From Actinomyces sp. Marseille-P3109 (lineage in GTDB: Bacteria > Actinomycetota > Actinomycetes > Actinomycetales > Actinomycetaceae), in contig NZ_OOHN01000008.1 of the NCBI RefSeq assembly GCF_900323545.1, positions 1,045,144-1,109,143 of the forward strand: a stretch of DNA of 64,000 nucleotides, in the 5' to 3' direction. Positions 1 to 64,000 of this stretch are shown here, piece after piece. Within the stretch, counting starts at the first letter, position 1, and the number at the start of each line of letters is the position of its first letter. The translations under genes and the position numbers were made by a program. The notes under the pieces were generated by a model. The model did not search any database, was not told where the DNA came from, and was given only the letters and a program-made list of their open reading frames with translations.

Positions 1-1
1 T

Positions 2-1024
2 CTTTTAGCCGGTCCCCTGGGACTCGTTGGTCGCTACATTCGGGTTCACCTGGAGGACTCCCCTGCCTACCAGGAGATGCGTGCAGAACTACCGCAGGCA
101 GCAAAGTCGACGAAGTCGACTACTTCTATATTTCAGCGTATGGGCCGTCACCGTCGCGGGATAGTTATATCCCTGGTGGCTGTATTAGTTCACGCAACCG
201 CGTTTTATGCCATACTTGCATATCTTCCAAGTTATATGCAAAGGGGGCTCGGCTTAGATAGGAGGACCGCTTTTGTTGTCGTCGTATGCGGCATCTTTGC
301 TTACATCTGTGCAGTCTCCTTTGCTGTTCGCGTAACTGATCAACGAGGACAACGACGAAATCTTATTGTCGCTTTACTGATATTCATTCTGCCCGAATCT
401 ATTCAGGAGCTTCTAACTAATCATCGCCGGGACACTGCCATCACATTTGGCGTTTCTTGCCTCAATGCAGTTGCCTTCTATATGCTGCTGAGTTACATGC
501 CAACTTATGTCCACGAAGAACTGGGGTTCTCACAGGATACTGCCACGCTGGCGACGTCTATAATGCTTGTGGTCTACATTGGATCAATATTTATTATGGG
601 TCATCTGTCCGACTCTTTCGGACGCCGACAGATGCTTATTGCTGCCTGCGTCGCATTTCTCGTGCTGACCATTCCACTTTTCCTTATAATGACCAGGGTT
701 GCTGGCATGTTCATAGCTGTTGTTCTGTGTCAGATCGTGTTTGCTATCGCTCTGACTGCGAATGATGGAACGCTGGCCACCTTCTTGGCAGAATCCTTCC
801 CGACCAATGTACGCTACTCCGGTTTCGCTCTGTCCTTTAATGGAGCCAATGCAATTCTTGGGGGAACGACACCATTTATCGTCACCTGGCTCATCAAAGT
901 CACTGGATCCCCGCTAGCCCCTGCAGTCTATCTTACCGTTATTGCGTTGTTTGCCATGGTGGCTATCTTCATGTCTCGCACGATTCATGGATCAGAACTA
1001 ACCGAGTCAAATACTGGTTCTTGA
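2..1024 (+). CDS. MHS-type MFS transporter, 5' end outside window, internally chimeric
   Basis: Membrane transporter of the major facilitator superfamily, metabolite:H+ symporter (ProP-like) style, substrate unknown. The frame is open to the left edge; residues before the Met at 77 (GPLGLVGRYIRVHLEDSPAY) look like TM6 plus the central loop, so the start is off-window. Counting from that Met, residues 25-103 (HRR, AFYAILAYLPSYM, RVTDQRGQRR) and 116-194 (HRR, AFYMLLSYMPTYV, HLSDSFGRR) align to each other about 91 residues apart: the central-loop/TM7/TM8 unit occurs twice. A normal MFS has it once. The second copy then continues normally to the C terminus. GC is visibly lower than in the housekeeping genes. 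Likely a fusion of two neighbouring paralogues by internal deletion; function doubtful. Confidence 0.75.
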   Translation, partial: LLAGPLGLVGRYIRVHLEDSPAYQEMRAELPQAAKSTKSTTSIFQRMGRHRRGIVISLVAVLVHATAFYAILAYLPSYMQRGLGLDRRTAFVVVVCGIFAYICAVSFAVRVTDQRGQRRNLIVALLIFILPESIQELLTNHRRDTAITFGVSCLNAVAFYMLLSYMPTYVHEELGFSQDTATLATSIMLVVYIGSIFIMGHLSDSFGRRQMLIAACVAFLVLTIPLFLIMTRVAGMFIAVVLCQIVFAIALTANDGTLATFLAESFPTNVRYSGFALSFNGANAILGGTTPFIVTWLIKVTGSPLAPAVYLTVIALFAMVAIFMSRTIHGSELTESNTGS

Positions 1025-2182
1025 ACATTGACACATGCTGATTATGTGTGTGCCTGTAAATCGGTCCGGATCGTTGGTGATGGTCTGCTCGGCTTGGGTG
1101 GGGGTCGCGGTACTGTCGGTCTGACAGCGACATGGACTCCGATCCCAGGGCGCCACAGGGCCTGTGGTCGTCAAAGACAATGGGCATGGCACTCCACAAC
1201 CGCCCGCCCCAGGGGTGAGGAACTGGTCCTCCGCGGTCAGTCCCAGGGCGTCCGGACCCAGGAAGGTCGTTAGAGCAGAGCGCTAGAAGGTTGTCTCAGG
1301 CATGTCGAGGTCCTCGTGCCGGGTTGTCTTAGCGGCTCTCCGACATCACTGGGCCTTGATCCCCACCTGATGCAGCGACGCCCCCACCAAACCCACCCGA
1401 ACAGATCAATGGGCGCTGGCTACTGCACCCTCAAACGCGAAGAGCCGGTAAACCTGCCGAGTTTGTTTTCTGCCCGGGGCACCGCATGGAGGGGGGCCGA
1501 TGCCTGAGCACACGCTCTGCTCCAGCTGCGCAGGCGTCGGTATCTGCAACATGATCCCGACCAAGAATCCCAGTACCAGGTGACGCAACCAGATGATCGA
1601 CTCAATAGGAGCGCCCGTTGAGAGGCCCAGTGCGTTGATCAAGTGCTTCTCAAGTTCTTTAGACATGTCCCCTCCGCCCCAGAACCATCACTACTGTCAA
1701 CCACCGCAGCTTTGTTCGTCTTCACCATGCGCATGAGGCTTCTGCTTCATTCTCAAAGGTGACGCCCTTGCCGATCTCCAGGAACGAGTAGTTGTCCGTC
1801 GGCTTGCGAGCCACATGAACGGTTACTAATTAGGTCAGCAACCAACCGGCAACACAAATTTTAGTTGTACGACATTACATGTGAAGCATACAATCAACAT
1901 TTGTTGCACGATTCATGTGCCGTCGTCACGCAGATCTTGTTTCAACTGATATTGCAGAGGAAAGTGCGCAGTTCGTAGATTCAGGCGCGCGACGCAAGCA
2001 CTGCAGTTCAAGTTAGTTCATGTTGGTGCTTTTCCCTGTGATGGCGGTAATCTCTCTTGATGTCTACCGGTTGCTGAAGCTAAACCGGGTTGCGAAGAGT
2101 GATGCGTCACTGTAGCCTCGAATACCGAGAAGCGCTCCTCCCCCACCATCATCCGACTCACGTTTGAATGAGAGGAATCATG
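1025..2182. other. Gene-poor, lower-GC stretch with probable gene debris
   Basis: No intact gene with convincing codon use is visible between the transporter and the small secreted protein. Short frames occur on both strands without a recognisable domain. The part from about 1700 to 2170 is AT-rich for this genome and probably contains the promoter of the gene at 2183. No transposase or inverted-repeat ends were recognised. Confidence 0.5.
1406..1666 (-). CDS. Possible small membrane protein, hypothetical
   Basis: An 86-residue frame whose start (MSKELEKHLINALG) is preceded by a good GGAGG four bases upstream. Residues 24-44 (SIIWLRHLVLGFLVGIMLQIP) could form one membrane segment. The C-terminal 35 residues look random and carry no motif. 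It lies in decayed DNA, so it may be the 5' remnant of a longer gene. I do not recognise it; the only positive evidence is the ribosome binding site and the hydrophobic segment. Confidence 0.2.
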   Translation of the reverse strand: MSKELEKHLINALGLSTGAPIESIIWLRHLVLGFLVGIMLQIPTPAQLEQSVCSGIGPPPCGAPGRKQTRQVYRLFAFEGAVASAH

Positions 2183-2590
2183 ATGCTTGGAACGAAGAGA
2201 ATTGCTGTGGCAACTGCTAGTATTCTCGCTTTTGCTGGTGGTGTCTGTGCAATGGCGCAGCCGATAGCGGAAGCCGAGGTCTGCAATGGAGCAACTGGAC
2301 GAACTATTGAGTCTGTGAATCCTCTTACAGGGGGAGAAACGTGGCAAGTAAAGCTCGATTCCTGTAAGGCCAGGGAGCTTGTTGATGCATATAGTGACGT
2401 AAAGGATGCTGCAGGCTTTACAAGTATCTTGACTTCTAGGTCTAAGAATTGGCAGATTGGAGCGGCCACTGGGATTGTTTTCGGGTGGGCCTGGAAGAAT
2501 CAGACAGCAGTGAGAAACTGCACTGCCGGAGGTAAAGGTATCCAGTTCAAAGAAGTGAACGGCATAATTACGGAATGTGAAGCTCAGTGA
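2183..2590 (+). CDS. Small secreted four-cysteine protein
   Basis: Exported protein of unknown function, about 135 residues. An N-terminal signal peptide is clear: KR followed by a hydrophobic AVATASILAFAGG stretch and likely cleavage after an AEA-type site. The mature part has four Cys (EVCNG, DSCKA, RNCTAG, TECEAQ), probably two disulphides. A Gly/Trp-rich segment near the C terminus (IGAATGIVFGWAWKNQ) resembles the tail of small secreted bacteriocin-like proteins, which is inference only. AGAGGA at 2171-2176 fits the ATG at 2183 (six bases) better than the ATG at 2180 or 2168. It sits alone between debris and a TetR gene; GC is low. Confidence 0.6.
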   Translation: MLGTKRIAVATASILAFAGGVCAMAQPIAEAEVCNGATGRTIESVNPLTGGETWQVKLDSCKARELVDAYSDVKDAAGFTSILTSRSKNWQIGAATGIVFGWAWKNQTAVRNCTAGGKGIQFKEVNGIITECEAQ

Positions 2591-2596
2591 TCCTTC

Positions 2597-2627
2597 CTGC
2601 GGCATCTCCTGTGTGAGATGATGGCAG
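2597..2627 (+). terminator. Hairpin after small secreted protein gene
   Basis: CATCTC-ctgtgt-GAGATG with an outer CTGC/GCAG pair forms a stem-loop starting seven bases after the stop codon. There is no T-run directly behind it. Probable terminator. Confidence 0.4.
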
Positions 2628-2732
2628 TCACTCACATGCTCAAGCACGCATTATTTTAGGTTCTGGATGTGATTGATGAAAATCATAAATTTAGTGTGAG
2701 CTTCGAGTCAGTCCTTCATGCGAGGTAATTAT

Positions 2733-2759
2733 CACCGTCTTGTTACGGACAAGACGGTG
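2733..2759. promoter_or_regulatory. TetR-type operator, 10-bp perfect inverted repeat
   Basis: CACCGTCTTG, seven bases (ttacgga), CAAGACGGTG: both arms match perfectly. It ends 22 bases before the chosen TetR start. TetR-family repressors typically bind such palindromes in their own promoter, so autoregulation is the simplest reading. It may also control the neighbouring secreted protein region. Confidence 0.65.
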
Positions 2760-2781
2760 CAGTGGTCGTAGGATGAGGGGT

Positions 2782-3507
2782 ATGGCTGACACCCATACAG
2801 ACGCCGTCAATGACAATACCCCTGCTCGCACGCGCTCTCGTTCAGAGGTTCGGGTTACTCCGCGAGGTGAGGATCGCCGCCAGGCCATCATCGATGCTGC
2901 GGCCGCCATTATCCGCGAGTCGGGTCCCTCGGCAGTCAGCCACCGTAGCGTCGCCAAGAGGGCCGGTTGCTCCCTGTCTGCGACAACCTACTACTTCGAT
3001 GGCCTGGAGGACCTCCTGCACCAAGCCGGACTGGTCAACATCGGACTGTGGGCCTCGCGTGCCGAGCGAGTCGCGGACCGGGTGGAGGCCTTCAAAGGAG
3101 TTCCGGACCTGTCCCAAAGAGTCCGCTTCATCCTGCAGGCGACACTGCCGGCTCATGGCGGCTACTTCGGTCACTACCTCCAACTCATCTCGGCGAGCCA
3201 GGCGGCCCCGGTCAAACAGGCCTATCGTCAAGGTCGGCAACGCCTCAACGTTGCGTTGCGCCGTGTCCTACGTCAGCTGGACAGCCCGCTGGAGCCGGAG
3301 ATGGTCATCGCAGTCGTCGACGGTGCGGCCGTCACCGCCCTCAGTGAAGGATGGAACGTCAAGTCCACCGCGGCGGGACTGCTGACTGATCTCATTTCCC
3401 TGGCCCACGGCATGCCGTCCTTCCAAGTGCCTGGTGCCGCGGTGGGCGCTGCCGCAGCCAATGCGACACTGCCTGCGGCAGTGAAGGCGAGTAGCAGCAC
3501 CCGCTAG
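2782..3507 (+). CDS. TetR-family transcriptional regulator
   Basis: DNA-binding repressor with an unknown ligand, 241 residues. Residues about 33-80 form the TetR helix-turn-helix (RRQAIIDAAAAIIRESG, then AVSHRSVAKRAGCSLSATTYYF). The remainder is the helical ligand-binding/dimer domain, and the last 25 residues are Ala-rich and probably disordered. GAGGGG lies one base before the ATG at 2782; ATG 2773 and a TTG at 2740 are in frame, but the TTG start would place the operator inside the gene. The 10-bp inverted repeat just upstream suggests autoregulation. The gene converges on priA. Confidence 0.85.
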   Translation: MADTHTDAVNDNTPARTRSRSEVRVTPRGEDRRQAIIDAAAAIIRESGPSAVSHRSVAKRAGCSLSATTYYFDGLEDLLHQAGLVNIGLWASRAERVADRVEAFKGVPDLSQRVRFILQATLPAHGGYFGHYLQLISASQAAPVKQAYRQGRQRLNVALRRVLRQLDSPLEPEMVIAVVDGAAVTALSEGWNVKSTAAGLLTDLISLAHGMPSFQVPGAAVGAAAANATLPAAVKASSSTR

Positions 3508-3555
3508 GACCACCGTTTCACTGGTGTGGGTGCCCTGCCGCTTCTGCTGGCTGAC

Positions 3556-5712
3556 TCACCACAAACGGGTGGGATCCATCTCAACTCGCACCGGTTCCTC
3601 CCGCCGGGCCGACCGGTCACGCAGTCTTACCCCGAGCATGTTCGCAAGCGCTCGGCCACGTGTCAGCGGAGCGCGCACCAGTGCCCTGGCCCCGCCAGGG
3701 GCCACCTGACCGTGAACCGGTGGTGGCGCCACCGGTCCCAGCACCTCAAAACCATCTGCCTCGGCCTGAGCCAGGAGAGACTCCACACCACGCACCGGTC
3801 CATCCAGGCGTGCCACCCGCCACGCCGGCGGCAGATGCAGTTCAGCCCTCTCGATCAGCTCCCTGCGGGCGAATCCCGCGTGATCCCATCTCACCAGTGC
3901 CTGTGCCACCACCGGATCCGGTCTTCCCAGAAGAATGACGCGTGCCGACGGCGCCGCCAGCACCGCGGCATTCGTCCACTGTCGCAGTGCCTCACCGGCA
4001 GCTCCCAGATCGGGCCGTGAGGATAGGACGCCGCCGTCCAGCAGCAGCACAGCCCGGTATCCTCCCTCGGCCACCGGTTCAGCCCCGGGTGTGGATACGA
4101 CGAGACGCGGGGAGCCGTCCACCTCGTCCACGACACCGTGGGCCTCCCGGGCCCCCGAGACCACCACGGGGATACCGGGAAAGGCTCGTCCGAGCTCCTC
4201 CCCCGTGCGCGTGGAGCCAACCGCCACCATCCTCAGGGCGTGGCCACCGCACTCCGGGCAGGTCCACTGCCCCACCGACCGAGCGCACCATCGGCAGGTC
4301 GTGCGGCCCTGGCGGTCCATCGACAACGGCCCCCCGCAGAACGAGCAGTGGGCGGCAGCACGGCAGCGCGCACAGGCCACCAGTGGCGCGTAGCCGGAAC
4401 GCGGGACCTGGATGAGGACCGGTCCCTCCTGGAGAGCGTGCCGCAGCGCGCGGTGCGCCAGCGATGGGATCCGGGCCGCCCCGGAGGCGCCCTCCCGGTC
4501 CAGCTCAGCCGGTCCCGGCACCTCGGTGCGAGGCACCGCACTGCGCACCATCTGCCGCTCAGCCATCAGGTCCTGGCACCAGCCCTGCTCCACCAGTGAC
4601 TGGGTCTCCACGGAACGGCAGAACCCACCGATGAGCAGGCCGGCGCCCTCAAGAGTGGATCGCAGTGCCAGCACCGTGCGCGTATGGGTGTAAGGAGCGT
4701 GGGGCTCGGCCAACCGATTGTCCGCATCGTCCCAGATGACCGCCAGGCCCAGACGTCGCACCGGGGCGAAGGCTGCCGCCCGGGTCCCTATCACCACCCG
4801 GGCACGTCCAAGCAGCAGAGCCAGGAAGGCCCGATAGCGTCGGGCCGGACCGTGCTCGGCCGAGAGCACGACGACCGGCTCCTCTCCCAGCTCCTGGCGA
4901 AGCCTGCCTGCCAGGCCCTCAGCCTGCTCCGTCGTCGCCACCACGATGACCGCTCCCCGGGAGCTCGCCAACGTGGCCTGCACCGCACGAGCCAGGCACA
5001 CCTGCCACGGCTCGATCACGGCCCCCTGCTTGTTGTCGTCACGACCATCGCTCCTGGACCGCGACGCGCCGGGAGACCTACCGCGTGCCGGCAGCGCGCG
5101 CCAGGCCGCCCTTGGGGCTTCGCCGTCCACCAGCCGGGCCAGGAAGCTCTCCCCTCCGTCATAGTGCTGCCAGCCGCACTCGGACGTAGGAGGATTCCAG
5201 GTGACCAGGTCCTGCGGGGCCTTGCCCCGCTCGGACTTCTCAGTGGTGGCGTGCCTGGCGGGAAGCGCCAGACGAACGACGTCGGAGCGTGTCCCGGCGC
5301 TGCGAGCGGCGACGGCCTCGATGAGCCGGCGAGAGCTCTCCGGCAGGACCTGGAGATCCGAGACCACGCGGCGCAGCGCTGAGAGCCGACCGATGTGCGT
5401 CGTCGTAGTTCCCCGCTCCCAGATCCACCCCCGCATCTCCTGCTCGCCGAAGCGGACGATCACACGGGTCCCGGGACGAGCCTCCTGCGCCATCGCCACA
5501 GGGACCAGGTAGTCGAAGGTACGGTCGAGGTGCGGTACGGGAGAGTCCAGAAGAACTCTGGCAACAGGGTCGGTGACACCTGCGACCGTTACCGTGCGCT
5601 CGCCGGGCTCAGGCGGGTCCAGCAGCTCACCCTGCTTGTTCACCTCGGAACGACGCGTGAGTCCGGTCGGCTCACCGAGGATGGGAGCACCGTCGTCGTA
5701 CCCGGTTGCCAT
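3556..5712 (-). CDS. priA: PriA-like primosomal protein without helicase motifs
   Basis: Replication-restart factor family. The N-terminal DNA-binding domain (VARVLLDSPVPHLDRTFDYLVP) and C-terminal PriA fold are present. A zinc-binding block at about residues 446-487 has eight Cys in CxxC-type pairs (CARC, CSFC, CRWC, CPEC). The Walker A GxGKT is missing; the corresponding stretch reads SSRGAVIVVATTE, and the DEAH position is WDDADN. Loss of the ATPase site is known for actinobacterial PriA, so it probably acts as a structural loader. AGAGG four bases before the ATG supports the start. It is last in the coaBC-metK-priA run, 38 bases after metK. Confidence 0.9.
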   Translation of the reverse strand: MATGYDDGAPILGEPTGLTRRSEVNKQGELLDPPEPGERTVTVAGVTDPVARVLLDSPVPHLDRTFDYLVPVAMAQEARPGTRVIVRFGEQEMRGWIWERGTTTTHIGRLSALRRVVSDLQVLPESSRRLIEAVAARSAGTRSDVVRLALPARHATTEKSERGKAPQDLVTWNPPTSECGWQHYDGGESFLARLVDGEAPRAAWRALPARGRSPGASRSRSDGRDDNKQGAVIEPWQVCLARAVQATLASSRGAVIVVATTEQAEGLAGRLRQELGEEPVVVLSAEHGPARRYRAFLALLLGRARVVIGTRAAAFAPVRRLGLAVIWDDADNRLAEPHAPYTHTRTVLALRSTLEGAGLLIGGFCRSVETQSLVEQGWCQDLMAERQMVRSAVPRTEVPGPAELDREGASGAARIPSLAHRALRHALQEGPVLIQVPRSGYAPLVACARCRAAAHCSFCGGPLSMDRQGRTTCRWCARSVGQWTCPECGGHALRMVAVGSTRTGEELGRAFPGIPVVVSGAREAHGVVDEVDGSPRLVVSTPGAEPVAEGGYRAVLLLDGGVLSSRPDLGAAGEALRQWTNAAVLAAPSARVILLGRPDPVVAQALVRWDHAGFARRELIERAELHLPPAWRVARLDGPVRGVESLLAQAEADGFEVLGPVAPPPVHGQVAPGGARALVRAPLTRGRALANMLGVRLRDRSARREEPVRVEMDPTRLW

Positions 5713-5750
5713 ACAGCCTCTGGAAGGGTCTCGCCGGATGGTGGCAGGGC

Positions 5751-6956
5751 TCAGATGGCCTGACGCAGTGCCTCGACGCGGTCGGTGACCTCCCAGGTGA
5801 AGCCGGGACGCCCGAAGTGTCCGTAGGCACTGGTGGCGCGATAAATGGGGCGCAGCAGGTCGAGGTCCCGTACGATCGCCGCAGGGCGCAGGTCGAAGAC
5901 CTCATTGACGGCCGCCAAGATGCGCTCCTCGGGAACGGCGGCCGTGCCGAAGGTCTCCACGTAGATACCCACCGGATGGGCCGAGCCGATGGCGTAGGCG
6001 ACCTGGATCTCGCAGCGCCTGGCCAGTCCTGCGGCGACGACGTTCTTGGCGACCCAGCGCATGGCGTAGCTGGCGGAGCGGTCCACCTTCGAGGGGTCCT
6101 TACCGGAGAAGGCTCCCCCGCCGTGACGGGCCATGCCCCCATAGGTGTCCACGATGATCTTGCGTCCCGTCAGACCTGCGTCACCCACCGGGCCGCCGAT
6201 GACGAACTGCCCCGAAGGGTTGATGAGGACCTCGGCGCCGGCGGTGAAGAGCTCGGTGCCCGCCTCGGCCTCGGCCTCCAGCACCGGAGCGATGACCTCG
6301 GCCTGGAGAGCATCGGTGAGCCACGCACGGGTGCGGTCCTCGTCGTGCTGGGTGGAGATGACCAGGTTCTCCAGGCTCACAGGGCGCTGGCCGTCGTACC
6401 CGATCGTCACCTGGGTCTTGCCATCGGGCCGCAGACCCGGCACGATCCCCTGCTTGCGCACCAGTGCCAGCCGCTCCGCCAGACGGTGCGCCAGGTGGAT
6501 GGGCAGCGGCATGAGGGCCGCGGTGTCATCGCAGGCGTATCCGAACATGAGTCCCTGGTCGCCGGCGCCCTGCAGGTCGAGGGGGTCGATGTCTCCGGTG
6601 TCCTGGCGGGCCTGAAGGGACTTGTCGACTCCGGCGGCGATGTCCGGGGACTGCTGGCCGATCGACACCGAGACCCCGCAGGAGCGGGCGTCGAAGCAGA
6701 CGTCCGAGGAGGTATAGCCGATGGCTGAGATCTCTCGGCGTACGATCTCGGGGATCTCGACGTAGGCCCGCTCGGTGGTCACTTCTCCGGCCACGTGCAC
6801 CAGGCCGGTCGTCACCATGGTCTCGACTGCGACGCGCGCGGTGGGGTCCTGCTCGAGGATGGCGTCAAGAATGGCATCAGAGACGCGGTCACAGATCTTG
6901 TCCGGGTGTCCTTCGGTGACTGACTCGGAGGTGAACAGACGCAAGGAGGAACTCAC
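5751..6956 (-). CDS. metK: S-adenosylmethionine synthetase
   Basis: Makes S-adenosylmethionine from methionine and ATP in the cytoplasm; 401 residues, normal for the family. Signature segments are all present: [15 protein letters not shown] at the N terminus, [14 protein letters not shown] in the middle, and [17 protein letters not shown] in the C-terminal third. The start codon is GTG ([12 protein letters not shown]) with only a weak GGA upstream. It follows coaBC after 68 bases and precedes priA on the same strand, the usual actinobacterial order. No SAM riboswitch was recognised in the short gap. Confidence 0.97.
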
Positions 6957-7024
6957 GCGTCCATCGTAGTCACCACCCGCACCGATCCGTGGTGGCGTTA
7001 CCCACGAAAGTGCACCGCAGGCTT

Positions 7025-8359
7025 TCAGGAACCGCTCATCAGGTCCGCAGTGAGGCGGATGAGGAGACGGGCGACCTCCAGCTTGCTGCCCTGCCCACGG
7101 GCGACCTCCGCGCCCTGGGCATCCAGGACCACGATCGCGTTGGGGACGTCGCCGAAGCCGAGGTCCTCCCCCACCGCGTTGACCGCCAGGAGGTGGGCTC
7201 CCTTACGACGAGCCTTGGCGGCGCCGTGGAAGAGCACGTCGCCGTCGCCGTCCCCGGTCTCGGCGGCGAACCCGACGACGATCTGACCGGCCCGAGGCGG
7301 ATCCTTCACCAGTCCGGCCAGAATGTCCGGATTGGAGGTGAGCTGGATCGATGTCGAGGGCTCGCCCGGGTGATCCGGCGCAGACGGCGGGTGCTTCTTG
7401 ATCTTGGTGGCGGCCACCGTGACGGGCCGGTAGTCGGCGACGGCGGCGGACATGATGACGGCGTCGGCATCGCGGGCGGCCTCACGCACGACGTGGAGCA
7501 TCTCACGGGCGGTACTGGCGGAGACGACGGAGACACTCGGCGGCAGAGCGTCAAGCAGGTCCGAAGCAACATGCGCCTGCACCAGAGTGACGCGGGCGCC
7601 CTGCTCGACGGCGGCCGTCGCCAGCGCGCAGCCCTGGCGACCGGAGGAACGGTTGCCGAGGTACCGCACCGGGTCGATGGGCTCGCGCGTGCCGCCGGCG
7701 GAGACGACGACGTGCCGTCCCTCAAGGCTCCCGGTCACCTCCGTCGAGGCGACAGCGTCGTGATCCCCGTGCTCCGGCTGTCGCAGGACAGCCAGGGCCC
7801 GGGAGACGATCTGCTCGGGCTCGGGCATGCGCCCCACTCCGGAGTCCTTGCCGGTCAGGGGGCCGGAGTCGGGCTCGATAACCGTCAGGCCACGTCCGCG
7901 CAGCACGGAGACATTGTCTCGGGTAGCGGGGTTGAGCCACATCTGGGTGTGCATGGCCGGAGCCAGGACGACGGGGGCCTCGGTCGCCAAAATCGTCGCG
8001 GTGAGCAGGTCGTCGGCCCGGCCGGCACGCACCCTTGCCAGCAGATCCGCCGATGCCGGCGCGACCAGGACGAGCTCAGCCCACTCGGCCACGGCCACGT
8101 GCTCGACCGCCGCTGGATCGTCGAAGACGCCAGTGGACACGGTCTGGCCACTGACTGCCGCCAGTGCCGGCGCCCCGATGAATCGCAGCGCCGACTCGGT
8201 GGCCACCACCTTGACCTCGTGCCCCGCCTGGCGCAGCAGACGAATGACGAAGGGGGCCTTGTAGGCGGCGATGGACCCGGCCACGCCGACGACGACGCGC
8301 CGCGGTGCCCGGGGGGCGGTCGCGGCGCGTCCACTCACAGCAGTGTGCAGCTCGTCCAT
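7025..8359 (-). CDS. coaBC: Bifunctional phosphopantothenoylcysteine decarboxylase/synthetase
   Basis: Two steps of coenzyme A synthesis. The N-terminal CoaC flavoprotein half has [12 protein letters not shown] and PAMHTQMW; the C-terminal CoaB half has [21 protein letters not shown], the substrate-binding KIKK segment and [12 protein letters not shown]. At 444 residues it is of normal length. The ATG at 8359 (MDELHTAV) is chosen because the longer open frame upstream only duplicates rpoZ in another reading frame. It begins 11 bases after the rpoZ stop, so coupled translation is likely; no strong Shine-Dalgarno is visible. Confidence 0.95.
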
Positions 8360-8370
8360 GCGAGCGTGAC

Positions 8371-8769
8371 TCAGAACTGGATGTCGTCGAGGCTGGTGGT
8401 CGTCTCCCCCTCCTCGAGGGAGACAGGGGCGTCCAGGGAGATGTCGCTGAACATGTCGGCCTCGGCAGCGCGACGGGCCTCCTCTGCCTCGGCGCGGCGG
8501 GCTCGGGCGATGTCCCCGGGAATGACCTCGAGCTTGTCCTCGGCGATCTCCCGCAGGGCGATGCCGAGTGACTTCTCTCCGACTTCGGAGTCGACCAGCG
8601 GCCCGAAGAACTCGAACTGGTTGTCCTCGAGCTGCTGGGTGTAGGTGTTGATCTGGCGGGCGCGCTTGGCGGCCTCCACCACGAGCCCGTACTTGGAGTC
8701 GACCTTCTCCAGAAGGTCGTCGATCGGCGGATTGGTGATGCCCTCGGGCTGGGGAGAGGTTCCGAGCAT
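8371..8769 (-). CDS. rpoZ: RNA polymerase omega subunit
   Basis: Assembly factor for the beta' subunit of RNA polymerase. Core omega sequence is in residues 13-85: [26 protein letters not shown], then [17 protein letters not shown]. The remaining 45 residues are acidic and probably disordered ([16 protein letters not shown] end), making it 132 residues, longer than E. coli omega but typical of actinobacteria. GGAGG seven bases before the ATG fixes the start. gmk precedes by 45 bases and coaBC follows by 11. Confidence 0.95.
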
Positions 8770-8814
8770 GTGGGTGCCTCCGGTTCATTCTCGATAGTGC
8801 TGCGCCGGGATATT

Positions 8815-9414
8815 CTAACTGCCAAGTCCCATGAGTCTCTCGAGCTGGGCGGTGGCGCTCGCCACGGTGTCATTGATGACGACATGATCAAACTCATCGA
8901 CCGCGCCCATCTCGGTGCGCGCCGTGGCCAGGCGCCGATTCTGCTCCTCGGAGCCCTCCGTCCCACGACCCGCGAGCCTGCTGACGAGCTCCTCCCAGCT
9001 CGGCGGTGCGAGGAAGACGAGTCGGGCCTGCGGCATGGCCTCGCGAACCTGGCGAGCACCGGCCAGGTCGATTTCCAGGAGTGCGGGACGCCCAGCGTCA
9101 AGCTGGTCCTGGACCGGGCCCCGGGGAGTGCCGTAACGGTGCGCCCCATGGACCAGTGCCCACTCCAGCATCTGACCGGTTGCGACCAGGGAGTCGAACT
9201 CCTCGGCGCTGACGAAGTAGTAGTGCACGCCGTCGACTTCCCCGGGACGGGGCTTGCGGGTGGTGGCGGAGATCGAGACGAAGAGGTCGGGGTGACGTCT
9301 GCGCAGCTCGGTGACGACGGTGCCCTTGCCCACCGCTGTCGGTCCTGCCAGGACAGTCAGGCGAGCAAGGGCGGGGGTGGACGAATCGGTGGCAACGGCG
9401 TCGGTCATGATCAC
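8815..9414 (-). CDS. gmk: Guanylate kinase
   Basis: Phosphorylates GMP to GDP with ATP. The P-loop GPTAVGKGT is near residue 25, followed by the GMP-binding signature (SISATTRKPRPGEVDGVHYYFVS) and the lid (RLAGRGTEGSEEQNRRL). Full length at 199 residues. The start is uncertain: GTG at 9414 has AGGT six bases upstream, while ATG at 9408 is two codons in. It lies between mihF and rpoZ, the standard order in this phylum. Confidence 0.95.
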   Translation of the reverse strand: MIMTDAVATDSSTPALARLTVLAGPTAVGKGTVVTELRRRHPDLFVSISATTRKPRPGEVDGVHYYFVSAEEFDSLVATGQMLEWALVHGAHRYGTPRGPVQDQLDAGRPALLEIDLAGARQVREAMPQARLVFLAPPSWEELVSRLAGRGTEGSEEQNRRLATARTEMGAVDEFDHVVINDTVASATAQLERLMGLGS

Positions 9415-9453
9415 ATGATGACCTACCGGGCACCGCCAGCACGACCCGGCGTC

Positions 9454-9765
9454 TCAGCCGAAACGCTCGACCAGCGCCGCCCGCTGGTTCGCCCCCAGGC
9501 CCCGCACCCGCCGGGACTCGGCGATATGCACGTCCTCAAGGATGGCGTCGGCTGTTGTGGTGCCCACTCGCGGAAGGGAGACGAGCAGTGCCCTGACCTT
9601 CATCTTGCCCAGAACCTCGTCGCTCTCGGAGGCGGCGAAGAACTCCGAGAGCTTGAGCTCTCCGCTCTTGAGCTCGGACTTGATACGGGCACGCTGCGAT
9701 CGCGCCGCAGCGGCCTTTTCCAGCGCCTCAGCTCGTTGCTCAGGTGTCAGTGTAGGAAGCGTCAT
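9454..9765 (-). CDS. mihF: Actinobacterial integration host factor (MihF)
   Basis: Nucleoid-associated DNA-binding protein of the mycobacterial IHF family, unrelated to E. coli IHF alpha/beta. 103 residues: a charged N-terminal helix (PTLTPEQRAEALEKAAAAR), then the helix-two-turn-helix part with KVRALLVSLPRVGTTTADAI and the C-terminal GLGANQRAALVERFG. GGAGGAGA upstream of the ATG at 9765 excludes the 38 extra codons that are open upstream. 120 bases separate it from pyrF, so it probably has its own promoter; gmk follows by 40 bases. Confidence 0.93.
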   Translation of the reverse strand: MTLPTLTPEQRAEALEKAAAARSQRARIKSELKSGELKLSEFFAASESDEVLGKMKVRALLVSLPRVGTTTADAILEDVHIAESRRVRGLGANQRAALVERFG

Positions 9766-9885
9766 GCTGGTCTCCTCCCCAGTCCAATACCAGTGACCCG
9801 CACCACAAGCATAAGTCGGGTTGGGTGCACTCGCATTCGCAGGGACCGGTATTCCGGCACTGACTTCGTGTTCCCGCACACACGC

Positions 9886-10766
9886 TCAGCGCAGAGCAGT
9901 GGCAGCCTCGTGCGTCGCCGCCAGCGCAGCCGTCCGCAGCGCCTCGATGGAGGGGCCGGACTTCAGGACCCCGCGCGAGCTGGAGGCCAGGACCTGGCGG
10001 CGAGCCGCCCCGAAGACGGACTCCAGCTCAGCCGGCCCCGCTCCCTGCGCGCCGACGCCGGGAGCCAGCAGCGGGCCGTTGGCACGCAGCAGGTCGATCC
10101 CCAGCCGGGAGACGGACTCTCCGACGGTGGCTCCGATGACCAGCCCGATGCTGCCGAGCCTGCCCTCGCCACTCGCGGAGGCGTTGGAGGCGGTCACTCC
10201 CTCTACGACGCCGGCAGCCACCGCCTGGTCCCCGCGGACGGCGTGCTGGACGGTGGCCCCCTCGGGGTTGGAGGTCAGCGCCAGGACGAAGATGCCCCGC
10301 CCGTTCGCCTCCGCCAGGTCCAGCGCGGGGGTGAGAGAACCGTAGCCCAGGTAGGGCGAGACCGTGATGGAGTCGGCGGCCAGGGGCGCGCCGTCGGACA
10401 GGTAGGCCTGGGCGTAGCCGGCCATCGTGGAACCGATGTCGCCGCGCTTGACGTCGAGGACCGACAGGGTGCCGACGTCGCGCAGGGCCGCCAGCGTCTC
10501 CTCGAGCACCGCGATACCGGCGCTGCCGTGGCGCTCGAAGAAGGCGGACTGCGGTTTGACGGCGGCAACGCGCCCGCCCACCGCGTCAACGGTCCGTAGA
10601 GCGAAGTCCCTCAGTCCCGCGGCCGAGTCGGTCAGGCCCCAGGAATCGAGCAGGCCCGGATGTGGGTCGATCCCGACACACAGGGGGCCCTGGTCCTCCA
10701 TGGCGTCGGCCAGACGGGCGCCGAAGGGCCTCGGGGCCCGTCTGGACTGATGGTTCTCGGCGGGGC

Positions 10767-10770
<4 letters not shown>
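9886..10770 (-). CDS. pyrF: Orotidine 5'-phosphate decarboxylase, long actinobacterial type
   Basis: Last step of UMP synthesis. 294 residues, the longer type-2 form. Key segments: [10 protein letters not shown] near residue 31, [14 protein letters not shown], and the catalytic [13 protein letters not shown] Gly-rich phosphate-binding part (APGVGAQG) is near the C terminus. The ATG overlaps the carB stop as ATGA and is preceded by AAGGAG, so it is translationally coupled to carB as the last pyr gene of the run. Confidence 0.95.
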
Positions 10771-14117
<3,347 letters not shown>

Positions 14118-14118
14118 G

Positions 14119-15342
14119 TCAGTTCTTGTCCTCGCGGTCCTGGCCCCGGCGGTGTTCGCGCATGAGGCGGATGAAGCGGTCGAAGAGGTGCTCGGCGTCG
14201 TGGGGTCCGGCGGCGGCCTCGGGGTGGTACTGGACGGAGAAGGCCGGCAGGTCCAGTGCCCGCAGTCCTTCGACGACGCCGTCGTTGAGTCCCAGGTGAG
14301 AGACCTCCACCCGGCCGTAGCGCCCGTTGTCGAAGGGGGCCACGGACGGCGCGTCGATCGGAGCGTCGACGGCGAAGCCGTGGTTGTGGGCGGTGATCTC
14401 CACCTTGCCGGTGGCCCGGTCCAGGACGGGCTGGTTGACGCCGCGGTGCCCGTAGGCGAGCTTGTAGGTGCCGTAGCCCAGGGCCCGTCCCAGGAGCTGG
14501 TTGCCCAGGCAGATACCGAAGAAGGGGATGCGAGCATCGAGCACACCGCGCAGGAGTTCGATCTCTGCCTCCGCGGTCCCGGGGTCGCCGGGGCCGTTGG
14601 AGAACAGGACCCCGTCAGGCCTGAGGGCTAGGATCTCGGAGAGGGTCGTGGACTGGGGCAGGACGTGGACGCGCACGCCGCGTTCGGCGAGCTGCCACGG
14701 GGTGCGGGACTTGATGCCCAGGTCGATAGCGGCCAGCACCGCGACCGGCTGGTCGCCCTCGGCCGGCCCGCTGGGCTCGACGACGTAACCGGAGGGAGTC
14801 GTCACCTCAGCGGCCAGAGCGCGGCCGCTCATGGGCGGCTCGCTGCGCACGGCCTCCAGGCAGATGTCGATGCAGGCCCGGCTGGGACCGCCGGGGTCGG
14901 TGGCTCCGGCGGGCAGGGCCTCCCCGGAGAAGAGGCCGCCGCGCATGGCGCCGGCCTCACGCAGGTGGCGGGTCAGTGCCCGGGTGTCGACCTCGCAGAT
15001 CCCGATGATGCCGGCACTGCACAGGTCGTCCTCCAGCTCTCGGCGAGAGCGCCAGCTGGAGGCCCGCCGGGCGGGCTCTCGCACGACGTAGCCGGCGACC
15101 CAGATGCGGCCGGACTCGGCGTCCTCGTCGTTGACCCCGGTGTTGCCGATGTGCGGCGCGGTCTGCACCACGATCTGGCGGTGGTAGGAGGGGTCGGTGA
15201 GGGTCTCCTGGTACCCGGTCATCCCGGTGGAGAAGACGATCTCCCCGATGGTGCGTCCTTGAGCCCCGTAGCTGCGGCCCCGCAGGGCCCAGCCGTCCTC
15301 CAGAACGAGGAGGGCGGCTGGGCGGCGGGTCGACTCAGGCAT
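14119..15342 (-). CDS. carA: Carbamoyl-phosphate synthase small subunit
   Basis: Glutamine amidotransferase subunit that supplies ammonia to CarB. The N-terminal CPSase domain has [21 protein letters not shown]; the C-terminal class I glutaminase has the nucleophile in [12 protein letters not shown] and the His/Glu pair in [12 protein letters not shown]. 407 residues. The ATG at 15342 overlaps the end of pyrC by eight bases, consistent with coupling. The longer frame upstream is antiparallel to nothing real; it is pyrC out of frame. Confidence 0.96.
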
Positions 15343-16642
15343 GGGCCTCGACAGGAGTCCCGTCCAGGACGGTGGGGCGGCCGTGGAGGAAGGTGGCCAT
15401 GACCTGCCCCGGCAGCTCCATACCCGCGTAGGGGGTGTTCGTGGAGCTGGTCCACTGAGCAGCACCGTCGACGGTGCGACGCACCTCGGGGTCCACCACC
15501 GTGATGTTGGCCGGGACACCGACCTCGAGCTCGCGCCCCTGGTCGGTCAGGCGGCCGATGCGGGCCGGCGCCGAGGACATGGCCCGGGCGATGTCGCGCC
15601 AGGTCATGCGACCGGTGCTCACCATTGTCTCGATCAGGACGCTCAGCGCGGTCTCCAGGCCCGTCATGCCGAAGGCTCCGGCCTGCCACTCGCAGTCCTT
15701 GTCCTCCAGCGGGTGGGGGGCGTGGTCGGTCCCGACGACGTCGATGATGCCATCGGCCAGGGCCTGGCGGACGGCCTCGACGTCCTCGGCCGTGCGCAGC
15801 GGGGGGTTGACCTTGTACAGGGGCGAGTAGGTGCGCGCCATCTCATCGGTCAGCAGGAGGTGGTGCGGGGTGACCTCCGCGGTGACGTTGATGCCGCGGG
15901 CCTTGGCCCAGCGGATGATGTCGACGCTGCCGGCGGTGGACAGGTGGCACACGTGCAGGCGCGAACCGACGTGCTCGGCCAGCAGGACGTCGCGGGCGAT
16001 GATCGACTCCTCGGCCACCGCCGGCCACCCGCGCAGGCCCAGCTCGGCGGAGACGACGCCCTCGTGCATCTGGGAGCCCTCGGTGAGGCGGGGATCCTGG
16101 GCGTGCTGGGCGATGACGCCGTCGAAGGACTTGACGTACTCCAGGGCCCGGCGCATGAGGACGGGGTCGGAGACGCACTTGCCGTCGTCGGAGAAAACGC
16201 GCACCCGGGCGGCGGAGGTGGCCATCGCTCCCATGTCGGAGAGGTGCTCGCCGGCCAGGCCTGCGGAGACGGCGCCGACGGGGTGGACGTCCACCCAGCC
16301 GGCCTCGCGCCCCAGACGCAGAACCTGCTCGACGACGCCGGCGCTGTCCTGCACCGGGGTGGTGTTGGCCATGGCGAAGACGGCGGTGTAGCCGCCGGCG
16401 GCCGCGGCACGGGTACCGGAGTAGATGGTCTCAGCGGACTCCCCGCCAGGCTCGCGCAGGTGGGTGTGGATATCGACGAGCCCGGGCAGGGCGATGAGCC
16501 CGTCCAGGTCGTGGCGCACGGCGTCGGCAGGGGCCTTCGCCGCGGCGTCGGGGCCGATGGCGGTGATGGTTCCGTCGGTGATGAGGATGTCGGTGGGGTC
16601 CTCGCCGTAGGGGCGGACACCGGTCAGGAGGTGGGAGGTCAC
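15335..16642 (-). CDS. pyrC: Dihydroorotase, class I
   Basis: Zinc amidohydrolase forming dihydroorotate from carbamoyl aspartate. The metal-binding [10 protein letters not shown] is near residue 57, with further ligands in CHLSTAGS and [12 protein letters not shown]. 435 residues, normal. Start ATG overlaps the pyrB stop by four bases (ATGA), and its end overlaps carA, so the whole pyr run is a single polycistronic unit. Confidence 0.96.
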
Positions 16643-17628
16643 AGCTGGTTCCCTTCGTCAGCGAGGAGGAGGTAGAGGGCGGCCATGCGCACGGAGACGC
16701 CGTTGCCGACCTGCTCGATGATGCGCGAGCGGGGGTCGTCTGCGGCCTCGGCGGTGATCTCGAGGCCGCGGTTCATGGGACCGGGGTGCATGACGATGGC
16801 GTGCTCCGGCATGGCCCGGCGACGGGCGGAGTTGAGGCCGTAGACGCTGGAGTACTCGGCGGGGCTCGGGAAGAAGCCGCCACCGGCGGCGCTCATGCGC
16901 TCGCGCTGGACGCGCAGCATCATGACGGCGTCGGGCTGAACCTCCTCAAGGGCCTCGTCGAGGTTGTAGGAGACCTCGCAGGGCCAGTTGTCCATGCCGA
17001 CGGGAAGCAGCGTCGGGGGCGCCACCAGGGTGACCTGGGCGCCGAGCGCGGTCAGGAGGTCCACGTTGGAGCGCGCCACCCGGGAGTGCAGGACGTCTCC
17101 GACGATGATGACGCGGGCCCCCTCCAGATCACGTCCTTGGGGGGCGGGGCTGCCGTCCGCCGTGGCTGGCGCACCCGGGATGTACCAGCGGCGCAGGGTC
17201 ATGGCATCCAGGAGCGCCTGGGTGGGGTGCTGGTGGGTGCCATCGCCCGCGTTGAGGACGGGCACGTTGATCCAACCGGCGTGTGCCAGGAGGTGGGCGG
17301 CCCCGCAGGCCGAGTGACGCACCACGACGGCGTCCGCCCCCATGGCCATGATCGTCTGGGCGGTGTCCTTGAGGGACTCCCCCTTGGACAGCGAGGAGCC
17401 CTTGGCCGAGAAGTTGATGACGTCGGCGCTCAGGCGCTTGGCAGCCGCCTCGAAGGACAGCCGGGTACGGGTGGAGTCCTCGAAGAAGAGGTTGACCACG
17501 GTCTTGCCGCGCAGGGTGGGCAGCTTCTTGACCGCGCGGCTCTGGGTGGCGGCCATGGCCTCAGCGGTGTCCAGGACCATGACCGCCTCGTCGTGGGTCA
17601 GGTCCTTGGCGGAGAGCAAGTGCTTCAT
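16639..17628 (-). CDS. pyrB: Aspartate carbamoyltransferase catalytic chain
   Basis: Condenses carbamoyl phosphate with aspartate. Carbamoyl phosphate binding motif [13 protein letters not shown] is near residue 49, with HPTQALLD and [12 protein letters not shown] further on, and [12 protein letters not shown] near the C terminus. 329 residues. No pyrI regulatory subunit is present; control is more likely through PyrR. It overlaps pyrR and pyrC by four bases at each end. Confidence 0.97.
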
Positions 17629-18278
17629 CGGGTGGCCTCCTGGTCGGAACGCTCGCTCGAGGACTCGGCGGGCACATCTGCGGGGACGATGGTGACGGCG
17701 TCGGTGGAGGCGCCGAGCTCGGTCAGGGAGACCACGACCTTCTCGGAGCGGGACGTCGGCAGGTTCTTGCCCACGTAGTCGGCTCGGATGGGTAGCTCGC
17801 GGTGACCTCGGTCCACGAGGGTCGCCAGCTGGACTGCTCGAGGGCGACCGATGGCGCCCAGGGCGTCAAGGGCCGCCCGGATCGTGCGGCCGGAGTAAAG
17901 GACGTCGTCGACGAGAATGACGACCTTGCCGTCGACGCCGCCCTGGGGGATCTCAGTGGGGCGCGGCACGCGGATGGGGTGACGCCCCAGATCATCGCGG
18001 TACATGGTGATGTCCAGCGTGCCGACCGGGATTCTGGGGGCCGTGGCTGCGGGCTGCTGCATTCCTCCGGCCGCGGCAACGGCGAGCGCCTCGACCAGTC
18101 TCTGAGCCAGAGGGACTCCCCCGCTGGGGATCCCCAGGACGACAACGTCCTGGGCTCCGTGGTTGCGCTCCAAGATCTCGTGCGCGATACGGAACAGGGA
18201 ACGGGCTATCTCGGGGGGACCGAGGATCTCCTTGCCCTGGGATGGTGCGCTGGAAGCGCCTGACGAACGTTCGGCCAT
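17625..18278 (-). CDS. pyrR: PyrR regulatory protein / uracil phosphoribosyltransferase
   Basis: UMP-responsive RNA-binding regulator of pyr genes with weak uracil phosphoribosyltransferase activity. The PRPP-binding loop [19 protein letters not shown] is near residues 115-133, and [16 protein letters not shown] is family-typical. At 217 residues it is longer than Bacillus PyrR (about 180), with a low-complexity N-terminal extension and an acidic C-terminal tail. GAAGGGGG precedes the ATG. First gene of the pyr operon; a PyrR-type RNA loop lies directly upstream of its ribosome binding site. Confidence 0.95.
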
Positions 18279-18669
18279 TGCCGGCCCCCTTCCCCGCCTC
18301 TCTGGACGGACTTAAAGGATGTTGGTCGCCCGCAAGTCTACGTCGCCCCGGAGGACTCCGCGAGACAGAACCACAGGACTCGCAGAGACGAAGGTCACCC
18401 CCATGTGCCGCGAATCGTTGCGCCGCCTGACAACGGCATCAGCAGAGAATGTTCCCCATCTACATATTCTCCGTATCAATGTCATACTCTTGGCACAATG
18501 CCGCGGCGTCGTCGGGCGTCGAGCGCGAGGTCGTGAACGCGTGTCGAGAGCTTGAGAAGTGAGTGCCGGATCCATCTGAGCCCGATTAAGAGCTGAACGA
18601 TTCCCGCCAGGCTGAACAAGGACCGGCGTCTCTGCTGCGTCAGTGACTTCTTCTCAAGCAAGGAAAGAC
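18279..18669. other. Divergent intergenic region pyrR / GH16 gene
   Basis: Holds the pyr leader with the PyrR loop (18291-18313) and must contain the pyr promoter. For the rightward gene only an AAGGAAAG ribosome binding site just before 18670 is clear. An AT-richer patch at about 18450-18500 is the most likely promoter area for both directions. No gene seen. Confidence 0.5.
18291..18313 (-). promoter_or_regulatory. PyrR-binding RNA loop in pyrR leader
   Basis: On the minus strand the leader reads AAGTCCGTCCAGAGAGGCGG, containing the TCCAGAGAGGC core known as the PyrR recognition loop in Bacillus and mycobacteria. It is 13 bases upstream of the pyrR ATG and abuts the AAGGGGG ribosome binding site. 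No terminator/antiterminator pair is evident, so UMP-PyrR binding would most simply block translation, as proposed for mycobacteria. Confidence 0.7.
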
Positions 18670-19533
18670 ATGACACTCCCTACTCGACGTTCGATCATCA
18701 CCGGCCTCGGCACCGGGGCCGGTTTGGCCGCGGCCGGCCTGCTCTCGCACTCCCCCGCCGTCGCAGACGAGCAGACCCACGACTTCGGCCCCCTTGTTTT
18801 TGACGAGCAGTTCTCCCAAGGACCCGATTTCTCCCCATCCCGCTGGAGGGACAACCGCTCCGAGCCCGAGTCGTGCACAAGCTACGACTGGGGCGTGTTC
18901 ACTCGGGACACCCACAGCGTCAGTGACGGCGCGGGGCACCTCCTGTGGCGCAAGCGCGCCACGCCTCTCAAGGGTTTTCAGAACCGCTTCGACAAGGAGG
19001 AGACCATCCGCTACGTCGACCAGGCCTTCATCACCACTGAGGGCTTGTTCTCCTTCGTTTACGGCGCCTTGGAGACCAGAGCACGTTTCCCGCAGTCGGA
19101 TGAGGGCTTGTTCGCCGGAATCTGGCTGCGGGCCGACAGCGGGACCAACGGGGGCGAGATCGACGTCGTCGAGACCTATGGCGGCGGCAGCGCCACCGGC
19201 ATCGCAGAGTCGACCGTCCACTTCGGTCAGGCAGGAGGCAAGGGAAGTAATCTGGGGGTCTCCCCACAGCCCGATCTCACCGCCTGGCACACCTACGGAA
19301 TGGAGAAGACCCCGGAGAGGATACTGTTCCTCTTCGACGGCCAGCCGTATCACGAGGTCCCACGCTCGGCCTCGCCGCAGGAGTTCGACACCTGCTTCGG
19401 TCCCGGCTCCGCCTACCACATCTGCCTGACCACCCACACCGGCAGCATTCACCGGGGGAGGCTCAACCACGAGGGCTTCACGCAGGCCCAGGTGGATATC
19501 GACTACATCGTTGTCCGTGCGATGGATCAGTAG
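18670..19533 (+). CDS. Exported GH16-family glycoside hydrolase
   Basis: Predicted secreted beta-glucanase-type enzyme. The N terminus has a Tat-like signal (TRRSIITGLGTGAGLAAAGLL, cleavage near AVADE). The GH16 catalytic motif ExDxxE is present as GGEIDVVETYG at about residues 162-172 (Glu163, Asp165, Glu168). The rest fits the jelly-roll fold (LFAGIWLRADS, WHTYGMEKTPERILFLFDG). 287 residues, single domain, no carbohydrate-binding module. AAGGAAAG before the ATG at 18670 selects that start over an upstream in-frame Met. The substrate (laminarin, lichenan, other) cannot be told. Confidence 0.88.
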   Translation: MTLPTRRSIITGLGTGAGLAAAGLLSHSPAVADEQTHDFGPLVFDEQFSQGPDFSPSRWRDNRSEPESCTSYDWGVFTRDTHSVSDGAGHLLWRKRATPLKGFQNRFDKEETIRYVDQAFITTEGLFSFVYGALETRARFPQSDEGLFAGIWLRADSGTNGGEIDVVETYGGGSATGIAESTVHFGQAGGKGSNLGVSPQPDLTAWHTYGMEKTPERILFLFDGQPYHEVPRSASPQEFDTCFGPGSAYHICLTTHTGSIHRGRLNHEGFTQAQVDIDYIVVRAMDQ

Positions 19534-19558
19534 CCGGATCCCCTCGGCCTTCGCCCGG

Positions 19559-20407
19559 TCAGCCCTTCACGAGCAGGTCGTGCAGGCTGAGGGGGCGGCG
19601 CCCGGTCAACCGCTCGACGGCGTCGGAGAGCACATTCAGCTGGCCGGCGGCGATGGCGGTGTAGGTGCTCACCCAGGCGTCCTTCTCCCAGTCGGGGACG
19701 TCGTAGTGGGCCCGGGAGGCGTACGCCTCCTCGACGGTCTCTTCACGGTAGACCGTTTCCCGTCCCGTGACCTCGGTGATGATCCGAGCCATCTCCTCCA
19801 TGGTGAAGGCCTCCGGACCGGTGAGGTCATAGGTGACGCCGTTATGGCGATGATCGCCCGCTGCAAGATCCGTGAGGATCGCGGCCGCTGAGGCGGCAAC
19901 GTCCTCCCTCGCCACTGCGCCGACTCGCCCATCGCCAGCGGGACCGGTGATGGAGCCCTCGGCGGAGATCTCGATGAAGAAGTCGGCGTAGAAGGAGTCC
20001 CGCAGGAACGTGTACCCCTTGCCGGATTCGCGCAGAGCCTCCTCCGTGTACCAGTGAGTACGGGCGAGGGTGAAAGTCGCTCCCGGAGCGGCTCCGACGA
20101 ACGAGGTGTACACCACGTGCTTGACCCCCGCCTGAGCCGCTGAGGTGATGAAGGCGCGGTGCTGCTCCAGGCGGTTCTCGGACTCGGCCGCCGAGACCAT
20201 GAGGAGGATGTCGACACCGGTGAGCGCCTCGATGACGGCTTTCTCGCTGCCGTATTCAGCCACGGCCACGTCGTCCGCCCAACGGGGGGCCCGGGATGCG
20301 TCTCTGACCAGGAGCCGCGGGGCCAGTCCGGCATCGCGCAGATGTTCAGCGACCGCACCGCCGATCTTCCCAGTGGCGCCGGTGACAGCGATCAGAGGCG
20401 TAGTCAT
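19559..20407 (-). CDS. NmrA-like NAD(P)-binding oxidoreductase
   Basis: Atypical short-chain dehydrogenase of the NmrA/HSCARG or quinone-reductase-like group. Rossmann motif TGATGKIGGAVAEHL is at residues 9-23, then LLVRD as the second beta strand, and YTSFVGAAPGATF. 282 residues, no transmembrane part. AAGGAGA before the ATG at 20407 fixes the start; the ATG overlaps the stop of the upstream membrane protein gene by four bases, so the two are co-transcribed. Could be a redox-sensing regulator rather than an enzyme. Confidence 0.8.
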   Translation of the reverse strand: MTTPLIAVTGATGKIGGAVAEHLRDAGLAPRLLVRDASRAPRWADDVAVAEYGSEKAVIEALTGVDILLMVSAAESENRLEQHRAFITSAAQAGVKHVVYTSFVGAAPGATFTLARTHWYTEEALRESGKGYTFLRDSFYADFFIEISAEGSITGPAGDGRVGAVAREDVAASAAAILTDLAAGDHRHNGVTYDLTGPEAFTMEEMARIITEVTGRETVYREETVEEAYASRAHYDVPDWEKDAWVSTYTAIAAGQLNVLSDAVERLTGRRPLSLHDLLVKG

Positions 20408-21252
20408 TGTGCTTCTCCTTCCGACGCATAGGCGGTTCCTACAGCGACATCCAGTGCTGCATTCTTTCTGAGAAGAACCGCATAGGCCACCGCGATCAGG
20501 ACCTGGACCAGTGCGCAGATGATGATCACTGCTACGAAAGCCGTGTCGGGGAGCATGTCTATCTCTACGGAGGCGTACCGGTACAGGGCCACGTACATCA
20601 CTACGGTGGGGATCCCGAGCACGATGCTGGCGGCCAGCTGTGCCGATGTCGGCATCTTGGCCTCGGTCCATCCATCGGGTTGGATCCTGTCAGTCTGAGA
20701 ATGCGCCTGTGTGCAGGCGATGAGAGCGACGATGAAGCTGGCGATCCACCCGACGCCGACGATCATCGGGCCGAACACGATGATGAGAAGGGCCAGGAAT
20801 ATCAGTCCGGCGTCGCCATCACCCAAGTGGTCGGCACCCAGGAAGAGTGCTGCGGTCACAATTGTCTGGATAATCGCCGTCACAAGCCCAACGATGCCGC
20901 CCCAGACCGCGACTCGACGGTTCGTGGAGCGTTTCCGCTCCGCCGTGAGGACCGGGTCGTTCCAGGGGATTCCAGGGGCGGGAACCAGCATCACGGGGCC
21001 GTAGGGAATGTACGGGACAGGTGCGGGGACGCTCCATGGATGGCTGCCAGGTCCTGGAGGATGCTGTTGGATTCCTTGGAGCGGGGGCGGCCCGCCGGGA
21101 TAGCCCGCGTCCGGCCCGGGAAAGGGCCGGCCGACATTGAAGGCGGGGCTCGAGGGCGTGGGGGGCCTCGAGCCATACGCCCCGTCAATGGACGCAGAGG
21201 CCCCCTTGATATAGGGGTAGTCGCTGGAATCTTGGGGAGGAAGCTGGGTCAC
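20404..21252 (-). CDS. Membrane protein with proline-rich cytoplasmic N terminus
   Basis: Function unknown. The first 105 residues are Pro/Gly-rich (PGPDAGYPGGPPPLQ), then about four membrane segments follow (VWGGIVGLVTAIIQTIV, LIFLALLIIVFGPMIVGVGWI, LAASIVLGIPTVVMYVAL, AFVAVIIICALVQVLIAVAYAVLL). 282 residues. Such Pro-rich DUF4190/DUF4870-like small membrane proteins are common in Actinomyces; I cannot assign a family with certainty. Coupled by ATGA overlap to the NmrA-like gene. Confidence 0.7.
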   Translation of the reverse strand: MTQLPPQDSSDYPYIKGASASIDGAYGSRPPTPSSPAFNVGRPFPGPDAGYPGGPPPLQGIQQHPPGPGSHPWSVPAPVPYIPYGPVMLVPAPGIPWNDPVLTAERKRSTNRRVAVWGGIVGLVTAIIQTIVTAALFLGADHLGDGDAGLIFLALLIIVFGPMIVGVGWIASFIVALIACTQAHSQTDRIQPDGWTEAKMPTSAQLAASIVLGIPTVVMYVALYRYASVEIDMLPDTAFVAVIIICALVQVLIAVAYAVLLRKNAALDVAVGTAYASEGEAQ

Positions 21253-21316
21253 GGGTTACTCCGGCATTGGCGGATGAACTCGACACAGGTTAGGACACGA
21301 AACCAGGCTGAGCCCA

Positions 21317-21352
21317 GCTCGCGGCATAGGGAGTGCACCCCATGCCGTGAGC
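21317..21352 (-). terminator. Long hairpin after nusB
   Basis: Arms GCTCgCGGCATaGGG and CCCcATGCCGtGAGC with a six-base loop; one mismatch and one G-T pair. It is 16 bases downstream of the nusB stop on the minus strand. No U-tract, as is frequent in high-GC actinobacteria. Confidence 0.65.
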
Positions 21353-21367
21353 CGGGCGAGCAGTGGA

Positions 21368-21859
21368 TCAGCGCAACGTGTCCGCGAGGTCACCGATACG
21401 TCCGAGCAATCCCCCGAGGTACCGAGGCGACTCGTCCGTGGAGAGCATCCGGCTCAGCGTCATGGCCTCATCGACGGCAACAGGCGCATCCACCTCGTCG
21501 TTGTAGACGATCTCCCAGGTTGCGACTCGGGCGATGGCCCGGTCGACGGCCGGCATGCGCCCCAGTGTCCAGCCCTGGGCATAGGTCTGGATCGTCTCAT
21601 CGACATCGGCCAGGTGGTCGCACACGCCGTCGAGGATCTCCCGGGTGTAGACGGGGGCCTCAGTGTGGTTGGCGGAGCTCACGGCGCGCAGTTGTGCGAA
21701 GGAGCGCAGGTCCTCAGCGGCATCGGTAGTCAGCATCCCCCGCTGATCAGCCTCGAAGAGGATCTCGATCGCACGCCGGCGCGCCTTGGTGCGGGCTGTG
21801 ACCGGGTGGCGTGACGCAGGGCTCGAGCTGGATGAGCCCTCCTCGGGACGTTCGGCCAT
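21368..21859 (-). CDS. nusB: Transcription antitermination factor NusB
   Basis: Helical RNA-binding factor that joins S10 in rRNA antitermination. 163 residues with RTKARRRAIEILFEADQRG near residue 24 and the C-terminal PAVDRAIARVATWEIVY and PVAVDEAMTLSRMLSTDESPRYLGGLLGRI segments typical of NusB. The first 20 residues are a Ser-rich extension. Its ATG overlaps the efp stop by one base (TGATG), so it is translated from the efp message; a long hairpin follows. Confidence 0.95.
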   Translation of the reverse strand: MAERPEEGSSSSSPASRHPVTARTKARRRAIEILFEADQRGMLTTDAAEDLRSFAQLRAVSSANHTEAPVYTREILDGVCDHLADVDETIQTYAQGWTLGRMPAVDRAIARVATWEIVYNDEVDAPVAVDEAMTLSRMLSTDESPRYLGGLLGRIGDLADTLR

Positions 21860-22422
21860 CAGTCGTTGACGCGGGAGATGTAGGAGCCGGAGCGGGTGTC
21901 GACCTTCACCTTGTCCCCGGTGTTGAGGAACAGCGGGACCTGGATCTCGGCACCGGTCTCAACGGTGGCGGGCTTGGTGCCTGCGCTGGAGCGGTCGCCC
22001 TGGAGGCCGGGCTCGGTGTGAGAGATCGTCAGGACCACGGAGGCCGGAAGCTCGACGAACAGGACGGCGTCCTCGTGGAAGGCCACGATGACGTCCTGGT
22101 TCTCCAGCATGAAGGTGGCGGCGTCGCCCACGGTGGCCGAGGGCACGTAGGTCTGCTCGTAGGACTTGACGTCCATGAACACGTAGTCGTCGCCGTCCTT
22201 GTAGAGGTACTGCATGTCGCGCCGGTCGACCGTGGCCGTCTCAACCTTGAGACCGGCGTTGAAGGTCTTGTCCACGGTCTTGCCGGACAGGACATTCTTG
22301 ATCTTGGTGCGCACGAAGGCGGGGCCCTTACCGGGCTTGACGTGCTGGAACTCCACTACCTGCCACAGCTGGCCCTCGAGGTTGAGCACCATGCCGTTCT
22401 TCAGGTCGTTCGTCGTTGCCAC
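21859..22422 (-). CDS. efp: Translation elongation factor P
   Basis: Relieves ribosome stalling at polyproline. 187 residues from a GTG start preceded by GAGGAAA, exactly the family length; the nine upstream open codons are not needed. The tip loop reads [12 protein letters not shown] with the conserved Lys and Pro on both sides, the PGKGP form reported for actinobacteria that lack beta-lysylation. OB domains II and III are complete ([35 protein letters not shown]). Several neighbours with Pro-rich stretches would need it. Confidence 0.97.
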
Positions 22423-22512
22423 GAGGGTTTCCTCACTGTTGCGTTGCATCTGGGACTCGCTGATACTACCGCGACGTAGCGCGCTCTCCCCAGGACGGGC
22501 GTGTCACGCCAG

Positions 22513-23067
22513 TCACTGGTGATGGGAGAAACCGGACCGCACGGCCTCGATGACCTGCTCACCGGCCTGCCGAGGTGTTGTCGAGGTGGTGTCGACGACG
22601 ACGTCGGCGAGCTCCCGGCACCTGGCCTGACGCTCATGGAGCATCTGGACGAACTGGTGGTGGACGGTCCCCAGGGCCACCGACCGGGGCGCATCAAGGC
22701 CATTACGGGTGGCCAGCACGCGAGTGGCACAGGTCAGGGCCACGGCGTAGTCACCGGGCCGCAGGCGTTCCAGCCGATCGCGCAGCCGAGGATCCCCCAG
22801 GCATCCCGAGCCCAGCGCCACGACGGCGCCCTCGGCCTGCGCACGGTCGAGCAGATCGAGGGCGACACGGGCCTCGACCCGGCGGTACTCGCCCTCCGGC
22901 ACTGCAACGAGCGCCAGGTCGGGGCTGGTTGCGAGCTCGTCGGCAACGCTGCGGCCCAGGTCGAGCACGGGCAGGCCCTCAGCGGCCCCGACGGCACGCC
23001 CCACGCTGGAGCATCCGGCCCCCGGAGGACCGATGATGACCAGGGCCCGAGGCGAGTGAGTGCTCAA
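22513..23067 (-). CDS. Shikimate kinase-like protein with defective P-loop
   Basis: 184-residue P-loop fold paralogous to shikimate kinase, but the Walker A is GPPGAGCSSVG: the catalytic Lys is Cys (residue about 19). The Dx D shikimate-binding Asp pair is LDLGRS, and the GGG loop is LGSGCLG, so substrate residues are missing too. ATP phosphotransfer is therefore unlikely. Its ATG overlaps the stop of the AroK-AroB fusion gene by four bases (ATGA), so it is made with that enzyme. It could be a regulatory or structural partner, or a decaying copy. Frame is intact and GC3 normal. Confidence 0.8.
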   Translation of the reverse strand: MSTHSPRALVIIGPPGAGCSSVGRAVGAAEGLPVLDLGRSVADELATSPDLALVAVPEGEYRRVEARVALDLLDRAQAEGAVVALGSGCLGDPRLRDRLERLRPGDYAVALTCATRVLATRNGLDAPRSVALGTVHHQFVQMLHERQARCRELADVVVDTTSTTPRQAGEQVIEAVRSGFSHHQ

Positions 23068-24983
23068 GCTCCTTGCCCTCCAACTGGGTCGGCATGACCG
23101 GTGACGGCATCGTGGGCCTTGATGAGAAGATCCTCGCCGGGCGCCTGCATCCGTACGGGCCTGGCGACGTCGTCGAGCAGGACAAGACGCAGCCTGCCGC
23201 CGCGCACCTTCTTGTCACTCATCATCGCGGCCTTGAGCTCCTCCCATCGGCCGTGGCCCTCGGTGAAGGAGGTGGGCAGGCCGACCGCCTCGAGGCTCTG
23301 ACGGTGCAGTGCCAGTGCGTCGCGGCTCAGGTGTCCGCTGCGGTGGGCGACCTCGGCCGCGAAGACGCAGCCGACGGCGACGGCCTCGCCATGGCGCCAC
23401 GAGTAACCGGTGACCTTCTCGATCGCATGGGCGTAGGTGTGCCCGTAGTTGAGGATCTCCCGCTGACCGGCCTCAGTGAGGTCCTCCCCCACGACGGCTG
23501 CCTTGACCGCGATCGAACGGGTGACGAGTTCGGTCAGGACCGGTGAGTCCCAGGCCAGGCAGTCGGCGGGCTCGGCCAGGACGTGGTCAAGAATGACCGG
23601 ATCGGAGATGAGCCCGCACTTGACAACCTCACCGAGCCCGGCCCGCAGCTCGGCGGTCGGCAGGGTGGCCAGCGTCTCCAGGTCGGCGACGACGGCGGTC
23701 GGCGGGTGGAAGGCTCCCACCAGGTTCTTGCCCGCAGGCGTGTTGATCCCGGTCTTGCCGCCGACGGCGGCGTCCACCATGGCCAGCAGGGTGGTGGGTA
23801 CCTGCACCACCGGGACGCCTCGCAGCCAGGTGGCGGCCGCGAAACCGGCCAGGTCCGTGGTTGCTCCGCCGCCCAGGCCGATGACGAGTCCGTCGCGCCC
23901 CAGGCGGAACGAGCCCAGCCGCTCCCACAGATGCTCCAGGACGCGAGCATTCTTGGCCGCCTCGCCGTCGGGTACCTCAAGCCGAAGGACGCGCAGGCCC
24001 TGGGAGCCCAGCTGCTTCTCGGCGCTGGCCGCATGATCCGCCAGGGCCTTGGCATGGACGATGGCGACGCCTCCGGCACCTGCGCCCGGAGCGTCTAGGA
24101 CGACGTGAGCCAGATCGGCCAGGAGCCCGTGGCCGATGAGCACGTCATAGGGATGGTCGCCGGTGACGCTGACGCGTCGGACACCGTCGTCGCCGGCTGC
24201 TACCGGGGACGGACGGAGACGGACACGTTGAGGTGAGGCGACTGCCCCGCCGGAGGCGGCCGAGAAGGTCGAGGATGCTGAGGACGCTGAGGACGCCGAC
24301 GATCTTGAGGACTCGGGCTCACTGCTTTTCGCCGACATGGGTGCCAGGACACCGACCGCCTGAGGCATCTGGACCCCGAGGGCCACGAGGATGAGAGCGG
24401 CGACCTGCTGAGGGCTCAGGCCGTCGGTGGGCACGGTGAGGGTGGCGACCTCGGAGTACAGCGCTGAGCGCTGGGCGTGGAGGGCCTCCATCCGGGCCAG
24501 GACGCTGTCCTGATCAGTGCGTCCCTGACCTCCCTGCTGGGCGGCGCGGGTCTGGTCGGAGTCCGCGTCCGGGGACATGAGGGGGCGTCCGGTGCCGTCG
24601 CCCACGTGCCTGGCGGCCGTGCTCGGGGAGGCAGACAGGTAGATGACTGTGTGCCCGCGCAAGAGATCGCGGTTCTCGGGACGCAGCACCGCTCCCCCGC
24701 CCAGGGCGATGACTCCCTGGGCAGCGGCTGGCGAGTCCAGGACGGCCCGCATAGCCCGGTGCTCGCGGTCGCGGAAGCCCTCCTCCCCCTCGGAGTCGAA
24801 GATCTCGGGGATCGTCATGCGGGCGCGACGGCGGATCTCGGCGTCGGTGTCAGTCACCTGGACACCGAGCGCCTGGGCCAGGAGCCTGGCCTGGGTCGTC
24901 TTGCCCGCGCCGGGCAGTCCCACCAGCACCAGGGGCAGCTGGTCGTCGCGCAGAGCGATGGTCGGAACGCGCTTCCAGGTCAT
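23064..24983 (-). CDS. aroKB: Shikimate kinase / 3-dehydroquinate synthase fusion
   Basis: Two shikimate-pathway steps in one 639-residue chain. Residues 1-205 are shikimate kinase: GLPGAGKTT P-loop, DTDAEIRRR, FRDREHRAM, ALGGGAVL and the GRPL lid Arg. A Ser/Ala-rich linker (about 215-260) follows. From about residue 262 it is AroB: DGEAAKN, GLGGGATTDLAGFAAATWLRG, PTTLLAMVDAAVGGKTGIN, and the metal ligands in GLGEVVKCG and NYGHTYAHAIE. GAGGAAG precedes the ATG. AroK and AroB are usually adjacent separate genes; here they are fused. Both domains look catalytically complete. Confidence 0.95.
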   Translation of the reverse strand: MTWKRVPTIALRDDQLPLVLVGLPGAGKTTQARLLAQALGVQVTDTDAEIRRRARMTIPEIFDSEGEEGFRDREHRAMRAVLDSPAAAQGVIALGGGAVLRPENRDLLRGHTVIYLSASPSTAARHVGDGTGRPLMSPDADSDQTRAAQQGGQGRTDQDSVLARMEALHAQRSALYSEVATLTVPTDGLSPQQVAALILVALGVQMPQAVGVLAPMSAKSSEPESSRSSASSASSASSTFSAASGGAVASPQRVRLRPSPVAAGDDGVRRVSVTGDHPYDVLIGHGLLADLAHVVLDAPGAGAGGVAIVHAKALADHAASAEKQLGSQGLRVLRLEVPDGEAAKNARVLEHLWERLGSFRLGRDGLVIGLGGGATTDLAGFAAATWLRGVPVVQVPTTLLAMVDAAVGGKTGINTPAGKNLVGAFHPPTAVVADLETLATLPTAELRAGLGEVVKCGLISDPVILDHVLAEPADCLAWDSPVLTELVTRSIAVKAAVVGEDLTEAGQREILNYGHTYAHAIEKVTGYSWRHGEAVAVGCVFAAEVAHRSGHLSRDALALHRQSLEAVGLPTSFTEGHGRWEELKAAMMSDKKVRGGRLRLVLLDDVARPVRMQAPGEDLLIKAHDAVTGHADPVGGQGA

Positions 24984-25063
24984 GATCGTGTCTTCCTCAC
25001 CATTGAGTACGGAGCTGATGGCTGGCCCACCATGCGGTTCAGCGTCTCATGCACCGCCGCGGA

Positions 25064-26284
25064 TCACCACTGTGTCCGCTCGGCGATGCGGGCCAGGTAT
25101 CCCTCAAGGTTACGCCTCGCCTCGGTCACCGAGTCGCCGCCGGTCTTGTCCAGGAGAAGATCGACCAGGACCAGGGCCGTCATGGCCTGAGCGATGACGG
25201 CACCGGGGACGACGGCGCACACGTCAGAGCGCTGGTGCAGCCCGGTGGCGGCCTCGCCCGTGGCCAGGTCGACGGTGCGCAGGGCCCTCGGCACCGTCGA
25301 GATCGGTTTGAACGCGGCGCGCACCCGCACCTCGGAGCCGTTCGAGATTCCGCCCTCGATGCCGCCGGCGCGGTTGGTGGCCCGCGCGAGCTCGCCGGAG
25401 GCGACCGAGACGATCTCGTCGTGCGCGGCCGAGCCGCGCCGGGACGCCTCAGCGAAGCCGTCACCGATCTCGACGCCCTTGACGGCCTGAATGCCCATGA
25501 GCGCGGAGGCCAGCCGGGCGTCGAGCCGGCGATCGGCGGAGACGTGGGTGCCCATTCCCACCGGGACACCGGTCGCGATGACCTCGACGACGCCGCCGAG
25601 CGTGTCTCCGTCCTTCTTCGCGGCATCGATCTCGGCAACCATGGCTGCGCTGGTGGCAGGATCGATGCAGCGCACGGGGTCTGCGTCCAGACTCCCGGTG
25701 TCCCGGGCCGTCGGCGGAGGAACGTCGTCGGGCAGGGCGACGGATCCGATGCGTACGACGTGGCTGACCAGCCTGATGCCGGCGACCTGAGCCAGGACGG
25801 CCTCGGCCAGCGCCCCGAGCGCCACTCGGGCGGCCGTCTCACGGGCTGAGGCCCTCTCCAGGACCGGACGGGCCTCATCCAGGTCGTACTTGAGCATCCC
25901 GGGCAGGTCGGCGTGCCCTGGCCGCGGGCGGGTCAGAGGGCGGTTGCGGGCTATTTCGCGCTCGTCACCGGTGCCGGCGTCGACGAGGAGGTCACGGGGG
26001 TCCACGGGGTCGGCACTCATGACCGTGGACCACTTGGGCCACTCGGAGTTGCCGATCTGCAGGACGACGGGGCTGCCGATGGTGCTGCCGTGGCGGATGC
26101 CACCCAGAATCCTCAGCTCATCGCGCTCGAAGGCCTGGCGGGCCCCGCGGCCGTGCCCCAGGCGCCGGCGGGCAAGAGCGGCCTTGATGTCCTCACTGGT
26201 GACTCGCACGCCGGCGGGTACGCCCTCCATCACCGCGGTCAGAGCCTCGCCGTGGGACTCCCCGGCCGTCATCCATCGAAGCAT
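25064..26284 (-). CDS. aroC: Chorismate synthase
   Basis: FMN-dependent last step to chorismate. 406 residues. Signatures: [22 protein letters not shown] at the N terminus, [35 protein letters not shown] (bifunctional His/Arg region), and the C-terminal [23 protein letters not shown]. Start ATG at 26284 gives the canonical [12 protein letters not shown]. It lies between aroE and aroKB, 70 and 80 bases apart. Confidence 0.97.
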
Positions 26285-26354
26285 GAGACAGATACTCTCA
26301 CACGTCGATGCCGCCTCCGACGTCCCCCGTCCCGGATCGTGGCCGTGGCGGAGG

Positions 26355-27329
26355 TCAGTCCGCGGTAGGGGCTGACGGCGCCGTCAGGGCCGCCAGGAGC
26401 GCGGTGCGCATGAGACCGATATCGGGTCGCTGCCCGGTCATGAGCTGGACCTGGGGCACGGCCTGGTGCAGGAGCATGAGCCATCCCGGAGCGAGGGCTC
26501 CCCCGGCGTCTGCCCAGGCACCGGCGACGGCGGTGGGCCAGGGAGCGTAGACGACGTCGAGCATGACGGCCCCTGGTCGGGTGCCGTCGGCCCGGTCCAG
26601 GGCCCGTCTCAGCGGGTCCGCCAGCGGGTCCGCCGCATGTGCGGGCAGGGTGGAGATGACCACGTCGGCAGCGGCCATCCGCTGTGCCACCTCGGTACTG
26701 GAGGCCGGGTCGGCCGGTTTCCAGGTCAAGGCCTCGATATCCAGTCCCATGCGGTGAGCGGCCCCGAGTGCCCGACCTGGACCGGCGTGGCGGCGTGCCG
26801 CGACGGTGATTCTGCCGGCGCCGATCTCACCGAGTGCCGCCAAGGCGGAGCAAGCGGTCGCACCCGAGCCGAGGATGACGGCGCTGCTGACACGGCCAGC
26901 ACCGTGAACAGGGCTCTCGGCACTGCGCGCGGCGGTCTTTCTCAGTGCGTCGACGATGCCGGCGACGTCGGTGTTGAAGCCTGCCAGAAGGGCCCCTCCG
27001 GTGCCGCTGCGCTGAGCGATCACCGTGTTGACCGCGCCCACGGTCTGGGCCAGGGGATCGACAACGTCCAGGTGCGCTAGAAGCACCTGCTTGTGAGGCA
27101 TGGTCACGCTCAGCCCGGCCCAGGCGGGCCCGGCCCCCACCGGGGCGGCCAGCTCGTCGAGCAGCCCTGGCAGTGCCTCGGAGTCCGTCTCACGCCGCTC
27201 GTAGGACCAGTCGTCCAGCCCGAGCCCGGCATAGGCCGCCCGATGCAGCGCAGGGGACAGCGAATGGCTCACCGGCTGGCCGATGACGGCGGCGCGGTGG
27301 CGGACCACCGCGCCGGCCTCCTCAACCAT
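26355..27329 (-). CDS. aroE: Shikimate dehydrogenase
   Basis: NADPH-dependent reduction of 3-dehydroshikimate. 324 residues from ATG 27329 ([26 protein letters not shown]). Shikimate-binding [13 protein letters not shown], catalytic Lys/Asn in SVTMPHKQ and GAVNT, the substrate Asp in NTDVAGI, and the nucleotide loop [11 protein letters not shown] are present. It overlaps mltG by eight bases, so translation is coupled. The nucleotide loop GSGAT replaces the common GAGGA but is known in actinobacterial AroE. Confidence 0.93.
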
Positions 27330-28539
27330 TCTTCTTGCCCTCGTTGCCCTCACAGACATCCTTGTTCTTGGAGCAGTAGTCGGTGAGCTTCTTGGTGTTG
27401 GCCTCCTGCTCCTCCTTGGTGGAGGCGAACAGGGTCTCACCAGTCTTCAGGTCGATGGTCACGAAGTAGAGCCAGCTTCCAGCCGGCGGATTGAGCACGG
27501 CCTTGATGGCGCCCTCACCGGGGCTGCCGATGGGACCGGGCGGAAGCCCCTGGTGAGCGTAGGTGTTGTAGGCGTTGTTGGCGTCCGCGAGCTCGGCGGA
27601 GGTGGGGATGCCACCGGAGCGCCCCAGGCCGTAGAGCACCGTCGAGTCCATCTGAAGCTTGCCCTGGGTCTCACCGTCGACCTGCTCGAGCCGGTTCTCG
27701 ATGACGCGAGCCACCTGTCCGTAGTACTGGTCCTTGGCGACCTCGCGCTCGACGATGGAGGCCTTGGTCAGAACCGTCTGGTAGTTCTCCTTGGGAACCT
27801 TGAGCTCGTTGAGCTCGGTGACAGTCCGAGACACCATCTGCTTGACCAGGTCCGTGGGGGTCGCGTTCTCGGTGACGTCATAGGTGCCCGGTGCCAACCA
27901 GCCCTCGACGTTGCCGCCAGCCTCTGCGGGCAGGCCGATGGACGCTGTATCCGCGTATGCCGCCTCGATCTGCTCATCGGTGAAGTTGCTGACCTGCTTG
28001 AGCCGGTCCTTGATGATCTGCTTGGTGTTGCCGGCGGAGACCGTCAGAGTGTGATCGCTCTTGGTCTCGGGGTCGAGCAGCGCCTGAAGCGCGGCGTTGG
28101 CCGACATCTTCTTCTTGAGCTTGTAGGTCCCCGGCTGGATGGTGTTGCCCTTGGGATTGTTCTTGACCGCGTTGGTGAAGGCCTTGCCGGAGGCGACGAC
28201 CCCCTTGCCATGGAGGATGTCGCCGATGTCCAGCCCAGAGGCTCCCTCCGGGATCGTCACCGTAACCTCGCCCTCACCATTGCCGCGGTAGTCCTCGGCG
28301 TGGGTGGCCTGAGCGGAGGCGTCGCGCATAATGCCGATGGCCTTGTAGCCCACGATGCCAACGGCCACAAGAGTGGCGACGATGACGATGCTCGTCAACC
28401 GGTGCCGACGCCGCTTGCGCTGACGGCGCTCGACCTTCTCCATGCGCCGTTGCTTGCGACTCTTGGGCTTGTCGGTGGCGCTGCCAGCATCTCCATCGCG
28501 CTGGATGCCGAGCTCGGCGAAGAAATCGTCGTGGCTCAC
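27322..28539 (-). CDS. mltG: Endolytic murein transglycosylase MltG
   Basis: Membrane-anchored enzyme that cuts nascent glycan strands. Cytoplasmic basic N terminus (KSRKQRRMEKVERRQRKRRR), one membrane helix (SIVIVATLVAVGIVGYKAIGI, about residues 50-70), LysM-like part, then the YceG catalytic domain: ASIVEREVAKDQYYGQVARV with the catalytic Glu, LQMDSTVLYGLG, YNTYAHQGLPPGPIGSPG. 405 residues. Its ATG overlaps the ruvX stop (ATGA). Order ruvX-mltG-aroE is conserved in actinobacteria. Confidence 0.95.
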   Translation of the reverse strand: MSHDDFFAELGIQRDGDAGSATDKPKSRKQRRMEKVERRQRKRRRHRLTSIVIVATLVAVGIVGYKAIGIMRDASAQATHAEDYRGNGEGEVTVTIPEGASGLDIGDILHGKGVVASGKAFTNAVKNNPKGNTIQPGTYKLKKKMSANAALQALLDPETKSDHTLTVSAGNTKQIIKDRLKQVSNFTDEQIEAAYADTASIGLPAEAGGNVEGWLAPGTYDVTENATPTDLVKQMVSRTVTELNELKVPKENYQTVLTKASIVEREVAKDQYYGQVARVIENRLEQVDGETQGKLQMDSTVLYGLGRSGGIPTSAELADANNAYNTYAHQGLPPGPIGSPGEGAIKAVLNPPAGSWLYFVTIDLKTGETLFASTKEEQEANTKKLTDYCSKNKDVCEGNEGKKNG

Positions 28540-29063
28540 GCTCTGCCTCTCTTGATCGGGTGGACTCGCTCACCGGCCGGCACCCCGGATGTCCGTTCGG
28601 TACTGATGGCCTGTTCAAGGATGACGACCGCGGCCGCTTGGTCGACGATACCGCGAAAGCTCCTTTCCTTCAGGCCGGCCTCGTGCAGATCCCGGTGAGC
28701 AGTGACGGTGGTGAGCCGTTCGTCGACCAGCCGGACACACACCTGCGGCGGCAGGATACTCGCCAGGTCTCGGGCCCACCTGCGGGCATCCCTGGTCGAG
28801 CTCGAGCTGCCGCCGCCCATGTGCTTGGGCAGACCGACGATCACCTCGAAGGCACCGTACTCCTCGACGAGGTCAACGGCCTCATCGAGATCAGCACCAT
28901 AACGGTCCCTCCTGAGAGTTACCACAGGAACCGACATGATCGCGTCCTGATCGCAACGCGCGACACCGATACGTGCCTTTCCGACGTCGAAGGCGAGCCG
29001 CACGCCCGGACGGAGTCCCGCCGGAGTCGGGTCTCCCAGTGAATCTGACACGTGATCTGACAC
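28536..29063 (-). CDS. ruvX: Putative pre-16S rRNA nuclease RuvX/YqgF
   Basis: RNase H-like nuclease family YqgF, implicated in 16S rRNA 5' maturation. 175 residues. LAFDVGKARIGVARCD carries the first Asp, VGLPKHMGGG the second strand, VRLVDERLTTVTA the third and GIVDQAAAVVILEQ the last Asp region. The start ATG at 29063 is 12 bases after the alaS stop. Coupled to mltG by ATGA. Confidence 0.92.
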   Translation of the reverse strand: MSDHVSDSLGDPTPAGLRPGVRLAFDVGKARIGVARCDQDAIMSVPVVTLRRDRYGADLDEAVDLVEEYGAFEVIVGLPKHMGGGSSSSTRDARRWARDLASILPPQVCVRLVDERLTTVTAHRDLHEAGLKERSFRGIVDQAAAVVILEQAISTERTSGVPAGERVHPIKRGRA

Positions 29064-29075
29064 AGAATCCCCGGT

Positions 29076-31787
29076 TCATGCCTGGATCTGGTCGGCGACG
29101 GAGCGAAGCGCCTCATCCAGGGCGTCGGGGTTCTGCCCACCGCCCTGAGCCAGGTCATCCTTGCCGCCTCCTCCGCCGCCCAGGACCTGAGTCGCAGTGC
29201 GCACCAGCGCGCCGGCACGAATGCCCTTGTCCCGAGCACCGGCGTTGGTGGCGACCACAACGACCGGGCGTGCGTTCACGACTCCGCCGACGGCGATGAC
29301 GGCGGGATCGGAGTCGCCGAGTCGGCTGCGGGCGTCCAGGGCCACGGAGCGCACGGCGTCCGCCGAGCCGACGGCGCCGAGGTCTGCGGAGACGAGACGG
29401 ACCTCGCCCACGCGCACGGCGTCGGAGACGATGCCAGCGGTGCGCGCCGCCAGAGCCGCCTGCTCGGCCGCGGCCAGACGCTTCTCGGCGTCCTTCAGAC
29501 GCGTCATGAGGCCCTCGACGCGCCCAGGGAGGTCCTCGGGACGGCCGCCTACCATGGTGGAGAGCTGGGAGACCAGCGCGTGCTCCTTGGCCTGGTAACC
29601 GTAGGCGCCGTCGCCGACGAGGGCGTCGATGCGGCGCACACCCGAGCCGATGGAGGACTCGCCCAGGACCGCGATGCGGCCGATATGCCCGGTGGTGGGC
29701 ACATGGGTCCCGGCGCACAGCTCCTTGGACCAGTCGCCGCCGATGGAGACGACCCGTACCTCCTTGCCGTACTTCTCCCCGAACAGGGCCATGGCGCCCG
29801 CCGCGCGGGCGGCGTCGATGTCCATGATCTCGTCGGTGACGGCCAGGTCCTCGGAGAGCCTGGCGTTGACCCGCTCCTCGATGCCGGCCACCTGGTCACC
29901 AGCGAGTGCCGAGCCGTGGCGGAAGTCGAAGCGCATGCGGGAGGGGGAGTTCTCGCTGCCGGCCTGGGTGGCATTGGTCGAGACGATCTCGTGGAGCGCC
30001 TTGTGCACCATGTGGGTGGAGGTGTGGGCGCGGGCGATCGCCAGGCGGCGGTCCGTGTCGATCTGGGCGAAGGCCTTCTCGCCCACTGCGATCGTGCCCT
30101 CGGTCAAGGTGCCGCGATGGACGTGCAGGCCTTTGACGGGGGCCTGGACGTCGTTGACCTCGACGGTGCCCCCGTCAGCCAGGCGGATGGTGCCCTGGTC
30201 GGCGAGCTGGCCGCCCATCTCGGCGTAGAAGGGGGTCCGGTCGAGGATCACCTCGACCTCGGCCGGGGCGGTGACGACGCTCTGCGGGACGCCGTCGAGA
30301 AGGACGCCGGCCACGGTGGCCTCGGAGGAGGACTCGGTGTAGCCCAGGAAGGCCGAGCCACCGCCCATCTCCTTCTCCAGCTCGCGGAAGACGCGGATGT
30401 CGGAGTGGCCGGTCTTCTTGGCGCGGGCGTCAGCCCGGGCGCGCTCCTTCTGCTCGTTCATGAGGGTGCGGAAGGCGCTCTCGTCGACGTCGACCCCCTG
30501 CTCGGCGGCCATCTCCAGGGTGAGGTCGATGGGGAAGCCGTAGGTGTCGTGCAGCTCGAAGGCGCTCTTGCCGGATACCAGAGGGCGCCCGGTACGGTCT
30601 ACGTCCCTCTTGGCCGTGGCCACTGCGGTGTCCAGGATCGTGGTACCGGCGGCCAGGGTGCGGCGGAAGGCGTCCTCCTCGCCGTAGGCGACCTCGGAGA
30701 TGGTGCTCCAGCCGGTCTCCAGCTCGGGGTAGGAGGCCTTCATGGCGTCCTTGGAGACGGTCAGCAGCGTTGGCATGGCGGCTTCGTCGACACCGAGCAG
30801 ACGCATGGAGCGCACCGCACGGCGGATGAGTCGGCGCAGGACGTAGCCGCGCCCGTCGTTGCCGGGGCGCACACCGTCGGAGATGAGCATGAGCGCCGAG
30901 CGCACGTGGTCGGCCACGACTCGCATGCGCACGTCGTCGTGGTAGGCGTCCCCGGCCTCGGGGCCTGCGGCACCACGGCCGTAGACCTTGCCGGAGAGCT
31001 CCTCGGCGGCCCTGATGACGGGGAAGACCTCGTCGATCTCATACATGTTGGGCTTGTCCTGCATGATGAAGGCCAGGCGCTCCAGGCCGGCACCGGTGTC
31101 GATGGCCGTCTGGTCGAGCTTGCCCAGGAGCTCGAAGTCGTGCCCCTTGCCCTCTCCGCGCAGGAACTCGTCGAAGACGAGGTTCCAGATCTCAAGGAAG
31201 CGGTCGCCCTGGGTGTCGACGGCGGGCCCGCCGTCGGGCCCGTAGGCGCTGCCGCGATCGTAGTGGATCTCGCAGCAGGATCCGGCCGGGCCGGGCTGAC
31301 CGGTGGACCAGGAGATGTCCTTGAAGGGAAGCAGCTGGATCCGCTCGGCGGGAACACCGATCTCACGGGTCCAGTAGTCGAAGGAGACCTGGTCCTCCTC
31401 CCAGATCGTCATCCACAGGCGCTCGCCGTCCAGGCCGTAGCCGCCCTCCTCGCGACGGCCCGTCAGCAGGCCCCAGGCGTAGGAGATGGCCCCCTCCTTG
31501 AAGTAGTCGCCGAAGGAGAAGTTGCCGTTCATCTGGAAGAAGGTGCCATGACGCGTCGTGATGCCGACGTTGTCGATGTCGTTGGTGCGGATGCACTTCT
31601 GCACCGAGGCCGCCCGGGGCCAGGGGGCCTTCTCAGTACCCAGGATGTAGGGGATGAAGGGCACCATGCCCGCCACGGTGAACAGGATGGAGGGCTCGGG
31701 GGACACCAGGGAGACCGAGGGGCGGATCTCGTGCTCGTTCGCGGCGAAGTAGTCCAGCCAGCGGCTGCGGATCTCGGATGTGCGCAT
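29076..31787 (-). CDS. alaS: Alanyl-tRNA synthetase
   Basis: Charges tRNA-Ala and edits mischarged Ser/Gly. 903 residues from the ATG at 31787, which has GAGGA five bases upstream; two earlier in-frame Met lack this. Class II catalytic core: RWLDYFAANEH, SLVSPEPSILFTVAGMVPF, GTFFQMNGNFSFGDYFKEGA. The editing domain zinc site is HTSTHMVHKAL and CAGTHV. The C-Ala domain ends in a Gly-rich GGGGGGKDDLAQGGG. Stands between rpsD and ruvX. No T-box leader recognised. Confidence 0.97.
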   Translation of the reverse strand: MRTSEIRSRWLDYFAANEHEIRPSVSLVSPEPSILFTVAGMVPFIPYILGTEKAPWPRAASVQKCIRTNDIDNVGITTRHGTFFQMNGNFSFGDYFKEGAISYAWGLLTGRREEGGYGLDGERLWMTIWEEDQVSFDYWTREIGVPAERIQLLPFKDISWSTGQPGPAGSCCEIHYDRGSAYGPDGGPAVDTQGDRFLEIWNLVFDEFLRGEGKGHDFELLGKLDQTAIDTGAGLERLAFIMQDKPNMYEIDEVFPVIRAAEELSGKVYGRGAAGPEAGDAYHDDVRMRVVADHVRSALMLISDGVRPGNDGRGYVLRRLIRRAVRSMRLLGVDEAAMPTLLTVSKDAMKASYPELETGWSTISEVAYGEEDAFRRTLAAGTTILDTAVATAKRDVDRTGRPLVSGKSAFELHDTYGFPIDLTLEMAAEQGVDVDESAFRTLMNEQKERARADARAKKTGHSDIRVFRELEKEMGGGSAFLGYTESSSEATVAGVLLDGVPQSVVTAPAEVEVILDRTPFYAEMGGQLADQGTIRLADGGTVEVNDVQAPVKGLHVHRGTLTEGTIAVGEKAFAQIDTDRRLAIARAHTSTHMVHKALHEIVSTNATQAGSENSPSRMRFDFRHGSALAGDQVAGIEERVNARLSEDLAVTDEIMDIDAARAAGAMALFGEKYGKEVRVVSIGGDWSKELCAGTHVPTTGHIGRIAVLGESSIGSGVRRIDALVGDGAYGYQAKEHALVSQLSTMVGGRPEDLPGRVEGLMTRLKDAEKRLAAAEQAALAARTAGIVSDAVRVGEVRLVSADLGAVGSADAVRSVALDARSRLGDSDPAVIAVGGVVNARPVVVVATNAGARDKGIRAGALVRTATQVLGGGGGGKDDLAQGGGQNPDALDEALRSVADQIQA

Positions 31788-31957
31788 GGGGGTCCTCATC
31801 CTGTTCGAGGGGTGCCCGCTCACGTGGCGCTCGGGCCGCGTGCTGGGGCGTGTGGACGGTGTGGTGTGGTTGACCGGCAGGATTCGTATCCAATTGGTGT
31901 CCAGGAGGCCGAAGAGACTACGAGCCGGTCTGGTTGCTCCCTGGCGAGCCTACTCCC

Positions 31958-32004
31958 ACGCCGGGGCGCCCCGAACCTCTCATGGGTCCGGGGCGCCCCG
32001 GCGT
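31958..32004 (-). terminator. 16-bp perfect hairpin after rpsD
   Basis: ACGCCGGGGCGCCCCG and CGGGGCGCCCCGGCGT, 15-base loop, beginning 17 bases after the rpsD stop. Strong G+C stem separating rpsD from alaS; no T-run. Confidence 0.8.
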
Positions 32005-32020
32005 CAGGTTTGCGTGGGCG

Positions 32021-32644
32021 TCAGCGCGAGTAGTACTCGACGACCATCTGGACGTCACAGGTCACGGGGACCTCGTCGCGCTTGGGGCGGCGCACCAGCG
32101 TGGCCGAGAGCTTCTCGAGGTCCACGTTGAGGTAGTCCGGGACGGGCGGCAGCACGTCGCGGTGGGCGCCGGCGGCGGCGACCTGGAAGGGCACCATCAC
32201 CTGGGAGCGGGGACGGACCTGGATGGTCTGGCCGGGCTTGACGCGGTAGGAGGGGCGGTCCACGACCTTGCCGTCGACGAGGATGTGGCGGTGGACCACG
32301 TCCTGGCGGGCCTGGGCGATGGTACGGGCGATCCCTGAGCGCAGGACAAGGGCGTCCAGGCGCATCTCGAGCAGCTCGACGAGGGTCTCACCGGTCAGCC
32401 CCTGGCCACGACGGGCCTCTTCGAAGACGCGCTGGAGCTGGGCCTCGCGAATGCCGTACTGGGCGCGCAGACGCTGCTTCTCCTTGAGACGGACGGCGTA
32501 GTCGGACTCGGTGCGACGGCGGGCACGGCCGTGCTCACCAGGACCGTAGGGGCGGCGCTCGAAGTAGCGCACGGCCTTGGGGGTCAGCGGGATGCCGAGG
32601 GCGCGAGACAGACGCACCTGGCGGCGGGAGCGCGAAGAGCTCAT
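32021..32644 (-). CDS. rpsD: 30S ribosomal protein S4, zinc-free form
   Basis: Primary 16S rRNA-binding protein. 207 residues from ATG 32644 (MSSSRSRRQVRLSRALGIPL), which has AGGA eight bases upstream; the ATG at 32653 would have almost no spacing. N-terminal domain lacks the CxxC zinc knuckle, so this is the C-minus paralogue type. The S4 RNA-binding domain is MRLDALVLRSGIARTIAQARQDVVHRHILVDGK. It stands alone, away from the alpha operon, as often in actinobacteria. Confidence 0.95.
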   Translation of the reverse strand: MSSSRSRRQVRLSRALGIPLTPKAVRYFERRPYGPGEHGRARRRTESDYAVRLKEKQRLRAQYGIREAQLQRVFEEARRGQGLTGETLVELLEMRLDALVLRSGIARTIAQARQDVVHRHILVDGKVVDRPSYRVKPGQTIQVRPRSQVMVPFQVAAAGAHRDVLPPVPDYLNVDLEKLSATLVRRPKRDEVPVTCDVQMVVEYYSR

Positions 32645-32861
32645 GTGTTTCATTCCTGTCGGATTGGTGGTCGCACGCCGTGGGCTGGTGCCGACGGCGC
32701 GGGGTCAGCCGCGGTTCGGGCCGGGACCCCAGGAGGCCCACATCGTCACCGACGGACGGAACCTGCTGGTGCCGTCCGTCGTCTTCGATGTGAACAACTC
32801 GAGAACTCTAGCGCGCTTGTCAGGAAAAACCCATGTCGGAACCACCGGTGTGAGGCGGTCC
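32645..32861. other. Intergenic region upstream of rpsD
   Basis: About 217 bases holding the rpsD promoter and leader. TTGTCAGG-like and AT-richer positions occur near 32810-32830 but no clear pair of promoter boxes. No gene seen. Confidence 0.4.
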
Positions 32862-33037
32862 TCAACGTCGCCCATGACGTTTCGCCAGTTCGAGATGCCG
32901 ACGCTCCTTCAGCCGCGTGTTGAGCACGACTGCGGCCAGGGAGAGGTTGAACAGAAGGCTGCCGATCTCGGGACTGACGCGCGCGGCGACGGCGGTTCCG
33001 GCCGGGACGGCCAGGGCCGCGGCGCCATCGTTGTCAT
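32862..33037 (-). pseudogene. Short frame-disrupted gene remnant after rarA
   Basis: Directly after rarA an ATG overlaps its stop (ATGA at 33034-33037), but that frame soon turns to nonsense. A frame shifted by one base stays open to a TGA at 32862 with high GC3 and sensible protein (VAARVSPEIGSLLFNLSL then AAVVLNTRLKERRHLELA): one hydrophobic segment plus a basic tail. It has no start codon of its own. Most simply a small gene with a frameshift near its 5' end; could also be a sequencing indel. Family unknown. Confidence 0.35.
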
Positions 33038-34440
33038 CGTTTCTCGAGGATGCGCCGCACGGCTTCGAGGCGGGAGGCCAGCTGCTTCTCGAAGCCGTTG
33101 CCTGTGGGCCGGTAGTACCGGCTGCCCTCGAGCCCCTCGGGCAGGTACTGCTGGCCGACGACGGCGTGCGGGAAGTCGTGCGGGTAACGGTATCCCCTGC
33201 CGTGCCCGAGCCCCTCGGCGCCCGCGTAGTGCGCGTCGCGCAGGTGGACGGGCACAGCTGCGGCCTTGCCCGAGCTCACATCCGCCAGCGACTCGTTCAG
33301 AGCCACGGTGACCGCGTTGGACTTGGGAGCGGTGGCCACGGCGAGCGCAGCCTGGGCCAGGATGAGCCCGGACTCGGGCATCCCGATCATCGCGACCGCC
33401 TGCTGTGCGGCCACGGCGGTGGACAGCACCCCGGGGTCGGCCAGTCCGACGTCCTCCGCTGCGTGGATGACGATGCGACGGGCGATGTAACGGGGGTCCT
33501 CCCCCGCCGCGATCATGCGCGCCAGGTAGTGCATGGTGGCGTCGGGGTCTGAGCCGCGCATGGACTTGATGAAGGCGCTGATGACGTCATAGTGCTGGTC
33601 CCCGGCGCGGTCGTAACGTACTGCTGCCACGTCGGCGGCCTGCTCGACGTCGGCCACCTCGATCAGGGGCGGGGAACTGAGATCGTCCTCCTGTGCCAGC
33701 ACCGTGCCCGCGGCAGCCTCCAGCAGGGTGAGGGCCTTGCGCGCGTCAGACCCGGCCATGCGCACGATCTGCTCGCGGGCCTCCTCACTGATCTGGACGG
33801 CTCCGGCAAGGCCCCGCTCGTCGCTCAGGGCGCGGTCTACCAGGCGCTCGACGTCGTCTGCCACCAGTGGGTGAAGAGTCAGGAGCAGGGAGCGGGACAA
33901 GAGCGGGGAGACGACGCTGAAAGAGGGGTTCTCCGTGGTGGCGGCAATGAGAGTGACCCAGCGGTTCTCCACACTGGGAAGGAGAGCGTCCTGCTGGGAA
34001 CGGGAGAAGCGGTGGACCTCGTCGATGAAAAGCACCGTCTCCTCCCCCGACGCCAGACGCCGTCGGGCATCGGTGACCACGGCGCGCACGTCCTTGACGC
34101 CCGCGGTCACCGCCGACAGCTCCACGAAGCGTCGCCCACTGCCCCGCGCCACCAGGTAGGCGAGCGTCGTCTTCCCCGTACCGGGAGGGCCCCACAGGAT
34201 GACTGAGGACAGGGACGCTCCGGGCCGCCGAGCCTTAGAGCCTCCTTGCGCAACCGTATCCACCTGCTCCGCGGTCTGTGACGGCTCCACAAGGCGTCGC
34301 AGGGGTGATCCGGGCGCCAACAGGTGCGCCTGCCCCTCGAGCTCGTCGAGCGTGCGGGGGCGCATCCGCACGGCCAGCGGTGCGTGGGAGTCCGCGGGGA
34401 GTCCGGCCTCATCAGTGCCGGCCGACTCGAACAGATCCAT
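33034..34440 (-). CDS. rarA: Replication-associated recombination protein A (AAA+ ATPase)
   Basis: RarA/MgsA/WRNIP1 family, acts at stalled replication forks. 468 residues. [17 protein letters not shown] at the N terminus, Walker [18 protein letters not shown] near residue 82, Walker [21 protein letters not shown], sensor 1 [12 protein letters not shown], and the C-terminal tetramerisation domain ([35 protein letters not shown]). All ATPase residues intact. A remnant of a small gene follows. Confidence 0.95.
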
Positions 34441-34545
34441 GTACCGACCCTATCCTCCCCGTCCTCCCCCGATCACGGTGACAGAACGGGGCCGACGCCG
34501 ATGCGGGCCCGGCGAGTGCCGCGGAAAGGGCTGCAGCCGGATCGC

Positions 34546-35163
34546 TCAGAGCAGACTGATGTCTCCCGCGCCCTCACGAACCACCTCGGGGACGTCATCG
34601 GTCAGGTCGACGACGGTGGTCGGCTCGCCCTGTCCCACGGGCCCCTCGATGACGACGTCGATGAGATGACCGAGGGACTCCTCGACCTCCCACCCGTTGG
34701 TCTCCGGCTCCTCCTGATCGGGACGGATGAAGGTGGACGACAGGATGGGGGCGCCGAACTCCGCCACGAGGGACTGAGTGATGGCGTGGTCGGGGATGCG
34801 CACGCCCAGCGTGTGCTTCTTGGGGTTGAGCGTCATTCGGGGAACATCCTTGGTTCCCTTGAGGATGAAGGTCCACGGTCCCGGGGTGAGGCGCTTGATG
34901 AGCCTGAAGGCGTTGTTGCCCACGATGGCCAGGGGGCCCACCTGGGCGAAGTCGGCGCACACGAAGGTGAAGTTGTGCTTGCCGTCGAGCTGGCGGATGG
35001 TGCGGATACGGTCCAGGCCCTCCTTATTCCCGGGCGCGCAGGCCAGGGCGTAGCCGGAGTCGGTGGGATAGGCGACCAGGCCGCCGTCGCGCAGCGTGTC
35101 GACGACCTTTTCAACCAGACGTGCCTGCGGGTTGACGGGATGGAGCTCGATGTAGCGTGACAT
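34546..35163 (-). CDS. yciO: YciO-type Sua5/YrdC family protein
   Basis: Member of the threonylcarbamoyl-AMP synthase fold superfamily; closest by eye to YciO rather than TsaC. 205 residues: GGLVAYPTDSGYALAC near residue 28, RIRTIRQLDGKHNFTFVC (a YciO-type variant of the KRxxxK motif), TPGPWTFILKGTKDVPR, and the C-terminal TTVVDLTDDVPEVVREGAGD. It may or may not make TC-AMP; a dedicated tsaC is expected elsewhere. GGTGGA lies just before the ATG. Single gene. Confidence 0.85.
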   Translation of the reverse strand: MSRYIELHPVNPQARLVEKVVDTLRDGGLVAYPTDSGYALACAPGNKEGLDRIRTIRQLDGKHNFTFVCADFAQVGPLAIVGNNAFRLIKRLTPGPWTFILKGTKDVPRMTLNPKKHTLGVRIPDHAITQSLVAEFGAPILSSTFIRPDQEEPETNGWEVEESLGHLIDVVIEGPVGQGEPTTVVDLTDDVPEVVREGAGDISLL

Positions 35164-35329
35164 GCTTCCACCCTACCCCTGGTGACTGCGCTCACACGGC
35201 ATTCCGGACCATGCACTGCGTCAGCCACGATAGGGAAGGCATTGGGACTTGTGACGACGCGTCCCGTATCCTCCTCTCCGGTCCAACGGTGGGTTCGTGC
35301 CGCACAACCCGGCGCAACGCGCCCGCCCC

Positions 35330-36718
35330 TCACCCCTGCTGACGGCGGCGTCCGACGACGGCCAGGGCGAAGGCGCAAGCAGCGCCTGCCAGCGCCACGG
35401 CCAGGGTGATGAGGAAGATGATCTGGTATCCCTCGTAGGCGTTGTGACGATAAGACTCCACGATCCCGGCGGTCATTGAGTTGCCCCAGATAATAGAGGC
35501 GTAGGCGAGGAACGACGCGACCGCCATGGCGGAGCCATTGATCTCCTCAGGCAGATCGAGCTCGGCGATCGGGGCCAGGATGACCGACTTACCCATGAAG
35601 ACCCCCACTGACATGACGATGAGGAGAATGATCGCCGGCCACATCATCATCTTCGACGACGGCAGCATATACACCGCCGCGGCACTGATCGCGATGACAG
35701 TCAGAGCCGCTGTCATCATGGCGGCCGACGACCTGAAGACGTAGTCGGCGACGAATCCCGTCGGGATGCAGATGAGCGCGCCGACGAGGCTGGTGGCGGC
35801 AGCCCCGAACAGTCCGGAGACGCCGTCGGAGACGTTGTAGACGAGCTTGAGGTAGGGGGCCGAGGAGTAAATGAGGTTGACGTAGGTCCAGTACAAGCAC
35901 ATGGCCGCCAGCCCGGCCAGCCAGATACGGGGGCGCGCCATCACCTTGAGCAGCCCAATGAGGGCGGCGGTGTTCGCCGAGGTGTTGTCCTGGTGGGCGA
36001 TCGCGTTCCTCGGTACGAAGTGGAGCAGGCAGGCGATCAGCGGGATGAGCAGCAGGGAATAGCCGACCGCGAAGCCGATGACGATGACCTTCCAGTGCTG
36101 AGGAAAGGCCCAGACGCAGCCGACGACGATCGTGGCCAGGATGAACTCCACGCCACGCCTGATCGCCTCGAAGAAGCCCATGATCATGCCCCTGCCTTGG
36201 CCGCGATCATCCCGGGAGATGAAGGTGAGGCCATTGACCACCGCCGGCCACCCGATAGCGTCCCAGATCGCCCACGTAAAGGCGATGACAAGCATCATTC
36301 TGAATGACAGCCCAGGAGCCAGGTAGATGGTCAGAAGCGTGACAAGCCTCCAGGCGCACCACGTCACCAGGATCGACCGGATGGTGAAGCGATTGTTGAT
36401 CCAGCCGGCCGGAACGTACATGTACATGGCCAAACCGATGATGCTCATCATGGCGCCGAAACCATCGATTCCGATCCCCAGCACGTCGGAGACCTGCAGC
36501 ATGAGGGAGCCCTTGAGCGCCTCGAAGGCGGAGTACACGAGCTGACCGGACAGCACGATGCTGAGGAATGCGCCGAGGCGGTCACGGCGAAGAAATACCG
36601 GGCGCCGGTGGCCGGCCGGGCCGTCATGCGGCTCAGCATCGGTACGTCGGTCGGGTATCGGGACCGAGATCGTATCGGCGGGCGAGTGGGGGGAGGACTC
36701 AGGTGAGGACGCAGTCAT
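35330..36718 (-). CDS. MFS transporter next to glycerophosphodiesterase
   Basis: Twelve-helix major facilitator of 462 residues. The first 50 residues are hydrophilic; helices begin at LGAFLSIVLSGQLVYSAFEA. Characteristic stretches: GAMMSIIGLAMYMYVPAGWI, RDDRGQGRGMIMGFFEAIRRG in a cytoplasmic loop, GLFGAAATSLVGALICIPTGF. ATG 36718 is chosen because upstream in-frame codons overlap the preceding gene. It lies 46 bases behind a GDPD gene on the same strand, so a glycerophosphodiester or glycerol-3-phosphate substrate is a reasonable inference, not shown by the sequence. Confidence 0.8.
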   Translation of the reverse strand: MTASSPESSPHSPADTISVPIPDRRTDAEPHDGPAGHRRPVFLRRDRLGAFLSIVLSGQLVYSAFEALKGSLMLQVSDVLGIGIDGFGAMMSIIGLAMYMYVPAGWINNRFTIRSILVTWCAWRLVTLLTIYLAPGLSFRMMLVIAFTWAIWDAIGWPAVVNGLTFISRDDRGQGRGMIMGFFEAIRRGVEFILATIVVGCVWAFPQHWKVIVIGFAVGYSLLLIPLIACLLHFVPRNAIAHQDNTSANTAALIGLLKVMARPRIWLAGLAAMCLYWTYVNLIYSSAPYLKLVYNVSDGVSGLFGAAATSLVGALICIPTGFVADYVFRSSAAMMTAALTVIAISAAAVYMLPSSKMMMWPAIILLIVMSVGVFMGKSVILAPIAELDLPEEINGSAMAVASFLAYASIIWGNSMTAGIVESYRHNAYEGYQIIFLITLAVALAGAACAFALAVVGRRRQQG

Positions 36719-36764
36719 GGGACCCGGTCCGTCCTTTCGAAGGATGAGTAAGTCGAGCGAAACG

Positions 36765-37538
36765 TCAGCGGCGAGGGATCTGGTGGGCGATATCGGAGAA
36801 GACACCGGTGGCTCCCCAGTTGAAGAGCTCGTTCGCCCGGCTGAGCGAGTTGACGGTCCAGACGTTGACACCGTATCCCGCTGCCCGAAATGCCTGGACC
36901 TTCTCGCGTGTCAGCCCCGAGTCCTCAGGGTGGATGTAGTCGGCTCCCACGATCTCCAGCGTGCTCCTCCAGTCGTCCGAGAGCGTGCGACTCTCGTAGA
37001 GGCAGCCCACGGGCACGTGTGGAGCGCGCTGCTTGAACAGGTGGAGCAGGAGGTGGCTGAAGGAGGAGACGATGACCTTCAGCCCTGGGCGCAGTCGCTC
37101 GAGCTGAGCGACCACGCCGTCGATGAGCCGCAGCGTCGCCTCCTTACCGCCCTCATTGGGCTTGATCTCGATATTGGCGTTGAGACCGGCCTCGTTCATG
37201 AGCTCGATGAGGTCCCGCAGGGCGGGGAGCGGCTCGCCCTCGAACTGGGAGGAGAACCAGCCGCCGGCGTCGATGCCCGCCAGGTCGGCAACAGTCAGGT
37301 CGTCATACCGGCCGGTCCGGTTCGTGGTGCGATCCAGAGTCGAGTCGTGGCAGATGATGATCGTTCCGTCAGCGATGATGTCGACATCAGCCTCCACCCA
37401 GCCCACCTGGTGGTCCACCGCGCTGCGGAAGGCGGCCATGGTGTTCTCCGGGGCGAGCGAGCTCAGGCCTCGATGCCCGATGATGATGCGCTCGCCGTTG
37501 GACAAGAACCTGTCACTCTCTGTAGTCACCGATGACAT
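36765..37538 (-). CDS. Glycerophosphodiester phosphodiesterase family protein
   Basis: Hydrolyses glycerophosphodiesters to glycerol-3-phosphate and alcohol. 257 residues, TIM barrel. IIGHRGLSSLAPENTMAAF holds the HR/PENT motif near residue 22, VEADVDIIADGTIIICHDSTLDRTT the metal-binding Glu-x-Asp and catalytic His, and NIEIKPNEGG the next ligand. No signal peptide, so cytoplasmic. No Shine-Dalgarno before the ATG; a TAGCAT seven bases upstream could be a -10 box of a leaderless message. First of a probable two-gene unit with the MFS gene. Confidence 0.9.
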   Translation of the reverse strand: MSSVTTESDRFLSNGERIIIGHRGLSSLAPENTMAAFRSAVDHQVGWVEADVDIIADGTIIICHDSTLDRTTNRTGRYDDLTVADLAGIDAGGWFSSQFEGEPLPALRDLIELMNEAGLNANIEIKPNEGGKEATLRLIDGVVAQLERLRPGLKVIVSSFSHLLLHLFKQRAPHVPVGCLYESRTLSDDWRSTLEIVGADYIHPEDSGLTREKVQAFRAAGYGVNVWTVNSLSRANELFNWGATGVFSDIAHQIPRR

Positions 37539-38198
37539 GGGCCGAATGCTACAGGAGCGGCGGCAGCACCCGGGGATCGTCGAAGCCTGCGAATAGGGCC
37601 GAGAACACGGAGGAAAAACATGGTGCTCAAGGGCGCGCCTGCAGAGAGCCGAGTCCTAGTGTGGTGGTTGTCCTGTTCGAGTACGTCTCTGTGGCTGGGA
37701 TGGGCTCAGAGGTGATGGTGCGTTGTGTGGAGAGGGAGTGATGGTGCTGGGGCGTGCGTTGCTCGTGCGTTGCTGGTGGGTGGCTGATCGGTTCTGGTGG
37801 TAGCGGTCCTGGCCGCCTGCCTGGGCCGGGAGAGCAGGAGGAAGAAGAACAACGGCTCAGCGGCATCCTGCGGCGCGGGATCGGGTTCTGCCGGGCGACG
37901 GCGACGCCACCACCCTGACGCTGGTGTGGCCCGATACCGGACAGGACACCGTCACTCTCGACCTTGAAACCTCCAAGCGCCTTACCCGCCCCAACACCCC
38001 CTCAGCCTCACCGACATTCCCGTCAAAGAGTGAGTGAAGTCACTTTGGGTCAATCTCGGGTCAACCGCAGCGCCTTCTCTCAGCGGCTGCGGTGCAGCGT
38101 CCTAGCCGGTTGCCGAACTCGATGATGAATGGGGATGAAACCGCTCCTGGCCAGCGGACTCACCCCATACCTGGCTGCACAACGGGCCGACTGAAGCC
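37539..38198. other. Gene-free stretch with debris upstream of arsR
   Basis: No intact gene. It contains a perfect 11-bp tandem repeat (CGTGCGTTGCT twice at 37753-37774) and, near its end, a short coding remnant (see next entry). Several short frames with high GC are out of phase with one another, as expected of a decayed gene. Confidence 0.5.
37864..38037 (+). pseudogene. 3' remnant of an unidentified gene
   Basis: A frame open to the TGA at 38035-38037 reads as plausible protein (VLPGDGDATTLTLVWPDTG then TVTLDLETSKRLTRP) with good third-position GC, but no start or upstream continuation exists. It looks like the last 55-60 codons of a lost gene. Family not recognised. Confidence 0.3.
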
Positions 38199-38226
38199 TT
38201 GACATCAAGTTACTTTGATATAAAAT
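38199..38226 (+). promoter_or_regulatory. Strong sigma-70-type promoter of arsR-metallothionein operon
   Basis: TTGACA (38199-38204), 16-base spacer, TAAAAT (38221-38226). Expected transcription start is about 38233-38234, that is at the arsR ATG, so the mRNA is probably leaderless. Confidence 0.75.
38204..38219. promoter_or_regulatory. ArsR/SmtB-type operator between -35 and -10
   Basis: ATCAA-gttact-TTGAT, an inverted repeat filling the spacer of the promoter. Position is ideal for repression by the downstream ArsR protein; the half-site style resembles SmtB/CzrA operators. Confidence 0.65.
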
Positions 38227-38233
38227 CTCTTGC

Positions 38234-38563
38234 ATGCGAAAGGTCGCAACTCCACCGGAGGCCCCTCTCGGGGACGACTCCGCCGTGGTGCAGATGTTCA
38301 AGGCGCTCGCTCACCCCATGAGGGCAAGCATTGTCTACCGCCTCATCAGCTCACCGGCTGACGTCACCGAGTTGGTGACGTTTCTCGGTGTATCTCAGCC
38401 TCTGGTTTCTCACCACCTGCGGGTCCTGCGCAAGGCCCACCTGGTCGAGTCGGTCCGTGACGGCAGACGCCAGAGCTACTCCCTCATCGACGACCATGTC
38501 GCATCGATCTTCATCGACACCCTCGAGCACACGAAGGAGCATGACCATGACTGCCACCACTGA
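38234..38563 (+). CDS. ArsR/SmtB-family metal-responsive repressor
   Basis: Winged-helix metal sensor, 109 residues. FKALAHPMRASIVYRLISS is the first helices, VTELVTFLGVSQPLVSHHLRVLRKAHLVES the recognition helix region, and RRQSYSLIDDHVASIFIDTLEH the wing and dimer helix. No CxC in the DNA-binding helix (so not ArsR/CadC alpha3 type); the C-terminal helix has DDH...H and the tail reads HTKEHDHDCHH, favouring an alpha5-type zinc, cobalt or nickel site. No Shine-Dalgarno; promoter spacing suggests a leaderless start. Its last 17 bases overlap the Cys-rich gene, so the two are co-expressed. Confidence 0.92.
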   Translation: MRKVATPPEAPLGDDSAVVQMFKALAHPMRASIVYRLISSPADVTELVTFLGVSQPLVSHHLRVLRKAHLVESVRDGRRQSYSLIDDHVASIFIDTLEHTKEHDHDCHH

Positions 38564-38870
38564 GCACCGCCCCGCGGAGGCCCACCACCACACTCACGGC
38601 CCGAACTGCGGCCACCTCGCCGTCATCCACGGTGACCACGTGGACTACATCCACAACGGCCACGCCCACCACGAGGACAACGGCCACTACGACGAGTGTG
38701 ACACCTGCTCGTGTGAGCACTGCTCGGACTCCTGCGCCGTCTGCGAGTGCGAGGACTGCACCTGTCCGACCTGCAACCACAACACCTGCTCGTGTGAGCA
38801 CTGCTCGGACTCCTGTTCCTCGTGCGCCTGTGAGGACTGCTCCTGCCCCACCTGCACGCACGCCGCCTAG
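38547..38870 (+). CDS. Two-module metallothionein-like His/Cys-rich protein
   Basis: 107 residues, no signal peptide, presumably a cytoplasmic metal chelator. Residues 1-50 hold 13 His (HHHTHGPNCGH, HGDHVDYIHNGHAHH). Residues 51-107 hold 19 Cys: two nearly identical 27-residue modules, Cys at 54, 56, 59, 63, 66, 68, 71, 73, 76 and again 27 later (81-103), plus Cys51; Cys21 brings the total to 20. Each module has TCSCEHCSDSC, xxC, xCEDC, xCPTC. AAGGAG sits seven bases before the ATG at 38547 (one base before ATG 38541). It is cotranscribed with the ArsR repressor and followed by a strong hairpin. The ArsR partner and CxC/CxxC density parallel SmtB-SmtA; metal identity is unknown. Confidence 0.9.
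   Translation: MTATTEHRPAEAHHHTHGPNCGHLAVIHGDHVDYIHNGHAHHEDNGHYDECDTCSCEHCSDSCAVCECEDCTCPTCNHNTCSCEHCSDSCSSCACEDCSCPTCTHAA
38701..38862 (+). repeat. 81-bp in-frame tandem duplication in metallothionein gene
   Basis: Two copies (38701-38781, 38782-38862). The first 34 bases are identical in both copies, starting ACACCTGCTCGTGTGAGCAC; the rest differs mainly by synonymous or conservative changes. Encodes the two Cys modules. Confidence 0.9.
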
Positions 38871-38917
38871 TCGATTCAGTCGTAACCCTGTACGCGCACC
38901 GCTTGCAGCGTACTGCT

Positions 38918-38963
38918 GTGGGGGCCTCCTGCCGGAGGAAGATCTTCGGTAGGAGGCCCCCAC
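38918..38963 (+). terminator. 13-bp perfect hairpin after metallothionein gene
   Basis: GTGGGGGCCTCCT and AGGAGGCCCCCAC, 20-base loop that contains a further CCG/CGG and GAAGATCTTC palindrome. Starts 48 bases after the stop; no T-run. Confidence 0.75.
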
Positions 38964-39082
38964 TGGGGTTCGTGGCGCCGTGATCAGGACGAGCGCAGAC
39001 AGATCGGAGATGAGCGAGTGGAGACTGATGATCGGGTCCGAACAGGTTTGCGCCGATACGCGCTCGCAACGATCATGAGCCC
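38964..39082. other. Upstream region of kinase gene
   Basis: TTGCGC at 39048-39053 and GATCAT at 39071-39076 with 17-base spacing are a weak promoter candidate; it would give a leaderless kinase mRNA, consistent with the absent ribosome binding site. Nothing else seen. Confidence 0.3.
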
Positions 39083-40636
39083 ATGAGCAGTCCCTTCCCC
39101 GTTCCCGACGCCTTTGCGCACGTCGCACCGCCTGTGCCCGGTGTGCGTCTGGGGGAGCCACTGGGGCAGGGAGGCTTCGCCACCGTCTACGCCGGGGAGC
39201 AGGTCTCACTGCGGCGTCCGGTGGCTGTCAAGATCGACTCCAGGCCGTTGCACGACGAACGCAACCGTCGACGCTTCATGCGGGAGATGGCGGCGGCCAG
39301 CCGGATCAGCGGACACCCGCACGCGGTCTCGCTGATCGACTCCGGAGTACTGCCCGACGGACGTCCCTACCTGGTCATGGAACGCTGCGACGGAGGCTCC
39401 TTGGCCCAGGTCCTGGAGCGCGGCGAGCTCAGCGCAGCCCAGGCCGTCAGCATCGTCACGGCCGTCTCATCCGCCCTGGGGGCCGCTCACGAAGCCGGGG
39501 TCCTCCACCGTGACATCAAGCCCGGAAACATCCTCATTGACGCCTACGGAAGCCCACGCCTGAGCGACTTCGGCCTTGCCGCCATCCAGCGCGAGGGCAT
39601 CCAGTCCTCCGTCACCCTGGAGACGATGACGCCGGACTTCGCTCCACCGGAGGCCTTCACCCTGGTGGAGCCCTCACCCAGCGGCGACGTATGGTCGATG
39701 GGGGCCGTCCTGTTCACGCTCCTGATCGGCCGCGGTCCTCGTCGCACCGCCGACGGTACGGCCCGGAGCCTACCGGAGATCATCAACCGCCTGTCCCTGC
39801 CCGCGGACACCTCGGACCCGCGTATACCCAAGGCATTGCGCTCGATCCTCGATCGGGCACTGCACCCCGACCCCGCGCGGCGCTACCGTGACGGCAATGA
39901 GCTCGCCGAGGCACTGGCCCGGGTCGGCGGCATCTCAGGCTCGGTGATCAATACCCCTCACGCAGCGATGCGGACATCCGATCCCGCCGCTGCCCCAGTC
40001 CCTGCCGCTGCATCCGGTGCAAGACGCTCAGGCAGGGCATTCGTGCTCCTGACACTCGGCGTCACAGCAGGCGTCGCCATCTCCGCCGTCGTACTCGCGA
40101 CCGCGAGCCTCATTCCATCGGCATCCTCGGCGAACCGGACCGCCCAGCAGGCCCCGGCGACACCCGTCTCGAGCACCGGCACCCTGGCGAGTCAGGATGC
40201 CGGTGACGCCACGGCCACGGCTCAGGCAACTGTCCTCGGCTCCGAGAAGGCCTCACCGTCTCCGGCGACCGCTCCAGCTCCGGCACAGGTCAACGCTCAG
40301 GGCATCCCCTACTCCGACGACATGCCGTGGCCCCTGGGGACCTGCCTGAGTCGAACCACCTCGGTCGTAGGCGGCACGAGCGTCAGCCAGGTCGACTGTT
40401 CCCAGGCCGACTGGATCGTCTTCGCCGGCGGCACCTTCGACCCTGCCACGACCGCTTCCAGCGCCACCGAGGCCATGACGGATGACCCCCAGGTCAGGGC
40501 CGCCTGCACCAGCACCTACGCGGAGCTCTACGGACTCGACCTGTCCACCAGCTACTCGATCAATACACTTGGTCCCAGTGATCAGGAGTGGGCCGCAGGC
40601 GATCGCGGCTTCGCCTGCGTCCTGGGCCGGCTGTAG
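39083..40636 (+). CDS. Membrane Ser/Thr protein kinase with cysteine-containing outer domain
   Basis: Bacterial Hanks-type kinase, 517 residues. Kinase domain about 20-280: LGQGGFATVYAGE Gly loop, AVKI Lys, HRDIKPGNILI catalytic loop, DFG as SDFGLAA, and PDFAPPEA in place of APE. A Pro/Ala linker leads to one membrane helix (AFVLLTLGVTAGVAISAVVLA, about 325-350). The outside part is Ser/Thr/Pro-rich followed by a domain with four Cys (GTCLSR, VDCSQADW, RAACTS, GFACVLG) resembling the septum-formation-type domain of actinobacteria. No PASTA repeats, so not the canonical PknB. No ribosome binding site before the ATG. Confidence 0.9.
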   Translation: MSSPFPVPDAFAHVAPPVPGVRLGEPLGQGGFATVYAGEQVSLRRPVAVKIDSRPLHDERNRRRFMREMAAASRISGHPHAVSLIDSGVLPDGRPYLVMERCDGGSLAQVLERGELSAAQAVSIVTAVSSALGAAHEAGVLHRDIKPGNILIDAYGSPRLSDFGLAAIQREGIQSSVTLETMTPDFAPPEAFTLVEPSPSGDVWSMGAVLFTLLIGRGPRRTADGTARSLPEIINRLSLPADTSDPRIPKALRSILDRALHPDPARRYRDGNELAEALARVGGISGSVINTPHAAMRTSDPAAAPVPAAASGARRSGRAFVLLTLGVTAGVAISAVVLATASLIPSASSANRTAQQAPATPVSSTGTLASQDAGDATATAQATVLGSEKASPSPATAPAPAQVNAQGIPYSDDMPWPLGTCLSRTTSVVGGTSVSQVDCSQADWIVFAGGTFDPATTASSATEAMTDDPQVRAACTSTYAELYGLDLSTSYSINTLGPSDQEWAAGDRGFACVLGRL

Positions 40637-40659
40637 ATCTACAGAACCTCCGAGCCGTC

Positions 40660-40699
40660 ACGGGTGCGTGCCAGAGCGATCGCTCTGGCACGCACCCGT
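40660..40699. terminator. 40-bp perfect palindrome, bidirectional terminator
   Basis: Left arm ACGGGTGCGTGCCAGAGCGA and its exact reverse complement meet without a spacer at the central AT. It lies between the convergent kinase and aspS stops, 23 and 33 bases away, so it can fold in either transcript. Confidence 0.85.
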
Positions 40700-40732
40700 T
40701 GACTATCGGTGCGCCGAGAGCTCGGCCGGCTC

Positions 40733-42532
<1,800 letters not shown>

Positions 42533-42662
42533 GGTGCTGTGTTCCTTCCGTGTGGGGCACTGAACCGGTACCCGTCGGGGCGCACCACGAGACGGGTGGG
42601 CGCCGGCGGCAGTTTACAAGGAGCCCGGCGCTCAGGCGCTGACGCGGCAACCTCACACCGTG

Positions 42663-43430
42663 TCAGGCCGTGACCCGACGGCGCTGATAGGCCGCCATTC
42701 TGCGGCGGTTGACCGCGACGAGCACCGACAACACGACCAGGATCATACTGAGTGCGAGGATAGAGGCTCCGATGATCGGGAATCCGACGGGCTCGGTGGT
42801 CGGGCCGGCCGCCTGGATGCCCGAGGCTCCCGATCGCCCCGAGCCTCCCGGCGCAGCGACCTGGTGGGGCGGCGGCGTCGGCGCTGCCGGCACGGTGGGA
42901 GGGGCGGCCCCTCCGATGACCGTGACGCCTGAGACGGTGAAGTAGGGGCTCTTGTTGGTGTAGTCCGCCGCATTACCCTCCTGGGCACTCATCCCCTGGG
43001 CCCCGAAGACGCGGAAGCGTAACCAGTGGTTGCCCTGATCGACGTAGTCGGGCAGCTCGAAGGAGCCGGAGGCGGTTCCGTCCTGGGCGATCGTGAAAGT
43101 GGTGACCACCTCGGACTCCGAGGGGTGAGAACTGACCAGCGTTCCGTCGTCAATGAGGACCTGGACCATCACACCTCCCGGGAATCCAGAGACCGTGTAC
43201 ATGATCGTTCCTCCGACGGCGACCGTCGACGGGCTGACGGTCGAGGCGGTGCCCGTGGTGGAGGGGTCCGTCTTGGTGTCCGCTCTGGCAATGGGACTGG
43301 TGGAGACCAGTGCCGCCAAGGAGGCGAGTAGGACGGAGCAGACGATGAGAAGCGTACGTGCTATCCGCACCAGGTACCGGTTGGCGATACGACGCCGACC
43401 TACCGGCATCAACTGGCTCAACTGAATCAT
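42663..43430 (-). CDS. Exported membrane-anchored protein with one beta-sandwich domain
   Basis: 255 residues, function unknown. Signal peptide (RTLLIVCSVLLASLAALVSTSPIARA), a beta-rich Ig-like domain (VSPSTVAVGGTIMYTVSGFPG to YFTVSGVTVIGG), a Pro-rich linker and a C-terminal membrane helix (IIGASILALSMILVVLSVLVAV) with a basic tail. No LPxTG. A near-perfect AGGAGGTGA precedes the ATG at 43430, so it should be well translated. It follows a larger surface protein by 87 bases and shares its layout. Confidence 0.75.
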   Translation of the reverse strand: MIQLSQLMPVGRRRIANRYLVRIARTLLIVCSVLLASLAALVSTSPIARADTKTDPSTTGTASTVSPSTVAVGGTIMYTVSGFPGGVMVQVLIDDGTLVSSHPSESEVVTTFTIAQDGTASGSFELPDYVDQGNHWLRFRVFGAQGMSAQEGNAADYTNKSPYFTVSGVTVIGGAAPPTVPAAPTPPPHQVAAPGGSGRSGASGIQAAGPTTEPVGFPIIGASILALSMILVVLSVLVAVNRRRMAAYQRRRVTA

Positions 43431-43517
43431 CTGTCCCTCACCTCCTTTCTGTCGCTGCATGTTCTGACTCCGTGGACTGTTTCCTTGATGATGTCCTGAG
43501 CGGTTTCCCGGGGCCGC

Positions 43518-45851
43518 TCAGCGTCCACGCGGCGTCTGCAGCCGTCGGGGGATCCTCGGCGCACGGAGCGGAAGTCCTGAACGTGCGGCGACCAGCAGGC
43601 TGCCCGCTCCGATGACGAGCAGTCCTCCGGCTCCCCCTAGGAGCATGTCGTTGGCACTGAGCCCCTTGGAGGTTGAGGCACCCTTGTCCGGGAACGTCAG
43701 GAGCTGGGCCTGGCTCGGACTCTGGGGATCGAAGGAGGCCGAGGTGATCTCCAGCTTCGCCCATCCCAGGAGACTATTGTCACGATCGGCCACCGCCAGC
43801 TCGTAGGATCCTGACCCGAATGTCGAGATGTCGATGGAGACGCTGTTGGCGTCATCGACCTGCACCCAGCCCTTGGTGGTTGCTCCAGGGAAGACGAACA
43901 CCGAGACCCACTCCCCCGCTGAGGCCTTGGCCTTGGGAAGAACAAGATTGACGATGTTGCCCTGGCGCGAGCCGGACAGGGATCCGGCGTTGTCCGCACT
44001 CAGCTGCGCCGCGCTGGTCACCGGGGGCACCGGGTTCCTGTTGGGACGGACGGTACGGTCCTCTGCGGTGCCGGCGGAGGCCTGTGACAAGGACTCTGAG
44101 TCCTCTGCGTCAGAGGAACCGGCGTCACTACCTCGACCATCGCCTAGGCCACCTTCTTGGGCGCTGCGCTGGTTTCGGCTTCGATCGGCGCTCCGCTCGG
44201 CAGAGGCACTGCCAGACGAGGAGTCCGCACTCAGGTCGAAGGCACCAGGAGCGCGCTGAGGCGCGCTGTGAGAGCCACCGCCTGCATGAGAACCGGCACC
44301 GGACTGTGATTCCAACGAACCAGAGGAGTCAGCGGAACCGGGGAGGTCTCCAGAGCCGCCCCCCTGATCAGTGGGGTCTGTCTGGTCAGAGGTGGTTGAC
44401 CCAGGATCCGAGTGCGGTACCGGCGTGGCAGTCTGTGGGGACGGGGGCGAAGGTGCCGTTGATGGCGCTGTGGATGGTTCATTGGAAGGATCGTCAGGCT
44501 CCGCAGAAGGAACCGGAGAAGGTTCTGGCTGCGGGGCGACCGTCTGAGTCGGAGACGGGGAAGGCGTCACTGCGGGTGTCGGTGTGGGTTCGGGAGCCAC
44601 CGGGACCTCGTAGCTGAAGACGTTGGTCGACTCGGTCAGCCCGCTACCGATCGGGGAGACCTGGAGGAAGTAGCGGTTGGTCGTCAGATGCGTCCCGGCG
44701 TAAAGGGAGGACAGGTTGAGCTGGGCGTCGAAGGATCCCTGTGTGAAGGTGACGGGCAACGAGACGGTTCCCGGAACCCCGTAGCCGCCGTAGGCGACCA
44801 GCTTGATCTCGATCTGCTTGTCGCCGTCGAGCATCGCTCCGTTCTCACACCAGCCGCTGCCGGCGATCCTGATGCTGCGTTCGGGCTTGTAGTCGGGGTA
44901 GCCGTCCTTGGGGTCTGAGCCGTCTGGATTGAGGACGGTGACGACCGGCTTGGCCTGGCAGGCCTGAGCCGTTGAAGTCTGCGACGGCGTCGGGCTGGGT
45001 GATGGGCTCGGCTCTGCCGTAGGCAGCGGCTCCGGCGCGGCGGACTGCGTGGGCGCAGAGGTCGGTTCGGGGGTCCTCGTGGGCTCGACTGTGGGCTCTG
45101 TTGCAGGATCAGTAGCAGAATCCGCTGTGGGAGTGGTGGTGGGAGCCGGTTCTGAACTCGGCTCTGTGGTGGGCTCGGGCTCCGGTGCGGGGGCGGACGT
45201 CGGTTCCACAGTCGGTTCGGACGTCGGCTCCGCAGTGGGCTCGGGTGTGGGCTCAGGCACCGGAGGATCGACGATGTTCGGGTCCTGCTTGACGAAGGAG
45301 AACATGCCCGTTGTGGCACTCACGGTGCCACTGGTGTAGGTCAGACTGAAGAGCTTCGTCCCGACATCCCAGCTCTGGTCACCCGTTGCCTCCCGCATTC
45401 CTTTGACGAGGTAGTCGGTGGGAATGAAAGCGCTTTGGTCACCGCTCCCGAGTTTTGGATCAAGCTCAACCTTGAGCCAGGAAATAGGGTAGGACGACAC
45501 CGTGCCACCGTCGATGACGTTGACAGTGACGCTCGGGTCTGACAGAAGCCTGCCACCGTCATGACACCAGCCGGTCAGAAAGGCATCAACACCGCCCATC
45601 GCCCCTGTGCTGTAGACCGGGACCACGTACTCCGGCTTCGACTGCCCCTCGGGATAGTTCAGGGAGGCTGCAGGGCGGCATTCGGTCTTCGCGCCGGCGT
45701 CATTGACGATCTCACTTCCGGTCAGGAGGGGTGCGGCCGCGACACCGGCGGTGGTGGTCAGAATACCGAAGGCCGTCAGGACGGCAAGAATCGAACGCGC
45801 ACCAGTCCTGGTGACAGGGCGGGCGGCCAGTAGCCGCTGAGGGTAGTGCAT
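43518..45851 (-). CDS. Large surface protein with duplicated domain and Pro-rich spacers
   Basis: 777 residues, function unknown. Signal peptide (ARSILAVLTAFGILTTTAGVAAA). Domain 1 begins ECRPAASLNYPEGQSKPEY and has a second Cys in LTGWCHDGG; after a PEPTPEPTAEPTSEPT-type spacer, domain 2 begins ACQAKPVVTVLNPDG with the second Cys in GSGWCENGA: a diverged duplication with one disulphide each. A second acidic Ser/Pro/Gly spacer leads to a third beta domain (NLVLPKAKASAGEWVSVFVFPG) and one C-terminal membrane helix. No sortase signal. ATG 45851 gives a proper signal peptide; a GTG 15 codons upstream is possible. Confidence 0.8.
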   Translation of the reverse strand: MHYPQRLLAARPVTRTGARSILAVLTAFGILTTTAGVAAAPLLTGSEIVNDAGAKTECRPAASLNYPEGQSKPEYVVPVYSTGAMGGVDAFLTGWCHDGGRLLSDPSVTVNVIDGGTVSSYPISWLKVELDPKLGSGDQSAFIPTDYLVKGMREATGDQSWDVGTKLFSLTYTSGTVSATTGMFSFVKQDPNIVDPPVPEPTPEPTAEPTSEPTVEPTSAPAPEPEPTTEPSSEPAPTTTPTADSATDPATEPTVEPTRTPEPTSAPTQSAAPEPLPTAEPSPSPSPTPSQTSTAQACQAKPVVTVLNPDGSDPKDGYPDYKPERSIRIAGSGWCENGAMLDGDKQIEIKLVAYGGYGVPGTVSLPVTFTQGSFDAQLNLSSLYAGTHLTTNRYFLQVSPIGSGLTESTNVFSYEVPVAPEPTPTPAVTPSPSPTQTVAPQPEPSPVPSAEPDDPSNEPSTAPSTAPSPPSPQTATPVPHSDPGSTTSDQTDPTDQGGGSGDLPGSADSSGSLESQSGAGSHAGGGSHSAPQRAPGAFDLSADSSSGSASAERSADRSRNQRSAQEGGLGDGRGSDAGSSDAEDSESLSQASAGTAEDRTVRPNRNPVPPVTSAAQLSADNAGSLSGSRQGNIVNLVLPKAKASAGEWVSVFVFPGATTKGWVQVDDANSVSIDISTFGSGSYELAVADRDNSLLGWAKLEITSASFDPQSPSQAQLLTFPDKGASTSKGLSANDMLLGGAGGLLVIGAGSLLVAARSGLPLRAPRIPRRLQTPRGR

Positions 45852-45962
45852 CGAGGGATCTCGTTCGTGGACGGGGGCAGGTGGACTTACTCGCACAGTC
45901 CGCAGCCGGTTGGAGCGGACGACGAGGAAAGGAACGCACCAAGCAACAGATACGACTGCCTT

Positions 45963-46029
45963 TCGTAAGCGATGATAGATGGACTACTCCCTTCTAAGAA
46001 TCCACATCTTGAGAAAACATCGCTTACGA
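45963..46029 (-). promoter_or_regulatory. Long-range 12-bp inverted repeat upstream of surface protein gene
   Basis: TCGTAAGCGATG (45963-45974) and CATCGCTTACGA (46018-46029), perfect, 43 bases apart. Each arm contains TAAGCGAT, which recurs upstream of the next surface protein gene (48037). TATACT just upstream on the minus strand (about 46046-46051) may be a -10 box, which would place both arms in the leader RNA, where they could close a 67-base stem-loop. Either a paired protein-binding site or an RNA element. Confidence 0.55.
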
Positions 46030-46300
46030 CGTCGATTCCAGGTTAAGTATACACAGCAGTAACCCGACAATCGGTCGGAGCGAGACCATTCAACTCTGAA
46101 ATCACTGAGGAAACTCCTGTGTTGGTAACGATAAATCAGGGCGTGTGATCATGCCGTTGCTCAGATTTCATTTCAGTCACGGTTTCTAGCGCGAGAACGA
46201 ACTGGGGGTTGTTCAACGCGAACCGCGCATTGAACAACCCCAACAGCAATCGTCCCGCTCTCCCGATCAGACCGGATGGTCCGGTGCGGGTGGCGGCTGG
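46030..46300. other. Intergenic region between two exported-protein genes
   Basis: Contains the promoter region of the 777-residue surface protein gene at its left side and the terminator of the beta-propeller gene at its right side (46205-46241). AT-rich for this genome around 46030-46190. No gene seen. Confidence 0.45.
46205..46241 (-). terminator. Hairpin after beta-propeller surface protein gene
   Basis: GGGGTTGTTCAA and TTGAACAACCCC, 13-base loop holding CGCG/CGCG. It is 60 bases past the stop on the minus strand. Confidence 0.75.
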
Positions 46301-47938
46301 TCAGGCGTGACGCCGAGCGCGCACCAACAAGACCCCGCCGATCACGAGGGCTGCCGCGGCGACCGCGGCTCCCAGCGAGACCCCCGTCCTGGCCAGACCC
46401 GAACCGCTCCCGCCTCCGTCAGAGACGGAGACCGCCACCACGCTGGCGCCGTCGTTCCGGCCCTCAGCGCGACCGGAGGTCTGAACGGCGGCAGACGCGA
46501 TCGCACTGGGAGTGCTCACCGTTGCCGGTGAGGGGGTACTGGGTCTGGTCGGCGCGGCGTCGGGTGCCGCAGTGGGCGTCGCGGAGGGAAGAGAGGCCGC
46601 GACGACGGAGAAGCGCTGAACATAGTCGTTCTTGGTGCTGCCATCGCGACTGCCGCCCTTGTTCACGGCGTAGACGTTCCCCCGCCCGTCATGCAGCACG
46701 TGGTTGGGGTTGCGACCGGCGTCAATCGTCTGCCTGATCGTTCCGTCACGATCATGCACGGTGATGGTCCCGGCATTGCGGTTGGTGACATAGACCAGGG
46801 AGTTGATCGGATCGAGCGCAACGTTGAGCGCCCCTGAGGAGACATCCTTGCCGTCGGCGTCCTTCACGTCTGTGGCGGTGACGACCTGATTGACCACCGT
46901 ACCGTCCTTCTCGACAACGACGAGGTCGCCGGATCCCTGGCTGGCGACATAGATCCGCCCGGTTGCCGGGTTGTAGGCGACTCCGGAGGCGCGCGCGACA
47001 TTGGCGGGCAGGGGCACCTCGGTGATACTGCCGGAGGCGACGTCGATGATGGCGGCCTTGGTGCTGGAGGCCGAAACAGTGACCAGGGTTCCCGAGGCCT
47101 CGTCGAGGGACAGGGACATGGCGCTGAAGTCGTCTGAGTCCTTACCCACGGTGATGTCGGCCAGCTGGGTGTTGGTGGACGTGTCGAACACGGCGATCTT
47201 GTTGGAACGCGCACTGCTGACGTAGGCGCGCTCGCGCGCCGCGTCGATGACGACGTCGCGGCTGTGGGAGACGATGTCCTTGTCGAACTGCTTGACGAGG
47301 GCGAGCGTGTCGGCGTCATAGACGGCGACGGTGTTCTGACGGGTGTTGGTCACCCACACGGTGCCGTGCTCGTCATCGACGGCCACCCCGTAGACGGCAT
47401 AGCGAGCCCCCTCGAGCGGCTTGCCGTCTCTGCCGGTCGCAGTCGGGTCCACCTCAGGGACGACGTGATTCTGGTAAGCCAGCGTGTCTGCGTCGAGCTT
47501 GATCAACGAGGACTGCGTGACGGGCGGGCGCCCCACGGCGGAGGTGACGTACAGGGAGCTGCGGCTGGGTGAGTAGGCGGTCTGGTAGAGGCCGGGCGCA
47601 ATGGACGACTCGACTCCGACAACGCTTCCAGGCTCACCGGTGGTTCCCGGCACGGGGGTCACAGCGGCATTCCTGTCGACTCCTGAAGGATCGGACTGGG
47701 CCTCAGTGCCGGCCGATGTCGACGACGCCTCGGCGGCCGCGGTAGCTGCGGAGCCCGCCGCGGGACGTGGCGTCTCGTCAGCCGCATAGGCAGCCGTCCC
47801 GACGACTCCAACCAGACTCAGCGCCACAGCGGATGTGAACGCCCCGACTCGTGTCAGAGCCGACCTGCGGCACGGCCGGGAGACGGACAGGGGTGTGGGG
47901 TCGGATGGGGATGGAGGGGATTGCTGGTGACGGTCCAT
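46301..47938 (-). CDS. YncE-like beta-propeller protein with LAxTG sorting signal
   Basis: 545 residues, predicted cell-wall-attached. Signal peptide (TRVGAFTSAVALSLVGVVGTAAYA) after a 30-residue basic leader. Residues about 100-430 hold repeats of the seven-bladed propeller kind (SSLYVTSAVG, GTVWVTNTRQNTVAVYDADT, RAYVSSARSNKIAVFDTSTN, GRIYVASQGSGDLVVVEKDG, SLVYVTNRNAGTITVHDRDG). A Pro/Thr/Ser stalk follows, then LARTG (515-519), a hydrophobic helix and RARRHA: a class E sortase-type signal. GGAGG six bases before the ATG. The TAAGCGAT motif lies about 100 bases upstream. Ligand unknown. Confidence 0.85.
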   Translation of the reverse strand: MDRHQQSPPSPSDPTPLSVSRPCRRSALTRVGAFTSAVALSLVGVVGTAAYAADETPRPAAGSAATAAAEASSTSAGTEAQSDPSGVDRNAAVTPVPGTTGEPGSVVGVESSIAPGLYQTAYSPSRSSLYVTSAVGRPPVTQSSLIKLDADTLAYQNHVVPEVDPTATGRDGKPLEGARYAVYGVAVDDEHGTVWVTNTRQNTVAVYDADTLALVKQFDKDIVSHSRDVVIDAARERAYVSSARSNKIAVFDTSTNTQLADITVGKDSDDFSAMSLSLDEASGTLVTVSASSTKAAIIDVASGSITEVPLPANVARASGVAYNPATGRIYVASQGSGDLVVVEKDGTVVNQVVTATDVKDADGKDVSSGALNVALDPINSLVYVTNRNAGTITVHDRDGTIRQTIDAGRNPNHVLHDGRGNVYAVNKGGSRDGSTKNDYVQRFSVVAASLPSATPTAAPDAAPTRPSTPSPATVSTPSAIASAAVQTSGRAEGRNDGASVVAVSVSDGGGSGSGLARTGVSLGAAVAAAALVIGGVLLVRARRHA

Positions 47939-48036
47939 GGAGTACCTCCGTGAGCTCGTCCGGCACCGTGTCCGGAACATTCGGGGGAGGCGCACTGAGC
48001 TGCGCCGGATCACCTGGCCTCCAGGAGAGGTAGACC

Positions 48037-48058
48037 TAAGCGATATTAGCAACGCTAA
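48037..48058 (-). promoter_or_regulatory. Shared TAAGCGAT motif next to TTAGC/GCTAA palindrome
   Basis: TAAGCGAT at 48037-48044 directly followed by TTAGC-aac-GCTAA (48046-48058). About 100 bases upstream of the beta-propeller gene start; the same octamer occurs twice upstream of the 777-residue surface protein gene at a similar distance. Candidate operator for a common regulator. Confidence 0.45.
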
Positions 48059-48089
48059 CATTTTTTATTGTGCTTCAGTGCGACAACGG

Positions 48090-49502
48090 TCACCTTGTCA
48101 CTGTCGGCTCACGCCCCGAGTCGAGATCCTGCTCATGGGCGTCGAGTCCCCAGGACAGTCCATGGCGCCACCATGCGTAGTCGTGGCCTCCGCGCTCCTC
48201 CCGGTAGCCGAGCAGAGCCCCTTCGGCCATGAGAAGCTCCGCCGCCGTCCGCGCTCCCTGACGCAGGACCCCCTCATGCACGCCGCATTGAACCACCAGC
48301 CGCGCCGACAAGGGTTCATTCGCGCCCATATGTCCCGAATCCCCCCGACGGCGCAACCAGGCCAGGAGCTCTCCCTCACCCTCGCCCCGGCGGCCCGATC
48401 CCAACCAGAAGGACGCCGACTGAGCGATGGCTCGTCCCGCGACATCAGGCCTGTGCAGGACGAGATCCGCCGCGGCCAAGCCACCCAGCGACTGACCGGC
48501 CACCACCACCTGCTGCGGGCTCCAGCGTCGCCGGCCCTCCTCCGCGGCCTTCAGGCACCTCATCAGCAGTTCCCTGCTGCGTCGAGGATCCGCCAGATCC
48601 CGTGCACGCATGGACAGGTCGCCGGAGTCGATGAGCAACAGGTCCCAGGACGCCGCCCTGGCACCAAGACGGCCGACGACGTCGTTGCGGCGCCAGATCT
48701 CTCCGTCGAGAAGAACCAGCAGCCCGTACTCCTTCCCCGTGCTCCCCGAGCCATCCCCGCAGCCGGCTCCCTGACGGGCGTCGATGAGGTCCTGCTGCCA
48801 CAGGGTGACACGTCGCGCCGAGTCGCCAGGGACGTCGAAGCCATTGAGGACCGTGCCGCTGAGATCAGTGCTGCGTCCATACCCTCCACCGCTGACCTCA
48901 GAAGTGCTCCAGGGCTGCTCCGTGGCCGCCCACTCCGGGTGGGTGGATGCCGTCGGTCCCTCCCACAGGGAGGAGACGAAGCCGAAGCCGTCGTGCAGGC
49001 GATCAGGATTGAAGGCATCCGGACGCCCTTCGGCGTGGACCCGCTTCCAGGTCCCCCGCCGAGCTCCGGCATCGTCGGGTAACGGCTCCCGAGTCACGAC
49101 GAGCCGGTACCCCACGAGGGCGTCCTCCGGCAGCAGAACGTGGTGCGCCCACCAGCTGGTTCCTGGGACCCGGGTGGCGAGCGCCGGGGAGATGTGGGTG
49201 CGATGATTGTCCGTCAGCGTGTTGAGATGGATGAGAACGCTGGGACTGGCACCGTGCCGCCGGTCGTCGCGCCACAGAAAGGTCGCCTCACGCATCTCGA
49301 CACCGTCAACGACACGGGTCTCCCCCAGTACCGGCGTACCGCCGGCTGCAGCAGCGGCCAGGGCGTTGTCATCAGGATGAGACGGCCACCAGTCCGGAGC
49401 CGTGCGGAGCAAGCCGCCGCCGGGAGCCACTGGAGTCGGTCGCAGCTCTCTCCAGCGGGTGTCCTGTGCCTGATGGTCATCGTCAGGACGGGTACCGCTC
49501 AC
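48090..49502 (-). CDS. Enterochelin esterase-like hydrolase
   Basis: Alpha/beta hydrolase of the Fes type, which cuts ferric tri-catechol siderophores in the cytoplasm. No signal peptide. N-terminal Fes domain (EATFLWRDD, LNTLTDNHRTHISPALATRVPGT, YRLVVTREPLPD), then the esterase domain: LLVLLDGEIW, LLLIDS, nucleophile elbow VVVAGQSLGGLAAADLVL, and C-terminal His in GGHDYAWWRHGLSWGL. About 470 residues. GTG at 49502 has AGGG upstream; GTG at 49547 is also possible. Location beside surface proteins suggests iron acquisition, an inference. Confidence 0.85.
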   Translation of the reverse strand: MSGTRPDDDHQAQDTRWRELRPTPVAPGGGLLRTAPDWWPSHPDDNALAAAAAGGTPVLGETRVVDGVEMREATFLWRDDRRHGASPSVLIHLNTLTDNHRTHISPALATRVPGTSWWAHHVLLPEDALVGYRLVVTREPLPDDAGARRGTWKRVHAEGRPDAFNPDRLHDGFGFVSSLWEGPTASTHPEWAATEQPWSTSEVSGGGYGRSTDLSGTVLNGFDVPGDSARRVTLWQQDLIDARQGAGCGDGSGSTGKEYGLLVLLDGEIWRRNDVVGRLGARAASWDLLLIDSGDLSMRARDLADPRRSRELLMRCLKAAEEGRRRWSPQQVVVAGQSLGGLAAADLVLHRPDVAGRAIAQSASFWLGSGRRGEGEGELLAWLRRRGDSGHMGANEPLSARLVVQCGVHEGVLRQGARTAAELLMAEGALLGYREERGGHDYAWWRHGLSWGLDAHEQDLDSGREPTVTR

Positions 49503-49639
49503 ACCGGCGACCCTATCGGACTCGCTCCATTCCCATCGCAGCACCACCCGCGAGAGATAGAGCCGCCGGGGAGAAGTCGACAGCCGTGGGAGTCCCGGCG
49601 CTTCACCGCCATGGTCCCGGGAAGTGGGGGAAGGAGAAG

Positions 49640-50005
49640 TCAGTCGTCGAAGTCGAAGCCCGCGGCATCGGCCTCGCGCACAAGCGAGGTGATGGCGTCG
49701 TCATCAGTGAGGTAGGGCGTCAGAGCGACAGCCAGTGCCTCGAGATCCTCCCGGCTTCCCCGGGCAAAGAAAGCGCCTCCTTCCGGATCCGCATCCTCCA
49801 GCTGCGGAGTCCGGTTCAGCTCCACCAGCCGACGCACGACACCGTCCCAGAAGTAGCCGTTCGGCTCGTGACCCATGGAGGCGATCGTCTCGGTTGTCGG
49901 CGGGGTGCCCGCGTCGATGCTCAGATAGGTCCAGGAGCCGCTGTCAGTCTCGACATCCTTGATGAGGATGAGGGTGTCATCGTAGTTCTTGTCGTGGTCG
50001 GTCAT
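49640..50005 (-). CDS. Imm51-like immunity protein, orphan
   Basis: 121 residues, acidic, cytoplasmic. Pattern DKNYDDTLILIKDV, GSWTYLSIDAGTPPTTETIASMGHEPNGYFWDGVVRRLVE and the C-terminal LTPYLTDDDAITSLVREADAAGFDFDD matches my knowledge of the Imm51 family, antitoxins of polymorphic/contact-dependent toxins. No toxin gene lies next to it. AGGA precedes the ATG. Upstream of the Fes-like gene on the same strand with a 90-140 base gap. Confidence 0.7.
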   Translation of the reverse strand: MTDHDKNYDDTLILIKDVETDSGSWTYLSIDAGTPPTTETIASMGHEPNGYFWDGVVRRLVELNRTPQLEDADPEGGAFFARGSREDLEALAVALTPYLTDDDAITSLVREADAAGFDFDD

Positions 50006-50428
50006 GGAAGTCCTATCGAGTTGTGGGCTGGTTCGGTGGAGCGGCTGGTGCGTCAGGAGCCCCTCGCGTACGACGAGTATTGGGCATCATGCCCGTTCAT
50101 GTTCGCCTTTCGTCTCTCCCAGCGTTGTGGAGAGACGGACCTCACCTGTGATCCGGCTCGTGGAAGCACAGAATACTGCCATTTTCCCGTAGCCTGGGTT
50201 GCAGGAGCGATCCGTGCCCTGATGACCCCGTTCGGGTCCTGCCGCACCTGGCGTGCGGCAGGAGCGTCCCGTGAGTCTGTGCGTGTTAGCCCATGAGCCA
50301 TCCGGTCAGTCCGGATGCGGGGCGAGTGTGGTGGGCCAGGTACGGCAAAGAGCGGAGGACAAAAGGTCCTCCCCCACACTCCGCCGCAGTCCCCAAGCAC
50401 TTCACGGGGACAGAGATGGGAAAACTTC
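50006..50428. other. Divergent region Imm51 / DEAD-box helicase
   Basis: No gene. The right part is a structured helicase leader (next entry). The left part should hold both promoters; no convincing pair of boxes was identified. Confidence 0.4.
50237..50372 (+). promoter_or_regulatory. Leader with three consecutive hairpins upstream of RNA helicase gene
   Basis: TCCTGCCGCAC-ctggc-GTGCGGCAGGA (50237-50263), CATCCGG-tcagt-CCGGATG (50299-50317), GGAGGAC-aaaag-GTCCTCC (50354-50372), all perfect stems of 7-11 bp with five-base loops, between 57 and 190 bases before the start codon. Suggests RNA-level control of the helicase gene. Confidence 0.5.
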
Positions 50429-52999
50429 ATGACTACCTCCAGCAGCACTGTGCCTGGCGCCTCCGACGACGCTCAGGGCACCGAAAGCAACGGCCCCCTG
50501 AGTCTCGACGCGCTCTTCTCCGCCGAACTCTCCGGCGGCCGGTCGGCTGACCCGGCTGACACAGACAGCGACGACGACACCGTTGCCGCACCGCACCACT
50601 CCGACGACACCACTTCCTCCCCCGAGGACTTCGTCACTCCTGCCTCCTCAGACTCCCCCGAGGACCCGGAGGACGTCGACCACGAGGACGAGGCCGACGA
50701 CGTCGAGCGAGACCGCCCCGAGGCCGACCCGGAGGATGAGGACTCCGATGAGGACGACGGCGTCGACATCGATGAGGAGGAGGTCGACGGCCACACTCCC
50801 TTCATCGACTCCGACGCGGACCCACAGAGCAAGAGCGAGGGCGCCCACGCTCCGCGTGACCGCAAGGGCAGGCGCGAGGCGAAGGAGGACCACGAGGACG
50901 ATGAGATCACCTTCGCCGACCTGGGACTGCCCGGCGACCTGCTCAAGGCCGTCACCGACATGGGCTTCGTGACCCCCACCGCCATCCAGAGGGAGGCGAT
51001 CCCGGTCCTGCTGGCCGGCCGTGACGTCGTCGGCGTCGCCCAGACCGGAACCGGCAAGACGGCGGCCTTCGGTCTGCCGCTCCTGGACGCCGTCGACTCC
51101 CGTGACGGCGTGGTCCAGGCCCTTGTCCTGGCCCCCACTCGCGAGCTCGCCCTTCAGAGCGCCGAGGCCATCACCGACATGGCCGCCCGTTCCCGCGGAC
51201 TGGACGTGGTGGCCGTCTACGGCGGTGCCCCCTACGGTCCCCAGATCGGCGCGCTCAAGGGCGGCGCCCAGGTCGTCGTCGGCACCCCCGGACGCGTCAT
51301 CGACCTCATTGACAAGGGCGCCCTCCAGCTCGACGACGTGCGCTACTTCGTCCTGGACGAGGCCGACGAGATGCTGCGCATGGGCTTCGCCGAGGACGTT
51401 GAGACGATTGCGGAGTCCCTTCCGACCGAGCGGCGCACCGCCCTGTTCTCGGCCACGATGCCCCCGGCCATCCAGGCCGTGGCGCGCCAGCACCTTCACG
51501 AGCCCGTCCAGGTCGAGGTCTCGAGGCCGGCCTCCACCGTCGCCACCGTCCACCAGACCTACGCGGTGGTTCCCTTCCGCCACAAGATCGGCGCCGTCTC
51601 CCGGGTCCTTGCCGTCACCGACGCCGAGGCCGCCATCGTCTTCGTGCGCACCAAGTCCACGGCCGAGGACGTTGCCATCGAGCTGGCGGGCCGGGGCATC
51701 CAGGCCGCCGCCATCTCCGGTGACGTGCCGCAGCGCGAGCGAGAGCGCCTGGTGGAGCGTCTGCGCGCCGGCACCCTCGACGTGCTGGTGGCCACGGATG
51801 TGGCCGCCCGCGGGCTTGACGTGGACCGCATCGGCCTGGTCGTCAACTTCGACGTCCCCCGCGAGGCCGAGGCCTACGTCCACCGTATCGGCCGCACGGG
51901 CCGCGCCGGTCGCCACGGCGAGGCCGTCACCTTCCTGACCCCCAAGGAGAAGGGCAAGCTCCGCCAGATCGAGCGCCTCACCGGAAGCCGTCTGGAGGAG
52001 ATCACCCTGCCCTCCCCCGCGGACGTCTCCGAGCACCGGGCCCGAAAGCTCCTGTCCAAGGCCGCCGCCCGCCATGAGCGCGGCCGTCTGGACATGTACC
52101 TGCCGCTGGTCAGTGACTCCGCCCGGGAGCTGGACATCGACGTCGAGGAGCTGGCGGCCACGCTCCTGGCCCTCGCCGTGGGGGACGAGGGACCGCGCAG
52201 GCGCGAGGACCGTGGCGGTGAGCGCCCCCAGCGCGCCCGCCGGGAGGAGAACCTCGACTCCGAGGGGACCTTCCTGTCGGCCTCCTTCGAAGGCGGGCGC
52301 GAGAAGAACCGTCGCGGAGAACGGGGAGACCGTGGCGAGGGACGCCGCTCGGCCACGCGTTCCGGGCGCCGCGAGCACGAGGGCCCCGGGACCGTCTACC
52401 GCGTCGAGGTGGGCCACCGAGACCGGGTCCTTCCCGGCGCGATCGTCGGCGCCCTGGCTAACGAGGGCGGAATCGAGGGCTCCGACATCGGCAAGATCGA
52501 CATCCTTCAGTCCTTCTCCCTGGTCACGATCTACGCCGACCTCAGCCCCGAGCAGCTGAGCGTCATGGGCCGGGCCACCTTCGCCGGCCGTGAGCTGCGG
52601 ATCCGCCCCGACGAGGGGCCGGGTCACGGCTGGTCCGGCCCCAACGGTGGGGAGCGCCGTCCCAAGCGGCGCGACTGGGACGACCGGGGTGAGCGCGGGG
52701 AGCGCAGGGACCGTTCGGACCGCGGCTTCCGTCCGCGCCGTGATGACGGCGACCGTGGCTGGAAGGACCGTGACGGGCGCGGCGGCAGGGGCGGTTACGA
52801 CCGCTCGGACCGCGGGGACCACCGCGACAACCGCCGGTGGGACGAGCGCCGGGGTGACCGGGACGGCTTCCGGGGCCGGCGCGAGGACCGGGGCGACCGC
52901 GGCAATGATCGTGGAAGCGGCCGTGGCCATGGCGAGCGCAACCAGAACCGCTTCGGCGGCAACCGGGGCGGCTTCCGTGGGGGGCGCGGCAACCGCTGA
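50429..52999 (+). CDS. deaD: DEAD-box RNA helicase, DeaD/CsdA type, with RGG-like tail
   Basis: ATP-dependent RNA helicase for ribosome assembly and cold adaptation. 856 residues. N-terminal 165 residues are acidic and disordered. Core: Q motif FADLGLPGDLLKAVTDMGFVTPTAIQ, AQTGTGKT, PTRELALQ, VLDEADEML, SATMP, VATDVAARGLDVDRI and HRIGRTGRAGR. An RRM-like DbpA domain follows (VYRVEVGHRDRVLPGAIVGAL to ATFAGRELRIRPDEG), then about 130 residues rich in Arg, Gly and Asp (DRGERGERRDR, RGGYDRSDRGD). The start at 50429 (MTTSSSTV) has GGGA upstream. A strong terminator follows. Confidence 0.95.
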   Translation: MTTSSSTVPGASDDAQGTESNGPLSLDALFSAELSGGRSADPADTDSDDDTVAAPHHSDDTTSSPEDFVTPASSDSPEDPEDVDHEDEADDVERDRPEADPEDEDSDEDDGVDIDEEEVDGHTPFIDSDADPQSKSEGAHAPRDRKGRREAKEDHEDDEITFADLGLPGDLLKAVTDMGFVTPTAIQREAIPVLLAGRDVVGVAQTGTGKTAAFGLPLLDAVDSRDGVVQALVLAPTRELALQSAEAITDMAARSRGLDVVAVYGGAPYGPQIGALKGGAQVVVGTPGRVIDLIDKGALQLDDVRYFVLDEADEMLRMGFAEDVETIAESLPTERRTALFSATMPPAIQAVARQHLHEPVQVEVSRPASTVATVHQTYAVVPFRHKIGAVSRVLAVTDAEAAIVFVRTKSTAEDVAIELAGRGIQAAAISGDVPQRERERLVERLRAGTLDVLVATDVAARGLDVDRIGLVVNFDVPREAEAYVHRIGRTGRAGRHGEAVTFLTPKEKGKLRQIERLTGSRLEEITLPSPADVSEHRARKLLSKAAARHERGRLDMYLPLVSDSARELDIDVEELAATLLALAVGDEGPRRREDRGGERPQRARREENLDSEGTFLSASFEGGREKNRRGERGDRGEGRRSATRSGRREHEGPGTVYRVEVGHRDRVLPGAIVGALANEGGIEGSDIGKIDILQSFSLVTIYADLSPEQLSVMGRATFAGRELRIRPDEGPGHGWSGPNGGERRPKRRDWDDRGERGERRDRSDRGFRPRRDDGDRGWKDRDGRGGRGGYDRSDRGDHRDNRRWDERRGDRDGFRGRREDRGDRGNDRGSGRGHGERNQNRFGGNRGGFRGGRGNR

Positions 53000-53021
53000 G
53001 TCCCCGGCGGCTCACTGACGC

Positions 53022-53061
53022 GATGGGTGGGGCGGCAACACACGTTGCCGCCCCACCCATC
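53022..53061 (+). terminator. 18-bp perfect hairpin after helicase gene
   Basis: GATGGGTGGGGCGGCAAC-acac-GTTGCCGCCCCACCCATC, 22 bases after the stop codon. Very stable. Confidence 0.9.
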
Positions 53062-53122
53062 ATCGCAGCCGGTCACGTGAGGCGATCGGCGCTGCGAGAT
53101 CTTCTTCGCATACTGTGAGCGC

Positions 53123-53719
53123 ATGAGACTCAGACACGCCATCCTCGGGCTGCTGTCCCATCTACCGCAGAGCGGCTATGACCTCAACCGAGCCTTCACC
53201 AGCTCGGTCGTTTACTTCTGGTACGCCGACCAGTCCCAGATCTATCGCACCCTCGACCGCCTTGAGGCTGACGGCGCCATTTCGACGCGAGTCATCCCTC
53301 AGAGCGGTCGACCGGATCGGCGGGTGCACAGCCTGACGGAGTCGGGTCGCGCCGAGCTCGATGCCTGGCTGATGAGCCCGCTCGAGCCCATTACGACGAA
53401 GGACCCCCTGCTGGCGCGGCTCTTCTTCGCGGCTCGACTGGGTCACGAGAGAGTCGATGCGCTCCTGTCCGAGGCCGAGAAGAGGTTCCGCAGGGAGCTG
53501 GAGGAATTGGAGGCGATCGACATCGACGTGGTGGATCTCGACACCGCAATGAAGGCGGCAGTGCTTCGTTATGGGATCGACGGCACAAAGACCCAGCTGG
53601 AGTGGGTCGCCCAGACCCGGCGCACCATCGCCGCGGACGCCGGCACTACACGGTCGAGAACCGCTGAGGGGACCGAGACCGCTGAGGGGACCGAGACCGC
53701 TGATGAGGACGCTCACTGA
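53123..53719 (+). CDS. PadR-family transcriptional regulator
   Basis: Winged-helix repressor with the longer C-terminal (Vir-type) dimer domain, 198 residues. RHAILGLLSHLPQSGYDLNRAF opens the domain, QSQIYRTLDRLEADGAISTRVI is the recognition helix, RRVHSLTESGRAELDAWL the wing and following helix. The C terminus carries a small tandem AEGTET repeat from an 18-bp duplication. No Shine-Dalgarno before the ATG; GCATACTGT just upstream may combine a -10 box and an operator half-site. 50 bases separate it from the CPBP gene, its likely target. Confidence 0.9.
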   Translation: MRLRHAILGLLSHLPQSGYDLNRAFTSSVVYFWYADQSQIYRTLDRLEADGAISTRVIPQSGRPDRRVHSLTESGRAELDAWLMSPLEPITTKDPLLARLFFAARLGHERVDALLSEAEKRFRRELEELEAIDIDVVDLDTAMKAAVLRYGIDGTKTQLEWVAQTRRTIAADAGTTRSRTAEGTETAEGTETADEDAH

Positions 53720-53754
53720 GGAGACGCATCAACGTCACATACTTGCATAGTCCA

Positions 53755-53780
53755 ATACTCGTACTGCATAGTATGAGTAT
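53755..53780. promoter_or_regulatory. Candidate PadR operator over the CPBP gene start
   Basis: ATACTCGTACT-GCAT-AGTATGAGTAT: 11-bp arms with one mismatch, overlapping both possible ATGs of the CPBP gene. CATACT recurs at 53739 and just upstream of padR (53108). Suits repression of the protease gene and of padR itself. Confidence 0.55.
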
Positions 53781-54633
53781 GGATGAAGCATCTCCCTCCG
53801 GCGGTGCACCCGCCGTAAGCCCCTTGACCCATCTCGTCGTTTTCAGTGTCGTTGCCCTGGGATCCGGCTGGATCGGACTGCTCGTCAACAAGGCCCTCGG
53901 TATCCCCCACTCCATGAACTCGCTGGGTAGCCTCGTCTGGATCATGGCGCCGCTCCTGGCCGGTGCCGTCCTGGCTCTGAGCGACCCGTCGCTGCGCCGT
54001 TCCTACGTCGCCTCGTGGCTTCCGGGCAGGCTGCGGGCCTATGGCGTGGCGCTCGGCGTCTTCCCAGTGTCCTTCGCCGTTGCCATCGCCGTCGGTTGGG
54101 CGGCGGGGTGGCTCACCCCTGCCGGGCTGGGAGCGTTCGGGGGTGTGGTGGCCGCGAACGCGGTGGGGACCGTGCTCAAGAACGTCGCCGAGGAGGGCGC
54201 CTGGCGCGGCTACCTGACGCCCGCGCTCATCGGCCGAAAACTGCCCGACCCCTGGGTCTGGCTCATCGTCGGAATGATATGGGGCCTGTGGCACATCCCC
54301 TACTACTTCTGGTTCCTGGACGAGTCGCTCAGCCGCTCGGTCTACGACGTCCCCCCGATCATCTTCGTCCTCATCGCAGTTCCCGTCATAATCTGCTGGG
54401 CCCCCTTGTTCACCGAGCTTCGGATCATCAGTGGCAGTCTCTGGCCGGGCCTTATCGCGCACTCGATCGCGAACCTCAGCCATATGCCCCTCATCTATGG
54501 CGGACTGCCGATCACGTCGTGGGGACTGCTGGTCTCCCCGATGGTGGGCATTATTCCCAACGCCATCGTCCTGGCGGCGGGCCTGGGGCTGTGGGCGCGG
54601 CGCACCGGTCGGCTCCGCCGTCGGTCTCGGTGA
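53773..54633 (+). CDS. CPBP-family intramembrane metalloprotease
   Basis: Polytopic membrane protein of the CAAX protease/bacteriocin-processing (Abi) family, 286 residues, about eight helices. Catalytic motifs: EExxxR in NVAEEGAWRGYLTP, FxxxH-type in GMIWGLWHIPYYFW, and the final His/Asn helix in LIAHSIANLSHM. Start ATG 53773 or 53779; the TTG 10 codons earlier lies in the intergenic inverted repeat region and is unlikely. Directly behind padR. Substrate unknown; such proteins serve in peptide maturation, self-immunity or signalling. Confidence 0.88.
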   Translation: MSMDEASPSGGAPAVSPLTHLVVFSVVALGSGWIGLLVNKALGIPHSMNSLGSLVWIMAPLLAGAVLALSDPSLRRSYVASWLPGRLRAYGVALGVFPVSFAVAIAVGWAAGWLTPAGLGAFGGVVAANAVGTVLKNVAEEGAWRGYLTPALIGRKLPDPWVWLIVGMIWGLWHIPYYFWFLDESLSRSVYDVPPIIFVLIAVPVIICWAPLFTELRIISGSLWPGLIAHSIANLSHMPLIYGGLPITSWGLLVSPMVGIIPNAIVLAAGLGLWARRTGRLRRRSR

Positions 54634-54677
54634 TCTGCCCAGTCGCCGGACGGGGACCGGCTCGGCATTCGCACCTT

Positions 54678-55250
54678 TCAGGCTCGACGAACCCGGACGG
54701 TCCCCATCTGGGCGCGGGCCCGCAGCTCGAGGCGTCGTTCGAGCAGCTCGGGGTGATTCTGGTGAGGCAGGTCGGTTGTCACACAGATCCAGGAGTCCTT
54801 CATACGCCGCAAGGACCTTGACGGAGCCGGCCTCCGTGTGAGCCGATACCGTACCGGTGGTGGACCGGATGCGCACCGAGCCGGCCTGGGCCCTCACGCT
54901 CCCGTCGCGCAGCGTGCCGATGACGATGGAGCCGGCGTCGGCGTGCACCTGCACCTGATCCCACGAGTGCTCCGCGCTGATCGACCCGGCATCAACGCTG
55001 GCATCAAAACGCGTACCGTCCGGCACCGTCACACGCACGCGAAATGCCTCCGGGCCCCACGGCCAGATACCAGCGAATCGCTCACGCCCCACGAGAGCGA
55101 TCTGACGGACACTCACTATGGCGCCGTCGGCAGTACATCCAGAAGAGGCTCCAGGAGCTCATCGGCCTCGACAGTGATCGTGCGCCCCACTCCCGGCGCG
55201 GTCACCACGCTCAGAGGGGGCAGTTCCAGGGCGAGGTATGGTGAGACGAT
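54678..55250 (-). pseudogene. Decayed DUF4097-like (beta-strand repeat) gene
   Basis: Coding-like sequence moves between three frames. A 5' part (ALELPPLSVVTAPGVGRTI then TVEADELLEPLLDVLPTAP) ends at TAG 55116-55118 and has no proper start. A GTG overlapping that stop opens 54804-55116 (PDGTRFDASVDAGSIS, VQVHADAGSIVIGTLRDGS, VRAQAGSVRIRST), the Gly-Ser repeat style of DUF4097. After VKVLAAYEG the good codon use switches frame to MKDSWICVTTDLPHQNHPE and ELRARAQMGTVRVRRA, ending at TGA 54678. Best read as a frameshifted toastrack-type gene; two small coupled genes are an alternative for the first junction. Confidence 0.45.
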
Positions 55251-55293
55251 CCATCAAGGCTGTCTGGAGAATATGATGTCGCAATGACATCAT

Positions 55294-57003
55294 TCAGTAA
55301 GAGTTAATGGTGTCAGTCGAGGTGATTCTGCCCAGAATCTGCGTGAGCTCCGCCCACCCGCGTGTTTCAGTGCTGAGTGGTTCGATGAGTTCAATATCGA
55401 TGACCTCATCGGTGGCTCGACGCAGGCGGCGGGTGATCTGCTTGCGGTGGCGTCTGGCCTGGAGACGGGCCAGGAGTGTGCCCAATCCGGCCAGTGCCAG
55501 CCCGATCAGTAGGCCACCGAGCAGCAGGACGGTGGGCCAGGGAACTCGTCCCCAGCGGGGAACGTCAACAGTGATCAGCAGGAGGTAGTCCTCCAGGACG
55601 CGGATCGCCACCAGCCACAGGCCACCGATCAAGGCGGTCAGTGCAGTCACCCACTGCAGAACGTTGGCCACCGTCCACCAGGCCGGGCGCCTCCATGCTC
55701 CGTAGTCCACCGCAGCCACCGCCCGGTCCAGAGGAACAGCGAGGTTCTCGGCACGCTCGTCGCTGCGTGAGACGGCCTGCACCGCCAGATCAGCCGGTAG
55801 CTCGGCACAGGCGGCCATGGCGTAAACGTGAGCGCTGCTACGCAGATTCCCTGTTGCCGCGGGACCCGCCGGAGGAAGGGAGCTGAGGTCCACCACTCGC
55901 CGGCCGGGGCTTCCACTGGAGTCATCAGCATCGGCAACAGCCAGCGAGGGCGGACGTCCGCCTCCCAGGTGGAGCACCTTGAGCGGATCGCGGCGCAGAC
56001 GCTCAATCCATCGCAGCCAGAACCAGCCGACCCGTGTATGTGCACGGTGCCGGTCTGAGCCCTCCACGGCCCGGGTGACGACGTCGACGCCGGCGACGGT
56101 CGCAGCCGCCTGCCTGAGAGTGGCCAAGGACTGCTTGGTCTGCGTACTGACAGCGCGTTGCGCCACGGCGTCTGGACGAGGCGGGGCGATCAGGCCGGTC
56201 TGGTCTGCCAGCTCCTTGGCGGCACGGCGAACATGAGCGGCCAGGTTGCGGGCGCTGGCCAGACGGTCGGAGGCCGCCGAGGCCACCGTGCGGGCCAGGG
56301 TCTCAACACCTTCACCGGTACGGGCGCTGACGGCAACGAGCGATACGTCTGCCAGCTCCTCACGATCCAGGAGCCGTCTCAGATCGGTGATCACGGCGTC
56401 CCGGCTCTCGGCGTCGAGCCGGTCCACCTGGTTCAGGGCGACGATCATGACTTCGGCGTGGGCGGCCATGGGGATGAGGAAGTCGCGATGGACGACGCCG
56501 TCGGCGTACTTCTCCGGATCAAGGACCCATACCAGGACGTCGACCTTACCGGCCATGCGCTCGGCGATAGCTCGGTGCGCCTGCTCATCGGAGTCGATAT
56601 CGGGCAGGTCCACCAGTACCGTGGCCTCCCCCAGCTCCCAGGGCCCGCTGAGGCTCACCCGCCGACTGATCGCGAGCCAGTCCAGCAGAGCAGTGGCCTC
56701 GACGGCGGTATCCGGCACGACGGCGAGAGGCTGAGTGGTGGTGGGGCGGGTGCGGGCGGTGCGGGACACCTCAACGCCGGTCAGGGCGTTGACGAGGCTG
56801 GACTTGCCCGAGCCTGTGGCCCCCAGGAGAGCGGCCACCGTGATCTCCGGAGCCAGGCGCCTGCGGTCGGAGGCCTGTGCCAGGACCGCACGGGCCTGGT
56901 CCAGCTCGTCACGCAGACCGAGCCGCTCGCCCAGCGCAACGGCCTGCTCCAGCTGTTCCAGGGTCAGGGCCAGGCTGCCGACGTCGGTGTGGTCGGTCAT
57001 CAC
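55294..57003 (-). CDS. Dynamin-like membrane GTPase (second of pair)
   Basis: 569 residues. P-loop GATGSGKSS at residues 61-69, G3 in VLVDLPDIDSDEQA, G4 NQVD, G5-like VSARTG: a bacterial Era/dynamin-type GTPase. Central helical part, then two C-terminal membrane helices (VANVLQWVTALTALIGGLWLVAI; WPTVLLLGGLLIGLALAGLGTLL). Its start overlaps the stop of the first GTPase by four bases (ATGA), so the two are made in equal amounts. Tandem pairs recall Streptomyces DynA/DynB, which work in septation; the link is inference. Confidence 0.85.
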   Translation of the reverse strand: MMTDHTDVGSLALTLEQLEQAVALGERLGLRDELDQARAVLAQASDRRRLAPEITVAALLGATGSGKSSLVNALTGVEVSRTARTRPTTTQPLAVVPDTAVEATALLDWLAISRRVSLSGPWELGEATVLVDLPDIDSDEQAHRAIAERMAGKVDVLVWVLDPEKYADGVVHRDFLIPMAAHAEVMIVALNQVDRLDAESRDAVITDLRRLLDREELADVSLVAVSARTGEGVETLARTVASAASDRLASARNLAAHVRRAAKELADQTGLIAPPRPDAVAQRAVSTQTKQSLATLRQAAATVAGVDVVTRAVEGSDRHRAHTRVGWFWLRWIERLRRDPLKVLHLGGGRPPSLAVADADDSSGSPGRRVVDLSSLPPAGPAATGNLRSSAHVYAMAACAELPADLAVQAVSRSDERAENLAVPLDRAVAAVDYGAWRRPAWWTVANVLQWVTALTALIGGLWLVAIRVLEDYLLLITVDVPRWGRVPWPTVLLLGGLLIGLALAGLGTLLARLQARRHRKQITRRLRRATDEVIDIELIEPLSTETRGWAELTQILGRITSTDTINSY

Positions 57004-58793
57004 CGCACTCTCCTCCCAGCCTGCTGGCGGGTGCGGGCGGTTGCGGTGCGCAGGGAGGTCACGACATCCTGACAGGCCTGGAGCTGTTCCCGCAGCGTGT
57101 CCGCGCTGGGCGCCGGAACCGGAAGGGCATCGGTGAAGTACTTCACCTGATTGGCGAACAGGGTGGTGGCGCGCTTGGTGAGGTCCTCGCGAGCCCGCCT
57201 GGTCATGCCGCGCATCGCCTGGTCGCCGAAGACGGCCTCCAGAACCCGCTGAGCCAGGATGGCGGTGCCACCGGCGATGCCCACCTCTCCACCGGTCAGG
57301 CCTCCGGTATGGGCGAAGACGAGAATCATGAGGACGACGCCGGCGCCGTTGACCCCCAGGGACAGCAGCCGGGCGGTGAGCCGTTTGTCTGCGCCCTCGG
57401 CCCGGATGAGCGCAAGGACCTCACGCTGCCAGTCGTGGACGAGAGCCGCGGCGATGACCTCGAGCCCAGTCTGGCTGGGCACTTCCGCCAGGGCGCGGTT
57501 GAGGGCCTGCTGGGAGGTTCCGGCGCGCCGCCAGGAGCGTTCCGTGGCCAGGCAGGCCCGCTGGGACTCGGCAACGATGAGCTCGACAAGGGAGGAGCCA
57601 ATCGCCTGCTCGACGCGCTTGGCCGGCGCCGGACGTCCCCGCAGAAGCGAGGTGACGCGGTCCCGGACCCGGCCCACCTGGACCTCCAGCGACCGGAACA
57701 GGTCGCCGGTCCCCACGAAGTCCTGCCAACGGGCCAGCACCTCGCCGTGCAGCATGGATCCGTCCTCGGTGGCCTCGATGACGCGCTCCAGGGCGTCGTC
57801 GTGCTCGGAGGTGGCGGCGCGCCTGAGCTCGGCGTGCTCAGCCTCCTGAGAGTCCAGCTCAGCGGCCAGCAGCTCGCTCTGCGCCAGCACAGCACCAATG
57901 GCCCCTGTCAGGCTGCGGTGCGCGATGTCCTGGCGGGCAGCCGCGTCGGAGGCCAGCGCTCCCAGCCACTGGCGCACGGGAGACACGCAGGACTCGGGCA
58001 GGAAGCCGTCGCCGTCAAGAGCGGTCTCAGGAATTGTGAAGACCGGAGCCTCCTCCAGGCCTGCGGCAACGAGCCGGCGGCGCAGGTCGGCCTCGACCTC
58101 GCTCTCCGCGCCAGCCGGTACCCGGTCCAGGACGATGGCGGTCGTAATGTGCCGTTGCGCCGCTGCCCGGAGGTGCTCCCAGGGAACGGCGTCGGCGTAA
58201 CGTGCCGCTGTGGTGACGAAGATCCACATATCTGCACCGGCCAGGAGAGTGGCGGCCAGGTCCCGGTTGTCCTCCACCACGGAGTCGACATCGGGGGCGT
58301 CCACGATCGCCAGTCCCTCGGGAAGTCCCTCGCATGAGCGCAGCTCGAGCTCCCGCGGGGTGTGCTCGGTGGACGGGGTCGCGGGAGCGTCGGCATCCAC
58401 ACGCAGGCGCGAGAGGGAGCCCAGGACCCGGTCGGTGTCGAACCAGGCGGCGTCGGCCGGCGCGTGGAGCAGCAGGGGTCTGCGCGTGGTGGGACGGATC
58501 GCGGAGGCCCTGGCCACCTGTCGGCGCACCAGTGAGGAGACGAGGGTCGACTTGCCCGCTCCGGTGGAACCGCCGACAACGGCCAGCAGCGGCGCGTCCA
58601 GGCTGGCCAGGCGCGGCAGGATGTAGTCGCCGAGCTGGTCGCGGATCAGCGTGGCCTTGTCCGAAGCGGCCGCCGTCCCCTGCAGGGCGTATGGCATGGA
58701 CAAGGCCGTCAGGCTGTCCCGCAGCGCGGACAGCGCCCTGGTCGCCTCCTGGACCTTCTGGGTGCCGCTGGAATCGCCTCGGTTCTCGGTCAT
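57000..58793 (-). CDS. Dynamin-like GTPase (first of pair)
   Basis: 597 residues. P-loop GGSTGAGKST at 74-83, G3 in LAIVDAPDVDSVVEDN, G4 poorly conserved (VLDRVP). Long helical stalk with charged coiled-coil-like stretches (ELDSQEAEHAELRRAATSEH). A hydrophobic stretch near residues 500-545 (GVNGAGVVLMILVFAHTGG, GTAILAQRVLEAVFG) may be membrane-associated. ATG at 58793 overlaps the hisS stop (ATGA); the further 21 open codons upstream are hisS out of frame. Coupled at both ends: hisS-GTPase-GTPase. Confidence 0.85.
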   Translation of the reverse strand: MTENRGDSSGTQKVQEATRALSALRDSLTALSMPYALQGTAAASDKATLIRDQLGDYILPRLASLDAPLLAVVGGSTGAGKSTLVSSLVRRQVARASAIRPTTRRPLLLHAPADAAWFDTDRVLGSLSRLRVDADAPATPSTEHTPRELELRSCEGLPEGLAIVDAPDVDSVVEDNRDLAATLLAGADMWIFVTTAARYADAVPWEHLRAAAQRHITTAIVLDRVPAGAESEVEADLRRRLVAAGLEEAPVFTIPETALDGDGFLPESCVSPVRQWLGALASDAAARQDIAHRSLTGAIGAVLAQSELLAAELDSQEAEHAELRRAATSEHDDALERVIEATEDGSMLHGEVLARWQDFVGTGDLFRSLEVQVGRVRDRVTSLLRGRPAPAKRVEQAIGSSLVELIVAESQRACLATERSWRRAGTSQQALNRALAEVPSQTGLEVIAAALVHDWQREVLALIRAEGADKRLTARLLSLGVNGAGVVLMILVFAHTGGLTGGEVGIAGGTAILAQRVLEAVFGDQAMRGMTRRAREDLTKRATTLFANQVKYFTDALPVPAPSADTLREQLQACQDVVTSLRTATARTRQQAGRRVR

Positions 58794-60226
58794 GAGGTTG
58801 AGTCGGCCTCCGTACCGGCATCTGTGTCGGTCCCGGTGCTGACCGCACCTCCGCACCCAGTGACCCGCGGAGCGACGTCATCACGAGGCGGTTGCCAGGT
58901 GGTGGCGTCGGCCTCGACCTGCTCACCGGAGCGGATGTCCTTGACCGAGTCGGGCTCGCCGTCGGCACCCGGGAACCACACGAAGGGGATGGAGCGCTTG
59001 TCGGCCGCCTTGATCTGCTTGCCGAACTTGGCGGCGCTGGGAGCCACGTCAGCGCTGATGCCGCGGGCGCGCAGCACATCGGCGATCTCATCGGAGGTGG
59101 AGCGGTGCGCCTCGTCGGTGACCGCCACGAGCACCGCCGTGGGCACGGGGCGGCTGACCTCCACGAGCTCCTCACCGATGACACGGGCCAGGAGCCGCGA
59201 CAGGCCGATGGAGATGCCCACGCCGGGGAAGGTCCGTTTGCCGTTGGTGGCCAGGGAGTCGTAGCGGCCGCCCGAGCACACCGAGCCGAGGTCCTCGTGA
59301 CCGGTCATGAAGGACTCGTAGACGGTACCGGTGTAGTAGTCCAGTCCACGGGCGATCTTGAGGTCGGCGATGACGGCGCCTGGGCGGCGTCGGCCGGCGG
59401 CCTCGAGCAGAACGGTCAGCTCGGCCAGGCCCTCCTCCAGGAGCTCGGTGGGCTCGGCCCCGGCCAGGGCCCGCAGAACCTGACCGGAGACGTCCTCGCC
59501 ATCGGTTCCGGTGATGGTGGCGAGCCTGAGGGCCTGCGCCGCCTGCTGCGCGCTTGCGCCAACGCTCTGGGTGAGCTCGGCGGCCACCTTCTCGGGGCCG
59601 ATCTTGTCGAGCTTGTCGACGACGCGAAGGACCTCGATGAGCTGGTCGGAGTCGATGCCGATGGACTGGTAGAAGCCCTGGGCCACCTTGCGGTTGGAGA
59701 CGTGGATCGTAACCGGGGGCACCGGTAGGGCGCTGAGCGCCTCGTGCATGATGAGGGGCACTTCAACGTCGTGGTAGAGGGGCAGGGAGCCGTCGCCGAC
59801 GATGTCGATATCGGCCTGGATGAACTCGCGGAAGCGCCCCTCCTGGGGGCGCTCACCGCGCCAGACCTTCTGTATCTGGTAGCGCTTGAACGGGAAGGTG
59901 AGGAGCCCGGCGTTGTCGACGACGTAGCGGGCGAAGGGGACGGTCAGGTCGAAGTGGAGCCCCAGCTGCTTGCGGGGGTCCGTCTCAGAGTCGACCTCGG
60001 CGGGGTCCGCCTGCAGGCGATTGAGGAGGTAGACCTCCTTGGACGTCTCCCCCTTCCTCGTGAGCTCGCTGAGCGGCTCAACGGCCCGGGTCTCGATGCC
60101 GCTGAAGCCGTGGAGCTCGAAGGTACGGCGCAGGATGTCGACGAAGTACTGCTCGACGATGCGGCCCGCGGGGAGCCACTCGGGAAAGCCGGACAGTGAG
60201 GAGAGAGCTTGTCGTGCCTGTGCCAT
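58790..60226 (-). CDS. hisS: Histidyl-tRNA synthetase
   Basis: Class II synthetase, about 478 residues. LSGFPEWLPAGRIVEQYFVDILRRTFELHGFSGI, motif 2 QIQKVWRGERPQEGRFREFIQADIDIVG, the histidine motif ARGLDYYTGTVYE, and GGRYDSLA. C-terminal anticodon domain present, then a 30-residue acidic tail. The start is uncertain: ATG 60226 (MAQARQAL) or ATG 60235 (MRTMAQ); neither has a clear ribosome binding site. The MBL hydrolase gene precedes by about 45 bases. Confidence 0.94.
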   Translation of the reverse strand: MAQARQALSSLSGFPEWLPAGRIVEQYFVDILRRTFELHGFSGIETRAVEPLSELTRKGETSKEVYLLNRLQADPAEVDSETDPRKQLGLHFDLTVPFARYVVDNAGLLTFPFKRYQIQKVWRGERPQEGRFREFIQADIDIVGDGSLPLYHDVEVPLIMHEALSALPVPPVTIHVSNRKVAQGFYQSIGIDSDQLIEVLRVVDKLDKIGPEKVAAELTQSVGASAQQAAQALRLATITGTDGEDVSGQVLRALAGAEPTELLEEGLAELTVLLEAAGRRRPGAVIADLKIARGLDYYTGTVYESFMTGHEDLGSVCSGGRYDSLATNGKRTFPGVGISIGLSRLLARVIGEELVEVSRPVPTAVLVAVTDEAHRSTSDEIADVLRARGISADVAPSAAKFGKQIKAADKRSIPFVWFPGADGEPDSVKDIRSGEQVEADATTWQPPRDDVAPRVTGCGGAVSTGTDTDAGTEADSTS

Positions 60227-60270
60227 GGTCCGCATTGTGTCATGACGGGCGGCTCGACGGCGCACCGTCG

Positions 60271-61086
60271 TCAGGCCTTGAGGTCCCCTCCGCGGATCTT
60301 GGCCTCGGCGAGGTAGGGGTTGCCGTGATGCTCGTGCTCCATGGTGGTCACGGCGCCGTGCCCGGGCAGCAGGATCGTGGCCGGGTCGATGGCACTGGCC
60401 AGGAACCGCAGGGTGCCGAACATCTGCACCTGGTCGCCGCCGGGCAGGTCGGTGCGTCCGACGGATCCCTTGAAGATGACGTCGCCGTCGAGGGCCATGA
60501 GGTAAGTGCGCTCCTCGTCGGCGGTGGAGGGGTCGTCCTCGATGACCTCAGCCTCATAGAGCAGGGAATTGTCCGCCAGCCGGGCCTCGAAGAAGAACAG
60601 GGTGGAGCCTTCCGAGTGACCTGGTGCGGGGATCGCGCGCAGAGCGATGCCGGGGACCAGCTCGATGGCACGGGAGAAGCCGTCCCCGGGGAAGATACGG
60701 ATGTCCGCCGGCTGCCTCCATGGGGTGCCGGCCATGTCGGTGAAGCTCATGCCGTTGGCGCTGATGCCGGTGGTGATGTCGGGCTCCTCGAGCCGGTACC
60801 GGTCGGGCTCGGGGATGTAGACCGGCACGTCGACGGCATCGTCACTGGCGAGCATGCCCGCACCGTGGGCGGCCTCGATGAGGGCCTGGGCATCCCACAC
60901 GTGGTCGGCATGACCGTGGGTGAGCAGGATCGCTCCCAGGGTGAGGCGGTTGGATCGAAGAAGGGCCAGGGCACCGCGAGCCGCCCCGGCTCCGGGGTCG
61001 ACAACGAGGGCGGGTTCTCCCGGGCCGGCGGCCAGGACGTAGCAGTTGGCGGCGAACACGGGTGCGATGGTGCGCTCCAGGATCAT
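60271..61086 (-). CDS. MBL-fold metallo-hydrolase (glyoxalase II-like)
   Basis: 271 residues, cytoplasmic. Zinc site: LLTHGHADHVWD near residue 56 (HxHxDH), third His in IPAPGHSEGSTLFFF, bridging Asp in ALDGDVIFKGSVGRTDLPGGD, last His in LLPGHGAVTTMEHEHHGNPYL. The C-terminal FKGSVGRTDLPGGD pattern is typical of hydroxyacylglutathione hydrolase-like proteins; organisms of this group make mycothiol rather than glutathione, so the substrate is open. Upstream of hisS, an arrangement common in actinobacteria. Confidence 0.9.
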   Translation of the reverse strand: MILERTIAPVFAANCYVLAAGPGEPALVVDPGAGAARGALALLRSNRLTLGAILLTHGHADHVWDAQALIEAAHGAGMLASDDAVDVPVYIPEPDRYRLEEPDITTGISANGMSFTDMAGTPWRQPADIRIFPGDGFSRAIELVPGIALRAIPAPGHSEGSTLFFFEARLADNSLLYEAEVIEDDPSTADEERTYLMALDGDVIFKGSVGRTDLPGGDQVQMFGTLRFLASAIDPATILLPGHGAVTTMEHEHHGNPYLAEAKIRGGDLKA

Positions 61087-61167
61087 GGACCCAGCCTACT
61101 TGGGTCGCCTGGAACCTGTGTCAAGACGCTTCACGACGACGCACGAGCTCAGAGGACCCGCACCGTC

Positions 61168-62781
61168 TCAGCGGAGGTGAAGCCGCCGCCCCCACCAGTG
61201 CTCAATGAGCCAGCGGTCGTGGCTAGCGACGATGAGCGTGCCCGTCCATGACCTCAGGGCGGTCTCGAGCATCTCGAGGGCGTCCAGGTCCAGGTAGTTC
61301 GTGGGCTCATCGACGACGAGCACCTCGGGCCCGGCGGCAGCGGCCAGGGCCAGCTGGGCGCGGCGCTGGTTGCCGTCGGAGAGCTCGCTGAGGGGACGGT
61401 TCCACAGGCGCGGGTGCAGGGCGCCCTGGCCACGGTCCCCGATCCCCTCGACCCACACGTCCTCATCCACCCCAGGGTCGCCGAGACGCGGCAGGTGCTG
61501 GGGTATCCAGAACACCGAGCCGGATACCGTGAGGCTGCCGTTGGAGTCCTCCGTGGGTGCTGACCGCCTACCCAACCAGGTCAGAAGCGTGGACTTCCCG
61601 CTCCCATTGGCGCCGGTGACCAGCAGGTGCTCGCCTGTCATGACGTCGACCGTGACCGGTTCAAGGCGCCCGGGTACGGCGGCCGACCGGGCCGAGACCG
61701 CCATTCCTCTTCGCGGTGCCGGTTCAGTCAGGCCCAGCTGCAGCTCGTAGGAGCGGGGCCTGCGCACCTCGGTACTGGCGAGCGCCTCCAGTCGGCGGTC
61801 GTCCTGCGTCTGGCGCCGGGTGGAGACTCGCTGGGCGCGGTCGGCGTAGAACTTCCTGGCCATACGGACCTCGGTCCTGGGCGCTGCCCCGCTGTGCCCA
61901 ACGATCTCGGAATCCCGCCGGTGACGTGTGAGCTTGCGCCGCTGCTCCTGCTGACGCTGGTGAAGGCTGCGGTGGGACGACCTGGCGTGCGCCTTCTCCA
62001 CGAGGTAGTCGCTGTATCGCCCCGAGCACCTGTAGGCGCCGATGGGGCTCTTGTCCCCGGCGGCGGTGGCGAGCGCCTGCCACGGCGCTGTGTCGAGGTC
62101 GACGACGGCGGTGGCCACCTCGTCGATGAAGGCACGATCGTGGGTGGTGAACAGGACCGGTCCGGGCCATGACACCATCATCTGGCTCAGGTAGTCGCTG
62201 CTACCGGCATCCAGGTGGTTGGTGGGTTCGTCGAGCACCAGCGCCTGACCGGATGAAAGGAGCAGGGCAGCAAGCTCCAGCCTTCCCCGTTGCCCCGGCG
62301 ACAGGGAAGAGACAAGTCGGCCTGTGTCCACCTGCCCCAGTCCCAGCCCGGCAAGCGCCTCAGTCCGCCGAACCGGTAGGTTCCAGGCGTCGAGAGACTC
62401 AAGCCGGGCCAGTAACGAGTCGTATTCCTCAGCGAGGGAGCCGGTGTCGACTCCGTCCTGGGCTATGGCCTCGCCCATGCGCTCGAAACGATCAAGCGCG
62501 TCCAAGGTCTCAGCGCAGATGGCGTCGAGGTAGCCCTTGATCGACGTCGCAGTCGACTCCTCCGAGTCGGCCGCCGGCGGGCCATGCTGCTCGGGAAAGC
62601 TAACAGCCCCATGGTCAGGGGTCAGCTCGCCGGTGGCCAGGCGCAGAAGCGTGGACTTCCCCGATCCGTTGGGACCGACGACGCAGACGCGTTCGCGGTC
62701 GGAGACCGTGAGACTGATGTTCTCCAGCAGGGGATCAGAGGTGTAGGAGAAGCTGACGTGGGAGAAGCAGATCGCAGGCAT
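61168..62781 (-). CDS. ABC-F family ATPase
   Basis: Soluble tandem ATPase of 537 residues, no membrane helices, so a ribosome-acting ABC-F rather than a transporter. First domain: GPNGSGKST, signature SSLSPGQRGRLELA, LVLDEPTNHLD. Second: GANGSGKST, signature SELSDGNQRRAQLA, LVVDEPTNYLDLD. The linker is rich in Arg/Lys/Gln (HRSLHQRQQEQRRKLTRHRR) and could reach rRNA. The second signature LSDGN departs from LSGGQ. AAGGA before ATG 62781 fixes the start. May be housekeeping or antibiotic-resistance type; the sequence alone does not decide. Confidence 0.9.
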   Translation of the reverse strand: MPAICFSHVSFSYTSDPLLENISLTVSDRERVCVVGPNGSGKSTLLRLATGELTPDHGAVSFPEQHGPPAADSEESTATSIKGYLDAICAETLDALDRFERMGEAIAQDGVDTGSLAEEYDSLLARLESLDAWNLPVRRTEALAGLGLGQVDTGRLVSSLSPGQRGRLELAALLLSSGQALVLDEPTNHLDAGSSDYLSQMMVSWPGPVLFTTHDRAFIDEVATAVVDLDTAPWQALATAAGDKSPIGAYRCSGRYSDYLVEKAHARSSHRSLHQRQQEQRRKLTRHRRDSEIVGHSGAAPRTEVRMARKFYADRAQRVSTRRQTQDDRRLEALASTEVRRPRSYELQLGLTEPAPRRGMAVSARSAAVPGRLEPVTVDVMTGEHLLVTGANGSGKSTLLTWLGRRSAPTEDSNGSLTVSGSVFWIPQHLPRLGDPGVDEDVWVEGIGDRGQGALHPRLWNRPLSELSDGNQRRAQLALAAAAGPEVLVVDEPTNYLDLDALEMLETALRSWTGTLIVASHDRWLIEHWWGRRLHLR

Positions 62782-63107
62782 GACTCGTCCTTGACATGAG
62801 GCGGTGGGGGGCACAAGGGCGAGTCACGCGAGCATGCCTGGAGTTTATCAGTGTCTATCAGCACGGGCCGTTGACGAGGTCCGAGTCGATGCGTATGGCG
62901 CAAGGTGAGCTCACAATCAGGCGGATTATCAACGACTCAACTGAAATCGATGGGGCCAGGGATGGTGGTTGCCGCCCGCAGGAACGTAGACTCTCGGCAC
63001 TGCCGTCCTCCGACGGCACCTCACCACCACCCGGCCTGACGGCCGGGCGCGAACGGAACGGAGCGGTCATCCTGCTCCCTCCCCGTCAACCCATGAAGGA
63101 GCATCCC
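62782..63107. other. Divergent region ABC-F / DUF349 gene with two hairpins
   Basis: Two perfect stems lie in the rightward leader: TGCCGTC-ctcc-GACGGCA (63001-63018) and CCCGGCC-tgac-GGCCGGG (63030-63047), 60-107 bases before the DUF349 start. The left part should carry both promoters. No leader peptide with clear ribosome binding site was found for the ABC-F gene. No gene seen. Confidence 0.45.
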
Positions 63108-64000
63108 GTGACCGAGCGGATCCAGCCCGACAACCGGCCTGACAACCAGCCCAACGCTGAGCAGGCCGACCAGCCGACCGGCCTTGACGAGTCGGCAGCG
63201 CAGACTCCGACGGAGCAGGCACCAACGGCCGACGCCTCCCCCACCGATCCCGCGGTTGAGGCCGTCGCGTCAACAGCGACCAACACCTCGCAGACGCAGG
63301 CCGACGTCGAGTCCTCCAAGGAGCCCGAGCCCGGCGAGCCTGCAGGCCAGTCCATCGAGCAGTCCACAGAGAAGTCCTCTGACGAGTCGGCGTCGCCCGC
63401 CTCCGAGGATCCCGCGCAGACCGAGCAGCCGGCCGAGACGGTTCAGGCCGCCGAGGCCGCCCAGGAGGACGCCACGCCGACTCCTGCCGAGGTTCCCGCC
63501 CCTGCAGCGGCACCTGCGGCGCCCGCCGAGCCCGCTGTCGACCCGCAGGAGGCGATGGACGCCGCCAAGTGGGGGCGCGTGGACGGCGAGGGACGGGTCT
63601 ATGTCCAGGACGGTGGAACCGAACGCGAGGTCGGTCAGTTCCCCGATGCTCCCATCGCCGAGGCGATGGCCTTCTACGTGCGCCGCTACCTGGACCTCAA
63701 GGCGACCATCGACCTGTTCGCCACTCGCCTTCCCCAGCTCAGCGTCCGCGAGATCGACTCGACCCTGTCCTCCATCTCTGAGTCTCTCACCGAGCCGGCC
63801 GCCGTGGGTGACCTGGAGGGGCTGCGAGCCCGCTTCGCCGCCCTCAAGACCGTGGCCGCCGAGCGCCGCGAGGCCGTGGCCGCCGAGCGCGCCGCCGCCA
63901 AGGAGCAGGCGCTCAAGGAGCGCACCGTGATCGTCGAGCGCGCCGAGGCCATCGCCGAGCAGGACCCGGCCCGCACGCAGTGGAAGAACTCCGGCGCCGA
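63108..64000 (+). CDS. DUF349-domain protein, 3' end outside window
   Basis: Open to the right edge; 297 codons visible. GTG start with AAGGAG six bases upstream; an in-frame ATG at 63093 has no ribosome binding site. The first 145 residues are a disordered Ala/Glu/Pro/Gln/Asp-rich tract. From WGRVDGEGRVYVQDGGTERE on, the DUF349 N-terminal region follows, with LDLKATIDLFATRL, then a coiled coil (AAERREAVAAERAAAKEQALKE) and DPARTQWKNSGA, the start of the first DUF349 repeat. Function of the family is unresolved in bacteria; conserved in actinobacteria. Confidence 0.85.
   Translation, partial: MTERIQPDNRPDNQPNAEQADQPTGLDESAAQTPTEQAPTADASPTDPAVEAVASTATNTSQTQADVESSKEPEPGEPAGQSIEQSTEKSSDESASPASEDPAQTEQPAETVQAAEAAQEDATPTPAEVPAPAAAPAAPAEPAVDPQEAMDAAKWGRVDGEGRVYVQDGGTEREVGQFPDAPIAEAMAFYVRRYLDLKATIDLFATRLPQLSVREIDSTLSSISESLTEPAAVGDLEGLRARFAALKTVAAERREAVAAERAAAKEQALKERTVIVERAEAIAEQDPARTQWKNSGA

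Follow-up and report, generated by a model that had tools for sequence, protein, structure and literature searches.

A predicted zinc-storage metallothionein family in Actinomyces, with ArsR-type or Zur-type control signals in one chromosomal slot

Introduction

To our knowledge, few actinobacterial metallothioneins have been described; MymT of Mycobacterium tuberculosis is short and binds copper. The cyanobacterial protein SmtA is of the Cys9His2 type. Among the ArsR-family repressors, the alpha3N (CadC/ArsR) type is marked by a Cys pair in alpha3, in an ELCVC-type motif. The alpha5 site class, according to the available part of the report on AzuR, senses Zn, Cu, Co and Ni (PMC8790569).

Zur, a different zinc sensor, can act in both directions. 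In Synechococcus WH8102, Zur represses znuABC, with a Zur box over the -10 element, and activates the metallothionein gene bmtA under zinc excess, which the authors call unprecedented; of the two bmtA boxes, one extends over -10 and -35 and one is placed beyond -35, and in the portion of the report at hand the authors see no general rule linking two Zur boxes to activation (PMC9337993). In Streptomyces coelicolor, where the Zur motif is tGaNNatSatNNtCa, with a 7-1-7 layout, zitB is activated by Zur in a zinc-dependent manner with an upstream extension, and its box is placed 8 nt upstream of -35, as stated in the accessible text (PMC5472717).

Here we analyze an arsR-metallothionein locus in a 64,000-nucleotide stretch of DNA (hereafter, the window) from an oral Actinomyces with a genome of 3.15 Mb; the nearest named row in a tree of Sua5 and AspS proteins is Actinomyces naeslundii (98% identity, 793 columns). 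The comparisons described below suggest, with a probability that we put at about 0.7, that the metallothionein-like protein (MT) is a zinc-induced cytosolic protein for zinc storage and buffering, the gene being switched on by ArsR release here and by Zur activation in siblings that lack ArsR.

Organization of the arsR-MT locus

The locus consists of two overlapping genes behind a single promoter, with the following features:
38199..38226, + strand: promoter TTGACA-16-TAAAAT, 11 of 12 consensus bases
38204..38219, + strand: predicted ArsR operator ATCAA-N6-TTGAT, exact, inside the promoter
38234..38563, + strand: ArsR/SmtB-type repressor gene, 109 aa (Pfam, NCBIfam, alpha5 ligands)
38534..38539, + strand: ribosome-binding site AAGGAG, read from the sequence, 7 nt 5' of the ATG at 38547
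38547..38870, + strand: metallothionein-like protein gene, 107 aa, 20 Cys, 17 His (ORF, alignment)
38547..38699, + strand: His-rich head, residues 1-51, common to ZnuB C-terminal tails and head-head proteins
38706..38786, + strand: Cys module 1, residues 54-80, 9 Cys (repeat comparison)
38787..38867, + strand: Cys module 2, residues 81-107, 9 Cys (repeat comparison)
38918..38963, + strand: 20-bp GC-rich hairpin, no T-run (folding)

The promoter is the sole promoter-like match in 38100-39080 (shuffle mean 0.1), and its -10 element ends 7 bp short of the ArsR ATG, which makes a leaderless arsR mRNA probable. The arsR and MT reading frames share 17 bp (38547-38563), and a second in-frame ATG lies at 38541, 1 nt from AAGGAG. 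Most of this layout, including the 17-base overlap and an operator inside a strong promoter, had been proposed in an initial annotation of the sequence and is borne out. The same annotation had the locus closed by a strong hairpin: the hairpin itself is there (folding of a 76-nt stretch gives -57.2 kcal/mol, with z -7.5), but it is not followed by a T-run and a terminator scan found none, so its closing role is no more than likely. In several loci of the naeslundii/oris group, a protein-kinase ORF (PF00069, 39083-40636) separates MT from aspS; most of the other Actinomyces loci compared showed no such ORF at this place.

A putative metallothionein family with duplicated Cys modules

Translation confirms the unusual composition noted at the outset, with 13 His and a single Cys among the first 50 residues and the other 19 Cys in residues 51-107. 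The tail comprises C51 and two 27-residue modules of nine Cys each, with the pattern CxCxxCxxxCxxCxCxxCxCxxCxH, which are identical in 65 of 81 bp in the window gene; acidic residues number 18 among the 107, compared to one basic residue. The protein thus has, at the sequence level, the features of the functional class: it is small and Cys-rich, with CxC and CxxC arrays and conserved Cys.

In an alignment of 51 distinct full-length proteins, the window's included (an out-of-frame row, L047, was set aside; in frame, it has F in place of one Cys), all 20 Cys and 12 of the His are invariant in 50 proteins and H7 is kept in 48, and the commonest residue at non-ligand positions has a mean share of about 0.71 (51 rows). 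Together with dN/dS values of 0-0.28 in nine comparisons with relatives, the invariance of the ligands indicates that MT is a real protein, with selection acting on its ligands. Across species, the non-Cys similarity is 0.50 between first modules and 0.54 between second modules, compared to 0.46 between modules 1 and 2 of the same protein and 0.38 between those of different proteins (31 proteins, with a one-residue register shift in a few). Each module thus resembles its own counterparts more than it does its partner, and accordingly, the duplication probably predates the spread across these genera.

The protein matches no Pfam or NCBIfam model, with no Pfam family up to E 10. Membership in the SmtA family was considered and is ruled out, PF02069 having no match to MT or anywhere in its genome. 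A search of solved structures returned a chance-level match (E 0.15), and the AlphaFold model, built from 16 sequences, is uninformative (pLDDT 51.3, pTM 0.31). No published description of the protein was recognized in the open-access literature, which does not prove its absence from print. The best reading of these comparisons is a new metallothionein family; the initial view of a metallothionein-type protein of unfamiliar architecture, paired with an adjacent ArsR/SmtB-type repressor that has a dedicated operator, holds.

Phyletic distribution and the His-rich head

Searching with MT yielded 34 proteins at E ≤10 and a match in 34 of 59 genomes (its own and 58 relatives), which in 27 genomes, its own among them, starts no later than residue 3 and reaches residue 106 or 107. 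Among the 36 relatives in the same genus, 10 have no match, including eight that are at least 90% complete, so the gene is dispensable. A scan with one genome per species produced 34 loci, including ones in Streptoalloteichus, Streptomyces griseocarneus, Aeromicrobium, Mobiluncus and several MAGs. The initial annotation had called for a search for relatives, and the presence of conserved full-length ones in Actinomyces and other genera argues that the architecture is not a chance product. In Lactobacillus sp. Sy-1 (L054), the protein found is a His-rich one with two heads in tandem (head-head), so the head is not confined to Actinomycetota. A plasmid home for MT was considered and rejected: four plasmid records match, none of them covering 80%.

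In a sample of 394 genomes drawn evenly from the class, 101 match at 1e-6: in the genome analyzed here and 12 others the match runs to residue 106 or 107, in one it runs to residue 80, representing a one-module form (L109, from a genome that is 73% complete), and in the other 87 genomes the best match stops at residue 62 or earlier. Other one-module forms of about 80 aa (P0009, P0011, P0012, P0014, and P0027) come from contigs of up to about 8 kb with the source 'ena', and may reflect collapse of the 81-bp repeat during assembly. No stand-alone Cys tail without a head was seen among six matches; the head alone is present in proteins of similar size in nine matches.

Twenty-two head-only loci (L091-L096 and L110-L125) were read individually. 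In 11 (L093, L111-L116, L119-L121, L124), the product is a head-head protein; two (L095, L096) encode a single head, and L118 is unclear. Of the 11 head-head proteins, 9 have a first head ending in DEC and 10 have a second head ending in DEH or DDH. The head of MT also ends in DEC, and MT therefore looks like a head-head protein in which the second head was replaced by Cys modules. ArsR control of the head-only proteins was considered and rejected, ArsR being found in the fetched stretch of just two of the 22 (L093, L096). Across the 35 loci L091-L125, no Zur box with ≤2 mismatches (scored as below) lies 330 bp or less from the head, a scan that is informative on promoters for the 14 small head proteins alone, given that the 330-bp stretch falls inside the gene in permease fusions and mostly inside ArsR in L097-L108.

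In the remaining eight head-only loci (L091, L092, L094, L110, L117, L122, L123, L125), the head forms the C-terminal tail of a permease (the ABC-3 domain was identified by Pfam for L117 and P0036, and the other fusions were judged by eye). Arguably, this placement favors a different role, in which MT would be a Zur-repressed zinc reserve or chaperone that, in the ArsR-less species and perhaps originally, is made under starvation and passes zinc to or from ZnuABC; the head may work in this manner when fused to ZnuB. We return to this alternative with the evidence on Zur.

The ArsR regulator and its predicted operator

The repressor belongs to the ArsR family (PF01022, 2.2e-12; NF033788, HTH_metalloreg, 86.1 bits against a cut-off of 55), with 8qkf and then NmtR (2lkp) as the nearest solved sequences. 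Residues D86, H88, H99, and E102 are invariant in 30 of 30 aligned ArsR rows (29 distinct; the window's own sequence is present twice, and the L043 and L044 copies lie about 2 kb downstream of MT) and line up with CadC. No Cys pair of the alpha3N kind is present in the alpha3 region of these 30 rows, which have 1-3 Cys per translated stretch; the single Cys of the window ArsR, C107, is in the C-terminal tail, HDHDCHH, and the tail is His-rich in 24 of the 30 rows. The same four residues correspond to those that the available text gives as alpha5 ligands of AzuR and SmtB (PMC8790569). By its predicted ligands, the window ArsR is thus classified with the alpha5 (SmtB/CzrA) type and not with the alpha3N (CadC/ArsR) type.

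This classification bears on which metal is involved. Given the His-rich tail of ArsR, the position of NmtR as the second-best PDB match, and the ability of alpha5 sites to sense Co and Ni, the locus could be an NmtR-like nickel/cobalt sensor and sink; we consider this very unlikely, the relatives being associated with Zur boxes, a znu operon and a ZnuB fusion (see below), and the tail of MT being thiolate-rich, which is uncommon for a Ni/Co site.

Cys-rich modules would, on the other hand, bind soft metals in vitro, which speaks for a protein that detoxifies several metals (Cd, Cu, Ag, Hg) and handles Ni/Co through a separate His domain; so does the fact that AzuR, the alpha5 regulator of a cyanobacterial metallothionein, is freed from DNA by several metals in the part of the report available (PMC8790569). 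This also strikes us as unlikely, albeit less so than the Ni/Co sink: ArsR has no alpha3N Cys ligands, the contexts of the relatives are zinc-type, and the window neighbors identified by Pfam are housekeeping genes, with no soft-metal resistance genes among them. The initial assignment of the His half to zinc, nickel or cobalt and of the Cys half to soft metals hence gives way, in view of an ArsR with alpha5 ligands alone and of the zinc contexts (znu operon, ZnuB fusion, Zur boxes), to zinc storage as the best reading, which rests on the ligand class, the Zur boxes, the znu linkage and the occurrence of the head as a ZnuB tail.

Besides the exact operator, ATCAA-N6-TTGAT occurs in the window at two places with one mismatch (893 and 1345); three or more places were reached by none of 100 window shuffles. 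Genome-wide, the extended site, GACATCAA-N6-TTGATATAAA, is found exactly once and, with three mismatches, at one further place; because it is near-unique, ArsR probably serves the arsR-MT operon alone. In 10 close-ortholog promoters (nine different sequences, the window included), the 10 bp on either side of the 6-bp spacer are invariant and the spacer varies. Among the 21 ArsR loci, the predicted operator is exact in 10, has one or two mismatches in four, and three or four mismatches in seven.

ArsR and Zur signals in the same chromosomal slot

An arsR gene is located directly upstream of MT in 21 of the 34 species-level loci (one of the 34, L047, is on a contig that starts at the gene, so that an upstream ArsR would not be visible) and in 11 of 13 class-sample loci (L097-L109). 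Within Actinomyces, the two kinds of loci occupy the same place: a Sua5/YrdC gene (identified by Pfam on the window's copy) is upstream of MT in 15 of 16 ArsR-type and 11 of 11 ArsR-less loci, and aspS is downstream in 16 of 16 and 10 of 11, respectively, L027 being cut by a contig end and L029 having no aspS within 6 kb. None of 10 ArsR-less Actinomyces genomes, searched in full, encodes an ArsR relative at 1e-10 (A. israelii, L029, is not among the 10). On the Sua5 and AspS tree (27 rows), switching between the ArsR-less and ArsR-type states takes three changes (bootstrap 2-3), of which the well-supported branches force one only. The description of the locus as a self-contained cassette therefore holds in the clade of the window and fails as a general statement, given the siblings with Zur boxes in place of ArsR.

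We scored Zur boxes as mismatches to TGANAATSATTNTCA, a motif taken from S. coelicolor, within 300 bp of MT. Boxes with ≤2 mismatches are present in 9 of the 11 distinct ArsR-less Actinomyces MT promoters, compared to none of 453 other windows in the same loci, and, among 26 distinct ArsR-type loci, in L039 only. For each of the nine loci, no more than one of 2000 shuffles equaled the sum of the two best boxes. The other two promoters, L033 and L034, have weak boxes, with three mismatches; the best site was reached by 134 and 75 of 2000 shuffles and the two-box sum by 39 and 19, respectively. Four loci outside Actinomyces without an upstream ArsR (L043, L044, L046, L049) have no box with ≤2 mismatches; in L043, genes for ArsR and a FUR-family protein lie about 2 kb downstream of MT. 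Across 36 genomes, among them that of the window, the exact sequence TGAAAATGATTTTCA is present once, 202 bp upstream of an MT gene. A further place with a single mismatch, away from MT, is found in another Actinomyces genome (G002:C4:103856-103870; L056, L064).

The possibility that the boxes serve the divergent Sua5 gene rather than MT appears unlikely: L028, L031 and L041 have the same Sua5 together with ArsR and no box with ≤2 mismatches (scanned on L041 itself and, for L028 and L031, on L011 and L017, where their genes are located).

In L039 (Actinomycetaceae bacterium TAE3-ERU4), a Zur box with one mismatch (5637-5651) is located directly upstream of an ArsR-operator-like repeat, also with one mismatch. 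This locus is a possible double-controlled intermediate.

Predicted direction of Zur control

Most of the ArsR-less promoters, 10 of 11, have a proximal Zur box with ≤3 mismatches (≤2 in six) 5' of a -35-like element, as judged by eye for -35 and -10; the distance is 1-2 nt, the -35-like element is TTTG in 8 of 11, and TA(T/C)nnT follows about 18 bp further. L033 has no recognizable proximal box (five mismatches). By the same visual criterion, all 10 Zur-type genomes compared, as well as the genome analyzed here, have the znuA box (≤2 mismatches) downstream of a -35 that is TTGAC-like, and this box mostly abuts the start codon. By analogy with zitB, the box geometry at MT suggests that Zur would activate the gene at high zinc in ArsR-less Actinomyces. 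Such activation would, on this analogy, give the same output as ArsR release by zinc.

In the genome analyzed here, the znu locus (L075, G000:C8:779500-786000) is a run of znuA, an ATPase gene, an ABC-3 permease gene and a FUR-family gene. Its ATPase ORF has a His-rich tail at the end, and its Zur box is directly adjacent to the start of znuA.

Two loci speak for the starvation-induced zinc reserve introduced above. In L045 (Actinomycetota MAG bin48; L104 is the same protein), MT sits after the genes for ZnuA, the ATPase and ABC-3 and before a FUR-family gene; a perfect Zur box lies 2532 bp upstream of MT, at the operon start, so expression is predicted under zinc starvation and not excess. 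In L019, a further Zur box sits between the -35- and -10-like elements, over the core promoter, a repressor-like place. We nevertheless regard this role as rather unlikely, though not so unlikely as multi-metal detoxification, because in 10 of 11 Actinomyces loci the proximal box is 5' of the -35-like element, unlike at znuA, and the same-slot orthologs carry a zinc-sensor-type ArsR repressor, which implies the opposite response.

Discussion

Zinc-induced storage and buffering, the reading that we prefer, would work as follows. At low free zinc, an ArsR dimer would occupy the operator over the promoter and keep arsR-MT off; rising zinc would fill the alpha5 site (D86, H88, H99', E102'), and ArsR would leave the DNA. 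MT would then be made and would take up excess zinc through two Cys9 clusters, each with one conserved His, and through the head, which may be a faster, weaker zinc-loading site. In the siblings without ArsR, zinc-loaded Zur just upstream of -35 would activate the same gene, so that zinc would still be the switch. The two proteins, the conservation of their ligands, the operator footprint, the Zur boxes with their positions and the synteny are read from sequence; metal binding, stoichiometry, direction of regulation and physiological role are what we infer from these comparisons.

To the few known actinobacterial metallothioneins, MT adds a family without a Pfam or NCBIfam profile, from an oral genus, with a zinc assignment for which there are several kinds of evidence. 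We find the regulator swap, which is a prediction, the most interesting feature: one orthologous MT gene, in one slot of one genus, would have been rewired between an ArsR repressor and a Zur activator, with opposite logic, combined with a second, independent origin of a Zur-activated metallothionein outside cyanobacteria and a new family in which the second half of a head-head protein was replaced by two Cys9 clusters. We see the odds of this combination as evenly balanced. If true, the swap would be a natural experiment in which a storage gene keeps its input-output relation while sensor and logic change, and Zur activation of a metallothionein would not be unique to a marine cyanobacterium, the case described in the available text (PMC9337993).

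Comparison with known systems

MymT and MT are both actinobacterial; MymT differs in being short and copper-binding, and at the sequence level the comparison was by the Pfam and NCBIfam scans. The SmtB-SmtA pair of Synechococcus, as is predicted for the locus described here, combines an alpha5 ArsR repressor with a small Cys-rich zinc protein with nine Cys plus His per unit; the differences are that MT does not match PF02069 and has repeated 27-residue modules and a His head, and that arsR and MT overlap in one operon. In the AzuR-NmtA system of Anabaena, an alpha5 SmtB-type repressor controls a metallothionein, as is predicted here; as far as the accessible text describes it, the regulator does not adjoin the metallothionein and the operator is a 12-2-12 repeat (PMC8790569).

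For the ArsR-less loci, zitB offers a parallel to the apparent placement of the Zur box upstream of -35, although, in the portion of the report at hand, zitB is an exporter gene (PMC5472717), whereas a predicted storage protein is involved here, the proximal box nearly abuts the -35-like element and the two best boxes are 29-67 bp apart. The closest parallel in regulation is bmtA of Synechococcus WH8102, which also has Zur boxes at a metallothionein promoter, with induction by zinc excess that is shown there and proposed here (PMC9337993). The two were set side by side on promoters: a bmtA box overlaps -10 and -35 (PMC9337993), whereas in most loci here the boxes appear to lie upstream of -35. 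Judging from the available part of that report, bmtA represents one sensor in one species, whereas here two sensors appear to alternate on one orthologous gene (PMC9337993).
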